A DNA stretch of 64,000 nt, taken from positions 1,487,949 to 1,551,948 of the forward strand of contig NZ_JARKMX010000008.1 in the NCBI RefSeq assembly GCF_029360705.1, given 5' to 3'. The translations under genes were made by a program, and so were the position numbers. This stretch comes from Paraflavitalea pollutisoli. GTDB lineage: Bacteria > Bacteroidota > Bacteroidia > Chitinophagales > Chitinophagaceae. Below the pieces are notes generated by a model, which was given only the letters and a program-made list of their open reading frames with translations, was not told the origin of the DNA and searched no databases. Positions 1-64,000 of this stretch are shown here, piece after piece; position 1 is the stretch's first letter, and every line of letters starts with the position of its first letter.

Positions 1-1
1 C

Positions 2-355
2 AACAACTGCTATGTACATGCCGGGTTCGACAGAACGCTCCCCATCAACATCCAACCCAAAGAGATCTATTACTGGGATCGCCACCTATGGCTGCAGGCA
101 CTATCCTGGGAAGCCACCAACCGCCGCAGAATCAGGAAGACAAAATTCCATATGGATACACCCTTTCAGGAAGTATTCATCGGTCATACCCGCACGCTGA
201 TGTGGGATACCGACCAACCCATGAAAGCGGCCAATATTTACAATATCGATACAGGAGGCGGAGGAGGAGGAAGAATTACCATCATGAATGTAGCCACCCA
301 TGAATATTGGCAATCGGATCCGGTTAATGAGCTCTATAAAGTCTCCTACCGGTAA
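2..355 (+). CDS. Calcineurin-like metallophosphoesterase, C-terminal part
   Basis: This is the 3' end of a gene cut by the window edge; about 117 residues are visible. They hold the hallmarks of the second half of a PP1/ApaH-type phosphoesterase: YVHAGFD (a metal-ligand His followed by the AGF/D turn), FIGHT with another likely metal His, and the closing NIDTGGGGGGRITIMNV strand that runs into YWQSD. Such enzymes are cytoplasmic two-metal hydrolases acting on phosphoproteins or on diadenosine polyphosphates. The N-terminal GDxHG motif lies outside the window, so substrate class cannot be judged. The run of six glycines in the GAF-like loop is longer than usual. The product ends with TAA and is followed by a gene-poor stretch. 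Confidence 0.85.
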   Translation, partial: NNCYVHAGFDRTLPINIQPKEIYYWDRHLWLQALSWEATNRRRIRKTKFHMDTPFQEVFIGHTRTLMWDTDQPMKAANIYNIDTGGGGGGRITIMNVATHEYWQSDPVNELYKVSYR

Positions 356-452
356 TCAATTCCCGCATTTGTACAAATTCCCATTTGTAGCATGGCATTC
401 CCTGTGCGGTAATTCATTCCATGAACGGGAGAATCAGTAAGGTAGGTACATG

Positions 453-477
453 AAAAAGGCCCCATAGACATGGGGCC
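453..477 (-). terminator. Short GC hairpin, possible terminator
   Basis: A 7-bp perfect stem GGCCCCA/TGGGGCC with a 6-base loop has five A residues on its left side, so the U-run follows the stem when read on the minus strand. It lies about 660 bp past the end of the minus-strand receptor gene, far for a normal terminator. It could equally be a leader element read on the plus strand, since an ATG microframe follows within 25 bp. Confidence 0.35.
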
Positions 478-620
478 CGTTAACCAAAACTAACTGCTTA
501 TGAGAAAAAATTTATAATTGCTTTATATAAGAATAACGTTTGTCGATCTGCTTTGTTCCCGGTCCTTTGCTGCATCATTCGAACAATCTATAAACGACGG
601 CACTGTCCATTTTATTTTAC

Positions 621-743
621 ATGTACGAAATTCCACATCCTACCAGGTACATTAGTGCTATCGCTATCAGTATAATTTTCTTCATCGTTGGCTATATATA
701 TAAGACCATTTTAAAAAGAAAAGGTTGTACCAACACCTGTTAA
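621..743 (+). CDS. Possible 40-residue single-pass membrane peptide
   Basis: An ATG frame encodes 40 residues beginning MYEIPHPTRY, followed by a clear hydrophobic segment of about 17 residues (ISAIAISIIFFIVGYIY) and a basic tail KTILKRKG with two cysteines near the end. The positive-inside pattern (lysines and arginines after the segment) fits a small inner-membrane protein. There is no purine-rich ribosome site and no clear promoter, which is also common in this phylum. It could be chance; AT-rich DNA readily yields hydrophobic frames. No family recognised. Confidence 0.25.
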   Translation: MYEIPHPTRYISAIAISIIFFIVGYIYKTILKRKGCTNTC

Positions 744-1133
744 AATTTTCCAAAAGCAGCACCAATCGATTTAAAAGAGCAACAAGTCAAATGTCCACCA
801 CTAAACGCATTTAGCAACCGAATTACCGTATCAATAACGGTTCATTAACATCCCTCACATGGTCAGCGACCATCTTTTCCGCCTGAATATTTTTTACCCC
901 CAATATCATCCGGATCGATGGTCACTGACTTCCCTGCGGCTACTTGATCTGTTTGTTTTTCATGCTACTTTCTTTCCGAGGTGATGCACTTTCCCATTTG
1001 ACGTCAAACGGTTCAATTTGGGAAACACGTTTTGTGTTGCAATCCTCATACCAGGCAACAATTACCGGAAAGTGGTATGCCTTGCGATGATTTCGGTTGT
1101 GTGATTGGCCGTTAGCACCCGCAAACGGTTGCG

Positions 1134-3614
1134 TTATTCCCCACCACCTTTTACACGATTCTGTTCGTCGCCAGCACCCCCTTTCTTGCGTTGCTGACCG
1201 TTGCCATTCTTCAAAGGCTTACCAAAGCGATACGTAAAGGTGACATTGACCACCCGGCTATCCCGATAGTTCCTGAAGCGGGCTTCCGTTTCCTGGAAAT
1301 TGATATCGCCCCGGGGCTGTTGTGTATAGAAGATATCGCGTACGTTCAGTTTAACAGTGCCTTTGCTCTTCAACACCTGCTTGGCAATACCAGCCGACAT
1401 TTGTCCAAAAGCTTCCAGCAGGATCTGTCCTTCGGGACCTTTGGTGCGGTACCAGCCACTCAGTTCGGCGCTCCAGCCTTTGTTGAACTTGAACTGGTTG
1501 TTCATGTTCACCATCAGGTTACCCGCCTGCACATCCAGTTGTTCGCCATTCAGCACACCACTGTACTTGGTATAGTTGTAATTGGTGTACACCATCATCG
1601 TGTACCATTTGGCAACAGGCAGCTGCACGCTCACCGACGCCCCTGCATTTTCCCGGCGACCGATATTACCCTGGCGAACGATGGTGGCATAGCCCTTGTC
1701 ACCGTTGGCCAGTTCTTCCTGGCTGAACGTTTCATTGAACAGGTCTTTTGTCAGGCTATAGTTCAACGTCGTAGTCAGGAATCCCTTGTAGATATGTGTC
1801 ACTTCGTAGTTGTTGGAATACTGTGGCTTCAGGAAGGGGTTGCCGGAACCATAGGTGAACTTATCGATGAAGAACAGGAAAGGGTTCAGGTTCTCGTAAG
1901 AGGGACGATCGATACGACGACCGAAAGAAACGCCAAACTGGTTGTCCTTATTGGCATTGTAACTTATATAAACCGTAGGGAAAAATCCATTATAGGTGCG
2001 CTTGAAAGAAGAATCGGGTTTATTGACGTTGATGTCTGTTTGGCGGCCTTCCAGGTTGGTGTTTTCAAACCGAAGACCCGCCTGTATACCCCATTTCTTG
2101 TTAAGTTGTTTGTTCAGGCTGACATAGGCAGCATTGATATTCTCTTTATAGGTAAAGAAGTTGGTCTTCTGCAGATCCGCTTCCCACTGACCACCGGCAT
2201 ACTGGAAATAATTAGCACTGTTATCGGTGTTCACATAGCTTGACTTCACCCCTAGTTCCAGTTTCGCCTGGCCTTTCAGCGGATGTGTATAATCCACTTT
2301 ACCAGAATAGATATTGATCGACAAAGGCAGGTCGCCATTCAGCAGCTCATCGTAGCGCTTTACCCATTTAGGATCATACGTGGTATTCACGAAACGCTGA
2401 TCGTTGGTAGCATCGTAGCGGATATAATCTACGTCGGCACTCAACTCGCGACCTGTAGAATCGAACTGGTGACGCAGGTTCAGGTTGACGCTTACATTCT
2501 TCCATACTTCTTTGATATAGGAATCGGCGGTATTGATGGAATCGACCAGCGATTGAGGGTTCTTAAGATAGCTGGTATTACGACCATCGCTTTCTTCCGG
2601 ATTGAAGGCGCCACTCAACACCACACCCAGGGTGGTTTTATTGGTCAGGTAATAATCCATGCCCAATTTCAGGTTGTTGTTGCGGTTCTTCCTTTTCATA
2701 AAGGCAACCTGCTCGAAGATGGCGCGGGTAGAGGCATCGGGATTCTTGAAGCGGCGGTAGATGTCCAGCTGCTGGAAATTCTCATTGTACCCAAAGCTAT
2801 AATTGCTGAACAGGTTCACCTTACCATCGCGGTAGTTGAGGCTCATACTTTCGTTGGTCTTGAAATAAACACCCTGGCCAACGCCGGCAGTCACGCTACC
2901 ATTGAAACCTTTAACCTTGTTCTTCTTGGTCTTGATGTTGATGATGCCCGAGTTACCGGCTGCATCATATTTGGCGGGCGGGTTGGTCATGATCTCGATC
3001 TGATCGAGCTGAGAGGCCTGCATACCTTTCAGCAGGTTGGCGAGTTCCGCGCCGGTGAGGTAAGTAGGACGTCCATCCATCATCACGACCACACCCTGCT
3101 TGCCTTTCAGGCTGATATTGCCATCCTTGTCAACTTGCACACCAGGGGCTTTTTCCAGCACTTCGAGCGCATTAGCGCCTACATTGGTAACCTGGGCTTC
3201 TACATTCACCACGGTGCGGTCGATCTTTTGCTCGATCATCGGCCTGCTGGCAGTTACGGTGACGGACTTCAGGTCTTTGGAAACGGCGATCAGCGCAATG
3301 CTACCGACGGCTACGTCGGAACCAGCCATTTCAAAGGCGCTGGTATATTTCTTTTCATGACCAACGGCAGACACCAGGAGCAGGTATTTACCCTCCTGGA
3401 CGTTCTCGAAAGCGAATTGGCCTGTCTTGTCTGATACGGAAATTTTAGCTACAGCGGAGTCTTTGGCTTTTAATAAGGAAACGGTGGCGGCTTGCACAGC
3501 GGCTTTGTCGCCGCCACCGATTGACCCTGTGATTTTGCCAGCCTTCTGTTGGGCTTCGGCTACAAAATGCACGGCAGTCAGCATCATCGATGCTAAGATC
3601 AGTTTTGTTCTCAT
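1134..3614 (-). CDS. Outer-membrane beta-barrel receptor-like protein (OMP_b-brl_3 type)
   Basis: A protein of 826 residues predicted to be an outer-membrane barrel related to TonB-dependent receptors. It begins with a signal peptide (MRTKLILASMM... cut near AEAQ), then a CarboxypepD_reg-like sandwich (about 25-105), a plug domain (TVTASRPMIEQKIDRTVVNV onward, with GNISLKGKQGVVVMMDGRP and GIINIKTKK), and a barrel from about 230 to the C-terminus. The tail is a Gly/Lys-rich extension past the last strand. The reading frame runs 17 codons further upstream, but the start at 3614 is preferred because it opens directly into the signal peptide and because a TACTTTTG promoter element lies across the upstream alternative. 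The ligand is unknown. It stands alone, with a strong palindrome in its promoter. Confidence 0.88.
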   Translation of the reverse strand: MRTKLILASMMLTAVHFVAEAQQKAGKITGSIGGGDKAAVQAATVSLLKAKDSAVAKISVSDKTGQFAFENVQEGKYLLLVSAVGHEKKYTSAFEMAGSDVAVGSIALIAVSKDLKSVTVTASRPMIEQKIDRTVVNVEAQVTNVGANALEVLEKAPGVQVDKDGNISLKGKQGVVVMMDGRPTYLTGAELANLLKGMQASQLDQIEIMTNPPAKYDAAGNSGIINIKTKKNKVKGFNGSVTAGVGQGVYFKTNESMSLNYRDGKVNLFSNYSFGYNENFQQLDIYRRFKNPDASTRAIFEQVAFMKRKNRNNNLKLGMDYYLTNKTTLGVVLSGAFNPEESDGRNTSYLKNPQSLVDSINTADSYIKEVWKNVSVNLNLRHQFDSTGRELSADVDYIRYDATNDQRFVNTTYDPKWVKRYDELLNGDLPLSINIYSGKVDYTHPLKGQAKLELGVKSSYVNTDNSANYFQYAGGQWEADLQKTNFFTYKENINAAYVSLNKQLNKKWGIQAGLRFENTNLEGRQTDINVNKPDSSFKRTYNGFFPTVYISYNANKDNQFGVSFGRRIDRPSYENLNPFLFFIDKFTYGSGNPFLKPQYSNNYEVTHIYKGFLTTTLNYSLTKDLFNETFSQEELANGDKGYATIVRQGNIGRRENAGASVSVQLPVAKWYTMMVYTNYNYTKYSGVLNGEQLDVQAGNLMVNMNNQFKFNKGWSAELSGWYRTKGPEGQILLEAFGQMSAGIAKQVLKSKGTVKLNVRDIFYTQQPRGDINFQETEARFRNYRDSRVVNVTFTYRFGKPLKNGNGQQRKKGGAGDEQNRVKGGGE

Positions 3615-3662
3615 GGCTATACTCTTTATGAAGTTGAATACTTTGTCTTTGCTATTACAGTC

Positions 3663-3670
3663 CAAAAGTA
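3663..3670 (-). promoter_or_regulatory. -7 promoter element TACTTTTG
   Basis: On the minus strand this reads TACTTTTG, an exact match to the Bacteroidota TAnnTTTG element. Transcription would start near 3657 and leave a leader of about 40 bases before the ATG at 3614. No clear TTTG lies 19 bases upstream; that space is taken by a palindrome. Confidence 0.55.
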
Positions 3671-3671
3671 G

Positions 3672-3692
3672 GTACTATGTGTTACATAGTAC
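3672..3692. promoter_or_regulatory. Perfect 9-3-9 palindrome, probable operator
   Basis: Arms GTACTATGT and ACATAGTAC are separated by GTT, a perfect 21-bp dyad one base upstream of the TACTTTTG element, so a bound repressor would cover the promoter spacer of the outer-membrane receptor gene. The ATGT/ACAT core resembles sites of PadR- or BlaI-like regulators, but no such regulator gene is in the window, so the binding protein is unknown. Confidence 0.6.
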
Positions 3693-3846
3693 ATTGCCAA
3701 GTGTCAGATGGCTGCTAATACTGATGTTCGGTAAATAACGGGGAACGATAATAGGACGCAGAGCGGCGGAGAAGGTTACAGGCAGGTGGCAGGTTGGGAT
3801 GAGCGGCAGGCATTCGGGGATGAATGGCAGAAACCTGCCCGGGCAC

Positions 3847-3870
3847 AAAAAAAGCGGGCATAAACCCGCT
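3847..3870 (-). terminator. Rho-independent terminator of lgt
   Basis: Read on the minus strand, AGCGGGTTTATGCCCGCT forms a 7-bp GC-rich stem followed by seven U residues. It lies about 45 bases after the lgt stop codon. Confidence 0.85.
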
Positions 3871-3912
3871 TTTGATATGTAATGTGTTTATATTCAATAA
3901 TAACACCTGCCC

Positions 3913-5229
3913 TTATCCTTTGATCTCTTTTTCCAGCACTGCCGAATCGGCAATTTTCTTCCGGGTCAATACATAATATAATATGAGACCCGTAATGACC
4001 AACCCCGTGGAGATGAGCTCTGCCTGGGTAGGGTGAAAACCAAAGATAGAATAGGTAGTGTTGACCCGAATTTTTTCTATAAAGAAACGCTCCAACCCAT
4101 TCACCATCAGGTACACCGCAAAGATGGTACCCGGCACTTTCAGGCGGCCGCGCAGCGACCACAACAGGAAAAACAACAGGAAGCCCGCTACCGACTCATA
4201 AAAGGGTGTCGGATACACCGGGATGGGCAATTGATTGCAATATTGAGGATCGGTACAACCGGCGATGGGCGTACCCTCATTGATCACGTTGTGGGGATAG
4301 TTGTAGGCCACCATCCAGTCGGGCAGCCAGGAAGGCGCTTTCACCGATTTGTGATGGATCTGGTCCAGCGACTGTGCCTGGAAAGTCTTCAGGTAAAATC
4401 GGTTGTTGGCCTCCAGCGTCGTTCTGAACTGGGTGGTATCTGCCAGTTGCACTTTCGCTTCCGGTGTTGTGATATAGGCGCTGTTGAGAATGCCCCAGTC
4501 ACCATCACCTGCCACCTGGCAACCAATACGGCCAATGGCATACGCGATCATCAGGCCCGGCGCTACCGCATCGCATAAATGACGGAAACCGATCTTGTGT
4601 TTGCGCGCATAGAAATAAATAGCCACCGCTGCGCAGATCAATCCACCATAAAAAGTAAGACCACTGAACGACAGCAGGGCCTCGATCGGACTGGCCCAGA
4701 ACTCATTCCAGTTTTCGAGGTTATGGAAGATCTTGGCGCCCAGGAAACCAAACAGCGCCGCATAGATCACCAGGTCTCCTACCCGGTCATGGGGCCAGAT
4801 ACGCACGGTACGCTCTTCGGGCTTGGCAAGCTTTTGCTTGTTCTTTTCCCACCATTTGATACCAGCAAACACGACGCCGAGGGCAATACCCAGCGGCCAG
4901 TTGCCCGCTCCGGAGAAGATAAAGGCTTGCGGATCTTCAGCAGCAGGATCCTTCGACAAGAACAGGCCCAGTATTTTGAAGCCCAGGATAAAACCCAATA
5001 TAAAATTGAGGAGCAGATCGGCCAATGAAGCCGGCTTGCCCACTACGATCTTTACTTCCTGATACCCCAGCAACCCTGCCCGCTCTTTGCGCTTCAGTTC
5101 GTGCGTAAGCACCCAGGCGGCGGCCAGGAAAGAAAGGGCCACAAAGAACCCAAATGAATTCACAAAGCGCAACGCTTTTAATTCAAGGCCAAACAGATCA
5201 CGAAAAGCATAATATAAATTGGGATACAT
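3913..5229 (-). CDS. lgt: Prolipoprotein diacylglyceryl transferase
   Basis: Lgt is the inner-membrane enzyme that moves a diacylglyceryl group from phosphatidylglycerol to the lipobox cysteine of preprolipoproteins. The protein has 438 residues and multiple membrane segments, longer than the roughly 290 of Escherichia coli because of an N-terminal extension and a central extracytoplasmic insert (about 235-330), as is usual in Bacteroidota. Family landmarks are GLTFYGGLI, the signature AIGRIGCQVAGDGDWG, PTPFYES, and YLMVNGLERFFIEKIR near the end. The position of E. coli His103 is occupied by Tyr (FYGGL), which I believe is common in this phylum. The window encodes many lipoproteins that need it. 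A terminator follows; it looks monocistronic. Confidence 0.95.
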   Translation of the reverse strand: MYPNLYYAFRDLFGLELKALRFVNSFGFFVALSFLAAAWVLTHELKRKERAGLLGYQEVKIVVGKPASLADLLLNFILGFILGFKILGLFLSKDPAAEDPQAFIFSGAGNWPLGIALGVVFAGIKWWEKNKQKLAKPEERTVRIWPHDRVGDLVIYAALFGFLGAKIFHNLENWNEFWASPIEALLSFSGLTFYGGLICAAVAIYFYARKHKIGFRHLCDAVAPGLMIAYAIGRIGCQVAGDGDWGILNSAYITTPEAKVQLADTTQFRTTLEANNRFYLKTFQAQSLDQIHHKSVKAPSWLPDWMVAYNYPHNVINEGTPIAGCTDPQYCNQLPIPVYPTPFYESVAGFLLFFLLWSLRGRLKVPGTIFAVYLMVNGLERFFIEKIRVNTTYSIFGFHPTQAELISTGLVITGLILYYVLTRKKIADSAVLEKEIKG

Positions 5230-5305
5230 GGAAGAGCGTAGTTGAATTTAATGAGAACGGTTATAGGATTTGAATGTGCAATGATAAGTAAAAGGTTCCA
5301 GCAAT

Positions 5306-5333
5306 AAAAAACCCTCCCAGGAATGGGAAGGTT
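5306..5333 (-). terminator. Terminator downstream of the bacilliredoxin gene
   Basis: On the minus strand AACCTTCCC and GGGAGGGTT pair with one G-U wobble around a 6-base loop, then a run of U. A second inverted repeat (AAAGGCC/GGCCTTT, 5380-5404) lies immediately after the bacilliredoxin stop codon and may reinforce termination. Both sit between that gene and lgt, so the two are probably separate units. Confidence 0.65.
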
Positions 5334-5412
5334 TATCACTATGAACAAAGCTGATTTAATCAGCATAATTCCATTTCATAAAGGCCGCTTGTGACCGGGC
5401 CTTTGAAACCGG

Positions 5413-5826
5413 TTAGCAGTACTGATCAAAAGCACCGATCAGGTTGTGCGCAATCATTTGTGCCGGGCGTCCTTCTATCTGATGACGCTCGATAAAATGA
5501 ACCAGTTGGCCATCTTTAAACAGCGCAATCGCTGGAGAAGACGGAGGATAAGGCAACAGGTGCTCGCGCAGCTTCTTGATCGCATCTACATCGAATCCAG
5601 CAAAGCTGGTGGTCAGGTGGTCGGGTTTCTTGCTGGCATTAGCGACAGCCATCAATACACCTGGACGGGCAGATCCCGCCGAGCAACCACATACAGAATT
5701 GATCATTACGAGCGTCGTTCCTTGCTGAGCAACTTGCGTGTCAACATCAGCAGGGGTCAGTAATTCGGTGAAGCCATAATCCGTCAGCTCCTCTTTCATG
5801 GGCTGCACTATTTCAGCTGGATACAT
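5413..5826 (-). CDS. Bacilliredoxin, BrxA/BrxB (YphP/YqiW) family
   Basis: A 137-residue thioredoxin-fold protein of the former DUF1094 family. The active motif is visible as NSVCGCSAGSARPG, with the CGC redox pair that in Bacillus removes bacillithiol from proteins oxidised under hypochlorite or peroxide stress. The length matches the family (about 140-150). In the cytoplasm it would reduce mixed disulfides with a low-molecular-weight thiol; whether this organism makes bacillithiol is not shown here, though many Bacteroidota do. The start follows a TAGATTTG promoter element by about 37 bases. I cannot tell BrxA from BrxB. Confidence 0.9.
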   Translation of the reverse strand: MYPAEIVQPMKEELTDYGFTELLTPADVDTQVAQQGTTLVMINSVCGCSAGSARPGVLMAVANASKKPDHLTTSFAGFDVDAIKKLREHLLPYPPSSPAIALFKDGQLVHFIERHQIEGRPAQMIAHNLIGAFDQYC

Positions 5827-5862
5827 AATTATTGTATGTTTTTAAGTTCAATTGTTAGAACG

Positions 5863-5870
5863 CAAATCTA
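5863..5870 (-). promoter_or_regulatory. -7 element TAGATTTG of the bacilliredoxin gene
   Basis: Exact TAnnTTTG match on the minus strand, ending 37 bases before the ATG. No good upstream TTTG at 19 bases, so half of the promoter is unproven. Confidence 0.45.
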
Positions 5871-6066
5871 CGCAAAAAGTTGACGCCTTGTTTTGAAATG
5901 GATAAACTGCCCTTATGTCACCATAAACCCAACACAAACCGCCAACTTGTCTTACCAGCCACTCATTTCCTTCCATTTTGTCTGACCAAACCTCTGATTT
6001 TGGCACTGGTACACCATTTGGACATGGGGCTGTACAATCTTTCAAAAACAAAAAAAGCATAAGACT

Positions 6067-6498
6067 ATGACACAGGTAAAGTTTAACAACCGTCCCGCTA
6101 ACAGAGTTTTCAATAATGTATTTGATGAACTGTTCAATCAGTTTCCGGCTACCTGGAAAGACAGTTCCCTGCACAATCCCCCCGTCAACATTCATGAAAC
6201 ACAAGATGCATATCATGTTGAGTTGAGCGCACCCGGTTTGGCCAAAGAAGACTTTCAGATCAAAGTAGAAGAAGGTCTGCTGACCATCGGTTACGAAAAG
6301 AAAGAAGAAACTAAGGAAGAAGGCTACAAGACCGTGCGCCGGGAATTTGCAACACGCAGCTTTAAAAGAAGCTTCACGGTAGATGAGAACATCGATGTAG
6401 ACAATATCCAGGCTAAGTATGAGCAAGGCGTGTTGAAACTGCATCTGCCCAAGAAGGAACAGCCTAAAGCAAGTGTTAAACAAATTAACATTCAGTAA
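6067..6498 (+). CDS. Small heat shock protein, Hsp20/alpha-crystallin family
   Basis: A 143-residue cytoplasmic holdase that binds unfolding proteins without ATP. The alpha-crystallin domain spans about residues 38-130, with the signature NIHETQDAYHVELSAPGLAKEDF at its beginning and GVLKLHLPKKE at its end. The C-terminal QINIQ holds the I-x-I motif used for oligomer assembly. The N-terminal arm is rich in Asn and Phe as usual. It is flanked by its own leader and a strong terminator, so it is monocistronic. I found no CIRCE-like or other heat-shock operator in the upstream 240 bp. Confidence 0.95.
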   Translation: MTQVKFNNRPANRVFNNVFDELFNQFPATWKDSSLHNPPVNIHETQDAYHVELSAPGLAKEDFQIKVEEGLLTIGYEKKEETKEEGYKTVRREFATRSFKRSFTVDENIDVDNIQAKYEQGVLKLHLPKKEQPKASVKQINIQ

Positions 6499-6557
6499 GC
6501 AAAGGCTTTAAATATTTCATAAACTTTTTTCATAAGCAGTTGGTTTTGGTTATTAGT

Positions 6558-6590
6558 CCCATCCCGATATCAATCGGGATGGGTTTTTTA
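6558..6590 (+). terminator. Strong Rho-independent terminator after hsp20
   Basis: An 11-bp perfect stem (CCCATCCCGAT paired with ATCGGGATGGG, loop ATCA) followed by six T residues, 60 bases after the hsp20 stop. Confidence 0.95.
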
Positions 6591-6626
6591 TTGTTTTGTT
6601 ATTAACTTCGGCCACGATTTTACAAC

Positions 6627-7934
6627 ATGATAAGTCCAAATCCCTTCGCAAAAAAATGGCTGGTGTTGATCGTATGTATGATCGCACCCACAGTTTGGTT
6701 AACGGCGCAAGATCGACTGACTGACACTATTCCGAAATCTGTTGACACGGTGGCCCTCCCACCCACGCACCAGGACTCGGCAGACATGCTATTGCGCATC
6801 AAGAACCTCAATCCTTATTTTACACTCCATGTAGACTCCACCCTCATTTACCGGCTGGAGATCAATAAGGATGAATCCAAGTATTATTGGTACCTCCGCA
6901 ACTCCCCCGTGGGCCTGCGGATCAGTAAAGACAATGGTACGCTCACTTTTAAAGCTGAAAAATCTTACTTCCTGAGCGGTAAACTGCGGTACGACAATGA
7001 GTACCGGGTAAACCTGGGGGTACAGAGCCTGGACAATCCGGCCGAACGGGTAGACACCTCCTTCGTGATCGTGTTCTACAACACCGAGATCGTACCGGCC
7101 CGGGTCAAGCCGTCCATCAGCTCTACCATTACGATCGAAGAAGGCGACACCCTGGCTTTCAAAGTACAGTGTGAGTTTGGCAGCTTCCCGATCGAGAACA
7201 TTACCATGCTGGCCAACCTGCCCATGAAGGGATACACCAACGTCAAGAAATGTGAGGACGACTTCATCTGGTCTCCCCCCTTCGACTTTGTGAAGGAAAC
7301 CGATCCCGGCAAGGAGCGGATCCTGATTCTCAGCTTTATCGGCACCAACCGCTTTATGGTTCGCGATACGGCAACAGTCAGGGTGATCGTAAAAGATGCC
7401 CTCAATTATCCTTTTGCGCTGCAGGAATACAAGTTGTCGGCCCGTAATATTGAAACCTATATTTTACAGCTGAAATACACCTTTGTACAATTGGATAAAG
7501 GCGTCAAGAAAACCAAAAATGCTCGGACGGGGTTTGACATCACTAGTTCTACCACGGCATTAACTGGTACCATCATGAGTTCGGCGACCAGCGCTGGCAC
7601 CCAGAAAACCGGCAAGATCCTGCCCAGCGTCGGCGTATCACTGGTACCGATCAAAGAAGCCGTAGCCCCTCAAAAGGTGTTCGATCAGAACCAGGCCTCT
7701 TCCGTGCGTGCTGCCATCAAGCGGCTTGACTATATGGTCAAGGATCAAACCCTGGTCGGCGAACGTGATCCGGACATCAGCCGGAAAACGGCCAAGCTAA
7801 AAGATGAGCTCAAGCAGATACAGGTGCAGCTGATCGATGTCCCCATCGAGATCACCAACGACATGACAGAACGGGAATTGAACGACTATTTCGACAGCCC
7901 TAAAGTGCGCAGAAAATACCGGTTGAAGAAATAA
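6627..7934 (+). CDS. Secreted protein of unknown function with an Ig-like/cadherin-like segment
   Basis: A 435-residue protein with an N-terminal signal peptide (KKWLVLIVCMIAPTVWLTAQ). The mature part begins with Asp/Thr-rich residues; about 60-150 reads like a putative-Ig or cadherin-like sandwich (PVGLRISKDNGTLTFKAE, then a strand-rich stretch ending DTSFVIVFYN). A second strand-rich unit follows (about 155-260). The last 130 residues are different: a Thr/Ser-rich linker, then a charged, probably helical tail rich in Lys and Asp ending RRKYRLKK. No catalytic motif is visible. It is likely periplasmic or surface-attached; no lipobox cysteine and no clear sorting domain. I do not recognise the family. 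It has its own terminator. Confidence 0.8.
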   Translation: MISPNPFAKKWLVLIVCMIAPTVWLTAQDRLTDTIPKSVDTVALPPTHQDSADMLLRIKNLNPYFTLHVDSTLIYRLEINKDESKYYWYLRNSPVGLRISKDNGTLTFKAEKSYFLSGKLRYDNEYRVNLGVQSLDNPAERVDTSFVIVFYNTEIVPARVKPSISSTITIEEGDTLAFKVQCEFGSFPIENITMLANLPMKGYTNVKKCEDDFIWSPPFDFVKETDPGKERILILSFIGTNRFMVRDTATVRVIVKDALNYPFALQEYKLSARNIETYILQLKYTFVQLDKGVKKTKNARTGFDITSSTTALTGTIMSSATSAGTQKTGKILPSVGVSLVPIKEAVAPQKVFDQNQASSVRAAIKRLDYMVKDQTLVGERDPDISRKTAKLKDELKQIQVQLIDVPIEITNDMTERELNDYFDSPKVRRKYRLKK

Positions 7935-7959
7935 CAGCACCAGACTCCCCTATTCATAC

Positions 7960-7992
7960 AAAAGGGCCATTCCAGACGGGATGGCCCTTTTA
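7960..7992. terminator. Bidirectional terminator between convergent genes
   Basis: AAAAGGGCCAT and ATGGCCCTTTT pair, extended by TCC/GGG to a 14-bp stem with loop AGAC. It has T-runs in both directions and lies between the plus-strand secreted protein and the minus-strand NTF2-like gene. Confidence 0.9.
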
Positions 7993-8062
7993 TTTGTCCG
8001 GCACAGCACAATGCCTCAAAAGCCGTCGCGCGCTGCCGGAGGAGCCGTGGCTCCATCCCTCT

Positions 8063-8524
8063 CTACTCACAAGGTTCTTTGCGGCGGGTATCGATCAGGT
8101 ACTGGATCTTCCACTGGCCATTGAGGCGAACCAGTTGAAAGGAGTTGACCCCGCAATGACTGAAACTGCCGTTGAAATAGAATTTGTAGGGCGTCCATAC
8201 AATAGCCAGCGGGCCATCGATGCGAATGGTTTCGAATTGGATGCGTTCATCGGCCGCTCCGGCCTTTTGCTTACCTACAAAATCAGCAAACGCGCTGACC
8301 TGCTCATTCCTGATCACCGTTCTGCCTTCCCGATTACGGGTAATAATGGTTTGCAGTACGGCACTGTCGGCAAAAGCGCCCTGCACCATCGAGGCATTGG
8401 CGCTTTTCATGCCTTCAAACAATTGATTGATCGTCGCTTTCACAGAATCTTCGGCTTTCTGGGCCTGGCTCAGGTGGCTCATACCTACGAAAGCCAGCAG
8501 GCACAACAGCATTCTTTTGTTCAT
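8063..8524 (-). CDS. Secreted NTF2-like (SnoaL/DUF4440-type) protein
   Basis: A 153-residue protein with a signal peptide (MNKRMLLCLLAFVGMSHLSQAQ). The mature part fits the cone-shaped NTF2-like fold: a long first helix (SVKATINQLFEGMKSANASMVQGAFADSA), alternating strands, and a final strand pair (SFQLVRLNGQWKIQYLID). Such domains bind small hydrophobic ligands or serve as small isomerases or hydrolases; the ligand cannot be inferred. A TATTTATG sequence (one mismatch to TAnnTTTG) lies shortly upstream. It shares a bidirectional terminator with the convergent gene. Confidence 0.8.
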   Translation of the reverse strand: MNKRMLLCLLAFVGMSHLSQAQKAEDSVKATINQLFEGMKSANASMVQGAFADSAVLQTIITRNREGRTVIRNEQVSAFADFVGKQKAGAADERIQFETIRIDGPLAIVWTPYKFYFNGSFSHCGVNSFQLVRLNGQWKIQYLIDTRRKEPCE

Positions 8525-8714
8525 GTTGATTACATTAAGGAGCCATAAATATAAAGGAGCCGGACAGCCGTTGGCGGGGATTTATACGGGCGGCAACGAC
8601 CGTTGTCGCAATTGTACAGAATTGGGCATAACGACTTCTGAAGCAACGCAATCGCCTGCCGATATGAAGGGGCCTGCCGGTAAAGACGGGCAAACGGTAA
8701 GGGCACCAATAAGA

Positions 8715-8749
8715 AATCCCGCTGCCTCGACGAGCGAAACAGCGGGATT
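8715..8749 (-). terminator. Hairpin terminator of the groESL operon
   Basis: AATCCCGCTG pairs perfectly with CAGCGGGATT over 10 bp, about 30 bases past the groEL stop. The U-tract on the minus strand is interrupted (TTTCTTATT). Confidence 0.7.
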
Positions 8750-8776
8750 CGATATAGTTCCGTAAAACGGATGATC

Positions 8777-10417
8777 TTAGTAGTCCATACCGCCCATACC
8801 AGGAGCGCCACCACCATGTACATGGGGCTCTTCTTTCTTAGGCTTGTCGGCAATTACACACTCAGTAGTGAGCAACATACCGGCGATTGAAGCGGCATTT
8901 TCCAGAGCGATGCGCGATACCTTAGTAGGATCGATAACGCCAGCCTTGAACAGGTTCTCATACTTCTCTGTGCGAGCGTTGAAACCGTAGTCAGCCTGAC
9001 CTTCTTTCACCTTTTGTACCACGATGCTGCCTTCGATACCACTGTTGAACACGATCTGACGCAGGGGCTCTTCGATAGCGCGCTTAACGATCGCGATACC
9101 AGTTTGCTCATCTTCGTTAGCCGCAGTCTTCAGCTTGTCCAGACCAGCGATAGCGCGGATGTACGCGATACCACCACCAGGAACGATGCCTTCTTCAACA
9201 GCAGCGCGGGTAGCGTGCAGGGCGTCGTCAACACGGTCTTTCTTCTCTTTCATTTCTACTTCAGTAGCAGCACCTACGTACAGTACAGCCACACCACCGC
9301 TCAACTTAGCGAGACGCTCTTGTAATTTTTCTTTATCGTAGTCGGAAGTAGTTACTTCGATCTGTGCTTTGATCTGGTTTACACGGGCTGCGATTTCTTC
9401 TTTCTTACCCTTGCCGCCAACAACAGTGGTGTTGTCTTTGTCGATGGTCATAGAAGCCGCGGTACCGAGGTAGCTCAGGTCAGCGTTTTCCAGCTTGTAA
9501 CCTTGCTCTTCGCTGATCACGATACCCTTGGTCAGGGTAGCGATATCCTGGAGCATTTCTTTACGACGATCACCGAAACCAGGAGCCTTTACAGCTGCTA
9601 CTTTCAGGGTTCCGCGGAGCTTGTTCACTACGAGTGTAGCGAGTGCTTCACCTTCCAGGTCTTCAGCGATGATCACCAGGGGACGGCCGCTTTGTGCAAC
9701 CTTCTCCAGGATGTGAAGGATATCCTTCATAGCGCTGATCTTCTTGTCGTAGATCAGGATATAAGGGTTCTGCAGTTCAGCTTCCATTTTTTCGCTGTTG
9801 GTAACGAAATAAGGAGAGATATAACCGCGGTCGAATTGCATACCTTCTACTACGTCAACGGTAGTTTCAGTGCCTTTTGCTTCTTCTACAGTGATCACAC
9901 CTTCTTTACCTACTTTACCAAACGCTTCAGCGATCAGCTTACCGATTGCTTCGTCGTTGTTGGCAGAGATGGTAGCAACCTGCTCGATCTTTCTTTTGTC
10001 GGAACCTACAACCTGAGACTGGCTGGCCAAGTTGGCAACAACAGCAGTAACAGCCTTGTCGATACCACGCTTCAGGTCCATGGGGTTGGCGCCTGCAGCT
10101 ACGTTCTTCAGACCTTCAGCGATGATCGCCTGAGCCAGAACGGTAGCCGTAGTAGTACCATCACCAGCGATATCAGCGGTTTTGGAAGCTACTTCTTTCA
10201 CCATTTGAGCGCCCATGTTCTCGATGGGGTCTTCCAGTTCGATTTCTTTGGCTACAGTCACACCATCCTTAGTGATAGCAGGAGCGCCAAATTTCTTTTC
10301 CAACACTACGTTACGGCCTTTAGGACCTAAAGTTACCTTAACGGCGTTTGCGAGGACATCAACTCCTCTTTTCATTTTATTGCGTGCTTCGATATCGAAG
10401 AACAGTTGTTTTGCCAT
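8777..10417 (-). CDS. groEL: Chaperonin GroEL
   Basis: The 60-kDa chaperonin, 546 residues, forms the double-ring ATP-driven folding chamber in the cytoplasm. Landmarks are [11 protein letters not shown], the nucleotide-binding [11 protein letters not shown], and the C-terminal Gly/Met tail [12 protein letters not shown], which is of the Bacteroidota type. Length and colinearity match the family throughout, with no indels seen. It follows groES by 51 bp and must be co-transcribed with it. Confidence 0.99.
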
Positions 10418-10468
10418 GATATTCTTGATTTGAGAATTTGAATAATTGGAAATGCGAGATAAAAAAGA

Positions 10469-10750
10469 TTAAACGATCGCTAAGATATCGCTCTCTCTCA
10501 TGATCAGCAGATCATCACCTTCGATCTGGATTTCTGTTCCGGAATATTTACCATATAATACGGTGTCACCTACCTTAACTGTTACCGGCTCGTCTTTCTT
10601 ACCAGGACCTGCAGCTACCACGGTACCGCGCTGGGGCTTCTCTTTGGCAGTGTCGGGGATGATGATACCTCCGGCAGTTTTCTCTTCCGCTTTAGCGGGT
10701 TTCACAATTACCCGGTCGTGCAAGGGGGTAACATTAAGCTTCTTAGCCAT
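10469..10750 (-). CDS. groES: Co-chaperonin GroES
   Basis: The 93-residue lid subunit of the chaperonin. Visible are [32 protein letters not shown] (mobile loop GGIIIPD) and the closing strand [16 protein letters not shown]. It is the first gene of the groES-groEL operon. No CIRCE inverted repeat (TTAGCACTC...GAGTGCTAA) is present upstream, so HrcA control in the usual manner is not supported. Confidence 0.98.
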
Positions 10751-10848
10751 AGTTTATCAGTTTTTTGATTTTGGTGAAATTGATTACTAATGTTTAAATA
10801 GTGGTTCAAACGCCTTTCTGTCCGGGAATAGCCCCGGTGGAAAGTCCG

Positions 10849-10856
10849 CAAAGGTA
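10849..10856 (-). promoter_or_regulatory. -7 element TACCTTTG of the groESL promoter
   Basis: Exact TAnnTTTG match on the minus strand, giving a leader of about 90 bases before groES. A TTTG occurs 14 bases upstream rather than the preferred 19, so the upstream half is uncertain. Confidence 0.5.
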
Positions 10857-11135
10857 AACATAATCCATACCAAACCGGATTTACAGGTCATTTTTTCAGC
10901 TTCTAACCGTAAGGCTGACAGGGAGTACCGCGCGAAGCAGGCTATTCGCCTCAGCTTCAATGCCAAATTAGCAGGCAGCGGATCAATGTTGCAACGAAAG
11001 TTGGCAGACCACCTTGTTTGTCAGTCCGCCGGCAGGCCGGGCTGCTGGCAGTATATTGGAAACCTTTCCGTGCGGAAACCGCTGGCATTCACCCCTATTT
11101 CCGGTATCCAAATTCCTTATTCCACCGGAAAACGT

Positions 11136-11143
11136 TAGTTTTG
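11136..11143 (+). promoter_or_regulatory. -7 element TAGTTTTG upstream of nusB
   Basis: Exact TAnnTTTG match, 23 bases before the nusB ATG. The expected upstream site at 19 bases reads TTCC, a weak match. Confidence 0.45.
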
Positions 11144-11166
11144 CCGGTTCAAAATAAGCTCTTAGC

Positions 11167-12093
11167 ATGATCAGCAGAAGAAACATCCGTGTGAAGGTAA
11201 TGCAGGCCCTCTATTCCGTAGAAAGCCAGGAAACGAATGAAAAACCAGGCGATCCGTTTAAGCTCCTCCAGAAACATTTCGACCAGACCCACCAGCTCTT
11301 TGTGTTCCTCATTCATTCGCTCTTAGAGGTAGCACGCTATGCAGAAACCGACTCACGCAACCGCGCCAGCAAACACCTTCCCTCCAAGGAAGACCTGAAC
11401 GTGAACATCAAACTGGCCGGCAACGAACTGCTGTGGAAGATCCTCGAATACCCTTCTTACCAGAAAGCCGTCAAGGAAACAAGACCAGAATTACTGGACA
11501 GTCCTGACATGTTACGTAAACTTTACTGGCAACTGGTCGATACAGACCAATACCAGCAATATATTGCAGTAGCAGGACGGGATAAGAAAGACGAGAAAAC
11601 GATCCTCGAATTCATCTTCAACGACCTGTTGTTGCCCAATGAGGCCTTCACCAGCTATGTGGAAGAGAACTTTACCAATTGGGACGATGATGCGGACATG
11701 CTGCGCGTGTTGGTACAGAACTTTCTCAACAAGCCAGCTGCTTTCAACTTCCAGGAGTTGATCAGCCGGGAGAAATGGCTGTTTGGCAAAGGACTGCTGG
11801 AGACGGTGATCGGCAAGAAGGACGTGACCATGGAGCTGATCAAACCCAAGCTGAAGAACTGGGATCCCGAGCGGATCGCTGTACTCGATATGATCCTGAT
11901 GCGGATGGGTGTGTGTGAATTCCTGTTCTTTGAAACCATCCCGCCCAAGGTCACCATCAACGAATACATCGACCTGGCGAAGGAATACAGTACCCCCCAG
12001 AGCGGTCAGTTTGTAAATGGTATCCTGGACAATATTCACAAGGACCTGGTGAAGGATGACCGGATGCATAAAGTGGCTTTCAAACCATCTTAA
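11167..12093 (+). CDS. nusB: Transcription antitermination factor NusB
   Basis: NusB binds boxA RNA with NusE (S10) and supports antitermination in rRNA operons. The protein has 308 residues, about twice the E. coli length; this long form with an extra N-terminal helical half is usual in Bacteroidota. The start MISRRNIRVKVMQALYSVE matches the classic opening helix; the conserved C-terminal NusB half spans about 165-300, with AVLDMILMRMGVCEF and YIDLAKEYSTPQSGQFVNGILDNI. It is first in a run nusB, DUF1573 lipoprotein, yajC with gaps of 35 and 112 bp. Confidence 0.95.
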   Translation: MISRRNIRVKVMQALYSVESQETNEKPGDPFKLLQKHFDQTHQLFVFLIHSLLEVARYAETDSRNRASKHLPSKEDLNVNIKLAGNELLWKILEYPSYQKAVKETRPELLDSPDMLRKLYWQLVDTDQYQQYIAVAGRDKKDEKTILEFIFNDLLLPNEAFTSYVEENFTNWDDDADMLRVLVQNFLNKPAAFNFQELISREKWLFGKGLLETVIGKKDVTMELIKPKLKNWDPERIAVLDMILMRMGVCEFLFFETIPPKVTINEYIDLAKEYSTPQSGQFVNGILDNIHKDLVKDDRMHKVAFKPS

Positions 12094-12128
12094 TCGAAGA
12101 TTTCAAATACCCCATCAATAATTATCAG

Positions 12129-12560
12129 ATGAAAAAACTCATGTTCCTGGCCCTGGCGATCGGCGTAGTTGCCGTAGCCTGCCAAAGCAGCGCTTCTGAA
12201 AACAAAGCAGCGCAACCAAAACCCGGTGAACTCACCACCATCCAATGGGTCGATACCCTGAAGGAAATGGGTCAGGTGACGGAAGGACAGGTAATAGACA
12301 TCTCCTACCGCTTCAAGAATGCGGGTACCAAACCATTGGTGATCGAACAGGTAAATGTTAGTTGCGGATGTACCGTGGCCGAGAAGCCCGAAAAGCCCAT
12401 TGCCCCCGGTGAAGAAGGTATCATCAAAGCATCTTTCAACAGCACAGGCAAACCCGGCCCCAACTCCAAAAGCATTTATGTAGTGGCCAATACGGAAGGT
12501 TCTAAAGAACACCGACTGCAGTTCATGGTGGATGTAAAACCAGCTGCCGAGAAAAAGTAA
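12129..12560 (+). CDS. DUF1573 lipoprotein
   Basis: A 143-residue lipoprotein. The signal peptide MKKLMFLALAIGVVAVACQ carries a lipobox ending in Cys18. The mature part has a DUF1573 immunoglobulin-like sandwich (about 45-135) with the typical NVSCGCTVAEKPEKPIAPGEE motif and a following SFNSTGKPG turn. DUF1573 proteins are abundant in Bacteroidota, of unknown role, often next to secretion or cell-envelope genes. Here it lies between nusB and yajC, 35 bp after nusB, so it is probably co-transcribed with nusB. Confidence 0.9.
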   Translation: MKKLMFLALAIGVVAVACQSSASENKAAQPKPGELTTIQWVDTLKEMGQVTEGQVIDISYRFKNAGTKPLVIEQVNVSCGCTVAEKPEKPIAPGEEGIIKASFNSTGKPGPNSKSIYVVANTEGSKEHRLQFMVDVKPAAEKK

Positions 12561-12672
12561 ACTGTTAATATACAGTTGATTTAGAGATGAAGGGCAATTA
12601 ATTATCCCGATTGCCGTATCTTGCGGCCTCTGGTTAAGTAATTATTAAACATTTTTTAAAACCGACATACGA

Positions 12673-13017
12673 ATGAATTCTCAATTAGTTGTTTTATTGC
12701 AGGCATCAGGCCCCGGCGGCGGTTCTATGCAACTGATCCTGTTGGGTGGTATGATCCTCATTTTCTGGTTGTTCATGATCCGTCCGCAAGCTAAAAAAGC
12801 GAAGCTGGCAAAACAATTCCAGGAGAACCTGCAAAAGGGTGACAAAGTGGTAACGATCGCAGGTATCCACGGTAAGGTATACCGGATCAATAGCGAAGAC
12901 AACACCATCGATCTGGAAACAAGCCCCGGCAGCACCATCAAGATCGAAAAGAGCGCTATCTCTATCGAGTGGAGCAACAACGTGAACAAAGGCACTGCTG
13001 CTACACCAGCCAAATAA
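12673..13017 (+). CDS. yajC: Sec translocon accessory protein YajC
   Basis: YajC associates with SecDF at the Sec translocon in the inner membrane. The 114-residue protein has a single membrane helix (about 18-38, ILLGGMILIFWLFMIRPQ), then the family signature RPQAKKAKLAKQFQENLQKGDKVVTIAGIHGKV and a small beta domain. Length and organisation match the family. A strong terminator follows directly. Confidence 0.96.
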   Translation: MNSQLVVLLQASGPGGGSMQLILLGGMILIFWLFMIRPQAKKAKLAKQFQENLQKGDKVVTIAGIHGKVYRINSEDNTIDLETSPGSTIKIEKSAISIEWSNNVNKGTAATPAK

Positions 13018-13041
13018 GTTTACCAGTGAACTTTTTATACG

Positions 13042-13070
13042 GCCGGAACCGAATGGTTCCGGCTTTTTTT
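13042..13070 (+). terminator. Rho-independent terminator after yajC
   Basis: A 9-bp perfect stem GCCGGAACC/GGTTCCGGC with loop GAAT and seven T residues, 25 bases past the yajC stop. Confidence 0.95.
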
Positions 13071-13121
13071 GTGCAGTTGATGCTAATTAAACAGGCCCTA
13101 TTAAAACAGGATTTTACGCAG

Positions 13122-13129
13122 TAGCTTTG
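13122..13129 (+). promoter_or_regulatory. -7 element TAGCTTTG directly before coaE
   Basis: Exact TAnnTTTG match with only four bases between it and the coaE ATG. A start of transcription at the usual distance would coincide with the start codon, so the coaE mRNA is probably leaderless. Confidence 0.6.
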
Positions 13130-13133
13130 CGCC

Positions 13134-13736
13134 ATGTTAAAGATCGGACTGACAGGCGGTATCGGATCGGGCAAAAGCACCGTAGCCAAAGTATTTGAAG
13201 TGCTGGGCATTCCCGTGTACTATGCCGACGACGTAGCCCGGTCGATCATGAATGATGATCCCGACCTCAAGGCACAGATCATACACCATTTTGGAGCAGC
13301 CGCCTATGAAGGTGGTCCGCTCAACCGCAAATACATCGCACAGATCGTCTTCAACAGCGAGGAGAAACTCGCCCTGATGAACTCGCTCGTTCATCCCGCC
13401 ACCATACGCGCCGGCGAACAATGGATGGCCCAGCAAACCGATCCCTATGCGATCAAGGAAGCGGCCATCATCTTCGAGAGTGGCACCCAATCGCAGCTCG
13501 ATTATATGATCGGCGTGTATGCGCCCGACGCCCTGCGCATCCACCGTACCATGCAGCGTGACAACGTAACCCGGGAAGCCGTGATCGCCCGAATGGACAA
13601 ACAGATCAGCCAATCCATCAAAATGCGCCTCTGCGACTTTGTCATTACCAACGACGAACAGCAGGCAGTAATTCCGCAGGTGATGCAGGTGCACGAAAGG
13701 TTGCTGGCGTTAAACGCGCACCTGGCCACCCCATAG
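13134..13736 (+). CDS. coaE: Dephospho-CoA kinase
   Basis: CoaE performs the last step of coenzyme A synthesis, phosphorylating the 3'-hydroxyl of dephospho-CoA. The 200-residue protein begins with the Walker A P-loop KIGLTGGIGSGKSTVAKVFE and keeps YYADDVAR (the conserved DAD-like region) and LVHPATIRAGEQW. The length matches the family. The start is fixed by the P-loop lying at residue 7 and by the promoter element immediately before it. It stands after the yajC terminator as its own unit. Confidence 0.97.
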   Translation: MLKIGLTGGIGSGKSTVAKVFEVLGIPVYYADDVARSIMNDDPDLKAQIIHHFGAAAYEGGPLNRKYIAQIVFNSEEKLALMNSLVHPATIRAGEQWMAQQTDPYAIKEAAIIFESGTQSQLDYMIGVYAPDALRIHRTMQRDNVTREAVIARMDKQISQSIKMRLCDFVITNDEQQAVIPQVMQVHERLLALNAHLATP

Positions 13737-13762
13737 TAGCTTTCCTGCCAGCTTCCCCTGAC

Positions 13763-13842
13763 GCCTCGACAACTTCTTGCCTGGTTGCCTCGATGCCTTT
13801 TTTCCTCGATGCCTGGTTGCCTTGCTGCCTAATTGCCTTACT
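13763..13842. repeat. Degenerate 8-bp tandem repeat, consensus GCCTNNNN
   Basis: Ten consecutive octamers in register, most beginning GCCT: GCCTCGAC, AACTTCTT, GCCTGGTT, GCCTCGAT, GCCTTTTT, TCCTCGAT, GCCTGGTT, GCCTTGCT, GCCTAATT, GCCTTACT. GCCTGGTT occurs twice and CCTCGA three times. It is purely intergenic, in the 240 bp between coaE and the oxidoreductase. Confidence 0.75.
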
Positions 13843-13976
13843 TCCCCACCATCCTGCTCCATCCTGATCGCATGATCAACAAATACAACCTTTTATACAG
13901 GAATTTTACCCAAAATCGTAAATGTATTTTCCGTTTTGCGGTGCAATCGGTATCTTAAATCAAATATCAGATTGCT

Positions 13977-15314
13977 ATGCACAGAAGAAATTTCCTGCAA
14001 CAATCCGGCAGCCTCCTCGCCGGAACCATTCTTGCCGATTCCGTACTCGCCAACGAAAACCTGACCGCCCCATTCGCCAAAAAACGCATCGCCATGGTTG
14101 GCACCGGCGTACGCGGCATCGGCATGTGGGGCAAACCCGTCATCGAAGAGTTTAAAGACCAGGTTGAATTCGTCGGTCTTTGCGATATCAACCCCGGCCG
14201 CGTGGAAACAGCCCGCAAATCACTCAAGCTCTCCTGCCCTACCTTCACCGACTTCGACAAGATGATGAAGGAAACCAAACCCGACACGCTCATGGTCATG
14301 ACGGTTGATGGTACGCACCACGAGTTCATCATTAAAGGCATGGAATATGGCGCCAACATCATCACCGAAAAACCCATGACCATCGACGAACAGAAATGCC
14401 AGGCCATCCTCGATGCCGAGAAAAAGACCGGCAAGAAAGTAACCGTCACCTTCAACTACCGCTACTCACCTCATCGGCAAAAGATATACGAACTGTTGCG
14501 CAACGACACCATCGGCAAGATCACTTCGGTCGATTTCCATTGGTACCTCAATACCTCCCATGGTGCCGATTATTTCCGCCGCTGGCACCGCCTGCGCAAG
14601 AATGGCGGCTCCCTGCTGGTGCACAAAGCCACCCACCATTTCGACCTGCTCAACTGGTGGATCAATTCCGAACCCGAACAGGTCTTTGCCTACGGATCCC
14701 TCGAACACTATGGCAAGAACAACAGCTTCAGACATACGAACTGCCGCCCCTGCCCCCATAAAAAAGAATGTAAGTTCTACTGGGATATGACCAAAAGCCA
14801 GAGCCTGATGGAACTGTATGCCGCCAATGAACACCACGACGGCTACCTGCGCGATGGCTGCGTGTGGAAAGAAGACATCGACATCTTCGACAAGATGGCC
14901 GTGCAGATCCGCTACGCCAACAAAACGCAGGTCAGCTATTCATTGACTGCCTACTCGCCCTATGAAGGCTACCGCATCGCCTTCAACGGTACCAAGGGCC
15001 GCATCGACGCGTGGATCAAGGAAAGCCAGCCCTGGGAAGAAGAAGGCTTCGACGAGATACAGATCACGGAAAACTTCGGCAAACGGGAGATCATCCGCAT
15101 TCCCAACCGTGAAGCAGGCCATGGCGGTGGCGACACCCGTTTACGCAAGCAGGTGTTCACGCCGGGTGATGATCCGTATAAGCAGGCTGCCGGCAGCCGC
15201 GATGGCGCCATGTCTATCCTCATTGGCATCGCTGCCCGCAACAGCATCGATACCGGTAAGCCCATCAATATCGGCGAACTGACCTCCCTGCAACCGAAAT
15301 CGGTGCGGGTATAA
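13977..15314 (+). CDS. Gfo/Idh/MocA family oxidoreductase with Tat-like signal
   Basis: A 445-residue NAD(P)-dependent sugar or polyol oxidoreductase of the Gfo/Idh/MocA superfamily. It opens with a twin-arginine-like signal MHRRNFLQQSGSLLAGTIL, so it is probably exported folded. The Rossmann motif is IAMVGTGVRGIGMWG (about 36-50), followed by EFVGLCDINPGR, and the catalytic EKP lies in NIITEKPMTID. A short cysteine-containing insert, CRPCPHKKECKFYW, is seen around residue 260 and could bind metal. The last third is the substrate-binding sandwich. The substrate is unknown; exported members in Bacteroidota often act in glycan breakdown. A terminator follows. Confidence 0.9.
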   Translation: MHRRNFLQQSGSLLAGTILADSVLANENLTAPFAKKRIAMVGTGVRGIGMWGKPVIEEFKDQVEFVGLCDINPGRVETARKSLKLSCPTFTDFDKMMKETKPDTLMVMTVDGTHHEFIIKGMEYGANIITEKPMTIDEQKCQAILDAEKKTGKKVTVTFNYRYSPHRQKIYELLRNDTIGKITSVDFHWYLNTSHGADYFRRWHRLRKNGGSLLVHKATHHFDLLNWWINSEPEQVFAYGSLEHYGKNNSFRHTNCRPCPHKKECKFYWDMTKSQSLMELYAANEHHDGYLRDGCVWKEDIDIFDKMAVQIRYANKTQVSYSLTAYSPYEGYRIAFNGTKGRIDAWIKESQPWEEEGFDEIQITENFGKREIIRIPNREAGHGGGDTRLRKQVFTPGDDPYKQAAGSRDGAMSILIGIAARNSIDTGKPINIGELTSLQPKSVRV

Positions 15315-15339
15315 AATAGCAGTCAATACCAAATTCATC

Positions 15340-15367
15340 AGGGCGCTTCTTACGGAGCGCCCTTTTT
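15340..15367 (+). terminator. Rho-independent terminator after the oxidoreductase
   Basis: AGGGCGCT/AGCGCCCT, an 8-bp perfect stem with an 8-base loop, followed by five T residues. Confidence 0.9.
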
Positions 15368-15450
15368 ATGCCAGGACTCGCCACCCATCCTATTGTCTGT
15401 TCGGCTTTGGCGGTTTTAATTATATTTAGTCCCTAAAAATCAAGGCGTAC

Positions 15451-17088
15451 ATGAGAAAATACACGACAGCGATCCTGCTGGCCGCCCTGACCGCATTGAC
15501 GGCACAGGCACAACAGGATTACTCCCCCTACCAGCAACAAACCAGCCGGCTACAGGCACTCACCAAACAGTATCCGCAGCTGGCCAGCATCAAATCGATC
15601 GCCCGCACCAACGGCAACAAAGACATCTGGATGCTCACCATCGGCAGCGGCAATAACACCAGCAAACCAGCCATTGCCATCGTAGGTGGCGTTGAAGGCC
15701 AACATTTGCTGGGGGCCGAACTTGCCATCGGTTTTGCTGAAGACCTGCTCAAAGGCAGCAGCTCCGACAGCATCAAAGCCCTGCTCAACAAAACAACTTT
15801 CTACGTATTTCCCAATATGAGTCCCGACGCCAGCGAACAGTATTTCGCGGCCCTGAAATACGAACGCTCTGGCAACGCCACCACCACCGACGATGACCGC
15901 GATGGCAAAACCGACGAAGACGGCTATGACGACCTCGATGGCAACGGCAAGATCACCTGGCTACGCGTTAAATCTCCCCTGGGTATTTATAAACTGCACC
16001 CCGACGATTCACGCGTACTCATCAAAGCCGACGCCGCCAAAGGCGAAAAAGGCGAATACCTGCTGTATGCTGAAGGCATCGACAACGACAAAGACAAACT
16101 GTACAATGAAGATGGCCCGGGCGGTATCTCGTTCAACAGGAACTTCACCTACAAACATCCCTCCTTCACCCCCGGCTCCGGTGAATTTGCCGTATCCGAA
16201 AAAGAAAACAGGGCACTGGTCGATCAGTTGTTTGACCTGTTCAATGTATACGCTGTATTCAGCTTCAGCACCGACAACAACCTGTCCTCACCGATAGCCT
16301 ATAACCCCGCAGCAGCCAACCAGCGCATCGTAGCCGGCTACCTGGAGCCCGATGCCAAAGCCAATGCCCTGGTATCAGAACTATACAACAAGGTAACAGG
16401 CATGAAAGAAGCACCCAAATCGACACCGGCCGGCGGAGATTTCGGCTCCTGGGGTTACTACCACTATGCCCGCTACAGTTTCAGCACACCCGGTTGGTTT
16501 GTACCCAAAGCCAAACCCGACACGGCTAAAAAAGAAAAGGCATTGTCTGTCGACGATCCCACCGCTAACTACCTGCGCTGGGCAGCACAACAAGGCATCA
16601 CCAATACCTTTACGCCCTGGAAAGCGATACAGCACCCAGACTTCGCCGGTCAAACAGCAGAAGTAGGCGGCATCGATCCCTTCGTATTGATCAATCCTCC
16701 GTATAAACTGGTACCCGATATCGTGAAAAAACACACGAGCTTCATCGTACAGGTAGCAGCCTACCAACCCGAGCTGGACCTGGTCAACGTGAAAACGGAA
16801 AAGCTGGGCAACGGTCTCACCCGCATCAGCCTCGAAGTAGCCAACAAAGGCGTTTTCGCTTCTCACACCAAACTGGGCGAAAGAAGTTATTGGATCAAAC
16901 GCATACAGGTGAAGGTGAATACCGCGAGCACTCAAACGGTCATCAGCGGTCGCAAGAACCAATTGCTGAATTCCCTCGACGGCCTCAGTGCACAGCCCCT
17001 CACCTGGCTGATCAAAGGCAGCGGCAAAGTCACCATCGAAGCCGGCAGCCCGACCACCGGCACTGCTAAAACCGACATCAATCTTTAG
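15451..17088 (+). CDS. M14 carboxypeptidase-like protein with degenerate zinc site
   Basis: A secreted 545-residue protein (signal peptide MRKYTTAILLAALTALTAQAQ) clearly paralogous to the next gene. It shares the M14 fold landmarks, the Asp-rich insert (DDDRDGKTDEDGYDDLDGNGKI, about 147-168) and the NRNF motif at 229-232. However, the zinc-site motif reads EGQH (Glu82, His85) where active members have HxxE, the third ligand His is Ser273 (SFSTDN), and the substrate-binding Arg after NPD is replaced by Ser (SPDASEQ). I infer that it does not bind catalytic zinc as a normal carboxypeptidase. It may act as a binding partner of its neighbour, 23 bp downstream and likely co-transcribed. Confidence 0.85.
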   Translation: MRKYTTAILLAALTALTAQAQQDYSPYQQQTSRLQALTKQYPQLASIKSIARTNGNKDIWMLTIGSGNNTSKPAIAIVGGVEGQHLLGAELAIGFAEDLLKGSSSDSIKALLNKTTFYVFPNMSPDASEQYFAALKYERSGNATTTDDDRDGKTDEDGYDDLDGNGKITWLRVKSPLGIYKLHPDDSRVLIKADAAKGEKGEYLLYAEGIDNDKDKLYNEDGPGGISFNRNFTYKHPSFTPGSGEFAVSEKENRALVDQLFDLFNVYAVFSFSTDNNLSSPIAYNPAAANQRIVAGYLEPDAKANALVSELYNKVTGMKEAPKSTPAGGDFGSWGYYHYARYSFSTPGWFVPKAKPDTAKKEKALSVDDPTANYLRWAAQQGITNTFTPWKAIQHPDFAGQTAEVGGIDPFVLINPPYKLVPDIVKKHTSFIVQVAAYQPELDLVNVKTEKLGNGLTRISLEVANKGVFASHTKLGERSYWIKRIQVKVNTASTQTVISGRKNQLLNSLDGLSAQPLTWLIKGSGKVTIEAGSPTTGTAKTDINL

Positions 17089-17111
17089 TACGCTACACAA
17101 AACAGACATTC

Positions 17112-18860
17112 ATGAAACGCAATATATCCCGAGTACTCCTCAGCTGCGGCCTCGCTATCGGCAGCCTCTCTCTGCAGGCCCAGCAACCCAACCAGGTATT
17201 CAAAGGCGCCGGCAGCCCCGTACGCCCCAAAGTGCCCATGAGCTGGAACCGCTACAACGACCATGCAGGCATCACCGATATCGTCAAGAAGATCGCAGCC
17301 GCGCATCCCGAACTCTGTAAACTGGAATCCATCGGCAAATCCTTTCAGGGCCGCGACCTGTGGTGCCTCACCATCAGCGATTTCAAAAAAGGAGGTGATG
17401 TTAGCCGCAAACCCGCTATGTACATCGATGGCAATATCCACTCCAATGAAGTACAGGGCAGTGAATTCGCCTTGTATACAGCCTGGTACCTGACAGAATC
17501 CTTTGCCGATACCAAATACATCCAGGAGCTGCTGGCCGATAAAACCTTCTACATCGTGCCCACCATCAATCCCGATGCGCGTGACAACTTCTTCCATGAA
17601 GCCAACACCGCCAGCTCACCCCGCTCCGGCCTCATTCCCGTCGACAACGACCGCGACGGACAGGTAGACGAAGACGGCTATGACGACCTCGACAAAGATG
17701 GTCACATCGTGATGATGCGCCGCAAGAATCCCAATGGCCGTTGGAAACAGGACACCAAAGATCCCCGCAAAATGGTGATGGTAGGTCCCGAAGAAAAAGG
17801 GGAATATGAACTGCTGGGCCAGGAAGGCATCGACAATGATGGCGATGGTCTCGTGAATGAAGATGGCTACACCTTCGAGTATGACCCCAACCGCGACTGG
17901 GGATGGGGATGGCAGCCAAACTATATTCAGAATGGTGCCTACAAATATCCCTTCTCCCTGCCAGAGAACCGCGCCGTGATGGACTTCGTGATGAAGCATC
18001 CCAACATTGCTGCCGCACAATCGTACCACAACTCGGGCGGTATGATCCTGCGTGGACCCGGTGGACAGGAAGACGTAGGCACTTACAATGCAAACGACGT
18101 ACGCATCTACGATATACTGGGTAAAAAAGGCGAAGAGCTGTTGCCAGGCTACCGCTACCTCGTTGTATACAAAGACCTGTATTCAGCCTACGGTGGCGAA
18201 CTCGACTGGTTCTATGGCGGTCGGGGCGTATATACCTTCTCCAACGAACTGTGGACCTCTTACCTGATGTTCAACAAAGGCAACGATGACGACGACAACG
18301 GCGTGGATCCCTCCTACCAGTTCGATCGCTACCTCCTCTTCAAAGATGCCTTTGTAGAATGGCACGAATACGACCACCCGCAATATGGCAAGATCGAGAT
18401 CGGTGGTTTCAAAAAGAACTTCGGCCGTATGCACCCCGGTTTCCTGCTCGAAGCCGACGCACACCGCAACATGTCGTTCAGCATCTTCCATTGCTACCAG
18501 ACTCCTAAGCTCTCCATCGATTCCATTGCCGAGAAAGACCTCGGCGACGGCTTGAAAGAGATCACGGCCGTGGTATACAACGAACGTATCATACCGACGC
18601 ATGCCAGCCAGGACCTGAAGTTCAAGATCGAACGGCCCGATTACATCACCCTGACAGGCGCTAAAGTGGTAGCCAGCATGATGGTCGACAACCGCGATCT
18701 TGGCATCACGACCGAGCAGCAAACAGAACCCGCCACCATTGTGGTACCCAATATTCCCGGGCAGGGCAGCGTGACCGTACGTTGGATCGTGCAAGGCAAT
18801 AGCAAATACACTATCACCGTAGATAGCCGTAAGGGCGGATTGGTGATCAGGGGTAAATAG
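17112..18860 (+). CDS. M14-family zinc carboxypeptidase
   Basis: A secreted 582-residue metallocarboxypeptidase-like protein (signal peptide to about LQAQ24). The zinc motif is intact: GNIHSNE (His110, Glu113) and SYHNSGG (His306), with NPDAR (Arg157) for the substrate carboxylate and a conserved EIGG/FLLEADAH region late in the domain for the catalytic Glu. Between them lie two Asp-rich EF-hand-like inserts (DNDRDGQVDEDGYDDLDKDG and DNDGDGLVNEDGY) that probably bind calcium. A C-terminal beta domain of about 110 residues follows. It likely trims peptides or amidated substrates in the periplasm or outside the cell. The specificity is unknown. Confidence 0.9.
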   Translation: MKRNISRVLLSCGLAIGSLSLQAQQPNQVFKGAGSPVRPKVPMSWNRYNDHAGITDIVKKIAAAHPELCKLESIGKSFQGRDLWCLTISDFKKGGDVSRKPAMYIDGNIHSNEVQGSEFALYTAWYLTESFADTKYIQELLADKTFYIVPTINPDARDNFFHEANTASSPRSGLIPVDNDRDGQVDEDGYDDLDKDGHIVMMRRKNPNGRWKQDTKDPRKMVMVGPEEKGEYELLGQEGIDNDGDGLVNEDGYTFEYDPNRDWGWGWQPNYIQNGAYKYPFSLPENRAVMDFVMKHPNIAAAQSYHNSGGMILRGPGGQEDVGTYNANDVRIYDILGKKGEELLPGYRYLVVYKDLYSAYGGELDWFYGGRGVYTFSNELWTSYLMFNKGNDDDDNGVDPSYQFDRYLLFKDAFVEWHEYDHPQYGKIEIGGFKKNFGRMHPGFLLEADAHRNMSFSIFHCYQTPKLSIDSIAEKDLGDGLKEITAVVYNERIIPTHASQDLKFKIERPDYITLTGAKVVASMMVDNRDLGITTEQQTEPATIVVPNIPGQGSVTVRWIVQGNSKYTITVDSRKGGLVIRGK

Positions 18861-18892
18861 TAAGCTGCAGAATAAGCTATCGAAAGCCATAC

Positions 18893-18945
18893 GCTGCGGG
18901 CAGGAAACAGGGACATTTATCCCGCACCTTGCCCGCAGCTTTGTT
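18893..18945 (+). terminator. Terminator after the M14 pair
   Basis: GCTGCGGGCA and TGCCCGCAGC form a 10-bp perfect stem around a 27-base loop, followed by TTTGTTT. It abuts the promoter of the next gene. Confidence 0.75.
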
Positions 18946-18953
18946 TATATTTG
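18946..18953 (+). promoter_or_regulatory. -7 element TATATTTG, leaderless start of the DinB-like gene
   Basis: Exact TAnnTTTG match three bases before the ATG at 18957. This geometry predicts transcription starting at or within the start codon, as for coaE. Confidence 0.55.
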
Positions 18954-18956
18954 GTG

Positions 18957-19784
18957 ATGAGCCTCCCTATCCAAACAGTGCACTTATTGCCGGTACTGGA
19001 TCAAAAACTGATCGAGTTGCTGCGCTCCCTTACACCGGAAGAATGGAACCTGCCCACGGTAGCCCGCCTATGGACCGTCAAGGATGTGGCTGCCCATATC
19101 CTCGACACCCACCTGCGGACACTGTCGATTGCCAGGGATGGTTATGTTGGTGACCCGCCAGGCGCCATCGGTTCCGCGCAAGACCTGATCGATTACCTCA
19201 ACCGGCTCAATGCCGATTACGTACACGCGAGCAAACGCCTGAGCCCGGCCATCCTCACCGAATTGCTGGCCGTGTATTGCCCCCAGGCCAGCGCTTACCT
19301 CGCTACCCTCGCCCCATTGGAACAAGCGATCTTTTCGGTTGGCTGGGCCGGTGAAGAAGTCTCTGCTAACTGGTTTCACATCGCCCGTGAATACACCGAA
19401 AAATGGCACCACCAGCAACAGATCCGGGATGCCGTCAACAAACCCGGTATCATGACTGCTGAATTGTATCATCCCCTGCTCGATACCTTTATGCGTGCCC
19501 TGCCAGTAGTATACCGGGGTACGGCCGCCCCCGCCGGTACTACCGTAAAAGTCAGTATTTCAGGAACCGGCGGCGGTGACTGGTTCATCACCCGGGAAGC
19601 GGGATGGGTATTGACCGATCAACCCGCCACCACACCTGCCGCCCATACCACCATCGATGGCAGCATTGCCTGGAAACTCTTCTCCAAAAGCTGGCGCAGG
19701 CCACAGGTAATACCCTATACCACCATCATGGGCAACCGGGCGTTGGGAGAAGTGGCCCTCGACATGGTTTCCGTGATGGCCTGA
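18957..19784 (+). CDS. DinB-like protein, maleylpyruvate isomerase N-terminal family
   Basis: A 275-residue cytoplasmic protein with a four-helix DinB-like bundle. The metal-site pattern is visible in WTVKDVAAHILDTH (about 38-51) and in AREYTEKWHHQQQIRD (about 143-158), the pair typical of mycothiol-dependent maleylpyruvate isomerase-like (MDMPI_N) enzymes. Such proteins are thiol-dependent metal transferases or isomerases; the thiol in Bacteroidota would be bacillithiol or another. A small C-terminal beta domain follows. The start is placed at ATG 18957, not at upstream TTG or GTG codons, because a TATATTTG promoter element ends three bases earlier. Exact reaction unknown. Confidence 0.8.
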   Translation: MSLPIQTVHLLPVLDQKLIELLRSLTPEEWNLPTVARLWTVKDVAAHILDTHLRTLSIARDGYVGDPPGAIGSAQDLIDYLNRLNADYVHASKRLSPAILTELLAVYCPQASAYLATLAPLEQAIFSVGWAGEEVSANWFHIAREYTEKWHHQQQIRDAVNKPGIMTAELYHPLLDTFMRALPVVYRGTAAPAGTTVKVSISGTGGGDWFITREAGWVLTDQPATTPAAHTTIDGSIAWKLFSKSWRRPQVIPYTTIMGNRALGEVALDMVSVMA

Positions 19785-19866
19785 TCAACCACCCAATAAC
19801 CGTTTTCGACAACCCGATGACGCAACTAATGACCACCACCACTTGTTCTACACCTAAATAATTGCT

Positions 19867-20226
19867 ATGGAAAAAATCAACCTCGCCGACAAGTTTGCCA
19901 GCTTCACAGAACACTGGAATCCCAAGATCGCCGGTGAACTCAATGGACAGCATGTAAAACTCGTCAAGTTTCAGGGGCCCTTCACCTGGCATCACCACGA
20001 GCACGAAGACGAACTCTTCCTGGTCGTGAAGGGCAGCTTCATCATGGAATTCCGCGATAAAAATGTAGTGCTGAACGAAGGAGAGTTTATTATCGTACCC
20101 CGGGGCGTAGAACACCGCCCCAATGCACCTGAAGAAGTAGAAGTATTGTTGTTTGAGCCCGCAGGCACCCTCAATACCGGCAATGTCGACAATGCCTTTA
20201 CCCAAAAGGAGTTGAAGAATATATAA
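19867..20226 (+). CDS. Small cupin-domain protein
   Basis: A 119-residue single-domain cupin. Motif 1 is WHHHEHEDELFLVVKGSF with the two His and one Glu metal ligands, and motif 2 ends with PRGVEHRPNAPEEVEVLLFEP with the last His. It is cytoplasmic with no signal. Small cupins of this type bind a divalent metal and serve as sugar isomerases, dioxygenases or sensors; none can be chosen here. It lies 82 bp after the DinB-like gene and may be co-transcribed with it. A long hairpin separates it from the convergent histidine kinase. Confidence 0.9.
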   Translation: MEKINLADKFASFTEHWNPKIAGELNGQHVKLVKFQGPFTWHHHEHEDELFLVVKGSFIMEFRDKNVVLNEGEFIIVPRGVEHRPNAPEEVEVLLFEPAGTLNTGNVDNAFTQKELKNI

Positions 20227-20240
20227 AACCTATAGGGAAA

Positions 20241-20279
20241 ATGATGAAGGCCCGGGCATGATGACCGGGCCTTCGTCAT
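20241..20279. terminator. Long hairpin between convergent cupin and kinase genes
   Basis: A 15-bp stem built on GAAGGCCCGG/CCGGGCCTTC, extended by ATGAT/GTCAT with one wobble, around a 9-base loop. There is no strong T-run on either side; it probably acts as a bidirectional terminator. Confidence 0.7.
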
Positions 20280-20298
20280 AGTATGATGCAAGTAATGC

Positions 20299-23200
20299 TT
20301 ATAAAAATCCCTCCTGCCGCAGCGGCAATACGATCACAAAAGTGGTACCCAGCCCCTCTTTGCTGCGTGCCGTAATAATCCCTTTGTGTTTCTCGACGAT
20401 CTTACGGGTGATGGACAAGCCAATACCAGTACCCTCATATTGCTCCTGCGTATGCAAACGCTGAAAAAGCGTAAAGATCTTATCCAGGAATCGTTCATTG
20501 AACCCTATTCCATTATCGCGCACTTCGATGCGGCACCAGGACCCATTATCATCTTCCGGCGCCTCAAAGGAACGTTCGGCAATACGCTGTGCATGAATTT
20601 GCACTTCCGGTGGTACGCCCTCCCGCGAGAACTTCAAGGCATTGCTGATCAGGTTTTGAAACACCTGCCTGATTTGCCCGGGCATGCCATCCACCTGGTA
20701 CAAATGTCCCACACGCACCACAGCTTGCTTATCGGCGATCACCACCTCGAGGTCCGACAGGATCTCGCGGATGGTATGATTGAGATCGATGGGCTCAAAC
20801 TTACCGTTTTGCGACAACTTCGAATAGTTGAGCAGGTCTTCGATCAGGCGCATCATCCGCTGTGATGATTTGATGATCCGGTTTACCAGGTCAGTAGCTT
20901 TCGATTCCGTATCGTGCAGGTAATTGTCCTTGATCATATTGCTAAAGATGAATATCTTCCGCGTGGGCTCCTTCAGGTCATGGCTAGCCACAAAAGCATA
21001 CTGTTGCAACTCGGTATTGCTCTTCTCCAATTCATGGTTGGCGCGTTGCAACTCCTCGGTCCTTTCCTTCACCCGCAACTCCAGCACCTCGGTGGCCACC
21101 TTCCGTTCGTGCACCTCCATGATGTTGCCCACCCACAAGCTCAGGTCCTTCCCTTCGTTCATCATTGGCCTGGCCCGCAATTGCTGCCAGCGATATTGAC
21201 CGTCATACCGGCGCATCAGCAATTCGATAGAAAACTCTTTCTTATCCTCCAGTGCGTTGTGCCAGGCTTGTTGGTAAGCATCTATATAGTCCGGATGGAT
21301 ACATACTTCCAATCCCTTATCCAACACATCTTCGGCAGAAATACCGGTATACTCCGGAAACTGCAGGTTGGCAAACTCCATCACCCCGTCCGGGTTCGCC
21401 GTCCACACGATCATCGGGATCGAATCTGCCAGGAACTCCTTCTCTTCCAGGTTTACCAGCGCATTCTTCTCAGCTTCCCGCAGACTGGTGATATCCATCA
21501 TGCTGCCCAGCATCCGGTAAGGAGTATGGTATTCGTCCTGCAACAGGTTGCCGCGGTCGAGAATATAGGCATAGGTACCGTTTCCTTTCAGGAAGCGGTA
21601 CTCTGTCGACCACTTGCTTTCTTTTTTATTGATGATCCGGTTGATGAGTTCATTGACCCGCGCACGGTCATCGGGATGCAGCTTTTGGATCCAGAAATTA
21701 CGTTGGGGTGGCACTTCTGCTTTCTTGTAGTCGAACAACTCATAAAACGTATCGCTGTACCACACAGAATTGTTGGTCAGGTTCCAGTCCCAGATCGCGT
21801 CATTGGTCGCCTGCGAGATCAGGCGGAAACGCTCCTCACTGCCCGATAGCTCGCGGGTACGATCCATCACCTTTTCCTCCAGCTCGCGGTTCAGTTGCTT
21901 CAGGGTATCCTTGGCGATCACCAGCTCACTATAGCTCTTCCGTAGGCGCTGCTCGGCATCTTTCTTTTCTGTAATATCGGAATAGGTAATGATGAGGCCA
22001 TCCATCATCTTCACGGCGATCATTTCATAGATCACCGGCGAATCACCGGTAGTGATCACACACTCGTCGTGGTACACTTTGTTTTCTTCCACCACCTTCA
22101 CCAGTTTCGGGAAAAAACCATTGCTGCATAGGTGTTGGAAATCATATTTCAACGAGAGCCCTACAGCCGACTCGCCGCTAAGCCCAAGTAGCTTATCTGC
22201 GGCCTGGTTAGCCGTAATGACATGAAAATCTGCGATGCCACTCGACGCACTCCGTTGTGCTTTGAAAGCAATGATCGCATTAAGCGTGGAATTGAAAATA
22301 CCCGTAATGATATTATCCAGGTTCTTGATCATGGAAATATCGATGAACGAGATCACCGCGCCATCCGTTTTCTTATCAGAGCGGATATAGGGAAACACCC
22401 GCATCAGGGCACTCGTGTGGTTGTATAGCTTGACTTCCCTTTCTACCAGCTTCTTTGACTTCAGTACCTGTTTAATGTCGGCCGTCAGCGTACTATGCTC
22501 GATATTATTGGAAATATGATCGATGGGGCGCCCTACATCAGAATCGATCAGATTGATGAGTTTGACAGCTGCGGGATTGAACTTGCGGATGCGCATGTCG
22601 GCATCGACAAATACCTGTCCGATATCGGTACTGCCAAAATAGTTATTAAGGTCATCATTTAGCTCGATCAGCTCTTTGATCTTCAGCTGGTGCTCGGTGT
22701 TGAGCGTATGTAATTCTTCGTTGAGTGATTGCAACTCTTCGTTCGAACTTTGCAGTTCTTCGTTGGCACTCAGCAGTTCCTCATTGGAGCTTTGCAATTC
22801 CTCATTGGCAGTCTCCAGGCCCTCTACCGCAATCTGCAGATTGAGCCGGCTTTCCTGTAACTCATCCTCCAGCTCCATGATCAATGACTGGCTATCGGCC
22901 GGCAATTGCCCCCTGATCACTTCCGCATCTTCGCCGACGGTATCGGCCGTTTCCCACAATACCACCAATGTACTCAGACTTTTCTCCGGAAGGTAAGGAT
23001 TGACAATACCGTTCACCAAACAATGATCGCCCTCCCGCTTAACCCGGATCGCACGAAGATGTACTTTTTTCTTCTCCTTCCAGGCCTTCCGAATGGCCGT
23101 ATTGACCGCCACCGACAATTCGGGCAACAGCATCTTCAGCAGGTTGAAGTTAAGCCGGTGCTCGGGCAACGACAGGTATCGGGTGAAATCGCCTATCGCA

Positions 23201-24867
23201 TCTTTCACTTCGTAACGGTTATCGATATACAAAGCAGCATACCGTTGCTCTTCAGCCATCAAATCCTTAAAAGCTTCCAACAATACATATTCATCCTGCT
23301 TCTTTTGACTACGATAGATAGGGTATTCCACCCTACCCTGGGAAGGACGGTAACTTTTGGCAGGCTGGTAAGAGGGTTCAATATAACTCCTTCGTTTCAG
23401 GTTGATCTTCCGGAAAATCTTCCACTTGCCTTCTGCCTCTACATAGTTTTCCTTGAGTACGGAAAGATGTTCACTGGAACCCAGGAACAAATAACCACCT
23501 ACCCGCAGGGCGAAATCAAGCGTATCCAATACCTTTTGCTGCAGGCTGCTATCCATATAGATCAGCAGGTTGCGACAACTCACCAAATCGTTGTGAATGA
23601 ACGGCGGATCTTTCAGCACATTGTGCCGGGCAAACACCACCATCTTACGTACACGCGGTAACACCACATACTTCTTCCCCTCCCGCACGAAATATTCATC
23701 GAGGATATCCTGATCGATATCCTTTTCAATCGACAAAGGATACGTTCCTTTGGCCGCATATTCGATCGCCGCCTCGTCGAGGTCGGTCGCAAAGATCTTG
23801 ATGTCTAATTGGAGGTCCTGCTGGCGCACGTACCGATCAAACAGGATCGCCAGTGAGTAAGCTTCCTCACCAGTACTACAGGCATTGACCCATACCTTGA
23901 GCAGCTCACCAGGCTGCTTCGTCTTACCCAAAGCAGGCAACACCTGGTTCTTAATGACCTCATAAGCATTTTTATCGCGGAAGAAACGGGTAACCCCAAT
24001 CAGAAAACTCTTGAACAACGTATTCGATTCTTCCTGATGCTGATGCAGGTAGTGAATGTATTCGTCGATCGACTTCAACGACAGGTGACTGATCCGTTTC
24101 TCTACACGCCGTAATATAGTAGCGGGCTTGTAAGCCTGAAAGTCGTTGCCCGTATGCTGCTTCACCAGCAACGTAATCGCCGCCAACTGCTGTTCCTGAC
24201 TGGCAGTGGGAACAATGTCCGGCTCTTCCTCATCCTCCACGGGCGTAAAATGCCTGGTCGTATACTTCACGATCTCCTGCGGCATGGCAGCCGGAGACAA
24301 CACATGATCGACATTACCACCATGGATGGCGCTATTGGGCATTCCGTCAAACCGGGCGGTATCCGGTGCCTGCACCAGTACAAAACCGCCGGCCTGTTTG
24401 ATCGCCTCAATACCCTTGGTACCATCCGAACCCGTACCTGACAGGATCACGGCAATCGCATGATTGCCTTTATCCCGCGCCAGCGAATACAGGAAGGAGT
24501 CCACCGCCGTGTTGGGTAGCTTATCCAGGGCTTTCTGCACCAGTTGCACCTTACCCTGGCTGATGGTCATTACCTTGTTGTTGGGGATCACATAAACGTT
24601 ACCACTTTGCAATACCACATTGTGCTCAGCCTCCAGCACATTCATGCTGGTATGCTTCGACACCAGCTCCACGAGCAGGCTCTTATAATCGGGTGACAGG
24701 TGCTGGATGAGAACAAACGCATAACTGCCCCCTTCGGGCATATTATCAAAGAATTCATGGATCGCTTCCAGCCCGCCGGCAGAGGCACCGACTGCAATCA
24801 CATAATCCGGTTTATCCAATATTTCCGTCCCATTATCAGGGCGTTGTATGGTTGGCTGTTTTTTCAT
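20299..24867 (-). CDS. CheB/CheR fusion with PAS domains and histidine kinase
   Basis: A 1522-residue cytoplasmic signalling protein. In order: a CheB methylesterase domain (about 20-205) with the complete triad Ser29 (GASAGG), His56 (QHLSPDY), Asp148 (SGTGSDG); a CheR methyltransferase domain (about 225-490; ACSTGEEAYSLAI and FATDLDEAAIEYA bind SAM); a Glu/Asn/Leu coiled coil of repeated SSNEELQS-type heptads (about 690-750); several PAS domains (about 755-1280); and a HisKA/HATPase_c module with SHDLKEPTRK, NLISNALKFS, DNGIGF and GTGIGLSI. No receiver domain is present, so methylesterase activity is not gated in the classical manner. It follows the phytochrome gene by 8 bp and probably receives its signal. 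Confidence 0.95.
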   Translation of the reverse strand: MKKQPTIQRPDNGTEILDKPDYVIAVGASAGGLEAIHEFFDNMPEGGSYAFVLIQHLSPDYKSLLVELVSKHTSMNVLEAEHNVVLQSGNVYVIPNNKVMTISQGKVQLVQKALDKLPNTAVDSFLYSLARDKGNHAIAVILSGTGSDGTKGIEAIKQAGGFVLVQAPDTARFDGMPNSAIHGGNVDHVLSPAAMPQEIVKYTTRHFTPVEDEEEPDIVPTASQEQQLAAITLLVKQHTGNDFQAYKPATILRRVEKRISHLSLKSIDEYIHYLHQHQEESNTLFKSFLIGVTRFFRDKNAYEVIKNQVLPALGKTKQPGELLKVWVNACSTGEEAYSLAILFDRYVRQQDLQLDIKIFATDLDEAAIEYAAKGTYPLSIEKDIDQDILDEYFVREGKKYVVLPRVRKMVVFARHNVLKDPPFIHNDLVSCRNLLIYMDSSLQQKVLDTLDFALRVGGYLFLGSSEHLSVLKENYVEAEGKWKIFRKINLKRRSYIEPSYQPAKSYRPSQGRVEYPIYRSQKKQDEYVLLEAFKDLMAEEQRYAALYIDNRYEVKDAIGDFTRYLSLPEHRLNFNLLKMLLPELSVAVNTAIRKAWKEKKKVHLRAIRVKREGDHCLVNGIVNPYLPEKSLSTLVVLWETADTVGEDAEVIRGQLPADSQSLIMELEDELQESRLNLQIAVEGLETANEELQSSNEELLSANEELQSSNEELQSLNEELHTLNTEHQLKIKELIELNDDLNNYFGSTDIGQVFVDADMRIRKFNPAAVKLINLIDSDVGRPIDHISNNIEHSTLTADIKQVLKSKKLVEREVKLYNHTSALMRVFPYIRSDKKTDGAVISFIDISMIKNLDNIITGIFNSTLNAIIAFKAQRSASSGIADFHVITANQAADKLLGLSGESAVGLSLKYDFQHLCSNGFFPKLVKVVEENKVYHDECVITTGDSPVIYEMIAVKMMDGLIITYSDITEKKDAEQRLRKSYSELVIAKDTLKQLNRELEEKVMDRTRELSGSEERFRLISQATNDAIWDWNLTNNSVWYSDTFYELFDYKKAEVPPQRNFWIQKLHPDDRARVNELINRIINKKESKWSTEYRFLKGNGTYAYILDRGNLLQDEYHTPYRMLGSMMDITSLREAEKNALVNLEEKEFLADSIPMIVWTANPDGVMEFANLQFPEYTGISAEDVLDKGLEVCIHPDYIDAYQQAWHNALEDKKEFSIELLMRRYDGQYRWQQLRARPMMNEGKDLSLWVGNIMEVHERKVATEVLELRVKERTEELQRANHELEKSNTELQQYAFVASHDLKEPTRKIFIFSNMIKDNYLHDTESKATDLVNRIIKSSQRMMRLIEDLLNYSKLSQNGKFEPIDLNHTIREILSDLEVVIADKQAVVRVGHLYQVDGMPGQIRQVFQNLISNALKFSREGVPPEVQIHAQRIAERSFEAPEDDNGSWCRIEVRDNGIGFNERFLDKIFTLFQRLHTQEQYEGTGIGLSITRKIVEKHKGIITARSKEGLGTTFVIVLPLRQEGFL

Positions 24868-24875
24868 TGACCAGT

Positions 24876-26402
24876 TTAAAAAGAATGCTTCCTGAGCTTA
24901 TATTCCAATAAAAAATTCCTGAACGATTCCGCCACCTCGAGCTCATACGACTTCCATGCCACAGCCGTACGCTTCACCGTTTGCTGCCAGCTGGCAAAAG
25001 AACTGCGCGGATGATAGTGGATATTGTCCTTATCGAACGTGAGAGCCGTCGATGGATCTCCACCCCAATCGATGGATTGCAATACCTCGGGCCTGAACGC
25101 AATAATATATTCACGCTTTTCCGGATTGAGCGGCAACGAAAGGACACCACTGGCCACACTGGCATAGCCAGCCGCCTCATCATACACCGAAGCCAGCGAA
25201 TCATGTTGATACAGCTGCGCAAAATTGTTGCTATAAAGCCATAATACCAACTCCTTGATATCATTTTTTGATGGCGTTTTCCCAATGGTATCGATACGCT
25301 TTTCCGACAGGATCACGGCACCTTCGGCACCCAGCACATTGAGCACCGTTACAGGATACGTGGTCAATGCCTCCACCAGGTCATCTGCCTGGTACACTTG
25401 CTCAACCAGTTTGGCATGCACCTCCTGCAAACGCGTGAGTGCAGCAAATCGTTCCTTGTTGTGGAGACTGGTAATGCGCGCAGAAAGAATATTCGACAGA
25501 AACTCCAACACGGCGCAGGTCTCGAACGACAACTGCCGGGGTGTACGGTGATGACAGCTGAACAATCCCCACAGGAGATCATCCTTTATAATGCGGATCG
25601 ACATCGACGCCATGATCTTCATATTACGCATATACTCCACATGCACCCCGGCCACCATACGCAGGTCACAATCCGACAGGTCAACAAAGTTTTGCGACAC
25701 GGGATTGATCACCGGGTACAAACCAACAGGTTCCCCTTCCCGGTCGGGGATCATGCGATACGGATTGCGCAGGTACAGGTTGCGTACTTGCTGCGGGATA
25801 TCGGATGCCGGAAAAGTGAGCCCCAAATAAGCATCCATCCCCTCTTCCAGCACTTCAGCGATCACCGTACCATTCCAATCGGCGTCAAAACGGTAGATCA
25901 ATACTTTATCGAAACCCGAAACCCGCTTGATCTCTTCTGCAGCAATGGCAGCTACCCCGGCAATATCACCAGCCTGATCCATGGCTGCCATCGCATGCCG
26001 CAGATCGAGGTAAATGTCGGTGAAAGCGGCCGACCGATCGGAGGCGGCAGACAATTCAAGCTCGATCAGCAGGGCATCTTCCTTCCGGTGAATGATGGCC
26101 AAAAAATCCCGGGCCACCCCACCCCACTCCAGGGTCAGCGTATAGGGTAGCTTAGCAGTCGAAGCATCCTCAAACTTTTTTTTCACATCTGCCAGTTGAA
26201 CCGGCGAGAAATAATCGGTCAACGGTGTATCCACCAATTCAGCGGGCGATTTTTGTAGAAGCTTTTCCACATTCTCACTCACCTGTTGAATCAAAAAGTC
26301 GGTAAACCCGACGATCAGCAACACACCATGCGCCTGGATAAGGTTGATCTTGTGCAGCGGCAGGCTGCCGCAAAAAGCAGAATCATAATTCTTTTTACTC
26401 AT
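24876..26402 (-). CDS. bphP: Bacteriophytochrome photosensor (PAS-GAF-PHY) lacking a kinase
   Basis: A 508-residue red/far-red photosensory core. The biliverdin-attachment cysteine is Cys11 (FCGSLPLHKINLIQAHG), the PAS domain spans about 15-120, GAF about 135-300 with PASDIP (Asp201), His254 (AGVHVEYMRNM) and the FSCHH pair (His284), and PHY about 310-500 with the tongue motif PRSSF. All main chromophore-contact residues are present. Usual bacteriophytochromes continue into a histidine kinase; this one ends after about 30 further helical residues. The start is at the ATG overlapping the heme oxygenase stop (ATGA), not the frame's upstream extension. The output partner is probably the downstream CheBR-kinase. 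Confidence 0.95.
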   Translation of the reverse strand: MSKKNYDSAFCGSLPLHKINLIQAHGVLLIVGFTDFLIQQVSENVEKLLQKSPAELVDTPLTDYFSPVQLADVKKKFEDASTAKLPYTLTLEWGGVARDFLAIIHRKEDALLIELELSAASDRSAAFTDIYLDLRHAMAAMDQAGDIAGVAAIAAEEIKRVSGFDKVLIYRFDADWNGTVIAEVLEEGMDAYLGLTFPASDIPQQVRNLYLRNPYRMIPDREGEPVGLYPVINPVSQNFVDLSDCDLRMVAGVHVEYMRNMKIMASMSIRIIKDDLLWGLFSCHHRTPRQLSFETCAVLEFLSNILSARITSLHNKERFAALTRLQEVHAKLVEQVYQADDLVEALTTYPVTVLNVLGAEGAVILSEKRIDTIGKTPSKNDIKELVLWLYSNNFAQLYQHDSLASVYDEAAGYASVASGVLSLPLNPEKREYIIAFRPEVLQSIDWGGDPSTALTFDKDNIHYHPRSSFASWQQTVKRTAVAWKSYELEVAESFRNFLLEYKLRKHSF

Positions 26403-27001
26403 TTCGTATGGGTTATGGAATGGCCCTGCAGCCATTCATAAAAGCTTTCAAATGTTTGGTTTGCACCCAATATAACCGCCTGTTGCTTTGCTTCGGAATC
26501 GGCAAACGACAACAGGTATTGCCGGAATTGCGCCCACTTGTTCATCGTCGCGTCCGCATAGCCCGTGAAGAATTGCAGCGCGCCGGTGGGCAGACCAGGC
26601 AGCCGGTCACGCACCATTTTCGCGATGATGGAACCACCCAGGGTCGACCCTTCAAAAACATACAAAGCGCCCAAAGCCTCGCCCACGCTGGAATAGACTG
26701 GCGTGTGCCTACACAGCGGCACCTCCTTCAGCAAAGGGTTGAGCACCTGCATATCCTGCCACAATAGCTCCGATTGACGGCGTTCTTCCCAATCGGTCAC
26801 GATCTCGCGCACCAGTGGCAACACCTGTTGCTGTACCGGCTGATAGAAACCATAAAAAAGGGAAAGCAATGACAGATATTGTTCCTGCGTATGCATCGAT
26901 TTGATGGCATATACCATCCATTTTTCCAGCTGCTGGTGGGCAGCTAAAGTGGTTGTTTTTAGCAGGTCCGTAATCAATACGGATGGGTGGGTCGTCGTCA
27001 A
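26399..27001 (-). CDS. bphO: Heme oxygenase, biliverdin-producing
   Basis: A 200-residue cytoplasmic heme oxygenase that opens heme to biliverdin, CO and iron. The proximal heme ligand is His22 (TLAAHQQLE), the distal helix motif is GALYVFEGSTLGGSII with its Gly-rich bend. Length and helical pattern match BphO proteins. It is the first gene of a three-gene operon and overlaps the phytochrome by four bases, supplying its chromophore. The start is a TTG: no in-frame ATG exists upstream before a stop, and the next ATG (residue 29) would remove the heme ligand. It is divergent from ada. Confidence 0.93.
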   Translation of the reverse strand: MTTTHPSVLITDLLKTTTLAAHQQLEKWMVYAIKSMHTQEQYLSLLSLFYGFYQPVQQQVLPLVREIVTDWEERRQSELLWQDMQVLNPLLKEVPLCRHTPVYSSVGEALGALYVFEGSTLGGSIIAKMVRDRLPGLPTGALQFFTGYADATMNKWAQFRQYLLSFADSEAKQQAVILGANQTFESFYEWLQGHSITHTK

Positions 27002-27114
27002 AGAAGTCGATTTTAGGGAGGTAGTATTTCACAAACAATGCCATTTTTCGGCATAGCTGCCGGACAGAAAAAATGGGTGTTCAATTTTCGGTTGCCACGC
27101 AACACGGACGCCAG

Positions 27115-27122
27115 TATTTTTG
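27115..27122 (+). promoter_or_regulatory. -7 element TATTTTTG of the ada gene
   Basis: Exact TAnnTTTG match 18 bases before the first ATG of ada, with a GTTG about 20 bases upstream as the -33 half. No obvious Ada-box was identified. Confidence 0.5.
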
Positions 27123-27140
27123 TGGCCTATTATTCGAGCT

Positions 27141-28187
27141 ATGATGAACACATTGACACCGGATCTGATGTACGCCGCGCTGGTTAAAAAAGACAGCCAG
27201 TTTGAGGGCGTCTTTTTCGCAGCCGTGAAGACCACGGGCATATTTTGCCGGCCTACTTGTACGGCACGCAAACCCAAATTCGAGAATGTCGAGTTTTATG
27301 CGACCAGCAAAGAAGCCCTGCAGCATGGTTACCGCGCCTGCAAGGTTTGTTCACCACTCGAACAACAACACGAAGCGCCTGATTACATCAAACAATTGCT
27401 GGCCCTGATACAGGAAGCACCTGAACAGAAGATCACCGATTACCGGCTGCGGGAAATGGGTATAGAACCCTCCCAGGTGCGCCGCTGGTTCAAGAAACAT
27501 CACCAGCTCACTTTTCAGGCTTTTCAACGGTTGCAACGCATTAACCATGCCTTTAGCATGATCCGCTATGGCGAAAAAGTAACGAGTGCCGCGTTTGAAA
27601 ACGGATACGACTCCCTCAGTGGCTTCAATTATTCCTTTAAAAAAAATACCGGCTTTGTACCAGCCTCCAGCAAATCGGGCCAGGTGATTACCATCACCCG
27701 CATTACCACACCGCTGGGCCCCATGCTGGCCGGCACCACCGATCGGGGCATCTGCCTGCTGGAATTTACCGACCGCAAAATGCTGGAAACGGAACTGAAG
27801 CAACTCAACAAACTATTGAAAGCGCCGCTGCTGCCAGGCTCCCATGTCCACTTCGACCAATTGAACCGCGAAATACAGGAGTATTTCGAAGGCAAACGAA
27901 AGACCTTCACCGTGCCCCTCGATGCACCCGGCACCGATTTTCAACAGGCCGTCTGGAAGGAACTGACCACCATCCCCTTTGGCACTACGCGCTCCTACAA
28001 AGAACAGGCAGTACACCTGCACCAACCCTCGGCCATACGCGCTGTAGCCAATGCCAATGGACTCAACCGCATCTCCATTCTCATCCCCTCCCATCGCGTT
28101 ATCGGCTCCGACGGACAACTGACAGGTTATGGCGGAGGCATCTGGCGCAAACAATGGTTGCTCGACCACGAACGGAAAAACGCCTGA
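27141..28187 (+). CDS. ada: Ada-like methyl-phosphotriester repair regulator with Ser in the alkyl-acceptor site
   Basis: A 348-residue three-part Ada protein: an N-terminal zinc domain with all four cysteines (Cys36, Cys40, Cys67, Cys70, matching E. coli 38, 42, 69, 72), an AraC-type helix-turn-helix (about 85-180), and a C-terminal O6-alkylguanine transferase-like domain (about 185-345). The canonical PCHRV active site reads IPSHRVIGSDG: Ser317 occupies the position of E. coli Cys321. The rest of the site, including the downstream TGYGGGIWRK and the WKELTTIPFGTTRSY helix, is intact. Phosphotriester sensing through Cys36 is thus expected, but O6-methylguanine transfer is not. It starts at one of two adjacent ATG codons after a promoter element. 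Confidence 0.9.
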   Translation: MMNTLTPDLMYAALVKKDSQFEGVFFAAVKTTGIFCRPTCTARKPKFENVEFYATSKEALQHGYRACKVCSPLEQQHEAPDYIKQLLALIQEAPEQKITDYRLREMGIEPSQVRRWFKKHHQLTFQAFQRLQRINHAFSMIRYGEKVTSAAFENGYDSLSGFNYSFKKNTGFVPASSKSGQVITITRITTPLGPMLAGTTDRGICLLEFTDRKMLETELKQLNKLLKAPLLPGSHVHFDQLNREIQEYFEGKRKTFTVPLDAPGTDFQQAVWKELTTIPFGTTRSYKEQAVHLHQPSAIRAVANANGLNRISILIPSHRVIGSDGQLTGYGGGIWRKQWLLDHERKNA

Positions 28188-28326
28188 TGCAACAGTAAGT
28201 GTTCCGGAAGCAGCAGACAAACTGCTTGCGACTTCAGTAAGCGCGGCATCAAAAAAAACAGCGACTGTTCCGTACAGATGCCGCACAACAGATCTGCCCA
28301 AAATCATCCAAGCCTCCCCCACTTTT

Positions 28327-28357
28327 CTTGGAAACCAATCCGGTTTGATTATATTTG
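28327..28357 (+). promoter_or_regulatory. Promoter of the aspA operon
   Basis: CTTG at 28327-28330, a 19-base spacer, then TATATTTG at 28350-28357, an exact -7 match with the preferred spacing. It leaves a leader of about 150 bases. The 326 bp between ada and aspA hold nothing else I can identify. Confidence 0.6.
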
Positions 28358-28513
28358 GTTCATCGACCACCGGCCATGCATACTACGGCCGGTAACCTGC
28401 TGTGGTCTTCCCCGTTCATAGACACCCCGACCGCAACACCGGTAGCAACCTGCTATATACACGCAGGACCGCACCTTACCATTGTATTCACAAACCATTC
28501 AAATAAACAGGCT

Positions 28514-29923
28514 ATGTCAACTTACCGTACAGAGCATGACTTTCTCGGCGAAAAACAGTTGTCCAATGATTGTTATTATGGCGTACAAACCCTGCGGGCC
28601 AAAGAGAACTTCGACATTACTGGTATCCCCATCAGCAGCGAACCACTTTTTATCAAAGGATTTGGCTACATCAAAAAAGCAGCAGCGCTGACCAACAAAG
28701 AGCTGGGCGTACTCGATCCCAAAATAGCCGACGCCATCGTCTATGCCTGCGACCGGCTCATTGCCGGTGAATACGTCGACCAGTTTATCAGCGACCTAAT
28801 ACAGGGAGGTGCGGGCACTTCCACCAATATGAATGCCAATGAAGTGATCGCCAATGTGGGGCTCGAATACCTGGGCCACGCCAAAGGCGAATACGATCAC
28901 CTGCATCCCAACAACCACGTAAACCTGTCGCAAAGCACCAACGACGCCTACCCGTCTGCGTTTCGGCTGGCCCTGTACCTGAAAATGGATGCCTTCGCCG
29001 ACGCACTCGAGCAATTACAAAAAGCCTTTCATGACAAGGGAAAAGAGTTTGCCGATGTTTTAAAGATGGGACGTACCCAGCTACAGGATGCGGTGCCCAT
29101 GACACTGGGCCAGGAATTCAATGCCTTTGCCACCACCATCGGAGAAGATGTACAAAAACTACGTGAGGCCGAACAACTCATCACAGAAGTCAATATGGGC
29201 GCCACCGCCATCGGCACGGGCGTCAATGCCCCCGAAGGCTATGCAGAATTGTGTGTAAAGCACCTCGGCGCCGTCAGCGGCATTCCCGTCACCCTCGCCG
29301 AAGACCTCATCGAAGCCACCTATGATACCGGCGCGTTTATACAACTCAGTGGCGTATTAAAGAGATGTGCCATCAAACTCAGCAAAGTGTGCAATGACCT
29401 GCGGCTACTGAGCAGTGGCCCTCGTTGCGGGCTCGGAGAGATCAACCTGCCGGCCATGCAGCCTGGGTCCTCCATCATGCCCGGCAAAGTGAATCCCGTG
29501 ATCCCCGAAGTGGTGAACCAAACCTGCTTCTACGTCATCGGCGCCGACCTCACCGTCACCATGGCAGCCGAAGCCGGCCAACTACAGCTCAACGTGATGG
29601 AGCCCGTCATCAGCTTTGCACTCTTCACTTCGCTCGAGTATATTACCAAGGCCTGCAACACCTTACGCGAAAAATGTGTGGTGGGCATTACCGCCAATGC
29701 CGAGTGGACCAAGCAACAGGTGATGCAAAGCATCGGCATTGTGACCCAGCTCAACCCCATCATCGGCTACGAAGAATCGGCCGCCATTGCGAAAGAAGCC
29801 CTGAAGACCGGAAAATCTGTACACGATATCGCAGTCAGGGAAAAGAAACTGATCACCCAGGAAAAATGGGACGAGATCTATTCGGTGGAGAACCTCATCA
29901 ATCCCAAATTCATTACCCAATGA
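28514..29923 (+). CDS. aspA: Aspartate ammonia-lyase (aspartase)
   Basis: Aspartase interconverts L-aspartate and fumarate plus ammonia in the cytoplasm. The 469-residue protein carries the fumarase/aspartase superfamily signature GSSIMPGKVNPVIPE (catalytic Ser loop), SQSTNDAYPSA, and GRTQLQDAVPMTLGQE. MSTYRTEHDFLGEKQL is a typical aspartase opening, and the start at 28514 is chosen for it; the frame is open further upstream but without a family match. The stop overlaps the next ATG (ATGA), so the transporter is translationally coupled. Confidence 0.96.
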   Translation: MSTYRTEHDFLGEKQLSNDCYYGVQTLRAKENFDITGIPISSEPLFIKGFGYIKKAAALTNKELGVLDPKIADAIVYACDRLIAGEYVDQFISDLIQGGAGTSTNMNANEVIANVGLEYLGHAKGEYDHLHPNNHVNLSQSTNDAYPSAFRLALYLKMDAFADALEQLQKAFHDKGKEFADVLKMGRTQLQDAVPMTLGQEFNAFATTIGEDVQKLREAEQLITEVNMGATAIGTGVNAPEGYAELCVKHLGAVSGIPVTLAEDLIEATYDTGAFIQLSGVLKRCAIKLSKVCNDLRLLSSGPRCGLGEINLPAMQPGSSIMPGKVNPVIPEVVNQTCFYVIGADLTVTMAAEAGQLQLNVMEPVISFALFTSLEYITKACNTLREKCVVGITANAEWTKQQVMQSIGIVTQLNPIIGYEESAAIAKEALKTGKSVHDIAVREKKLITQEKWDEIYSVENLINPKFITQ

Positions 29924-31260
29924 TCACCATCATCCAACTGATCATCCTGCTCGCCATGATCCTCATTGGCTCCAGGATGAAAGGCATCGGATTGGGCGTG
30001 ATGGGCATGATTGGATTGTTGATCTTCGTATTGGTATTTCACCTGCCACCGGCCGAACCACCGGTGGCAGTATTGCTGATCATCCTCGCGATCGTCACCA
30101 CAGCCGCCACCTTGCAGGCAGCCGGTGGTCTGGACTATCTCGTCAGCATCGCAGAGCGCATCATCCGCAGCAATCCCTCCCGCATCGTTTTCATCGCCCC
30201 CTTCACGACCTATTTCCTGTGCCTGTTTGCGGGAACCTCCCACATCGTTTACTCCTTGCTGCCGATCATCGCCGAAGTATCGGCCAAGAAACGCATACGC
30301 CCGGAAAGGCCATTGACCATCTCGGTAATCGCCTCCCACCTTTCCCTCACCGGTAGCCCCATGAGTGCCGCCACGGCCACCATGGCCAGTGTATTGGCCA
30401 CCTCATCGGCCTCGGTCGATATCATGAAGGTGTGTATCCCCTCCTGCCTGATCGGTATTCTGGCCGGCATACTCGTGGTACGCAAAAAAGGCAAAGAGTT
30501 GATGGATGATCCCGAATTTCTCGAGAAGATAAAAGACCCGGCCTTTGCGGCCAGCCTGGAGCAAAGCAGCGAACAGAAGACTACCATTAAGCCGGGCGCC
30601 AAACTGGCCGTAGGCATCTTTGGTGCCGCCATCCTGCTCATCATCTTACTCGGTGCCTTCCCCGCGTTGGTACCCAATGTAGGAACAGGGCACACTAATT
30701 TTAGTGTGAACACCGACGGTACACTCAACCTCACGACCCTCATTATCATCATTACCCTGTCGGCCGCTGCCCTCATCATGCTGCTGACGAAAACACCGCC
30801 GGCAGCCGTCACCAAAACCAGCCTGTTTACTTCTATGGCAACTGCTGTGGTGTCTGTGCTTGGCGTGGTATGGATGAGCGCCACCTTTATGGATGCCAAT
30901 GAGCCATTGATCAAAAAAGCTTTTGGCGAGATCACCCAGGATGCGCCCTGGACCTTCGCATTCGCGCTCTTTCTCATGGGCGCCCTCACCTTCAGCCAGG
31001 CAGCCACTACCCGCACCATGATGCCCATGGGGGTCGCCCTGGGCATCAGCAACCCACACCTGCTGGCGATGTTCCCCGCGGTCAACGGCGACTTCCTGTT
31101 ACCTGGTTATCCAACCCTTGTAGCAGCCATGGACTTCGACCGTACGGGAACTACCCGCATTGGCAAATTCGTGATCAACCACAGTTTCATCATACCCGGC
31201 CTCGTGGCCGTGACCGTTACGGTGGCCGTTGCCTTTTTACTGAGTAGTATACTGCTATAA
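29920..31260 (+). CDS. dcuA: Anaerobic C4-dicarboxylate transporter, Dcu family
   Basis: A 446-residue inner-membrane exchanger for aspartate, fumarate, malate and succinate. It has about ten to twelve hydrophobic segments, beginning MITIIQLIILLAMILIG and ending with a long C-terminal helix. Conserved regions include GTSHIVYSLLPIIAEVS and SHLSLTGSPMSAATA, characteristic of DcuA/DcuB. The four-base overlap with aspA points to a single function: aspartate uptake exchanged for fumarate or succinate. I prefer DcuA over DcuB only because of the aspA linkage. Confidence 0.93.
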   Translation: MITIIQLIILLAMILIGSRMKGIGLGVMGMIGLLIFVLVFHLPPAEPPVAVLLIILAIVTTAATLQAAGGLDYLVSIAERIIRSNPSRIVFIAPFTTYFLCLFAGTSHIVYSLLPIIAEVSAKKRIRPERPLTISVIASHLSLTGSPMSAATATMASVLATSSASVDIMKVCIPSCLIGILAGILVVRKKGKELMDDPEFLEKIKDPAFAASLEQSSEQKTTIKPGAKLAVGIFGAAILLIILLGAFPALVPNVGTGHTNFSVNTDGTLNLTTLIIIITLSAAALIMLLTKTPPAAVTKTSLFTSMATAVVSVLGVVWMSATFMDANEPLIKKAFGEITQDAPWTFAFALFLMGALTFSQAATTRTMMPMGVALGISNPHLLAMFPAVNGDFLLPGYPTLVAAMDFDRTGTTRIGKFVINHSFIIPGLVAVTVTVAVAFLLSSILL

Positions 31261-31269
31261 CCAGACCAC

Positions 31270-31626
31270 ATGAACCGATACCATCGAGTTGTACAATGTC
31301 TGCTCCTGTCCGCAGGTATGTTGCCGGCCAGTACAGGCCCAGGTCACTAAACAGTATAACCACAATGCACATTCCTGGTTGGGCTTGTTCACCACCTTCC
31401 GGCTGGGTGCCCATGGGCGACTGGTCGGTGATGGGCTCCTCCGGCGTAATGATTTTGTCAGCGACCCTGTCTTCTACTTCCTGCGGGCAGGCGACGGCTA
31501 TTGGTTCAACAATGCAATGTCATTAACGCTGGCCTATGGTCAACTGTGAACTACCAGCCCCATGTCATACACCACGACTATACCCGTGAACACCGGGTCA
31601 ACCTGCTCCCTTCTATTGACGAGTAG
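31270..31626 (+). pseudogene. Broken DUF2490 outer-membrane protein gene
   Basis: Remnants of one protein run across three frames. Frame 1 from ATG 31270 gives a signal peptide (MNRYHRVVQCLLLSAGMLPA) and soon stops. About 31325 onward a second frame continues with KQYNHNAHSWLGLFTTFRL, then LLRRNDFVSDPVFYFLRAG, typical DUF2490 N-terminal strands, stopping at 31549. A third frame resumes with YTREHRVNLLPSIDE to a stop at 31626. Two frameshifts and loss of the distal two thirds make it non-functional. It directly follows the Dcu transporter, so it may once have been the outer-membrane member of that operon. Confidence 0.7.
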
Positions 31627-31768
31627 CAGCCCCCACAGGAAACTTTCTTCCCGCCAGTCGTTTCCAATACCTTCTTGTGCATAAAATTTTTGCACCGCCC
31701 AAAACACTCCAAAACAACCAATTACACCCACCGTAACGACCATTAAGAAGTTTTTAACCTACCCGAAA

Positions 31769-31799
31769 TTTGGAAATCTGGGCCGGGAGAGTACCTTTG
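31769..31799 (+). promoter_or_regulatory. Perfect Bacteroidota promoter of the first TetR gene
   Basis: TTTG at 31769-31772, exactly 19 bases, then TACCTTTG at 31792-31799. Both halves match the consensus. The palindromic operator starts at the next base, so a bound repressor would block the start site. Confidence 0.8.
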
Positions 31800-31817
31800 T
31801 TTGACAAATTTGTCAAA
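31800..31817. promoter_or_regulatory. TetR operator 1 (18-bp perfect palindrome)
   Basis: TTTGACAAATTTGTCAAA is a perfect 18-bp palindrome placed between the -7 element and the start codon of the first TetR gene. A near copy occurs before the second TetR gene. Confidence 0.8.
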
Positions 31818-31828
31818 CTTTATTGTTA

Positions 31829-32428
31829 ATGGCAGTAAAAGACAGTCATACCGAACAACAGATCAAGGATGCCGCCCGCAAGCTTTTCTTCACTGAAGGA
31901 AGGTTTAAAGCGACTACCCAGGAAATTGCCGATGCCGCCGGTGTCAACCGTACACTGGTGAATTACTATTTCCGCTCGCGCGACTTGCTCTTCGACCAGA
32001 TCCTCCAGGAAGCCCGCACTACGATGGACCTCCGCCTGGAAATGGCTATGAGCGCCGAAACCGACTTCAAGAAGAAGATCGAGCATTTCATCGACATCTT
32101 CATGGAGCAGTCCTTCACTTATCCGTACCTCGATATTTACATGGTAACGCGGATCAATGAAGACGTGGAAAGGCAGAACCAGATCATCACCGACCTCAAG
32201 AAAACAGAAAGGCTGAAGAACTTCCTGCGTGATATCGACACTGAAATCAAGAAAGGAACCATCGAGAAGATCGACCCCGTACAGTTCCTCATGAACCTGA
32301 TGTCGTTGCTGTCGCACCCGGTCGTGATACAACCCCTGTTCAAAAAGCTGTTCAACTACTCCGACAAACAATACCGGCAAATGATGATCGCCCGCAAAGA
32401 GATCATTTTAAAAATGCTCTTTAAATAA
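31829..32428 (+). CDS. TetR/AcrR-family repressor 1
   Basis: A 199-residue DNA-binding regulator. The N-terminal helix-turn-helix (about 8-55) includes RKLFFTEGRFKATTQEIADAAGVNRTLVNYYFRSRDLLF, typical of the family; the rest is an all-helical ligand-binding and dimer domain with no assignable ligand. The ATG at 31829 is preferred over a TTG two codons earlier. A perfect palindrome overlaps its own promoter, so it is probably autoregulated. It is the first of two regulators ahead of an efflux operon. Confidence 0.92.
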   Translation: MAVKDSHTEQQIKDAARKLFFTEGRFKATTQEIADAAGVNRTLVNYYFRSRDLLFDQILQEARTTMDLRLEMAMSAETDFKKKIEHFIDIFMEQSFTYPYLDIYMVTRINEDVERQNQIITDLKKTERLKNFLRDIDTEIKKGTIEKIDPVQFLMNLMSLLSHPVVIQPLFKKLFNYSDKQYRQMMIARKEIILKMLFK

Positions 32429-32449
32429 GGGGCTTTTTTTTATCCCGAA

Positions 32450-32488
32450 TTTGACAAATTTGTTAAACATGAAGATTAAATAGTTGTG
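32450..32488 (+). promoter_or_regulatory. TetR operator 2 overlapping the promoter of the second TetR gene
   Basis: TTTGACAAATTTGTTAAA (32450-32467) matches operator 1 at 17 of 18 positions. The TTTG inside it (32459-32462) is also a good -33 element, 18 bases before TAGTTGTG (32481-32488, one mismatch to TAnnTTTG). The ATG lies five bases beyond, suggesting a leaderless mRNA controlled by the same TetR protein. Confidence 0.7.
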
Positions 32489-32493
32489 TCAAG

Positions 32494-33108
32494 ATGAAAG
32501 AAGAGATCGCACAGAAAGCCGCCGCCCTGTTTAACAAATTCAGCGTACGCAGCATCACGATGGACGAGATCGCCGGCAGCATGGGCATATCGAAAAAGAC
32601 TTTGTACACCTGGTTCACCGACAAAAACGAGTTGGTGGAAACCGTATACGGCCAGCCCCTTACCCAGCTGGAAAAAGACATTACAGCGACACTGAAACCG
32701 GCTACCAATGCCATACACGAGATATTCCTTATTTGGCAATCGGTCAGGCAAACGATCGGCACCATGAATGAAACACTCCTGCACGACCTGCAGAAGTACC
32801 ACCATGCCGCTTATGAACGCTATACCCATTTCAAAAGAGGCTTTCTCTACCAGCTGCTGCTAAACAATATCCGCCGGGGACAAACCGAACAGCTGTATCG
32901 CGCACAAGTGATACCAGAATTGATCGCGGGATTTCAGGTCTCGATCACCGGCATCAACACGCGCCGCGAGATCAACCAGGAACAGCAATGGCCGCAGGCC
33001 ACCGTCAACGAACAGCTCATCCTGCACTACCTGCATGGCCTCGCCAGCAACAAGGGTATACGGATGATCGAAAAATACATGAAGGAATTTACCGGCACCA
33101 ACCACTAA
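32494..33108 (+). CDS. TetR/AcrR-family repressor 2
   Basis: A 204-residue regulator. The helix-turn-helix is near the N-terminus (AALFNKFSVRSITMDEIAGSMGISKKTLYTWFTDKNELV, about 9-47), followed by a helical effector domain differing from that of the first regulator. It lies 65 bp after regulator 1 and 35 bp before the tolC-like gene, so it is probably the first gene of the efflux operon transcript. Pairs of TetR genes in tandem suggest control by two signals or mutual repression. Confidence 0.9.
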   Translation: MKEEIAQKAAALFNKFSVRSITMDEIAGSMGISKKTLYTWFTDKNELVETVYGQPLTQLEKDITATLKPATNAIHEIFLIWQSVRQTIGTMNETLLHDLQKYHHAAYERYTHFKRGFLYQLLLNNIRRGQTEQLYRAQVIPELIAGFQVSITGINTRREINQEQQWPQATVNEQLILHYLHGLASNKGIRMIEKYMKEFTGTNH

Positions 33109-33143
33109 GTAAACACCAAACAGCAATTATAAACAGACCGATT

Positions 33144-34556
33144 ATGGATGTGAAAAACAAGGGAATGATGAAACCGCGCTTACTGGGCCTCTTGCTCCTC
33201 GCAGGAGTGGGCAGCACCCAGGCGGTGGCACAGACCGCGGTACCGGACAGCATGGTCACCACCGTGCAGTCGGGACCTTTAACACTGAAGGACGCACTCA
33301 ATTATGCGCTCAAAGCCAGCCAGGCGGCCCGTATAGCCCGCCTCGACGTAGAAAATGCCCAGTACCAGATCGACGAAGTAAAGTCAAGGGCCATGCCCCA
33401 GATCACCGGTAATGCGAGCCTTAACTACAACCCGATCCTGCAGCTCAGTGCACTACCCGGCGAACTGGCCGGCCAACCCGGTAAAACACTGATGGTGGCT
33501 TTCGGACAAAAATGGAGTTCTGGCGCAGGCATCTCCCTGTCACAAAACCTGTTCGACAAAGGCGTGTTTACCGGCCTCAAAGCCGCTAAATCGACCCAGG
33601 AGTATTACCGCATCAACGCACAGCTCACCGACGAGCAACTGATCGAGCAGGTAGCCACTACCTATTACGATGTCATGGTACAACGCCAGAAAGTAGGTGT
33701 GATCGACACCACCATTTACAATGCGGTAAAGATCCAGAACGTACTGAAAGGACAGTTTGAGAACGGACTGGCCAAACAAATCGACCTGGACCGCGTGGCG
33801 GTGAACATCTCCAACATGAGAGCACAGCGCCAGCAATTGCTGAACGCCATTACGCTGATGGAAAACCAGCTGAAATATGCCATGGGTCTGTCTATACAGA
33901 CACCCATCACCATGCCGGAATTTGACTATACCAGTATACAAACCCAGGCCGTACCAGCCGGAGATGTACTCGATGCCACCAACCGCACCGAGATCAAATT
34001 GCTGAAACAGCAGGAAGTGCTGCTCAATTTCCAGAAGGAAGCGTACAAGGCAGAATACTTCCCTACCCTCTCCCTCAACGGTAACTATGCATACCAGGGC
34101 CTGGGCAACAAGCTTCCCTGGTTTCAGCCAGGTAGCGCAGGCGTCAACTGGTTTGATTATGCCTCTGCCGGCCTCAGCCTCCGGATACCCATCTTCAATG
34201 GCTTTGCGACCCGCTCACGCATCCGCCAGGCCGATGTAGACATCCGCAAGTTGCAGGAAAACATTTCGCAGACCTCCCTGGGCCTCAACCTCGCTTACGA
34301 GAATGCGAAAACGCAGATCAACAACAGCATCATCGTACTCAACACCCAGGCCGAGAATGTTGAACTTGCCCGGAAAGTGTACTTCAATACCCAGAACAAC
34401 TACAACAACGGACTGGCTTCCCTGACCGATCTGCTCGATGCTGAGAACTCGATGACCGAAGCACAGAACAATCATTCGGGTGCCCTGCTCGCCTACCGCG
34501 TCGCAGAGATCCAGCTGATCAAGGCACAAGGCAACTTAAAAACTTTATTAAACTAA
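33144..34556 (+). CDS. TolC-family outer-membrane efflux protein
   Basis: A 470-residue outer-membrane channel of an RND tripartite pump. A signal peptide (MMKPRLLGLLLLAGVGSTQAVAQ, after a few preceding residues) leads to two repeated OEP domains. Long coiled helices such as ALKASQAARIARLDVENAQYQIDEVKSRAMPQI and the second-half equivalent YENAKTQINNSIIVLNTQAENVELARKVYFNTQNNY are typical TolC barrel helices. The start MDVKNKG is at 33144; MMKPRL seven codons later is an alternative. It lies 13 bp before the adaptor gene. Confidence 0.93.
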   Translation: MDVKNKGMMKPRLLGLLLLAGVGSTQAVAQTAVPDSMVTTVQSGPLTLKDALNYALKASQAARIARLDVENAQYQIDEVKSRAMPQITGNASLNYNPILQLSALPGELAGQPGKTLMVAFGQKWSSGAGISLSQNLFDKGVFTGLKAAKSTQEYYRINAQLTDEQLIEQVATTYYDVMVQRQKVGVIDTTIYNAVKIQNVLKGQFENGLAKQIDLDRVAVNISNMRAQRQQLLNAITLMENQLKYAMGLSIQTPITMPEFDYTSIQTQAVPAGDVLDATNRTEIKLLKQQEVLLNFQKEAYKAEYFPTLSLNGNYAYQGLGNKLPWFQPGSAGVNWFDYASAGLSLRIPIFNGFATRSRIRQADVDIRKLQENISQTSLGLNLAYENAKTQINNSIIVLNTQAENVELARKVYFNTQNNYNNGLASLTDLLDAENSMTEAQNNHSGALLAYRVAEIQLIKAQGNLKTLLN

Positions 34557-34569
34557 GAATACAACCAGG

Positions 34570-35646
34570 ATGAAAAAGAGATCAATCGTACGTACCATCA
34601 TCACACTCGTAGTGATCATCGCTGCGGTAGTAGCGATAGCGAAGGTGCTTACCAACAATAAAAAAGAGAATGCCGCCAAAACCGCGATCGTGGCAGAAAG
34701 TAATGGCGACGTGGCGGTGCGCGTGACCAAAGTGGAAAAGCAGGCGCTTGAACTAGACTTTGGTGTAAACGGCAATTTCATTCCCGGTCAGCAAATGGAC
34801 TTCATGGCCGAAAACTCGGGCCGTGTAACACAAGTGCTCGTCGATGAAGGCAATGTGGTCAGCAAAGGACAAACCCTGGCCGTCATCAAGACCGACCAAT
34901 TGAATGTTGACCTCGAGAGCGCCCAGGCCAATTACCGCAACGCCCTTAAGGATAAAGAAAGATATGAGAATGCCTTTAAAACCGGCGGCGTTACGCAACA
35001 ACAACTGGACCAGGCCAACCTGGCCCTCTCCAATGCCGAAGCCCGCGTGTCGCAGGCAAAGATCAAAGTAGGTGATGCGTATATCCGCGCGTCCATCAAT
35101 GGTGTCGTGAACAAACGGTACATCGAACCTGGTGCAGTGGTAGCCCCAGGCACCAAACTGTTTGAGATCGTGGATATCTCCCGCCTCAAGCTGCAGGTCA
35201 ATGCCAATGAAGCCCAGGTCGCCAACCTGAAAGTCGGTGACAAAGTGAAGATCAATGTCAATGTATTTCCCGACAAGGATTATACCGGTACGGTGACCTT
35301 CATTGCCGCCAAATCGGATGCAGCCCTCAGTTTCCCCATCGAGATACTGCTCGCAGCCAATCCCGGCAACCAGGTGAAAGCAGGGATGTATGCCACGGCT
35401 ATTTTCAACTTCCCGTCGCAGGCGCCTGCTATGCTGGTTCCCCGCTCTGCCTTTATCGGCAGCGTCAGCAGCAACCAGGTATTTGTAGTAAAGAACGATA
35501 GTTCGGCCACCTTGCGCAAGGTCATTGCCGGCCGCGTCATGGGCGACCAGGTAGAAGTATTACAAGGATTGCAGGAAGGTGAAACCGTGATTACCAGCGG
35601 ACAGATCAACCTGTCGGAAGGCTCACCGATCACCATCGTGAAATAA
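34570..35646 (+). CDS. RND efflux periplasmic adaptor subunit
   Basis: A 358-residue membrane-fusion (HlyD/AcrA-type) protein linking the inner-membrane pump to the outer-membrane channel. An N-terminal anchor helix (RTIITLVVIIAAVVAIAKVL) is followed by a lipoyl half-motif (GRVTQVLVDEGNVVSKGQTLAVI), a short alpha-hairpin (SAQANYRNALKDKERYENAF ... VTQQQLDQANLALSNAEARVSQAK), the second lipoyl half (RASINGVVNKRYIEPGAVVAPGTKL), a beta-barrel and a membrane-proximal domain. It lies between the channel and pump genes. Confidence 0.95.
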   Translation: MKKRSIVRTIITLVVIIAAVVAIAKVLTNNKKENAAKTAIVAESNGDVAVRVTKVEKQALELDFGVNGNFIPGQQMDFMAENSGRVTQVLVDEGNVVSKGQTLAVIKTDQLNVDLESAQANYRNALKDKERYENAFKTGGVTQQQLDQANLALSNAEARVSQAKIKVGDAYIRASINGVVNKRYIEPGAVVAPGTKLFEIVDISRLKLQVNANEAQVANLKVGDKVKINVNVFPDKDYTGTVTFIAAKSDAALSFPIEILLAANPGNQVKAGMYATAIFNFPSQAPAMLVPRSAFIGSVSSNQVFVVKNDSSATLRKVIAGRVMGDQVEVLQGLQEGETVITSGQINLSEGSPITIVK

Positions 35647-35678
35647 GACAGGCACTATCCTCATTTTAAAAAAGATTC

Positions 35679-38600
35679 ATGAAACTTGCAGAAATATCGA
35701 TCAAACGGCCTACCCTGGTCATCGTACTGTTTACAGTATTGATCCTGGGCGGTTTGTTAAGTTATACCTCGCTCAACTATGAGCTGCTGCCCAAGTTCTC
35801 CCCTTCGGTAGTATCGATCACCACCGTGTATCCGGGTGCTTCGCCCAGCGAAGTAGAGAATACCGTTTCAAAAAAGATCGAAGACGCGGTATCCTCCATG
35901 GAGAACATCAAAAAACTGGAAACAAAATCATTCGAGAGCATCTCTATCATCACCATTACCCTCAACAGCGGTACCGATGTAGATTATTCACTCAACGACG
36001 CCCAGCGTAAAGTGAACGCCATCCTGAAAGACCTGCCCGACGATGTGGATCCCCCATCGCTCAACAAGTTCTCGCTCGATGACCTGCCCATCATGACCCT
36101 GTCGGCCACGGGCAAACTCGGCGAAGCAGCCTTCTTCGACCTGATGGACAAACGCATAGCTCCCGTATTGTCACGGGTACAAGGCGTGGCACAGGTAAAC
36201 CTCATCGGTGGTCAGGAACGCGAGATCCAGGTCAACATCAATGCTACCCGCCTGCAAGGCTTTGGCCTTTCGCTGGGACAGGTGCAACAGGCGATCCTGA
36301 CCTCCAACCTCGACTTCCCGACCGGTAGCGTACAAACCCGCGAGCAGGATATCCTGATCCGCCTCGCCGGTAAATACAAGACCGTCGACGAGTTGCGCAA
36401 CCTTGTTGTGCTCAACAAGAATGGCGCCCAGGTGCGCCTGAAAGACATTGCCGATGTACAGGATGTACAGAAGGATGTAGAGAAACTGGCCCGGGTCAAC
36501 CAGCAGGCATCGATCGCCCTGCAGGTCATCAAACAATCCGACGCCAATGCGGTAGCCGTGAGCAAACAAATTACAGCGGCCATCCAAAAACTACAGAAGG
36601 ACTATTCCACCACCGGTTTGAAGATCGACATCGCCAACGACAGCTCGGTATACACTCTGCAATCGGCCGACGCGGTGATCCATGACCTCATTCTCGCCGT
36701 GGTACTCGTAGCATTCGTGATGTTGTTCTTCCTGCACAGCATCCGCAACGCCCTGATCGTGATGGTGGCCATCCCAGCTTCGCTGATCGCCACCTTCATC
36801 GGTATGTCGCTGCTGGGGTATTCGCTCAACCTGATGTCGCTGCTGGCCCTGTCGCTGGTGGTAGGTATCCTGGTGGATGACGCGATTGTGGTATTGGAAA
36901 ACATCTACCGCCACATGGAAATGGGTAAGAACCGCGTACGCGCTGCCTACGATGCAACCAAAGAGATCGGCTTCACCGTAACCTCGATCACCCTGGTAAT
37001 CGTGGTCGTATTCATTCCTATTGCCTTGAGTACGGGTCTGGCAGCGGATATCCTGAAGCAGTTTTGCGTAACGGTATCCATCGCTACCCTGCTGTCGTTG
37101 TTGTCCTCCTTCACGATTGTACCCTGGCTCTCATCCCGGTTCGGTAAGCTGGAGCATATCACCGGCAAAACCTTCTTCGGCAAGATCATCGTAGGCTTCG
37201 AAAAAGGACTCAACAAATTCACCAACTGGATCACCAATATCCTGAAATGGTGCCTGGCTCATAAGAAGACCACACTCGGCGTCATGCTGTTGTTGTTCTT
37301 CGGCTCTTTCTACCTGGTAGGCGCCGGCTTTATCGGGGCCGAATTCTTTGCCAAAACCGATCGCGGCGAATTCCTCGTACAGATCGAAATGCCCAAAGAC
37401 GCCTCTATCGAGCAAACCAATGCCATGACGCGCAAGGCAGAAGAGTTTCTGCAAACGAAGAAAGAGGTCACCAAGACCATCACCACCATCGGTCAAAGCA
37501 GTGATGGTATGGGCGCATCTCAATCTACTGCCTACAAATCGGAGATCGACGTACAGCTCGTTCCCAAACAGGAACGCGCCGACGAAGCCAATATCTACGC
37601 GGTAAAGACCAAGCGTGAACTGGAAAAGATACTGGTTGGTGCCAAAGTAAAAACGGTACCGGTGAGCATCCTGGGTACTGCCGAACAGGCCCCCTTGGCG
37701 CTGGTGGTAACAGGTCCTGAGCTGGACAGCGTTATGACCTTTGCCAATGCCGCCATGGCCGAACTGAAAAAAGTACCCGGCGCTACAGAAATGCGTTTAT
37801 CCGTAGAAGCCGGTAACCCCGAGATCAGCGTACAGGTAGACCGCGATAAGATGGCCGCTCTGGGCCTGTCACTCGGCACCGTGGGTAGCACCATGCAAAC
37901 CGCCTTCAGCGGTAACACCGATGGCAAATTTCGCCAGGGAGAATACGAATATGATATCAATATCCGGTACGAGAACTTCAACCGGCAGAGCATACAGGAC
38001 GTAGCCAACCTGATCTTCATCAACGACCAGGGTCAGCAGGTGCGTCTCTCGCAGTTTGCAACCGTGAAAGAAGGTTCGGGGCCCAGCCAGCTGGAACGCC
38101 GCGACAAGAGCACCTCGGTAACCATCCAGGCGCAAAGCGTAGGTCGTCCTTCCGGCACGGTAGCGGCCGAATGGCAAAAGCTGTTTGATCAATTACCCCG
38201 TCCCGTAGGCGTTGGGTATGTATGGAGCGGTGACATGGAAAACCAGAGCGAAGGTTTCGGTTCGATGGGTATCGCCCTGTTGGCGGCCATCGTACTCGTT
38301 TACCTCATCATGGTGGCGCTGTACAACAGCTTTGTATATCCGTTCGTGGTACTATTCTCGATACCGCTGGCGATCATCGGCGCATTCCTGGCCCTGGCAC
38401 TCACCAACAATTCGCTCAACCTGTTCACCATCCTGGGTATGATCATGTTGATCGGTCTGGTAGCCAAGAACGCGATCATCCTCGTAGACTTTACCAACCA
38501 GCGTAAAGCAGAAGGCGCCAGCACCTACCAGGCGCTGATCGATGCCAACCATGCGCGTTTACGTCCCATCCTCATGACCACCATCGCAATGGTGATCGGG

Positions 38601-38852
38601 ATGTTGCCGATTGCGATTGCCAAAGGTGCCGGTGCAGAATGGAAGAACGGCCTGGCCTGGGTAATCATCGGTGGCCTGATCAGTTCGCTGTTTCTCACCC
38701 TGGTAGTGGTACCGGTGATGTATGCCATCTTCGACAAGATCGTCAACCGCCTCAACCGCGGCAAGAAAAAACAGGACATCGCCGAACTCATGGTAGAGAA
38801 CTACGAACACAAAGACGTACACGAAGGGGAATTCAACCCTTCACATATATAA
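35679..38852 (+). CDS. RND efflux permease (AcrB/MexB/HAE-1 type)
   Basis: A 1057-residue proton-driven exporter with the classic twofold RND layout: membrane helix 1, large periplasmic loop, helices 2-6, then the same again. The proton relay aspartates are Asp400-Asp401 (GILVDDAIVVLENIYR), and the partner lysine is in GLVAKNAIILVDFTNQ in the second half. It lacks the Met/Glu patterns typical of heavy-metal CusA pumps, so I favour drugs or amphipathic compounds, yet the substrate is unknown. It is the last gene of the operon; a hairpin follows, and a second one beyond. Confidence 0.96.
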   Translation: MKLAEISIKRPTLVIVLFTVLILGGLLSYTSLNYELLPKFSPSVVSITTVYPGASPSEVENTVSKKIEDAVSSMENIKKLETKSFESISIITITLNSGTDVDYSLNDAQRKVNAILKDLPDDVDPPSLNKFSLDDLPIMTLSATGKLGEAAFFDLMDKRIAPVLSRVQGVAQVNLIGGQEREIQVNINATRLQGFGLSLGQVQQAILTSNLDFPTGSVQTREQDILIRLAGKYKTVDELRNLVVLNKNGAQVRLKDIADVQDVQKDVEKLARVNQQASIALQVIKQSDANAVAVSKQITAAIQKLQKDYSTTGLKIDIANDSSVYTLQSADAVIHDLILAVVLVAFVMLFFLHSIRNALIVMVAIPASLIATFIGMSLLGYSLNLMSLLALSLVVGILVDDAIVVLENIYRHMEMGKNRVRAAYDATKEIGFTVTSITLVIVVVFIPIALSTGLAADILKQFCVTVSIATLLSLLSSFTIVPWLSSRFGKLEHITGKTFFGKIIVGFEKGLNKFTNWITNILKWCLAHKKTTLGVMLLLFFGSFYLVGAGFIGAEFFAKTDRGEFLVQIEMPKDASIEQTNAMTRKAEEFLQTKKEVTKTITTIGQSSDGMGASQSTAYKSEIDVQLVPKQERADEANIYAVKTKRELEKILVGAKVKTVPVSILGTAEQAPLALVVTGPELDSVMTFANAAMAELKKVPGATEMRLSVEAGNPEISVQVDRDKMAALGLSLGTVGSTMQTAFSGNTDGKFRQGEYEYDINIRYENFNRQSIQDVANLIFINDQGQQVRLSQFATVKEGSGPSQLERRDKSTSVTIQAQSVGRPSGTVAAEWQKLFDQLPRPVGVGYVWSGDMENQSEGFGSMGIALLAAIVLVYLIMVALYNSFVYPFVVLFSIPLAIIGAFLALALTNNSLNLFTILGMIMLIGLVAKNAIILVDFTNQRKAEGASTYQALIDANHARLRPILMTTIAMVIGMLPIAIAKGAGAEWKNGLAWVIIGGLISSLFLTLVVVPVMYAIFDKIVNRLNRGKKKQDIAELMVENYEHKDVHEGEFNPSHI

Positions 38853-38859
38853 CTGTCAG

Positions 38860-38885
38860 CGCGGGTCTGCAGGCGCAGGCCCGCG
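38860..38885 (+). terminator. Hairpin immediately after the RND permease
   Basis: CGCGGGTCTGC/GCAGGCCCGCG, an 11-bp stem with one wobble and loop AGGC, 8 bases past the stop, followed by a short TTTG tail. Confidence 0.7.
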
Positions 38886-38962
38886 TTTGATGATGATGGA
38901 TCTGATCTTTAGAAAGGCGTATTTGTAGAGTGGCACTGAGAGCAGCTTTTACAACATGCACC

Positions 38963-39010
38963 AGCCTCAACAACCACGGATAAAACCGGCTGGTTTGTTG
39001 AGGCTTTTTT
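38963..39010 (+). terminator. Second terminator after the efflux operon
   Basis: AGCCTCAACAA pairs with TTGTTGAGGCT, with a smaller inner stem, followed by six T residues. It isolates the HdeD-like gene from the pump operon. Confidence 0.8.
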
Positions 39011-39131
39011 GTTGACAGCCGTATTGCATTAATCGCTAACTTTATACCCCTCGCCTTACTGCATGCCGGCCATCGACACGCCGGCCTTCTCCTCCTCCAT
39101 CAACTGGCATTTTTTTCTTTCACATAAATCA

Positions 39132-39719
39132 ATGATTATGTCGCCACTTTTCACGCAGTACTGGTGGATCTTTTTGTTAAGGGGACTGTTTGCCGTCATA
39201 TTGGGCATCATAGCGTTGTTGATGCCCGGCGTCACCTTCACCACCCTCATCATCTTCCTGGGCGCCTACATGTTTATCGATGGTATCTTTTCCGTGGCAG
39301 CCGCCATCAGCGCGCGCAAAAGCAACGACGCCTGGGGTTGGATGCTGACAGGTGGTATCCTAAGCATCATCATTGGCATCATTACCTTCCGCAATCCCTT
39401 TGTGACCGGCGCTGCCCTTATTTACCTGGTGGCTTTCTGGGCCATCGCTATCGGGCTGCTCGAGATCATTGTCGCCATCCGCCTGCGCAAGGTCATCAAA
39501 GGCGAAGCATGGTACATCTTTGCGGGTATACTGGGCATTCTCTTCGGCGTCCTGCTCCTATCCAATCCCATAGCCGGGGCAATTACGATCACCTTTATAT
39601 TTAGTTTCTATGCGCTGGTGATGGGCTTCATCCTGTTGTCATTGGCGCTGCGCCTGCGCAAACGTCACCGGGAAGCCACCCGCACACACTATCCATCTGC
39701 TACGCATCCCTCCCGCTAG
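39132..39719 (+). CDS. HdeD/DUF308 membrane protein
   Basis: A 195-residue protein with six hydrophobic helices arranged as three similar pairs (WWIFLLRGLFAVILGIIALLMPG and ISIIIGIITFRNP are repeats of the family), as in HdeD, associated with acid resistance in E. coli. The real start is ATG 39132 (MIMSPLF); the frame upstream shows no family similarity. Its role here is unknown; the neighbouring aspartate decarboxylation operon, which consumes a cytoplasmic proton, makes an acid-stress link worth noting but unproven. Its stop TAG lies within CTAG, shared with the stop of the convergent porin gene. Confidence 0.85.
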   Translation: MIMSPLFTQYWWIFLLRGLFAVILGIIALLMPGVTFTTLIIFLGAYMFIDGIFSVAAAISARKSNDAWGWMLTGGILSIIIGIITFRNPFVTGAALIYLVAFWAIAIGLLEIIVAIRLRKVIKGEAWYIFAGILGILFGVLLLSNPIAGAITITFIFSFYALVMGFILLSLALRLRKRHREATRTHYPSATHPSR

Positions 39720-40882
39720 AGTACGTGCAGTGGCGCGATAAATCCCAGCGAGATCACGCCCGTGGTGCCGTTCTCGGAACCATAAGCCTGCTTCGCATAG
39801 TCCGTATAGCGATAAACCCTGCCCACATAGTTTACGAAAAACTTCAGGTTGAGGTCCTTGAAGGGGAAATATTCTACCGTTGGAATAAACCCCCAGGCCG
39901 TACGTAGTTTGTCGTCTTTATTCGGATCAGGATTGCCTTTCCAATAAGCAAAATCCACAAACCCCGTTGCCGACAGGTTAACCTTGCCGATCCGGTAATC
40001 CGCCTTCAACCAGTGGCTCGAATAGACCACACCCTCATCGGCCGGTAAATTGCCCGCCGGATCGCTGATACTGGAAGCAATTCCCTTCCGGTCGAGCTGT
40101 TCATTGCTGTATTTGAAATCATAGGCCAGTTGAAAACGGTCCAGCACCAGCTGGTTACCCAATGCTATATAGTTCATGTAGGTAGACCTCGCCTCCTTAA
40201 AGATGCTGTAAGACCATATGGTATTCACCTTGCCATTGAACAGGCTACCGCGCCAGTTAGCCACGGCTGCAATAGGAAAGGCAGCCTCCGTAATACCAGG
40301 CACATTGCCATAGATCTCACTGAAACTCCGGGTGCGTGAATTCAAGGCCTGAAAACTCAACGAATGCCTTTCATTGACCTGGTACTGTAGCCCCATACCC
40401 AATAGGAAGTTATCGGAATAATCCACGATATCACTGTACTGATAAATATCAATCGGGTTCATATCAAACTCGATGCCGCCCCAATCGGCACATAACTTGC
40501 CAATGGTAAAGCTGAGCTTATCCGTAGCAGTGACCTGGATATAGGCAAGGTCCGTAGACGCACTCATATTATCCTCCGACTGAGGTTCGGTTTGCTTGGT
40601 ATACCGGTCACGAAAACGGAAGTATACCCGGTCATGGATCTTCCCCTTGATCTCGAGACGAAATTGATTCATCAGAAATCGCCCCTTAGTGTACTCGCCA
40701 TCGACAAACTCATTGCGCAAGGAACTCTGCATATTGGCAATCACACTGATATTGCTCAACAACTTTTGTTTGGCTTCGGGAATCAACGGATGTTTATCCG
40801 TAAACGTATCGACCTGCTTTTGCTGTTGCGCCACTGGTGACAGGCACAGCAACAACAACACGGCCATAATAAAATACCTCAT
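39716..40882 (-). CDS. Outer-membrane porin (Porin_O_P-like)
   Basis: A 388-residue protein with a signal peptide (MRYFIMAVLLLLCLSPVAQQ) and a mature chain of alternating short amphipathic strands: RFLMNQFRLEIKGKIHDRVYFRFRDRY, LAYIQVTATDKLSFTIGKL, and a final strand ending GVISLGFIAPLHVL. The pattern fits phosphate/pyrophosphate-selective-type porins of Bacteroidota (Porin_O_P-like). It is last in the aspT-aspD-asparaginase operon, 57 bp after asparaginase, so it may admit asparagine or aspartate. Its stop codon overlaps that of the convergent HdeD-like gene. Confidence 0.85.
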   Translation of the reverse strand: MRYFIMAVLLLLCLSPVAQQQKQVDTFTDKHPLIPEAKQKLLSNISVIANMQSSLRNEFVDGEYTKGRFLMNQFRLEIKGKIHDRVYFRFRDRYTKQTEPQSEDNMSASTDLAYIQVTATDKLSFTIGKLCADWGGIEFDMNPIDIYQYSDIVDYSDNFLLGMGLQYQVNERHSLSFQALNSRTRSFSEIYGNVPGITEAAFPIAAVANWRGSLFNGKVNTIWSYSIFKEARSTYMNYIALGNQLVLDRFQLAYDFKYSNEQLDRKGIASSISDPAGNLPADEGVVYSSHWLKADYRIGKVNLSATGFVDFAYWKGNPDPNKDDKLRTAWGFIPTVEYFPFKDLNLKFFVNYVGRVYRYTDYAKQAYGSENGTTGVISLGFIAPLHVL

Positions 40883-40939
40883 AGGCGTAGTTTATGGTGA
40901 AGTAGAAAGGGAGGACGGTACTCATACTCCCGTCAGCAA

Positions 40940-41992
40940 TTAATATTGAAAGAAAAACTCCTGCAGCTTCTTTCGGTCTTTTGTTTTGGTAAGCCCCAAC
41001 ATCAGCAGGATACGTGCTTTCTGCGGATTGAGGTCATCACTCACAATGGTGCCCAGCTTGTCGTCGTCCGTTTCATCAAACTGCGTCACCCTCCCCGTAG
41101 GTACCCGCGAGGCGCGGCATACCGCAATGCCTTTTTTGATGGCCCGTATCACCGCCTCCGTATTGGCATCGTTCAGGTTGCCATTACCCAATCCCGCCGT
41201 TACTATACCATCAAAACCTCCATTCGCATAAGCATCTACCCCAATACCCGGTGCATCGGCAAACAACTCCACCACGGCCACCTTCGGAAGGGTAGCCAAT
41301 CCGGTAATATCAAAGGGTGTTTCTTTATTGGCCTTACGCGCCGCCTTCAGATAGTAGATCACCCGCCCGTCATACACCTGCCCCAGCGGCGCCCCATTGG
41401 GCGCGGCAAAACCATTCACCTTGGTCGTACTCGTCTTCACGGCATCACGTCCATCGAAGATCGACTCATTAAAAGTGAGCAACACGCCCCGCCCCTTCGA
41501 ATAAGGACTTGCCGCCACCGTTACGGCATCATACAGGTTCTTGGGGCCATCGGCACTGATGGCCGTCGAAGGACGCATCGAACCGGTCAGCACGACCGGA
41601 TTGTCATAGCGCACCGTCAGGTTGAGAAAATAAGCCGTTTCCTCCTGCGTATCGGTACCATGCGTGATCACGATGCCGTCGGCCAGCTTGTTTTTGAATA
41701 TCTCATTGATCCGTTTGTTGAGCTTGATCCAGATTTCTACCGACATATTCTGGCTGCCGACGTTGGCGATCTGTTCGCCCGAGATACGCGCCACCTTATC
41801 GATACCGGGCACAGCAGCGATCAGGTCGCCTACCGGCAATTCACCGGCTGTATAAGCAGCGCGGTCCGCCGATGCACCGGTTCCTGCAATGGTGCCTCCG
41901 GTCGCGAGGATAATGATCTTGGGTAAATTGTTTTGCGCCAGGCATACTGTCATGAACAGTACACCCGCTACGATCAGCAATAGTTTTTTCAT
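40940..41992 (-). CDS. ansB: Periplasmic type II L-asparaginase
   Basis: A 350-residue enzyme that hydrolyses L-asparagine to aspartate and ammonia. A signal peptide (MKKLLLIVAGVLFMTVCLAQ) places it in the periplasm. The catalytic motif 1 is IILATGGTIAGTG (Thr34 the likely nucleophile) and motif 2 is IVITHGTDTQEETAYFLN with its Thr-Asp pair. The C-terminal half is conserved through FDGIVTAGLGNGNLN and AVCRASRVPTGRV. Its place between aspD and porin predicts that it feeds aspartate to AspT. The signal peptide and motif 2 spacing support type II over the cytoplasmic type I. Confidence 0.95.
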   Translation of the reverse strand: MKKLLLIVAGVLFMTVCLAQNNLPKIIILATGGTIAGTGASADRAAYTAGELPVGDLIAAVPGIDKVARISGEQIANVGSQNMSVEIWIKLNKRINEIFKNKLADGIVITHGTDTQEETAYFLNLTVRYDNPVVLTGSMRPSTAISADGPKNLYDAVTVAASPYSKGRGVLLTFNESIFDGRDAVKTSTTKVNGFAAPNGAPLGQVYDGRVIYYLKAARKANKETPFDITGLATLPKVAVVELFADAPGIGVDAYANGGFDGIVTAGLGNGNLNDANTEAVIRAIKKGIAVCRASRVPTGRVTQFDETDDDKLGTIVSDDLNPQKARILLMLGLTKTKDRKKLQEFFFQY

Positions 41993-42044
41993 AACCGCTT
42001 ATTAAACTTGTTGGATAAGAATGTAGGATATAAAACCAGGTCAG

Positions 42045-43691
42045 CTATTGTTTCCCCTCCCCTGCCTTCCAGCTGGCGGCATACTCTTTCATCACGGTCG
42101 TGATACATTGCCCGATGGTCTTGTACATCTCCGTAGGCAGGTTGGCCAGCGACACCCGCACAGACCATTCCGGCCCTTCAAAGCCACCACCATTCAGCAA
42201 TACCACCCCCGATTTTTCGGCCAGTCGGAAGAGAATATCTACCGGCTCGAAATTTCGCTTGAGCCATTCATTGAACTCGTCACCATATACCTTACGTCCC
42301 CACACCAGGATATCTATCTCGGTATAGTAACCAGCATTGAGCGCATCCGACACGGGCGGTATCTGCAACTCCTTCCACAACAGTGAAAGCCGCTTTTGCA
42401 CCAGCTGCTGGGTCAGCTTCTTGTATTTATTGCGTTTATCCAGCAAAGCAAAAGCGGCAAACAACAGCATCTGGATTTGCTGCGGCAACGACAGACCCGC
42501 CGTATGGTTGAGCGCCACCTGCCGGCTATCGGCCACCATCCGGTCGATGAACAATAACTCATCCGGATCGAGCGTAATCGTGCCATACCGATCGCGCAAA
42601 GCCTGCTTTTGTTTCCACGGCAGGTTGTCGATAAACGTATCGAAGAGATTGTCTTCGTTGATCGCAATCACCCCCAGGCGCCAGCCCGTAGCCCCAAAGT
42701 ATTTGGAGAAGGAATACACCCCAATGGTGTTGTAAGGGATCACCGACATCAACGATCGAAAGCCGGGCACAAATGTGCCGTACACATCATCCGTCACGAT
42801 CACCAGGTTGGGATTGTGCTCTTTGACGATCTGTACGATACGCTTAAGACTATTCGGATGCATCGCCCTGGATGGCGGATTACTCGGGTTCACCGCAAAC
42901 AATACCTTGATGGCAGGATCTTTCAGTTTATCCAGCTCACTGTCCGGATATTGCCAGGTATGGCGCCCTTCACGCGTCATCGCCGAAGCATTGATCTTGA
43001 CGACATTGAACTCGTAGCGTTCCAGCTCGGGAATCTCGATATAAGGTGTGAACGTAGGAACCATCAGCGCAATAGAATCCATCTTCTGCACCAGGTAATT
43101 CTGCATCAGGCTATCGAAGATGTAACACATCGCCGCCGTGCCACCCTCAACGGCGAAAAGTTTGAAGGGCCGCCGGGGTACTTTGCCATCACACATTTCC
43201 TGCACCAGGTAGTCATGAACGATCTTCTCCGGGTAACGCAGCATACGATCGGGCACCGGGTACTGATCGCCGATAATACCCTCAGCCAGTTCATGCACCC
43301 AGCTATCGGCATCAAACCCATGTTGCCGGATGCCATATTTATACAGGCCGGCCAGCAGCTCGATGCCAGGCGCCTTTTTGTTGGAAGACAGGAACTTCTC
43401 AAACCGCTGCGCAATGCCTTTCTTGTCCGGAATACCAGCCAGTCCGCCGGGCACATGGTCCGTTCGCTTACATTCTTCCAACCCAAACAATCCCAGCGTA
43501 AAAAAAGCTTCCCGGGGCGTAGTGGCAATCCAGTTGGGGTTCCCCCTTCCGGCATTCAGCATCGCCCGGGCATTCGTTTCCGTACCAGCCTGTGCCAACC
43601 CGATCAGGGTATTCTTGAGTTCGAACGGACTCAATTGCAGCAACTCCTTCTCCTGAGCACGTGAAGTGCTGATCTTAGTGAGTTTAGCCAT
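42045..43691 (-). CDS. aspD: Bifunctional aspartate transaminase/aspartate 4-decarboxylase
   Basis: A 548-residue PLP enzyme that releases the beta-carboxyl of L-aspartate to give L-alanine and CO2, with a minor transaminase activity. It has the aspartate-aminotransferase fold with the PLP lysine Lys330 in YSFSKYFGATGWRLGV, preceded by IVTDDVYGTFVPG. Length (about 530-550) and the opening SPFELKNTLIGLA match AspD. The start is at ATG 43691 rather than the open frame's upstream extension, which overlaps the aspT end. It follows aspT by 14 bp, the classic aspT-aspD pair. Confidence 0.96.
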   Translation of the reverse strand: MAKLTKISTSRAQEKELLQLSPFELKNTLIGLAQAGTETNARAMLNAGRGNPNWIATTPREAFFTLGLFGLEECKRTDHVPGGLAGIPDKKGIAQRFEKFLSSNKKAPGIELLAGLYKYGIRQHGFDADSWVHELAEGIIGDQYPVPDRMLRYPEKIVHDYLVQEMCDGKVPRRPFKLFAVEGGTAAMCYIFDSLMQNYLVQKMDSIALMVPTFTPYIEIPELERYEFNVVKINASAMTREGRHTWQYPDSELDKLKDPAIKVLFAVNPSNPPSRAMHPNSLKRIVQIVKEHNPNLVIVTDDVYGTFVPGFRSLMSVIPYNTIGVYSFSKYFGATGWRLGVIAINEDNLFDTFIDNLPWKQKQALRDRYGTITLDPDELLFIDRMVADSRQVALNHTAGLSLPQQIQMLLFAAFALLDKRNKYKKLTQQLVQKRLSLLWKELQIPPVSDALNAGYYTEIDILVWGRKVYGDEFNEWLKRNFEPVDILFRLAEKSGVVLLNGGGFEGPEWSVRVSLANLPTEMYKTIGQCITTVMKEYAASWKAGEGKQ

Positions 43692-43705
43692 GTATGAGGA
43701 TTTAA

Positions 43706-45403
43706 TTATTTCATCAACAACACGATCACCACACCCCAAATGATCAGGAGGGTGTTACCTACCGCATAGGTTACGGTATAGCCCAGTGCCGGTGTTTTAC
43801 TACCGATGGCATCCTGGATCGCGCCCAGCGCTGCCGTCGTCGTACGCGCGCCTGCCGTGCAACCCAGCGTAAGCGCCGGATGGAACTTGAATACATACCT
43901 GCCCAGCAGTAGCCCTACCAGTAAAGGCCCCACGGCAGCCACAGCACCAGCCACAAAAAGCCCCAGCCCTACCTGCTTGAAACCTTCTACGAAGCTGGGA
44001 CCAGCCGATATCCCTACCACCGCGATGAACATGTTGAGGCCAACATTATTCATCACCCACAAAGCCGGTTCGGGAATACGGCCAAACGTAGGATGCTGCG
44101 AGCGCAACCACCCAAAGAAAAGGCCTGCGATCAAGGCGCCACCACTCGTGCTCAAGCTAAGTGGTACACCACCCACATGAAACGTTACAGCGCCCACCAG
44201 ACCTCCAATCACGATGCCCAGGCCCACAAACAACATGTCGGTTTTATTCGTTGCACGGTCGGCATAGCCTATCTGCGTTACCGCCGTCTCCACATCTCTT
44301 TTAGTGCCTACCAATACCAGTACATCGCCCCGGTCGATGATCGTATCCGGCAACACCGGCACCGGAACATCCGCTTTCCGGATCTCCCGTATAAAAACAC
44401 CGTGCATATACGATTGGCTGCGCAAGGTCTTTACCAACATACCACTGATCTCTTTTTTGCTGATCAATACAGCCAACGCCTCCGCCGGAAAATGCAATAG
44501 TTCACCATCCACCACCTCCGGCCCCACCAGCCCAAACTCACCCACAATATGTTCACGCCGGCCACTCAATACCATTTCATCCCCGGGTTGTATAACGGCG
44601 GTGGGCGCTGCCTCAACGATGTCACGGCCATGGCGGATGCGCTCTACAAACAGGCGGTGTTGCTGCTGCAACAAGTACTGCTCAACCTCCTTCACCGTCT
44701 TACCACCGGCAAACCAGGGACTGGTTACCCGAAAGGCACGAAATGAGATCACCGGGTCAGCAGCGATCATGCCGGGTTCATCAAACTCACCACCGCCGCC
44801 CATTTTCGCTTCCAGCTCCTTACTCTGCTGCCGCACTTTTTCCAGACCTCCCAATAGCTTGGGCCCTACGCTGGCCAGAAACCAGGCAGAACCGGCAGTG
44901 CCAAACAAATAAGTAACGGCATAACATACGGGGATGGCATTGATCATCGACTGCTGGGCAGACTTCTCGATATTGAGTTGTTGGATCGTATCGCTGGCTA
45001 CACCGATCACGGCCGAGATGGTTTGGGCACCCGCCAGCAGCCCTGCGGCCTGTCCGGCATTGTACCCCATGACGATGGCGCAAAGCCAGGGAAAAACAAG
45101 ACACAGCACACACACCAGCGCAGCAAAAGCCATTTGGGGAATACCATCTTTCTTAAGGCCGCGAAAGAACTGCGGACCTACACTATAGCCGACGGCAAAC
45201 AGAAACATGAGAAAGAAAACAGACTTTACCTGAGGAGAGATCTCGATATCGAGTTGCCCGATCAGTACACCCACGAGCAATACAGCGGTTACGGTACCCA
45301 GCGAGAATTTACCCAACTTCAAGGGGCCGATAAAAAAACCAAGGGCTAGCGTAAGGAATACAGCAAGTTCTGGATATTGACGCAGTACATCAACAAACCA
45401 CAT
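43706..45403 (-). CDS. aspT: Aspartate:alanine antiporter
   Basis: AspT exchanges external aspartate for internal alanine; coupled with decarboxylation it builds a proton-motive force. The 565-residue protein has the AspT/YidE/YbjL duplicated layout: about five membrane helices (1-160), two RCK_C (TrkA-C) cytoplasmic domains (about 200-365), then about five to six helices to the end. The second membrane half starts [19 protein letters not shown] and holds [14 protein letters not shown]. It is first in its operon, followed by aspD. Confidence 0.95.
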
Positions 45404-45578
45404 AATGGAATATTTAGGTTAATCTATTGGAATAGCGGGCGCAACGGGTAAACGACGCGACCAGGGCTTCGGTAACAGACAGGAATACCTGATCCGTCGA
45501 CACGAGCGACAGATTGGGTGGAGCAGATAAAAGTCGATAGCAGAAAAAGAAACAGGTACCGGCAAGCCGGTAAGCGGT

Positions 45579-45914
45579 CTATACAGCCGCAGGCTCTTCG
45601 ACGGTCGCATCGGGTGCATTGTGCTGTACCGAAGCGATACCCGACGATACACCGGAAGCACTTTCATACAATTGGCTCGTGCCGATCACCTGGCCATTGG
45701 CGGCTTTCAGGTTGAAATACTGTTTGCCATTGGCTGAGTGTTTACGGTCATACTGGTCCACGTCAGGTGCATTCTTACGCACCGACTCGATGCCGTGGTG
45801 ACAATTGGCCTTGCTGCTATAGCCTTCGCTGGTGAGGATCACTTCACCATTACCGGCTTTCAGCACAAACTGGTATTCTCCATTGGAACGGGTAGACACG
45901 ACAAACTTGCCCAT
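45579..45914 (-). CDS. YegP/DUF1508 family protein, two repeats
   Basis: A 111-residue cytoplasmic protein made of two DUF1508 units: GKFVVSTRSNGEYQFVLKAGNGEVILTSEGYSSKANCHHGIESV and then KQYFNLKAANGQVIGTSQLYESASGVSSGIASV, matching E. coli YegP. Each unit is a small beta-beta-alpha module; molecular function is unknown, some members are stress induced. The frame extends 14 codons upstream, but ATG 45914 is chosen since the family starts with MGKF. It lies alone in about 700 bp between aspT and the nrd operon; the remaining space has no gene I can support. Confidence 0.9.
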   Translation of the reverse strand: MGKFVVSTRSNGEYQFVLKAGNGEVILTSEGYSSKANCHHGIESVRKNAPDVDQYDRKHSANGKQYFNLKAANGQVIGTSQLYESASGVSSGIASVQHNAPDATVEEPAAV

Positions 45915-46116
45915 GATCAAGTTTTTATGGATGAATAATAGATCGGCAGGCTGCACTGGTCATGCTGGGGATGCACAGGCAGACCGTGAGTTCAAGGCGG
46001 GGGTAGATGGAAAGAGGAAATAACAGGTCGGAGAAAATCGATGTTCTAAAGTAAGGGTTTTGTGCAACAACAACAAAATCAACATGCCAACAAATCGAAA
46101 CAGGCGCACAAGAAAA

Positions 46117-46140
46117 CGGCGCGCCTTTCCTGGCGCGCCG
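46117..46140 (-). terminator. Terminator of the nrd operon
   Basis: CGGCGCGCC pairs perfectly with GGCGCGCCG around a 6-base loop; on the minus strand it is followed by TTTTC, 24 bases past the nrdA stop. Confidence 0.85.
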
Positions 46141-46164
46141 TAGTTATCATAAATCATCTGTAAC

Positions 46165-47880
46165 TTAAGCTTCACAGCTCTTGCAGGTCACCAGGCTGGT
46201 CACCAGCTCTTTCGACACACTCTGGCTGCGTTGGTAGTACAGGGTTTTTACACCCAGCTTCCACGCTTCGATCAGCAGCCTGTTCACTTCTTTCACGGGA
46301 AGATCCGAAGGAATGTTCAGGTTCAGGCTCTGAGACTGATCCACATACTCCTGGCGGATAGCCGCTTGTTGTATGATCTCCAGTTGGCTGATCTCCTTGA
46401 ACGTTTTGAACACATCTTTTTCGACCTCGTTCAGTTCCTTCAGGTGTTGAACACTGCCATGGTTCAGCATGATGCCTCTCCAGGTATCCTCATTGTCGAT
46501 GCCTTTCTTGATCAGCAATTCTTTCAGGTACTTGTTCTTCCGCATGAAGTTGCCTTTCGACAAACCAGCTTTATAATAGTTGCTGCTGAATGGCTCGATG
46601 CCGGGAGAGCTTTGACCCAGGATGGCACTGGAAGACGTGGTAGGCGCAATCGCCATCAGCGTCGTATTCCTTCTGCCATATCCTTTCAGCAACTCGGGCT
46701 CACCATAGATCCATGCCAGGTCCTTGCTGGCCTTAATGGCCTTGTCCTGGATATCTTTGAAGATCGCCACGGTCAATTGCTTTGCGCGCAGACCTTCGAA
46801 GGGGATCATATTCTTTTGCAGGTAAGAGTGCCATCCCAATACACCAAGGCCCAGGGCGCGGTGACGACGTGCAAACTTATTAGCCGCTTCCAGGAAGTGA
46901 TTGCCTTCGGTTTTAGCAATGAACTCCTGCAATACAGCATCCAGGAAGAACACCGCCAGCTTAACGGCGTTGGTATCTTTCCATTCGTCGTACAGCTCCA
47001 GGTTCATCGACGACAGGCAGCAGATGAACGACTCATCGATGGTAGAAGGCAGCATGATCTCAGAACAAAGGTTGCTGGCGTTGATGGTCAGGTTCTGATC
47101 TTTGTATACCTGGGGTTTATTCCTGTTCACGTTATCGGTGAAGAAGATATAAGGAAGTCCCTTTTGCTGGCGGCTTTCCAGCACCTTAGCCCAGATCTGC
47201 CTTTTCTTCATATCACCATCCACCATGTCCTGCATCCAGTAATCGGGAACACATACACCGTTGAACAGGTTCTGGATCGGGTGACCAATATCTTTAATAG
47301 ACAGGAACTCTTCGATATCGCCATGGTCGATGTCCATATAGGCAGCAAAAGCCCCACGACGTACACCACCCTGTGAAATGGTATCCATCGCTGTGTCGAA
47401 CAGGCGCATGAAGCTCACCGCACCGCTACTCTTACCGTTGTCGGTAACAGCACTGCCACGCTCACGTAATGAACCGAAATAAGCAGAGGTACCACCACCC
47501 AGTTTGGTTTGCATGATCACCTCACCCAGCTTGTGCGTGATGCCTTCGATATCATCGGGTACGTGCACATTGAAACAGGAGATCGGCAATCCACGCTCCG
47601 TACCCATGTTGGCCCAGATCGGTGAGCTTAGGCTCATCCATCCGCGCTCCACCATTTCCTTGAAAGCGTCTTTCAGCTCAGGTTTGTACAGGCGGGCAGC
47701 AGCAGCAGCACAAATACGTTCGATGGCGCCCTCAACGGTTTCACCTTTCAGTAAATACCCCCTGTTGAGGACCTGCTCACTCTCTTCATTCTTCCACCAT
47801 AATTTTTCCTGCTCGTATTTTCCGGCAATGTCCGGCAGTTGCTCGGAAGCAGGCAAGGCAGTTTCAAATAATGTTGTCAT
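46165..47880 (-). CDS. nrdA: Ribonucleotide reductase large (alpha) subunit, class I
   Basis: The catalytic subunit that reduces ribonucleoside diphosphates. The 571-residue protein lacks the N-terminal ATP-cone of E. coli NrdA, so it should not show dATP inhibition through it. Active-site landmarks are ISCFNVHVPDD (Cys of the redox pair), LCSEIMLPSTIDESFICCLSSMNL (radical Cys and Glu), and the C-terminal CKSCEA with the shuttle cysteine pair after YYQRSQS. The start is ATG 47880, since the upstream TTG-AGT codons add no conserved residue. It follows nrdB by 56 bp. Confidence 0.95.
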   Translation of the reverse strand: MTTLFETALPASEQLPDIAGKYEQEKLWWKNEESEQVLNRGYLLKGETVEGAIERICAAAAARLYKPELKDAFKEMVERGWMSLSSPIWANMGTERGLPISCFNVHVPDDIEGITHKLGEVIMQTKLGGGTSAYFGSLRERGSAVTDNGKSSGAVSFMRLFDTAMDTISQGGVRRGAFAAYMDIDHGDIEEFLSIKDIGHPIQNLFNGVCVPDYWMQDMVDGDMKKRQIWAKVLESRQQKGLPYIFFTDNVNRNKPQVYKDQNLTINASNLCSEIMLPSTIDESFICCLSSMNLELYDEWKDTNAVKLAVFFLDAVLQEFIAKTEGNHFLEAANKFARRHRALGLGVLGWHSYLQKNMIPFEGLRAKQLTVAIFKDIQDKAIKASKDLAWIYGEPELLKGYGRRNTTLMAIAPTTSSSAILGQSSPGIEPFSSNYYKAGLSKGNFMRKNKYLKELLIKKGIDNEDTWRGIMLNHGSVQHLKELNEVEKDVFKTFKEISQLEIIQQAAIRQEYVDQSQSLNLNIPSDLPVKEVNRLLIEAWKLGVKTLYYQRSQSVSKELVTSLVTCKSCEA

Positions 47881-47936
47881 ACTCAATAGACTTAATGGGT
47901 TTGCGTAGCTCTTTAACTAATAATGGTATCTGATCA

Positions 47937-48911
47937 CTAAAACAGGTCATTCGCCGAAATGCTCTTATCAAACTTGGTGTACTCCACCGGACGTTTGGCA
48001 AAGAAATCATCCAGGCTATTCGAGAATACTTCTTCTTCAAACCAAAGCATCGCACTCGCTTCCTTGCTGCTGACGTTGAAAATAGGCTGCAGACCAATCT
48101 GCTGCAGGCTGTCGTCCGCCCTTCTCTTCATGAAGTTGGTAAGGTCATATTTCTTCACGATCTCGATCTCTCCGATATTGAAAATCCAGTCCAGCATACG
48201 GCTCTCTGTGTCGATAGACTGACGAACGATATCCTGCACCTGTTGGATCGTATCAGGCGTAAAGATCTCGGGATACTCTTCTTTGATCTTATTAATAAGG
48301 AAGATGCCGGCATTGGCGTGGATCTGCTCGTCAACCGAAGTCCAGGCAATGATATTGCTCACATTCTTCATCAGGCCCTTGAACCGGGTAAAGGCCAGGA
48401 TGATAGCAAACTGGCTGAACAGGCTCACATTCTCAATGAGCAGGCTAAACAGGATCAGCGAAACAGTGTATTCTTTCTTATCGGTCGATTTAGTATTGGC
48501 CAGTGCCGCCGACAGGTAGTTCACACGTTCCTGAATAACGGGCACCTTCAACAATTGTTCAAACTCATTATTATAACCCAACACTTCCAGCAAACGGGAA
48601 TACGCCTCGGAGTGACGAAATTCACATTCTGCAAACGTAGAACCCAGTCCGTTCAGCTCCGGTTTGGGAAAATGCTGGTAAAGATTGCCCCAGAAAGATT
48701 TTACGGCCACTTCAATTTGGGCGATGGACAACAAACTGTTCTTAACCGCGTTTTGTTCTGCAGGTGTCAAATGGGCATGAAAATCCTGCACATCCGCTGT
48801 AAAGTCAACTTCCGAATGAACCCAGAAAGACTTATTAATAGCATTGGTGTACTGGAGCACCTCAGGGTATTCAAATGGCTTATACTGTACCCTCTTGTCA
48901 AATAATCCCAT
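47937..48911 (-). CDS. nrdB: Ribonucleotide reductase small (beta) subunit
   Basis: A 324-residue di-iron, tyrosyl-radical protein that generates the radical used by NrdA. The metal-and-tyrosine motif is ECEFRHSEAYSRLLE: Glu, His and the radical Tyr are all present, unlike in class Ic enzymes. The last metal-ligand region is WTSVDEQIHANAG. Gene order nrdB-nrdA is reversed relative to E. coli but common in this phylum. I found no NrdR box upstream. Confidence 0.95.
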   Translation of the reverse strand: MGLFDKRVQYKPFEYPEVLQYTNAINKSFWVHSEVDFTADVQDFHAHLTPAEQNAVKNSLLSIAQIEVAVKSFWGNLYQHFPKPELNGLGSTFAECEFRHSEAYSRLLEVLGYNNEFEQLLKVPVIQERVNYLSAALANTKSTDKKEYTVSLILFSLLIENVSLFSQFAIILAFTRFKGLMKNVSNIIAWTSVDEQIHANAGIFLINKIKEEYPEIFTPDTIQQVQDIVRQSIDTESRMLDWIFNIGEIEIVKKYDLTNFMKRRADDSLQQIGLQPIFNVSSKEASAMLWFEEEVFSNSLDDFFAKRPVEYTKFDKSISANDLF

Positions 48912-49495
48912 AGTTAAAATTCTTTATACATGAAACAATGTCATGGACCAACCTGCCATTGGCCCCGCACAATCAACCAATTACTGTAGCGATACTTTGG
49001 TTGAGCGGGTCGATAAAGGTCAGGATATTTTTGATCGGGGGGCAAAGAAGAAATCAACAGCCTGTGTATAATACATCGTAAAATTTCCACACGAATGACA
49101 TAGTCTGATGTTGACCAGGCGCCCTACCCTCCCTGCGCCAGATTCCCTTCCCGTGAAACACAATCCCAGCACAGCCCGTACCCATTTCCACGGATATCCG
49201 ACGCTCCTACGCCTACTCCGCGTTAAAAGCTACCCCGGTTAACGGCGATAGCTTTCAGTTACTTAAGCAACCATTTTTCCTAAAATCCGGCCGAACCGCC
49301 GTAGCCAGGCCTTCCCGGATCGGCATAATGGTTTTTGCCGGTTCATAGATCACCCTGCCAGCACCTCTGCTCCGTCTACAAACGCCCAACCATAAAAAAC
49401 GCGGCCCGCACCGTCAAATAGATTACCTTCTATGTCTTTATGGATCCTTGTGATACCGGTTCTTTAATAATAGGGGAAGCTAAAAACATCTATCT
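48912..49495. other. Divergent intergenic region between nrdB and the sulfatase
   Basis: About 585 bp with no supported gene. It must hold the nrd promoter; TTTG-N20 followed by a weak match (GACCTTTA, 49013-49020 on the minus strand) is the best I see. An inverted repeat AAAGCTA/TAGCTTT flanks a second one (49226-49254). No RNA gene recognised. Confidence 0.4.
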
Positions 49496-50821
49496 ATGAG
49501 CAGGTTTACACATAGCCACTTACGGCCGCGGATTTCGCTGATTACAGTGCTCCTGTTGATTACTTTGCACACACCAGCACAACGCCCCAATATCATTTAC
49601 ATTATGACCGACGATATGGGATACGGAGACCTGAGCGGTTACGGACGTAAAGAATACGCAACCCCCAACCTCGATACACTCGCTTCTCAGGGTATAAAGT
49701 TTGTCAATGCTTACGCTGCTGCTCCGCTGTGCACCCCCACCCGCGTAGCTTTTATGACGGGCCGCTATCCTGCAAGAACGCCGGTAGGTCTCTATGAGCC
49801 GCTTACCGGAGAAGGCAAGGACACCACGATCGGATTGACCAACAGCTATACCTCCATTGCCACTTTGATGAAAGCGGCAGGATATGAAACAGCCCTCATT
49901 GGAAAATGGCACCTGGGTATTCGCCCGGAGCACAGCCCCGTGAAAGCGGGATTTGATTATTTCTTCGGCATCCGTGGTGGCGCAGCAGATTATAGGTCAC
50001 ACAAAGGCGACAGGAAAACAAACGATCTCTATGAAATGGACACTCCTGTATACATAGAGGGATACCTGACAGACCTGTTCACCCAAAAAGCCATAACCTT
50101 CATCAGGCAGCAACGTAAGAAACCCTTTTTCATAACCCTCGCCTACAATGCCCCGCATTGGCCCTGGCAAGGCCCGCAGGATCCACCTTATGCCGACACG
50201 GTCAATTTTAGAACAGGAGGATCCGCCGCCATCTACGCTGCTATGATGAAAAGCCTCGATGACGGTATTGGTGCGATCATGAAAACACTGGAAGAAGAAC
50301 AATTGTCCGGGCAAACGATCATCATTTTCACCAACGACAATGGCGGAGAAAGGTACTCCGATCAGGCAGGGCTCTCTAAAGCCAAAGGCTCTTTGTGGGA
50401 AGGAGGCATACGCGTGCCCGCCCTTGTGCGATGGCCCGGCAGAATTAGTCCTGGCACCATTACACAACAGGCCGCGATCACCATGGACTGGACAGCCACC
50501 ATCTTATCGGCAGCAGGTGCCAGGCCCGCATCCGCATTCCCCCTGGACGGTATCAACCTGATGCCCATATTGACGGGCAGAAAAACTAACATCGACCGTA
50601 CATTCTATTGGCGCACCTTTCAACGCAGTCAACAGAAAGCGATCCAGCACGGAAACTGGAAATACCTGCAGGACGAAAAGGGCGAATTCCTGTTCGACCT
50701 CAGTACCGACCAGCGCGAGATAAATGACCGGAAGTCCACACATCCTGATGTTTTCAACGCGTTGAAAAAGATGTACGCCCAATGGGAAAAGAGCGTATTA
50801 CAACCCATCCCGCTACAATAA
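49496..50821 (+). CDS. Secreted sulfatase, family S1
   Basis: A 441-residue arylsulfatase-type enzyme that releases sulfate from an ester. After a signal peptide (ISLITVLLLITLHTPAQ) comes the metal-binding NIIYIMTDDMGYGD (Asp39, Asp40), then the formylglycine motif CTPTR with Cys79, which must be oxidised by a maturation enzyme not present here. IGKWHLG and FTNDNGGERY further downstream complete the active site. It converges on the Sus locus, whose substrate may therefore be a sulfated glycan; this is inference from position. The sulfatase subfamily cannot be set from reading alone. Confidence 0.93.
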   Translation: MSRFTHSHLRPRISLITVLLLITLHTPAQRPNIIYIMTDDMGYGDLSGYGRKEYATPNLDTLASQGIKFVNAYAAAPLCTPTRVAFMTGRYPARTPVGLYEPLTGEGKDTTIGLTNSYTSIATLMKAAGYETALIGKWHLGIRPEHSPVKAGFDYFFGIRGGAADYRSHKGDRKTNDLYEMDTPVYIEGYLTDLFTQKAITFIRQQRKKPFFITLAYNAPHWPWQGPQDPPYADTVNFRTGGSAAIYAAMMKSLDDGIGAIMKTLEEEQLSGQTIIIFTNDNGGERYSDQAGLSKAKGSLWEGGIRVPALVRWPGRISPGTITQQAAITMDWTATILSAAGARPASAFPLDGINLMPILTGRKTNIDRTFYWRTFQRSQQKAIQHGNWKYLQDEKGEFLFDLSTDQREINDRKSTHPDVFNALKKMYAQWEKSVLQPIPLQ

Positions 50822-50934
50822 TCAAGCACGGCCGCCGCTTTGCCCACGCTCCATCGGCTTATTCACACCGCAGCGAAAGCCGGGCCGTACGGCCACTCCC
50901 GTATAGCCGGTTTCAAAATATACAATTTCCCCAA

Positions 50935-50966
50935 AAAACAAAGCCGCCCCCAAAACTGGAGGCGGC
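50935..50966 (-). terminator. Terminator of the Sus operon
   Basis: On the minus strand GCCGCCTCC pairs with GGGGGCGGC (one mismatch or wobble) and is followed by TTTGTTTTTT, 36 bases past the last lipoprotein gene. Confidence 0.85.
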
Positions 50967-51002
50967 GACCTATAAACGATTGCTAGTACTTGAAGCCGGA
51001 AA

Positions 51003-51878
51003 TTATTCCTGGATGCGACGGAAATCTACATTAGACACCGCCAGGCCCTGTGAACTGAAATGACCGGCTGAAGCATTACAACCTGCCTTGATCACCACAT
51101 AGATGGTGCCGCTGGCGCCAAATGTCATGTCAGCCGTCTTGGTGCCGTTGAAGGCCGTCCAGGTACCCCAGTTGATGAAACTGATCTTCTGGTTATCGGA
51201 ATAATCCTTGCCATCTGCCGGAACCGATTGGCCAAACAGGATCTGGAACCACGCATCCTGCGTAACCCCATAAGCGCCATTCATGGTATAGCGATAAGTC
51301 TTGTTCGCCACTACCTGCACAGCCTGGTAAATACCGCCATTCACACCAGCCGTCACCGGTCTGGTAGCCGTGGTAGCGGTATAGGCATTGTTGCCCAGCG
51401 TCCAGATGATCTTGGCCGCATTGGCATCATACTTACCCCAATATTGCTCATCACCGGCATTGAACCTACCACCCTTGATCAGGTTGTCGTAGGCAGGGTC
51501 ATTTTTGGTAGTGGTCACACTGACATTGGGCGCACTGTACAGCTTGCCCCGCTTATCGAGTGATTGCATTTTAATAGTATAAGTGCCGGCCAGCGGATAA
51601 AATACCGTATCCGTTGTTTTTCCCATCGTCAGGGCACTGCCCGTCTTACCCACATCCCAGCGTGTGCCCACCACATCGCCCTTAGTTGTATTGGTGATCA
51701 CAAATTTGGCGTCATTACCCGGCACCGGGGTCACCGTAAAGGTGGCCACCAGGCTATCGACCGGCGCATACACTTCGTAGCTGTCATTGCTGCTCTTTTC
51801 GCAGCTCGCCAGTACGCTGGCGCCTACCGCCAGTGGCAGCAGCGCTTTGATTATATTGAATCGATTAACAGATTGCAT
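51003..51878 (-). CDS. PKD-containing lipoprotein at the SusE position
   Basis: A 291-residue surface lipoprotein. The start at 51878 gives a signal peptide ending with the lipobox LASC (about Cys26). A PKD-type sandwich follows (about 38-125; AGTYTIKMQSLDKRG), then a second beta domain of about 150 residues with the repeated pattern GGRFNAGDEQYWGKYD and GIYQAVQVVANKTYRYTM, like a carbohydrate-binding module. It is the last gene of the Sus operon, the place of SusE/SusF-like glycan-binding proteins, and probably displays a binding platform on the cell surface. Specificity unknown. Confidence 0.85.
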   Translation of the reverse strand: MQSVNRFNIIKALLPLAVGASVLASCEKSSNDSYEVYAPVDSLVATFTVTPVPGNDAKFVITNTTKGDVVGTRWDVGKTGSALTMGKTTDTVFYPLAGTYTIKMQSLDKRGKLYSAPNVSVTTTKNDPAYDNLIKGGRFNAGDEQYWGKYDANAAKIIWTLGNNAYTATTATRPVTAGVNGGIYQAVQVVANKTYRYTMNGAYGVTQDAWFQILFGQSVPADGKDYSDNQKISFINWGTWTAFNGTKTADMTFGASGTIYVVIKAGCNASAGHFSSQGLAVSNVDFRRIQE

Positions 51879-51922
51879 ACCTATAGATTTTGTAGCGTTA
51901 ATAAAACCTGTATCAGGGGCTC

Positions 51923-53605
51923 TTACCAACCGGTATTTTGTGTCCAGCCGGTTTTGATGATCTCACTCTCAGGAATAGGATACCAGTTCATCTTCGAGTC
52001 GTCCCATACACGGTCTTCCAGCTTCGTTGGCGTGTACACAAAGGCACCACCACTGAGCGCAATTGAAATACTTCTTACAGGAGAACCCAATACACTACCC
52101 TTCTTCCACCGGCGCAGATCCCACCAGCGATGACCTTCAAAGCCCAGCTCCACACGACGCTCATGCACGATCGCATCAGCGGTCAGGGTCGTCAGCGCAG
52201 GCATGGTAGCACGGGCACGTACCCGGTTGATCGCCTGCAAGGCCGTCAAATCATAGTTCGGCGGAAGGCCCGTAGCACCATACGCATTGAACATCGCCTC
52301 CGCATAGTTCAGCAGAACCTCCGCATAGCGGATGTACATGAACTGATGCGCGGTAGTCGTATTGTTGAGCAGGTCCACGCTGGAGTTGACATATTTCGAC
52401 AGGTAATAACCAGTCTTGGTAGCATTCAACTTGGGTTGAGCGCTGTTACCACCATAGTAAGTCTGGATCGTGGTCGATTTGTACGTAGCACCGTTGAAGA
52501 TCACCGAAGCCGCTAACCGGGGATCCCGGTTGGCATAAGGCGCATTCGCATGTGCCGGATTGCTCCAGTCGAACGGAACGGAGGTACTGCCACTCTTCAC
52601 CTCAAACTCATCCACAAAGTTTTGACTCGGGGTAATACTGTTGCCATTGCTGTTCTCAAACACGATGGGGAAATTGGCACGCTCCAGACCATTCTGGTTG
52701 CCATGGCGCCGGAAGAAGATCGACTCCGTAGAACTGAAGTTCGTAGCGCCAAACAGGTTGCCATAGGTAGCATCGAGGTTAAATACATTCATAGCGATCA
52801 CCTCACGCGCCGCCGCAGCAGCATCTGCCCACGTATAAGTTGAACCCGCTTCCTTGAACAAGGGACTGGCAGCATACAACAGCGCACGGGCTTTCAGCGC
52901 CTTGATGGCCGCAAAGGTCACACGGCCCGATTCGTACCAGCTCGTCGCCGAACTGGTGCGTACACTATCCGGAATGATCACCGCCGCTTTGTCGCACAAA
53001 GACACAATGTACTTGAATACCTCGTCTACCGAATTACGGGGCAAGCCTTGCCAGCTCTCCGGTTTGTTATAATCCAGCGCCTTGTCGATGATCGGCACGC
53101 CACCGTAACGCTTCACCAGGTCTAAGTACAGGAACGCCTTGATGAAATAAACCTCACCTTCCATAAACTTCAGGTTGTTCACCGCACGCTTGTACGTCAC
53201 GGAGTCGTTGTTTACGATGCCGTTGGCAAGGTATGTCAGGTCCGCCGAATCCCGGTTCTTCACAAACAGGTTGGTCTGGAAGATCCCGTTGAAAGATTCA
53301 TTCCAGCGCGCATCCGGATTGTCGAAACGGTTCCATACACCATAGTTATAGGTGTGCGAACGATTGTTGACGTTGGTATGATAGGCATCATCCGTGGCAG
53401 CCTCCATATCCATCGCGGCAAAACCATCCGGCAGATAGGTATAAGCATTCCAAACGATGCCTTGGATATAATCGTACCGCTTGTACATCATCTCGATCGG
53501 CATATCAGCCGGAATTTTCTTCAAATCCAGGAAGTCCTTCTTGCACGAGGTAATCCCCGCAACCGCAAGAAGCACATATAGCATGATATAAAACTTGTTT
53601 TTCAT
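51923..53605 (-). CDS. SusD/RagB-family outer-membrane lipoprotein 2
   Basis: A 560-residue surface lipoprotein that closes the SusC barrel and binds substrate. Lipobox ITSC is at about residue 21 from ATG 53605; the start five codons upstream would need a TTG. SusD landmarks are VYFIKAFLYLDLVKRYGGVPII, ARALLYAASPLFKEAG, and the C-terminal VHERRVELGFEGHRWWDLRRW. It lies 24 bp after SusC 2, as expected for a matched pair. Confidence 0.95.
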   Translation of the reverse strand: MKNKFYIMLYVLLAVAGITSCKKDFLDLKKIPADMPIEMMYKRYDYIQGIVWNAYTYLPDGFAAMDMEAATDDAYHTNVNNRSHTYNYGVWNRFDNPDARWNESFNGIFQTNLFVKNRDSADLTYLANGIVNNDSVTYKRAVNNLKFMEGEVYFIKAFLYLDLVKRYGGVPIIDKALDYNKPESWQGLPRNSVDEVFKYIVSLCDKAAVIIPDSVRTSSATSWYESGRVTFAAIKALKARALLYAASPLFKEAGSTYTWADAAAAAREVIAMNVFNLDATYGNLFGATNFSSTESIFFRRHGNQNGLERANFPIVFENSNGNSITPSQNFVDEFEVKSGSTSVPFDWSNPAHANAPYANRDPRLAASVIFNGATYKSTTIQTYYGGNSAQPKLNATKTGYYLSKYVNSSVDLLNNTTTAHQFMYIRYAEVLLNYAEAMFNAYGATGLPPNYDLTALQAINRVRARATMPALTTLTADAIVHERRVELGFEGHRWWDLRRWKKGSVLGSPVRSISIALSGGAFVYTPTKLEDRVWDDSKMNWYPIPESEIIKTGWTQNTGW

Positions 53606-53629
53606 CCTCGTAGTTTTCAACTGTGAATA

Positions 53630-56482
53630 CTAAAATTTCGCTTTAAGGCCTACAGTAACGGTTTTCATCAGGGGATAACCCATCGACAAACGCTCAGGCT
53701 CCAGTCCCTCGATCTTCGAGCTCAGCAGGTTGTTACCACTGAGGTACACCCGCAGAATATCGAATTTCTTCAGCATCCCTTTTGCAGGAACACTGTAGCC
53801 TACTTCTACGCTACGCAGCTTCACAAATCCACCATCACGCAGCCAGAAATCGGCCTGTTGGTTGTTGTTGTTGTTCACCAGGGTCGACAAACGGGGCGTG
53901 GTAGCACTGTTGGCCGTTTCTGGTGTCCAGGGATTGCTGGAGAAAGCCGTGATGTTGTTGTTGTTGGCCAAAGGATGCGTGTAATCGAAGGCATCATCCA
54001 GCAGGCTGACCGTTCTGTTCGTCACCCCTTGTACAAAAGCATCGAGATCGAAACCTTTATACTTGAAGCCAATATTCACGCCGAGGGTAATCTCAGGCAG
54101 CTTGGTGAACTTCAACGGACTCTTGTCATAGTTATTGATGATACCGTCGCCATTCACGTCTGCAAACTTCAGGTCGCCGGGGCGCACCTGGCCATAGGTC
54201 GATTTGGGAACACCGGGCAACAGGTTGCCATTGGCATCAAAATCAGCAGTCTGGTAAAAGCCGGTGCTTTGCAGGCCACGGAACTGGTTGATGCGATACC
54301 CTTTTTCATAGAGGTAGCTGTAAGGCTGAGCATCCTGTGCACGGGCGGTAATTTCATTACGGGCAAATGAAAAACCTACGCCTCCATAATACTCGAATTG
54401 AGAAGCCGTCTTATCACGGTACTGCAAACTCAGCTCGATACCGCGATTGATCGTTTCGCCACTATTAGTGGAGCGCAGAGCAAAACCCGTATAGGCAGGT
54501 ACATTCACCGGCGCTTCCAGGATACCCTTACGTTTTTCGCGGAACAGGTCGATGCTGGCATTCAGTTTATCCAGCAACGTCAGATCAACACCCACATTGA
54601 GGGTTTGCTTTTGCTCCCAGGAGAAGTCGGCATTGGGATAAGGACCTTCGGTACGGCCCTGGAAAGTTGCATTGTTCGTACCCAGGAGAATGTCGCTGCT
54701 TCTAATACCCCATCTTTCAAACAGGAAACGGAAATTCTCATTGGTATTGGCTGTAACGCCGTAAGAAGCACGCACCTTCAGAAAGCTAACCACCTTGTTG
54801 TTTTGCAGGAAAGACTCCTTGCTGGCGATCCAGCCGAGGCCAATGGCCGGGAACAAACCATAACGATCGCCTGCCTTGAAGTCGCCCGATCCGGCATAAG
54901 AGAACGACAGGTCGGCTACATACTTCTGGTCGAAATCATAGGTAACCGCACCGCGCAGTCCCTGCTCCGCCACCTCATAGATCTGATCCTGGTGGTCATA
55001 ACTGGTACGGTTGGCCTGCAACAGTCCGGTAAAACTATGCCGTCCGAAATGGCGGTCATAATTCACCCCCAACTGCAGGGTGTTCCTGTTCCAATGCTGA
55101 TTACCGGCATCGTCGATATTTTGCCCTACAGCGCCTAGCACCCTGTAAACAGCATTGCCGTTGGCATCAAGCACGGGGTTATCGTAAGCATCTTTCGTTA
55201 TCTCATAAGAAGGAACGGAAAAGCTCTTGTTATAAACACCTACATATTGATTCGCAAACGAGAAGCCGCCGTGTACCGACAAGCCCTCTACCAGCGCATC
55301 GAGCCTTTGTACAAAGCTCAGGTTGGTTTGCAAACTCCGTGTATGCGAGCTGTAGATACCATTCTGGCGCAGCAGCTGTACAGGGTTGAAATTGTACACC
55401 GCATTATTGCCCCAGCTGCCGTTCAGATTCTTCACGGGGAAAGCAGCAGCAGGTATCTTCATCAGGTTCGAGAATAGCGAAGCCGCTGTAAATCCGGAAG
55501 GCGTATTGCGGTCTTCTGTAATACCGGATACGGTTGCTTTCACCGACAGGTTCTTGTTCAGCTGCAGGTTCACATTGGCCCTCAGGTTCAACCGGCGATA
55601 TTTGGCATTCGTACCATTGTCCTGACTGATAGCCGTGGCATCTTTATATGCACCGGTAAAGTCGGTAAAACCACCCAGCACGAAAAAACGCGCGCGGTCA
55701 TTACCACCCCGGAAAGACACGCTGTAGTCCTGGTTAGAGGAACTATTGTTCAGGATCTTATCATACCAGTTTACATTCGGGTGGAAAGGATCATCGGTAG
55801 CCTTGTACAACTCCGGATTATAATACTTGATGGGCAAGCCATCGTTTTTCAAAGCCTGGTTGTACGCAGTTACATAACCATAGGCATCCATCACCTGCGG
55901 CATCGAGATGGGGCGCAGGTTACCATAGCGGCCATTCACCTCGATCTTCGTCTTACCGGTTTGCGTGCCTTCCTTGGTACGCACGCTCAATACGCCGGTA
56001 GCACTGTTAAATCCATAAATAGCAGTAGCCGCCGCATCTTTCAGCAACGTCACCGTTTCGATCTCGAAAGGCGACAGCGCCGACAACGCGTTCAGGTCAA
56101 CCTGGAATCCGTCCAGGAAAACGGCGATAGCATTACCCGCCACATTCCAGCTGCTTTGACCACGCAGGTACAGCGTCGGGTTATCATAACCCGGCTCGCC
56201 CGAACCCGTAGTAACCGTAAGGCCAGGTATACGACCTTGCAAACTGTTCAGCAGGTTGCCGGCATTCGTACGCGCGAGATCTTCACCGGTAATTGTAAAA
56301 GTAGCGCCAGTCGTTCTCCAGGTTTGTTCACTCCGGATCCCCTGATCCACCAAAGAAGCCTTGGCAGGCACAACGATCGTATCGGGCAGCACAGCAGTAC
56401 CCGACTGCGCCTTGGCCGCGGAATAACCCGTCGACAACACCAGCGCGATCAGTACTTTTATATTGACATGTTTATTTTTCAT
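53630..56482 (-). CDS. SusC/RagA TonB-dependent transporter 2, no N-terminal extension
   Basis: A 950-residue outer-membrane transporter. After the signal peptide (MKNKHVNIKVLIALVLSTGYSAAKAQ) it goes nearly straight into the plug (FTITGEDLARTNAGNLLNSLQGRIPGL, VFLDGFQVDLNALSALSPFEIETVTLLKDAAATAIYG), lacking the CarboxypepD_reg-like domain that most SusC proteins, including the other one here, carry. The barrel continues to the final strand VTVGLKAKF. It is 31 bp past SusD 1. The substrate is unknown. Confidence 0.94.
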   Translation of the reverse strand: MKNKHVNIKVLIALVLSTGYSAAKAQSGTAVLPDTIVVPAKASLVDQGIRSEQTWRTTGATFTITGEDLARTNAGNLLNSLQGRIPGLTVTTGSGEPGYDNPTLYLRGQSSWNVAGNAIAVFLDGFQVDLNALSALSPFEIETVTLLKDAAATAIYGFNSATGVLSVRTKEGTQTGKTKIEVNGRYGNLRPISMPQVMDAYGYVTAYNQALKNDGLPIKYYNPELYKATDDPFHPNVNWYDKILNNSSSNQDYSVSFRGGNDRARFFVLGGFTDFTGAYKDATAISQDNGTNAKYRRLNLRANVNLQLNKNLSVKATVSGITEDRNTPSGFTAASLFSNLMKIPAAAFPVKNLNGSWGNNAVYNFNPVQLLRQNGIYSSHTRSLQTNLSFVQRLDALVEGLSVHGGFSFANQYVGVYNKSFSVPSYEITKDAYDNPVLDANGNAVYRVLGAVGQNIDDAGNQHWNRNTLQLGVNYDRHFGRHSFTGLLQANRTSYDHQDQIYEVAEQGLRGAVTYDFDQKYVADLSFSYAGSGDFKAGDRYGLFPAIGLGWIASKESFLQNNKVVSFLKVRASYGVTANTNENFRFLFERWGIRSSDILLGTNNATFQGRTEGPYPNADFSWEQKQTLNVGVDLTLLDKLNASIDLFREKRKGILEAPVNVPAYTGFALRSTNSGETINRGIELSLQYRDKTASQFEYYGGVGFSFARNEITARAQDAQPYSYLYEKGYRINQFRGLQSTGFYQTADFDANGNLLPGVPKSTYGQVRPGDLKFADVNGDGIINNYDKSPLKFTKLPEITLGVNIGFKYKGFDLDAFVQGVTNRTVSLLDDAFDYTHPLANNNNITAFSSNPWTPETANSATTPRLSTLVNNNNNQQADFWLRDGGFVKLRSVEVGYSVPAKGMLKKFDILRVYLSGNNLLSSKIEGLEPERLSMGYPLMKTVTVGLKAKF

Positions 56483-56513
56483 TGTTTGCAGTTAAACGTT
56501 CACGAAGCTTTGG

Positions 56514-58448
56514 TTAGTAACCGGGGTTTTGACCGTCCCAATCTTTTCCACCCAGGTACCGCATACTGATCTCCGAGTAAGGGAAAGGAACATAGTAATA
56601 CTTGGTAGGGAAAGTACGTGCACCATAAGACACCAACTCCCACTTGAGGAACGGATTGGAAGGACGTGGCGTAACGCCGTTGCTGGAGGCCGTCACCGCA
56701 AATCCACGCAGGTTGGTATTCAACACCACATGCGCAGTCAACCAGCGGTGCAGGTCATTGTAGCGGTGGTCTTCAAAAGCCAGCTCTACCGAACGCTCGT
56801 TTTGAATAGCCACACGGAAAGCAGGCTGATCAGGCAGCATGGAAGCATCCTTATTGGGCATACCCGCTCTTTGACGAATGAGATTCATGGCATTGAAGGC
56901 TTCAGCAGAAGGCCCTGCATACTCGTTCATCGCTTCAGCATAAGCCAGGTAAAACTCGGCCAGGCGGAAAACGGGCCACACGAAATGGCCATCATTGTTG
57001 TTGTCCACGCGGGCTACGAATTTGGTACACTCGACCGCACTACCCATACCATCACCAGCATTGGTATCATCCACCAGCAACCCCTTTGCATAAGCGCCAT
57101 CAGTCGCACCTGATGCTTTGTAGTAAGCCAGGAACTGACGGCCATTATTCCACCATTGACCGGCATAGGCGATGGATTGATAAGCACGGGGATCGAGGTT
57201 CAGCCCTTCAAAATAAGCCTTGAAATCAGTACCGGTGGGCGTCGCCGTCCACTTGGTACCATCTCTTTTCTCATATTGCTGCAGGAACTCGACAGGCACA
57301 TTGTTCTTAGCACCCCACTCGCTCATCCGAACTTTCGAAGAGTTGTAACGTCCCCAGTCGGCCCAGCCATAACGGTTGGGGTCGTTCATGTGGCGTGTGT
57401 TGACCAGGATCATCTCCGGGTTGCCATAAGTACCGGTGGTACCCATCACGTTGTTGGAAACAGCTTCGTAGTCACCAAGGCCTGCATAATTATCCGTACG
57501 AACCGTAGTCGTGGGCTTACCCGTATTGTAGAGATACACACCGGAAGCATTGGCATTGTCGATCACCGCTTTGGCAGCATCGGCAGCTCTTTTCCAACGT
57601 TCTTTGTTGTAAGCAGGATAAGCTAACACAGAATCACGGGCGTCGCCAAAACGCGCACCGGAGATAGCCGACTTCATGTTTTCGGGCGTATTGTACAAGG
57701 GACTGGCAGCATACAACAGCACGCGCGCTTTCAAGGCCAGCGCCGCCAGGCTGGTAATACGGCCATAATCGGTGGTGGGGCGTGTAGGAGGCAACAATGC
57801 CGCCGCCTGATCGCACCAGGTCACCAGGGTATCCACCAGTGATTGGATAGAAGCACGGGGAATGGCTACATTACCATCACCCAACAACACATCCGATACA
57901 ATAGGAATACCACCATACAGGCGGAAAGCGCTGTAATGCGCCATGGCACGGCAGAAAATAGCCTGTCCCTTCACATCCGACTTCCACTCGTCGGGAGCAT
58001 CCGACACCTTATCGATATTCTTCAATACCAGGTTAGCCCTGCGCACCGAACGGTACCAGCTGCTGAACGCAGTTGTACCGGTAGAGCCACGCTGCGTTAC
58101 CGGCCCCCGGTCAATACTGTAGTTGGGGCCCATACCACCGGCCACATAAAATTGATAGTTCAGGTTGCCAGCCACCCAGTTCGCACCGGGCAACAGCAAA
58201 TGCACCTGGTCGGTCAGTACATCTTCCCGGCTGTCGGCCGAGTTGTTTTGTACAAAGCCGGTAGGTACACACCAGGCGTACATATCCGCCACAGCATATT
58301 GAGCCTGCCGTTGTGTATGAAACACCGTATCCACGGTCACATCATTCCCCTTGGGTTTTTCCAGGAAATCCCGGTTGCAACCCGTTGTCATTATACCCAT
58401 CGTTACCGAAGTGGCGAGGAGTACTAATGGTATATTGATCCTTTTCAT
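56514..58448 (-). CDS. SusD/RagB-family outer-membrane lipoprotein 1
   Basis: A 644-residue surface lipoprotein, longer than its downstream paralogue. Signal peptide ends with TTGC (about Cys23). Landmarks are AIFCRAMAHYSAFRLYGGIPIV, ARVLLYAASPLYN, and the C-terminal ERSVELAFEDHRYNDLHRW. It has an inserted segment rich in Gly/Asn (about 310-360). It lies 28 bp after SusC 1 and is probably its partner. Confidence 0.94.
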   Translation of the reverse strand: MKRINIPLVLLATSVTMGIMTTGCNRDFLEKPKGNDVTVDTVFHTQRQAQYAVADMYAWCVPTGFVQNNSADSREDVLTDQVHLLLPGANWVAGNLNYQFYVAGGMGPNYSIDRGPVTQRGSTGTTAFSSWYRSVRRANLVLKNIDKVSDAPDEWKSDVKGQAIFCRAMAHYSAFRLYGGIPIVSDVLLGDGNVAIPRASIQSLVDTLVTWCDQAAALLPPTRPTTDYGRITSLAALALKARVLLYAASPLYNTPENMKSAISGARFGDARDSVLAYPAYNKERWKRAADAAKAVIDNANASGVYLYNTGKPTTTVRTDNYAGLGDYEAVSNNVMGTTGTYGNPEMILVNTRHMNDPNRYGWADWGRYNSSKVRMSEWGAKNNVPVEFLQQYEKRDGTKWTATPTGTDFKAYFEGLNLDPRAYQSIAYAGQWWNNGRQFLAYYKASGATDGAYAKGLLVDDTNAGDGMGSAVECTKFVARVDNNNDGHFVWPVFRLAEFYLAYAEAMNEYAGPSAEAFNAMNLIRQRAGMPNKDASMLPDQPAFRVAIQNERSVELAFEDHRYNDLHRWLTAHVVLNTNLRGFAVTASSNGVTPRPSNPFLKWELVSYGARTFPTKYYYVPFPYSEISMRYLGGKDWDGQNPGY

Positions 58449-58476
58449 GCTGTTTTCGTTTAATCAGATTCGACAA

Positions 58477-61400
58477 TTAGAAACTTACATTGATACCGGC
58501 ATTGTAAGTGCGCGTAAGCGGATAACCCATAAAGCCCATATTCTCCGGATCACCCCAGATATCATTTTCGCTCCAGGTGTACAGGTTAAAGCCATTCGCG
58601 TAAATACGAACAGAACCCAATCCTGCTTTTTGCAGAATGCCACGTTGGAACGTATACCCTACTTCCACATTCTTCAGACGGATATAAGAAGTATTCATGT
58701 TGAAATAGGTATTCCGGTAAGCCTGGCGGTTGTAGGCAGCGATGGGAAAATTGATCTCCTCACCGGCAGCGTAACGCTCAGGCGTAAAGCGCGTCCAGTC
58801 TACTTCAAACAAAGCTTCTGTAGTACCATTGAAGTGCAGGTTCGTCGCGCGCATAGGATTGGCGGCAACCTGGGCAGCTCCCTGAAACAAGGCCGAAAAA
58901 TCGAATCCTTTATAACTGAGGCCAAAAGAGAAGCCGAAAGTAAAGCGGGGGATATCCGTATAGTTGGATCTTACACGGTCCTTGTCGTCTACAACACCAT
59001 CGAAGTTGACGTCTTTCAGACGTACATCACCGGGCTGCAACGGTACATTACCGAATGTCAGGTCTTTCTCGTACACATCATTACCAGCACCATTCTTATA
59101 AGGCTTGCCATTAGCGTCTTTCGCGAGTACAGGCCTGTTGAGGATGGGATTGTTGGAAGCATCTACTTCATACAGGTCGGCCCAGGAAGTATAGAGACCA
59201 TTGGCCTGCAGATACAACTGCTGGTTGATGGGCTTTCCGGTTTCAGCCTGGTATTCGAGACCTGGCACGATCGCTTCGTCTCTGAAAATGATCTTATTGC
59301 TATTGGTAGCAAAATTGCCCTTCACCCAGTAGCCTAAGTTTTTGTTGATCTTATCGCGATAAGAAAGGTCGACCTCCATACCGTGGTTATTCACCCGGCC
59401 GAGGTTATAAGGAGGCAAAGTAGCGGCCACGATACCGGGCACAGTTCCACGGTAAGAAAGGATATTCCACCGCTTTTCTGTGTAGTAATCAAAGCCGATG
59501 GTCAACTTGTCCTTAAGCCAGTTTGACTCAAAACCGATATTGGCCTTTTCAGCCGTTTCCCAGGTCACATTGGGGTTACCCAAACGGGCTTCGCGGGCAG
59601 ACTGTACGTATTGACGGTTCACACCTGTCTGACCAAAGAAGTAGCCATCCATCGTACCGGCACTGCTACCGCCACTGTACGACCATACGTCGGGTAGGTA
59701 CAAAAAGCGGGCGCCACCGATCCGGTCGTTACCAACCCGGCCGAATGATCCCCGTATTTTCAGGAAGGTCAGGTAGTCGTTGTCCGGGAAGAAGTCTTCC
59801 TTGGTTACGATCCAGCCCAGCGAAAAGGCGGGCATATAACCAAAACGCATATCATCGGGGAAATTCTCCGATCCATTATAACCCATATCAGCTTCCGCGA
59901 GATACTTGCCTTTATAAGCATAGGTAAAACGGCCTACCAGACTTTGGTAAGCATGCGGCACTCTGTATTCGAGATCTGGATTAAAGTTCTTGCTCAGGTT
60001 GGCCATCGCCAAACCGGTAATAGCATGGTCGCCAAAGGTGCGGCTATAGTTGATCGCAAATTCGCTGTACCAGGTACGCCACTTACCACTGAAATAATTG
60101 GCCGCGCGTGTAGAAGGCGCCTCGTTGTTCAGCTGCACCCAGATGGGATCGAGCTTGTCCCCATTGGGATTCTCACGCACTGCCCACATCACCGGGGTTG
60201 AACTACCACTCGAAGTACTGGAGAAATAGCTGTCGTAAGAAGCCTGCACATTCACAGAAAGCCCCTTCGTAATGAAATCAAGCTTATGGGTCAGTTTCAA
60301 AGCCGAGTTGAGCGTGCTGTTGTTGTTGAGGTTATACTCGTTCCGCTGAGCCAGGCTGTACAGGGGATTGAACTGCTCGGCGTTGCGTTGCCAGATGAAA
60401 GCAAAACGATTGTTGATATAACCAGGAGAACCCATCGGGTTGGTCCACATCAGGTTCTTTTCGTAATTGTAACCATCATTGCTCATCCCCGATATATTGA
60501 CGAATTGCGTACCGACATTCACCGCGATCTTGAAGTTTTCGTTCACATCAAAATCAAAGTTGCCGCGCAGGTTATAACGGTCTTTCCGGTAATCCATTTC
60601 TTTAGAGAAAGGCATATAATCCGTATTGAACAAACCACGTTGCGTGAGATAACCGGCAGACAGGAAGTATTTCACCCCCTTGGTACCACCGGTGATATTG
60701 ACGTTGGCCTGGGTTTGAGGCGCAGTGTTCTTATAGATCTGCGACTGCCAGTCCTGGTCGGGGTGAAAATAAGGATCATAATAAGGATTGGGCGATCCGT
60801 CGGGCAGTTTGGGCGTGTGCGCGTTGGCATAGTACTTCAGGTCCTCATCGCTGAACAGCGGTTTATAGGCCGTCTTTCTTTTCTCCACAAACTTGGCCCA
60901 GCCGTCGGCCTTATTGGCTACTTCGGGATCATTGGCCAGGTTTTGCCAAACGGTCTCGAAAGCCTGTTCGTTACGCAGGGTGGCGTATTGTACAGAGTTG
61001 ACGTAATCCGGCATGCGGGTAAACTGGTTCAGGGCCGACTGTACCGTCGCACTTACCTTGGGCTTACCTTCCTTACCACGCTTGGTCGTGATCAGGATCA
61101 CACCATTCGCACCACGTACACCGAATACGGCGGTAGCAGAAGCATCTTTCAGGATACTGATCGTTTCCACCTCATTGGGGTCGATGTCATTGTACGTGTC
61201 ACGCACGATTCCATCCACCATGATCAACGGCGAAGTACTGCCATTGTAGGTACCTACACCACGGATGTACAGGGTGGAGGCGTCATTACCAGGCTTGCCC
61301 GATGATTGCATCGAGATCAAACCGGGCAACCGGCCTGCAAGTGCATTACTCAGGTTGGATACCGGCGATTGAACGATTTCTTTAGCGTTCACGGTACTGA

Positions 61401-61797
61401 TAGCGGCAGTGACCGACGCCTTTTTCTGTTGACCATAAGCTACCACGACCACATCGGTCAGACTGGCGGCTTCGGCGGTCTCGAGGCTTACAGCGAAGAC
61501 GGTCTTGTTACCGATCGTCACTTCCTGACCGGCAAAACCCAGGTTGGTAATCGCCAGTTTCTTGTAAGAAGCATCGATCGTAAGGGTAAAGTGGCCATCC
61601 TTGTCAGTCGAAGTACCGACTGAAGGACCACCCGATTTCTCCGCAGAGACGGAGGCGCCGAACACGGGTGCACCTTTTTCGTCTTTCACGGTGCCACTGA
61701 TCTTGCGGGTTTGTGCAAAACTTTGTTGTTGGACGGCAATCGTCAGCAGGAACAACAGGAGTCGGCACAAAAGTTGACTTTTGGTCATCATCCTCAT
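58477..61797 (-). CDS. SusC/RagA TonB-dependent transporter 1
   Basis: An 1106-residue outer-membrane glycan importer and the first gene of the Sus operon. Signal peptide (to about SFAQ29); CarboxypepD_reg-like domain (about 31-115: ISGTVKDEKGAPVFGASVSA); a TonB-box-like VVVVAYGQQKKASVTAA; plug with LIMVDGIVRDTYNDIDPNEVETISILKDASATAVFGVRGANGVILITTKRG; barrel ending RTYNAGINVSF. No sigma/anti-sigma or hybrid two-component regulator is adjacent, so control of the locus must come from elsewhere. Confidence 0.96.
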   Translation of the reverse strand: MRMMTKSQLLCRLLLFLLTIAVQQQSFAQTRKISGTVKDEKGAPVFGASVSAEKSGGPSVGTSTDKDGHFTLTIDASYKKLAITNLGFAGQEVTIGNKTVFAVSLETAEAASLTDVVVVAYGQQKKASVTAAISTVNAKEIVQSPVSNLSNALAGRLPGLISMQSSGKPGNDASTLYIRGVGTYNGSTSPLIMVDGIVRDTYNDIDPNEVETISILKDASATAVFGVRGANGVILITTKRGKEGKPKVSATVQSALNQFTRMPDYVNSVQYATLRNEQAFETVWQNLANDPEVANKADGWAKFVEKRKTAYKPLFSDEDLKYYANAHTPKLPDGSPNPYYDPYFHPDQDWQSQIYKNTAPQTQANVNITGGTKGVKYFLSAGYLTQRGLFNTDYMPFSKEMDYRKDRYNLRGNFDFDVNENFKIAVNVGTQFVNISGMSNDGYNYEKNLMWTNPMGSPGYINNRFAFIWQRNAEQFNPLYSLAQRNEYNLNNNSTLNSALKLTHKLDFITKGLSVNVQASYDSYFSSTSSGSSTPVMWAVRENPNGDKLDPIWVQLNNEAPSTRAANYFSGKWRTWYSEFAINYSRTFGDHAITGLAMANLSKNFNPDLEYRVPHAYQSLVGRFTYAYKGKYLAEADMGYNGSENFPDDMRFGYMPAFSLGWIVTKEDFFPDNDYLTFLKIRGSFGRVGNDRIGGARFLYLPDVWSYSGGSSAGTMDGYFFGQTGVNRQYVQSAREARLGNPNVTWETAEKANIGFESNWLKDKLTIGFDYYTEKRWNILSYRGTVPGIVAATLPPYNLGRVNNHGMEVDLSYRDKINKNLGYWVKGNFATNSNKIIFRDEAIVPGLEYQAETGKPINQQLYLQANGLYTSWADLYEVDASNNPILNRPVLAKDANGKPYKNGAGNDVYEKDLTFGNVPLQPGDVRLKDVNFDGVVDDKDRVRSNYTDIPRFTFGFSFGLSYKGFDFSALFQGAAQVAANPMRATNLHFNGTTEALFEVDWTRFTPERYAAGEEINFPIAAYNRQAYRNTYFNMNTSYIRLKNVEVGYTFQRGILQKAGLGSVRIYANGFNLYTWSENDIWGDPENMGFMGYPLTRTYNAGINVSF

Positions 61798-62428
61798 AAA
61801 GTTGTTTGGTGATAAATGAAATTCTTAAGAGCCTTTTGTTAATCGTAAACCGGAAGTAGGAAGAGTAATCCTATGAAGTTGACCGGAGGAACTCCGGGAA
61901 AAGAGTTGGCAGTGTGCAAGCATTTCGTTTGGGGTTTGATTGAAATAACGGATGCAATTTTGCATTTCGTGTAGGAAAGACCAAAATAGTAGCTACGTCA
62001 ATTCCTCTACATCGGAAAATTGAGGTAATGATAATCAATCAATTAGTTTAATTCACCCCTACGCAGGCCTACTACTTCGCCATTTTCTGGCGTATAGTTG
62101 CCTGTTTTTGCGGCTACAATAGGCCTACCAGATCGTCCCCCCTCATTTAACAGAATACCCCACTTGCATCAAAAGAGGCACTACAGGAGACCTGGTAATA
62201 CTGGGTGTTTGGGTAGCGTGGTACATCATACATTACATCATGCTCTACCCTACCACCCGTCGTCAGATAGCATGTTCAACCCGGCAACCGGGGAGCGGTA
62301 TAGATAATATATATAAGGAGTAAAAGAGACGGTGCCACGACATGATTGAGGTCGATGCGAAAAGTACGGCAGTATGGCAATCACCGGGGCATTGCGTCCA
62401 TACAGAACAAATCTGGAAAAATGACTAA
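61798..62428. other. Intergenic region upstream of the Sus operon
   Basis: About 630 bp with no supported gene. It must contain the Sus promoter, but I find no exact TAnnTTTG site on the minus strand. An AT-rich inverted repeat ATGCAATTTTGCAT (61952-61965) and a distant inverted pair GGGTAG/CTACCC (62211-62260) are the only structures. The 3' end of the next gene has no clear terminator here. Confidence 0.4.
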
Positions 62429-63181
62429 TTAAGCTCCCCAAACCCGCATACAACGCACAGCCCCACCACGCACGACCACAGGCTTATCGCCCTCCTGCCT
62501 TACAAACTCAACCCCCAACAGCCAAAAGCTCAGTTCACCCGGCTTCGGCACAATACCATGATCGAAGTCGAAATCGGCTCCGCTTTTCCGGCCAATAGCT
62601 GTCATTGGCCCAACTCGTACGGCCCGTGAATACGTGTGTTTATCAAAGTCGACAAAGATCATCGCCGACACCATCCGGAAATGGGTAGCCAGCTTGGGCA
62701 CATTTTTATCGGCACGCCGCAACCGGAATCCCGGCACAGAGATCCGGGCCTCGTCACGGCCTGCCGGTACACGATCACGCAGGTTCAGCGGCAGCAGCTC
62801 TTCCAGCGGTAAGGACTCGTTGAATTCGAATCCTTCCAGTACAGTAAGATCCCCGGCTTCCACACGGCGGTAGCCCCATTCATTCACCGCGTCCGACTGG
62901 ATCGCCCGCAACAGCCAGGCATTGATACGCCCGGTCAGGCTGCGTCCCTCCACACCTGCCAGCAGACGATCCATGGCGTACCGGAAAGTACGGGTCGCCT
63001 TCCCCGACGTCTTGAATTCTGCCGCCGCCCGCCGTGAGTTGGCAAAGTCCTCCCCGTCTTTCAGCCGGCATGGCCGCGGACCGCTTTTTTCTTTCACATA
63101 GGTTTCACCATGCTCTCCGCGCACGAACGTAAGCCCCCCCACCGAGCCACGCAATTTCAAAAGACCATCTAATTTTGCCAT
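62429..63181 (-). CDS. Bacteroidota-specific hypothetical protein (MAKLDG...GSVGGLTF type)
   Basis: A 250-residue protein of no assigned function. It opens MAKLDGLLKLRGSVGGLTFVRG, then GETYVKEKSGP and DFANSRRAAAEFKTSGKATRTFRYAM, a pattern I have seen as the start of conserved uncharacterised Bacteroidota proteins (similar to DUF6266-like openings). The remaining 160 residues alternate strands and basic loops with no catalytic motif. No signal peptide or membrane segment. ATG 63181 is chosen; the frame reaches 35 codons further but the conserved opening begins here, just after a promoter-like TACCATTG. Confidence 0.65.
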   Translation of the reverse strand: MAKLDGLLKLRGSVGGLTFVRGEHGETYVKEKSGPRPCRLKDGEDFANSRRAAAEFKTSGKATRTFRYAMDRLLAGVEGRSLTGRINAWLLRAIQSDAVNEWGYRRVEAGDLTVLEGFEFNESLPLEELLPLNLRDRVPAGRDEARISVPGFRLRRADKNVPKLATHFRMVSAMIFVDFDKHTYSRAVRVGPMTAIGRKSGADFDFDHGIVPKPGELSFWLLGVEFVRQEGDKPVVVRGGAVRCMRVWGA

Positions 63182-63196
63182 AGGATAAAGTTTCTG

Positions 63197-63239
63197 CAAT
63201 GGTACGATTCCGGCAGGGCGGGTTCCAAATTCTTGAACC
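63197..63239 (-). promoter_or_regulatory. Promoter and dyad of the hypothetical gene
   Basis: On the minus strand TTTG (63226-63229), 21 bases, then TACCATTG (63197-63204, one mismatch). An inverted repeat GGTTCcaaattcttGAACC (63221-63239) covers the TTTG, and TTGAACCA is repeated directly at 63233 and 63253, 20 bp apart. These may be sites for a regulator. Confidence 0.45.
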
Positions 63240-63430
63240 ATTTTGATCGTTTTTGAACCAAAATAGACTGACATGCAACACAGCACCGGTCACCTCGGCA
63301 AGTCTATCCACGCCCCTAACATACCCGTAAAAGATCATAACAGACGAAGTAATAAAAAGTAGGTAGTAACTGTATATCTATAATATAGCGCTCCCCTAGT
63401 GGCTTAATTGATGATACATATCAGCGGGTA

Positions 63431-63469
63431 GTCAACGCCGGGTCAACTCCATGTCAACCCCATGTCCCG
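63431..63469. repeat. 11-bp iterons GTCAACnnnnn
   Basis: Three copies of GTCAAC start at 63431, 63442 and 63453, a fourth partial one (GTCCCG) at 63464, all spaced by exactly 11 bp. This region of about 515 bp (63182-63696) has no gene. A DnaA-box-like TTATCCACA (63503-63511) is 40 bp to the right. Confidence 0.6.
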
Positions 63470-63637
63470 GAAGGTGAAATGCAGGCGGGGCGCGGATTCA
63501 CGTTATCCACAATTGGCAAACGCAATCCCATGGCGGGTTTGATCGTTTGAGAGAAGATATTTTGGAGAATTCCCGGCATAAAGCGAAAGCAGTAAATAGA
63601 TGAGTGAAGATACAGTCACCCTACCCCCCATTGCAAA

Positions 63638-63668
63638 AAAAACGCGGCAAATCGGCCGCGTTTTTCAA
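63638..63668. terminator. Bidirectional terminator downstream of the antitoxin-like gene
   Basis: AAAACGCGGC and GCCGCGTTTT pair perfectly over 10 bp around AAATCG, with runs of A and T on both outer sides. It lies 33 bases after the minus-strand small gene. Confidence 0.85.
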
Positions 63669-63696
63669 TAATATCTACCAACCCATGTGATGCATC

Positions 63697-63900
63697 TTAC
63701 ATAAACCCGTCTTCGATCATCCGGTTCATCTCGTCCACATCGTTCGTCGACCAGGTAGCAGTTGCGCCTCTTCCCCCTTGCTGACGCAGAGCAAGAACCT
63801 TATGCTCGTTCACGAGCCTTTCCAATGCATCCAATAACCCCTCGTCTTCAATGTGAAGGATCTCAGCGATCAACTGTAGTTTTTTATCGGCATCCGGCAT
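63697..63900 (-). CDS. Antitoxin-like small protein
   Basis: A 67-residue protein, MPDADKKLQLIAEILHIEDEGLL..., with two amphipathic helices and a tail SSTNDVDEMNRMIEDGF-like (read here as STNDVDEMNRMIEDGFM). The layout, a helical N-terminus and an acidic C-terminal peptide, resembles short antitoxins found beside RelE/ParE-type toxins in Bacteroidota. No toxin gene is downstream (a terminator follows); one may lie beyond the window. ATG 63900 is preferred over an upstream GTG, because a TATCTTTG promoter element lies inside the longer form. Confidence 0.55.
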   Translation of the reverse strand: MPDADKKLQLIAEILHIEDEGLLDALERLVNEHKVLALRQQGGRGATATWSTNDVDEMNRMIEDGFM

Positions 63901-63926
63901 AACGACTGTTTTAGGATCATTCCGAT

Positions 63927-63934
63927 CAAAGATA
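63927..63934 (-). promoter_or_regulatory. -7 element TATCTTTG of the small gene
   Basis: Exact TAnnTTTG match on the minus strand, 27 bases before the ATG at 63900. Confidence 0.5.
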
Positions 63935-63967
63935 CGAAAGACCACACGCGTAAAGAAAGACCAGCTA

Positions 63968-64000
63968 CTACCCTTCCAGCAGTACCGCTAACTTGTCCAT
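63968..64000 (-). CDS. Possible 3' end of a gene entering from the right
   Basis: On the minus strand the last bases read as ...MDKLAVLLEG followed by TAG. It may be the C-terminus of a gene that starts beyond the window; only ten codons are visible, so neither reality nor function can be judged. Confidence 0.2.
   Translation of the reverse strand: MDKLAVLLEG

Follow-up and report, generated by a model that had tools for sequence, protein, structure and literature searches.

The locus and its proteins

Three genes on the minus strand make up the locus, which lies in a 64,000-nucleotide stretch of the Paraflavitalea pollutisoli genome (contig NZ_JARKMX010000008.1, positions 1,487,949 to 1,551,948; hereafter the window). 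They encode a heme oxygenase of 200 aa (26399..27001; PF01126, E 1.5e-15), a kinase-less bacteriophytochrome photosensor of 508 aa with a PAS-GAF-PHY architecture (24876..26402), and a CheB-CheR-PAS-histidine kinase of 1522 aa (20299..24867). The latter two architectures are abbreviated PSM and CheBR-HK, and the window proteins are called P0002 and P0001, respectively; loci carry L numbers and genomes G numbers, G000 being the genome that carries the window. The frames of the heme oxygenase and the photosensor share 4 bp, and a gap of 8 bp separates the photosensor end from the CheBR-HK gene. Coordinates and Pfam domains thus bore out the three-gene layout, sizes, and spacing described in a first-pass annotation of the DNA, and the positions agreed with those given there. 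The photosensor start was set at 26402 and not at an in-frame ATG at 26435, in agreement with the N-termini of relatives. Downstream of the CheBR-HK gene lies a small, convergent gene; the corresponding gene of the sister genome G259 encodes a cupin. No response regulator was detected beside the CheBR-HK gene in the window, and a terminator scan 3′ of it found none. A search for plasmid copies gave 130 records, every one below 60% identity and the best among the matches listed at 35%, so that nothing close was found.

P0002 was the sole PHY protein found in its 8.76-Mb genome. Its only Pfam matches were PAS_2, GAF, and PHY, the three domains of a bacteriophytochrome photosensory part; the PHY match (E 5.8e-46) runs to residue 505, and the frame ends 3 residues later. 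No Pfam match to the HisKA or HATPase domains of a canonical in-cis BphP kinase was detected in it, and its match to the BphP histidine kinase profile (NF041576) stops at position 512 of 622 and scores 300.6 bits where the cut-off is 1040. P0002 contains all the residues listed in the first-pass annotation, namely Cys11 (the expected bilin ligand), Asp201, His254, His284, and, at 465-469, the PRxSF tongue motif, and C11, D201, H254, H284, P465, R466, S468, and F469 are invariant in an alignment of 19 kinase-less sequences. We take these to have the roles of the N-terminal bilin-ligand cysteine, the PASDIP aspartate, the two histidines, and the PRxSF tongue in bacteriophytochromes. Among relatives with solved structures, FiDCB (PDB 9jry; E 7e-101 over residues 7-505) is nearest in sequence; its GAF stretch SPCHIEYL corresponds to AGVHVEYM in P0002. 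The second GAF cysteine beside the conserved histidine, presumably the defining feature of dual-Cys bacteriophytochromes of the FiDCB type, is thus replaced by a valine (V253) that is invariant in the 19 sequences, suggesting that P0002 is a plain biliverdin-type phytochrome. It shares with BphP histidine kinases the PAS-GAF-PHY architecture, the Cys, Asp, His, and His residues, the PRxSF motif, and an adjacent heme oxygenase gene, but it has no kinase in cis; the kinase resides in a separate protein together with CheB and CheR.

P0001 is a single chain that combines Pfam matches to CheB (1e-52), CheR_N, CheR (1.8e-47), several PAS domains including PAS_10, HisKA (2.8e-7), and HATPase_c (3.9e-25), and its active sites are intact. 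Conservation is given here for coupled proteins, i.e., those beside a kinase-less PSM: 45 in total, of which 41 loci remain without four duplicates or near-duplicates (truncated L117 among them), and 39 proteins remain when two in pieces are also removed. The order of P0001 is CheB, CheR, PASa, heptad coil, PAS10, PASB, PASC, PASD, DHp, and ATPase, which amounts to five PAS-like segments beside the heptad coil. The CheB methylesterase (residues 24-199; 24271..24798; PF01339) holds the Ser29/His56/Asp148 triad, which the first-pass annotation had called intact and which is conserved in 45/45 coupled proteins. In the CheR methyltransferase (residues 227-481; 23425..24189; PF03705, PF01739), Arg297, Asp362, Arg432, Asn433, and Tyr437 are likewise conserved in 45/45, while Glu334, the first glutamate of the STGEE motif, is found in 40 of the 45 and is a glutamine in 5. 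PASa (residues 521-655; 22903..23307) lies between CheR and the coil in 39/39 coupled proteins; no Pfam model matched it, and its assignment as PAS-like is our judgement. It is followed by the heptad coil containing ANEELQSSNEELLSANEELQSSNEELQSLNEELHT (residues 656-738; 22654..22902), a candidate substrate of CheR and CheB, and by PAS10 (residues 739-850; 22318..22653; PF13596, 1.8e-23), PASB (residues 869-990; 21898..22263), and PASC (residues 1019-1130; 21478..21813; PF08447). PASD (residues 1141-1256; 21100..21447) adjoins the histidine kinase (DHp 1263-1355, catalytic domain 1386-1520; 20308..21081; PF00512, PF02518).

Occurrence of the pair in two phyla

A PHY protein was found in 46 of 294 genomes of the family, at 49 places including the window, and the surroundings of all of these were examined. 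A CheBR-HK gene adjoins 19 of the 21 kinase-less PSMs and none of the 28 other PHY genes, which bear kinases (Fisher p 1.1e-11, a value that ignores relatedness). The gene order, whose conservation the first-pass annotation had proposed as a check, is therefore kept in relatives and not unique to the strain. One of the two exceptions (L035) has no kinase beside it; in the other (L061), the next gene encodes a PASB-PASC-PASD-HK protein without CheB-CheR. Among named genomes (the best 80 of 587 relatives), which partly duplicate the family survey (L129 = L076 and L119 = L066, identical in sequence), a CheBR-HK neighbour was found for all kinase-less frames but one that a contig end truncates (25/26), versus 0/56 other frames. 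Paired genomes include Chitinophaga, Flavisolibacter, Taibaiella, Pedobacter, Mucilaginibacter, Paradesertivirga, Pontibacter, and Chryseosolibacter. In a sample of the phylum, 40 of 395 genomes had a match, and the one kinase-less frame outside the family (G546, from another order) also adjoins a CheBR-HK gene. A heme oxygenase gene immediately precedes the photosensor gene in 22 of the 41 coupled loci, and a single-domain response regulator gene lies directly downstream in 19, the window not among them; Pfam confirmed all 6 of the neighbouring response regulators tested. In many relatives, then, the unit includes the response regulator; in the window it does not.

Kinase-less PSMs formed a fully supported clade (in trees of 96 of 134 rows and of 55 rows), which suggests an old lineage that extends across several families. 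Matching subgroups were found in the PSM and CheBR trees. In both, the Chitinophagaceae genome G174 falls among Mucilaginibacter, as if the pair had moved together.

A similar pairing was found in a second phylum. In a Bdellovibrionaceae MAG (L169), a kinase-less PSM overlaps a coil-PAS10-PAS-kinase-receiver gene that is cut by the contig end. PHY was detected in 13 of 143 genomes of this class, at 24 places, 10 of which (7 kinase-less and 3 kinase-bearing) were examined for neighbours in addition to L169. Five of the 7 kinase-less PSMs (L290-L294) adjoin a full CheB-CheR-PAS-kinase-receiver gene of about 1600 aa, in the reverse of the Bacteroidota order; in L295, the CheB-CheR-kinase is one gene away, and in L296 the PSM frame begins at the contig end. 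None of the 3 kinase-bearing frames has a CheBR-HK neighbour, and no PASC-specific match was found in the Bdellovibrionia partners. Grouping the Bdellovibrionia CheBR proteins, the Bacteroidota partners, and the orphans nested among the latter as a single clade was rejected (AU p 0.012), while a clade of the Bacteroidota partners and nested orphans was not (AU p 0.18). Together with the reversed order, this indicates that the pairing draws on two lineages of CheBR and occurs in two gene orders. A lower value for separate CheBR lineages (p 1.2e-5) was dropped, as it was forced by uncoupled proteins that nest within the partner clade. The idea that the kinase-less PSM arose twice independently was likewise dropped, since a single origin in both phyla was not rejected (AU p 0.61) and only the CheBR lineage differs.

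Probable signalling in trans and the candidate contact

Nested within the kinase-less clade are three proteins in which photosensor and kinase are joined: L034 and L073, which are PSM-PAS-kinases of 901 and 896 aa, and L067, a PSM-kinase of 752 aa. Excluding them from the clade was rejected (AU p 0.0124, with labels set by architecture and the test chosen once a first tree had been built). L034 and L073 are fused at the end of PHY, at a point equivalent to P0001 residue 1128, i.e., onto PASD-kinase. In a kinase tree of 96 rows, in which non-partner kinases were limited to 30 best-match loci, the kinases of all three and that of L061 are placed among partner kinases at a moderate, unstarred SH-aLRT of 89. 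A deletion between neighbouring photosensor and kinase genes would yield such a joined form. Kinase similarity alone was dropped as an argument here and replaced by the trees; the window's own genome contains 47 matches to this kinase type, so an identity of 41% for the joined kinases carries little weight. As the joined forms and L061 keep a photosensor and a PAS-kinase without CheB-CheR, they point to the kinase as the main output of the system.

The conserved adjacency, the joined forms, and the L061 neighbour that retains a PAS-HK make it most likely that light reaches the kinase in trans. The first-pass annotation had proposed such a coupling; the adjacency, the recurrence in Bdellovibrionia in reverse order, and the joined forms all strengthen it, while the passage of light in trans is what we infer from them. 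We consider it probable that the pair is a two-protein red/far-red sensor, in which the photosensor docks on and controls the neighbouring CheBR-HK and coil methylation adjusts it. The heme oxygenase would provide biliverdin, the expected chromophore, which the photosensor would bind at Cys11 and with which it is predicted to toggle between Pr and Pfr. With no output itself, the photosensor would dock on the CheBR-HK, most likely via PASC, and set its kinase activity. The kinase would then phosphorylate a separate single-domain response regulator, encoded adjacently in many relatives and elsewhere here. Taken together, the comparative evidence supports coupling in trans well, whereas contact through PASC and adaptation by self-methylation are put forward as hypotheses.

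PASC stands out among the possible contact sites. PASB and PASC are each present in 39/39 coupled proteins and PASD in 19/39, and the mean pairwise identity among the 39 is 80% for the coil, 63% for CheB, 57% for PAS10, 53% for CheR, 51% for PASC, 45% for the catalytic domain, 40% for DHp (found in 35), 40% for PASD, 39% for PASa, and 36% for PASB. In the eight nearest CheBR-HKs without a phytochrome (class II, L262-L269), PASB is followed directly by the kinase and PASC is absent (0/8); a PASC-type match was found in 3 of 21 uncoupled proteins, one of them weak at 29 bits. Plain distance correlation was dropped as proof of contact, as every domain correlates with the photosensor. With the other domains held constant, the partial correlation with photosensor distances is highest for PASC (r 0.36), followed by PASB (0.21), CheB (0.20), the catalytic domain (0.15), CheR (0.13), PAS10 (0.11), and PASa (0.03). 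Permutations, which ignore relatedness, gave p 0.0005 for PASC and 0.0015 each for PASB and CheB. Finally, the kinase domain varies by subgroup, with one type in Mucilaginibacter, Pedobacter, and Taibaiella, another in Pontibacter, and another in the rest, while the part from CheB to PASC is constant, suggesting that the kinase domain was exchanged at least once or twice. Its presence in all coupled proteins, its absence in class II and in a congener left without the PSM (G085), its covariation, and the constancy of the CheB-to-PASC part make PASC the strongest candidate for contacting the photosensor, with shared ancestry accounting for part of the signal: the partners are largely one clade, so the presence of PASC may reflect inheritance. 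The orphans G179 and G016 keep PASC with no photosensor detected, and the Bdellovibrionia partners gave no match specific to PASC, both of which weaken the case. Of the contact sites that the first-pass annotation had named, a kinase PAS domain or the coiled coil, the PAS domain is thus retained and, by occurrence and covariation, narrowed to PASC.

It is quite possible that the contact lies elsewhere, with the PHY helix entering the kinase coiled coil or with mixed dimers forming at PAS10 or the coil. In phytochrome kinases with output in cis, the PHY helix runs on into the DHp coil, and the junction in L034 and L073 lies directly at the PHY end. However, kinase-less PSMs end about a dozen residues or less past PHY, and the kinase type was exchanged while the part up to PASC stayed constant, both of which speak against this.

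That the genes are merely co-transcribed, with the photosensor signalling to unlinked kinases or without any kinase output, seems unlikely. L035 lacks a neighbouring kinase, and two genomes (G179 and G016) retain partner-clade kinases with PASC while no photosensor was detected in them, as this reading would allow. Against it, none of the 28 kinase-bearing phytochromes of the family has a CheBR-HK neighbour, the gene order is reversed in Bdellovibrionia, the joined forms are nested within the kinase-less clade, and the subgroups of the PSM and CheBR trees agree. It is also improbable that the photosensor chiefly controls CheB and CheR, with methylation as the output and the kinase incidental or sensing something else. 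While the CheB and CheR catalytic residues are kept in coupled proteins and the kinase type varies among subgroups, a catalytic-domain match was found in all 39 full-length coupled proteins, a response regulator accompanies 19 of the 41 loci, and the PSM adjoins a PAS-HK without CheB-CheR in L061 and is fused straight to a kinase in L034, L073, and L067. Lastly, a decaying remnant of an ordinary phytochrome kinase would fit the remnant-like state in G085 and the genes broken into pieces at L139 and L131, but is highly improbable and disfavoured given that the kinase-less forms make up an old clade over several families with invariant chromophore residues.

G085 belongs to the same genus as the window and has no PHY protein. 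Its CheBR-HK, 78% identical in CheB-CheR, has a kinase without PASC and PASD, and just before its start blastn recognises a scrap of the photosensor gene's 3′ terminus (E 4e-5, 92% over 25 bp); by tblastn, the scrap covers 27 aa with E 1.2, which is weak alone but positioned in place. Loss of PASC together with the PSM is a single event, seen in this genome. Across the genus sample (n = 5, including the window's own genome), the pair occurs in 2 genomes, the orphan in G085, and no PHY in G162 and G214.

Possible adaptation and known light receptors

In searching the open-access literature, we found no kinase-less phytochrome paired with a CheB-CheR-kinase; the same literature gave nothing relevant by coil motif for CheB-CheR fusions and, by organism, no mention of a bacteriophytochrome among the papers listed. 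The nearest working analogues appear to be the sensory rhodopsin:Htr complexes with transducer methylation and the short LOV proteins acting in trans. In the cited passages on haloarchaea, sensory rhodopsin works in trans on its transducer, and methylation adjusts signalling (PMC6798134, PMC5812497). Those systems use a membrane rhodopsin and an MCP with separate CheA, CheR, and CheB, whereas the window encodes a soluble phytochrome and a single chain that unites the coil and the kinase with CheB and CheR. Short LOV proteins are described, in the passage cited, as photosensors without a covalent effector and with presumed signalling in trans (PMC6798134). They differ in using flavin and blue light. 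We know of no fixed CheBR-HK neighbour for them. A bacteriophytochrome that acts on a separate partner is RpBphP1 of Rhodopseudomonas palustris, which is reported to form a light-induced complex with PpsR2 (PMC6899989). That partner is a gene repressor, however, and at its C-terminus RpBphP1 carries a PAS and two-helix output domain.

Phytochrome output has mostly been studied in proteins in which PHY is continuous into the kinase. A natural split pair with natural joined relatives would reveal the contacts that carry the light signal, and would serve as a ready-made modular red-light switch. Adaptation to steady light is little known in non-phototrophic bacteria; a passage of a 2017 review names transducer methylation in two organisms as rare, partly understood examples of light adaptation (PMC5812497). 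With CheR and CheB in the kinase chain and no MCP found, adaptation is directly testable here. No match to PF00015 (MCP), the substrate in chemotaxis systems, was found in G000, and among 24 related genomes only G288 had any, in two genes.

The coil itself reads [TAS]NEELQSSNEELLSANEELQSSNEELQSLNEELHT with few changes. The pattern EExx[AST][AST], which we take to be close to the methylation consensus of chemoreceptors, occurs 40 times per 1000 residues within the coil versus 0.6 outside it in the 39 coupled proteins. Just 3 heptads of the window coil fit the pattern, a count reached in 8 of 2000 shuffles.

As no recognised chemoreceptor was found in the genome, CheB and CheR may act on the EELQSS coil of their own kinase as a built-in adaptation. 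Specifically, CheR and CheB in the same chain would probably methylate and demethylate the coil glutamates, which would tune the sensitivity of the CheBR-HK to steady light, as chemoreceptor methylation does in chemotaxis. The first-pass annotation had proposed reversible glutamate methylation as a second output; intramolecular adaptation fits better, given the lack of an MCP match and the near-invariant, EE-rich coil that accompanies CheR. If true, one protein would cover the jobs of chemoreceptor, CheA, CheR, and CheB together. A PSM beside a CheBR-HK suggests a light-controlled, self-tuning kinase in some soil and water bacteria. The fullest form of this proposal, an MCP-free adapting light receptor whose kinase chain holds its own CheR, CheB, and methyl-accepting coil and which spans two CheBR-kinase lineages in two phyla, is one we advance tentatively and with some doubt.

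CheBR-HKs without a phytochrome, such as L197 in the same genome and class II, share CheB, CheR, coil, PAS10, and kinase with P0001, but have no photosensor neighbour, and in those of class II PASB is the single PAS that precedes the kinase. Conservation of the coil is equally high in these uncoupled proteins (85% in class II), which would make self-methylation, if it occurs, a general trait that is applied to light here. The pair gives a possible role for the widespread CheB-CheR-PAS-kinase proteins. In five genomes, all 10 strong matches to coil and PAS10 (E 1e-10 or better, a count that leaves out two weaker matches in G174) fall in CheR-bearing frames, one of which encodes a CheR-only kinase without CheB (L312) in the window's own genome.

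The additional cysteine of the photosensor

The kinase-less photosensor carries an additional cysteine, Cys245 (window 25668-25670), located 3 residues N-terminal to the conserved Arg248. Among the 19 aligned kinase-less sequences, this position is occupied by cysteine in 16, by serine in 2, and by alanine in 1. FiDCB (PDB 9jry), the closest solved relative by sequence, differs from the window photosensor in carrying a serine here.

CheR/CheB-associated kinases and chemoreceptors

Another locus in the genome that contains the window (L312:1630-5082, G000 C12) encodes a 1150-aa CheR-only coil-PAS-kinase with an EE-rich coil, in which no match to CheB was found. At L198 (G000 C15:890385-902915), separate CheR and CheB genes lie next to genes for two kinases. 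One of these, a PAS-kinase of 496 aa, has the kinase part nearest in the genome to that of the window (54% identity); the other, 1203 aa long, has a Glu-rich coil. Across 24 related genomes, the only chemoreceptor (MCP) matches were two that adjoin each other (G288 C1:304978-307119).

Variant loci and window surroundings

On a Bdellovibrionaceae MAG contig (L169), a coil-PAS10-kinase-receiver gene is overlapped by a gene for a kinase-less photosensor, and a second, kinase-bearing phytochrome is encoded convergently to this pair. The partner kinase of Pedobacter sp. SYSU D00535 (L113; 1874 aa) has extra PAS domains that separate PASC from the kinase. In Chitinophaga sedimenti (L139), both the photosensor and kinase genes are apparently fragmented in the record, reflecting either decay or sequencing error.

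In the window, the divergent neighbors, both on the + strand, encode an Ada-type regulator/O6-methylguanine methyltransferase (27120-28187) and a fumarase/aspartase-family lyase (28505-29923). Two adjoining M14 zinc carboxypeptidase genes lie at 15451-18860 (+).
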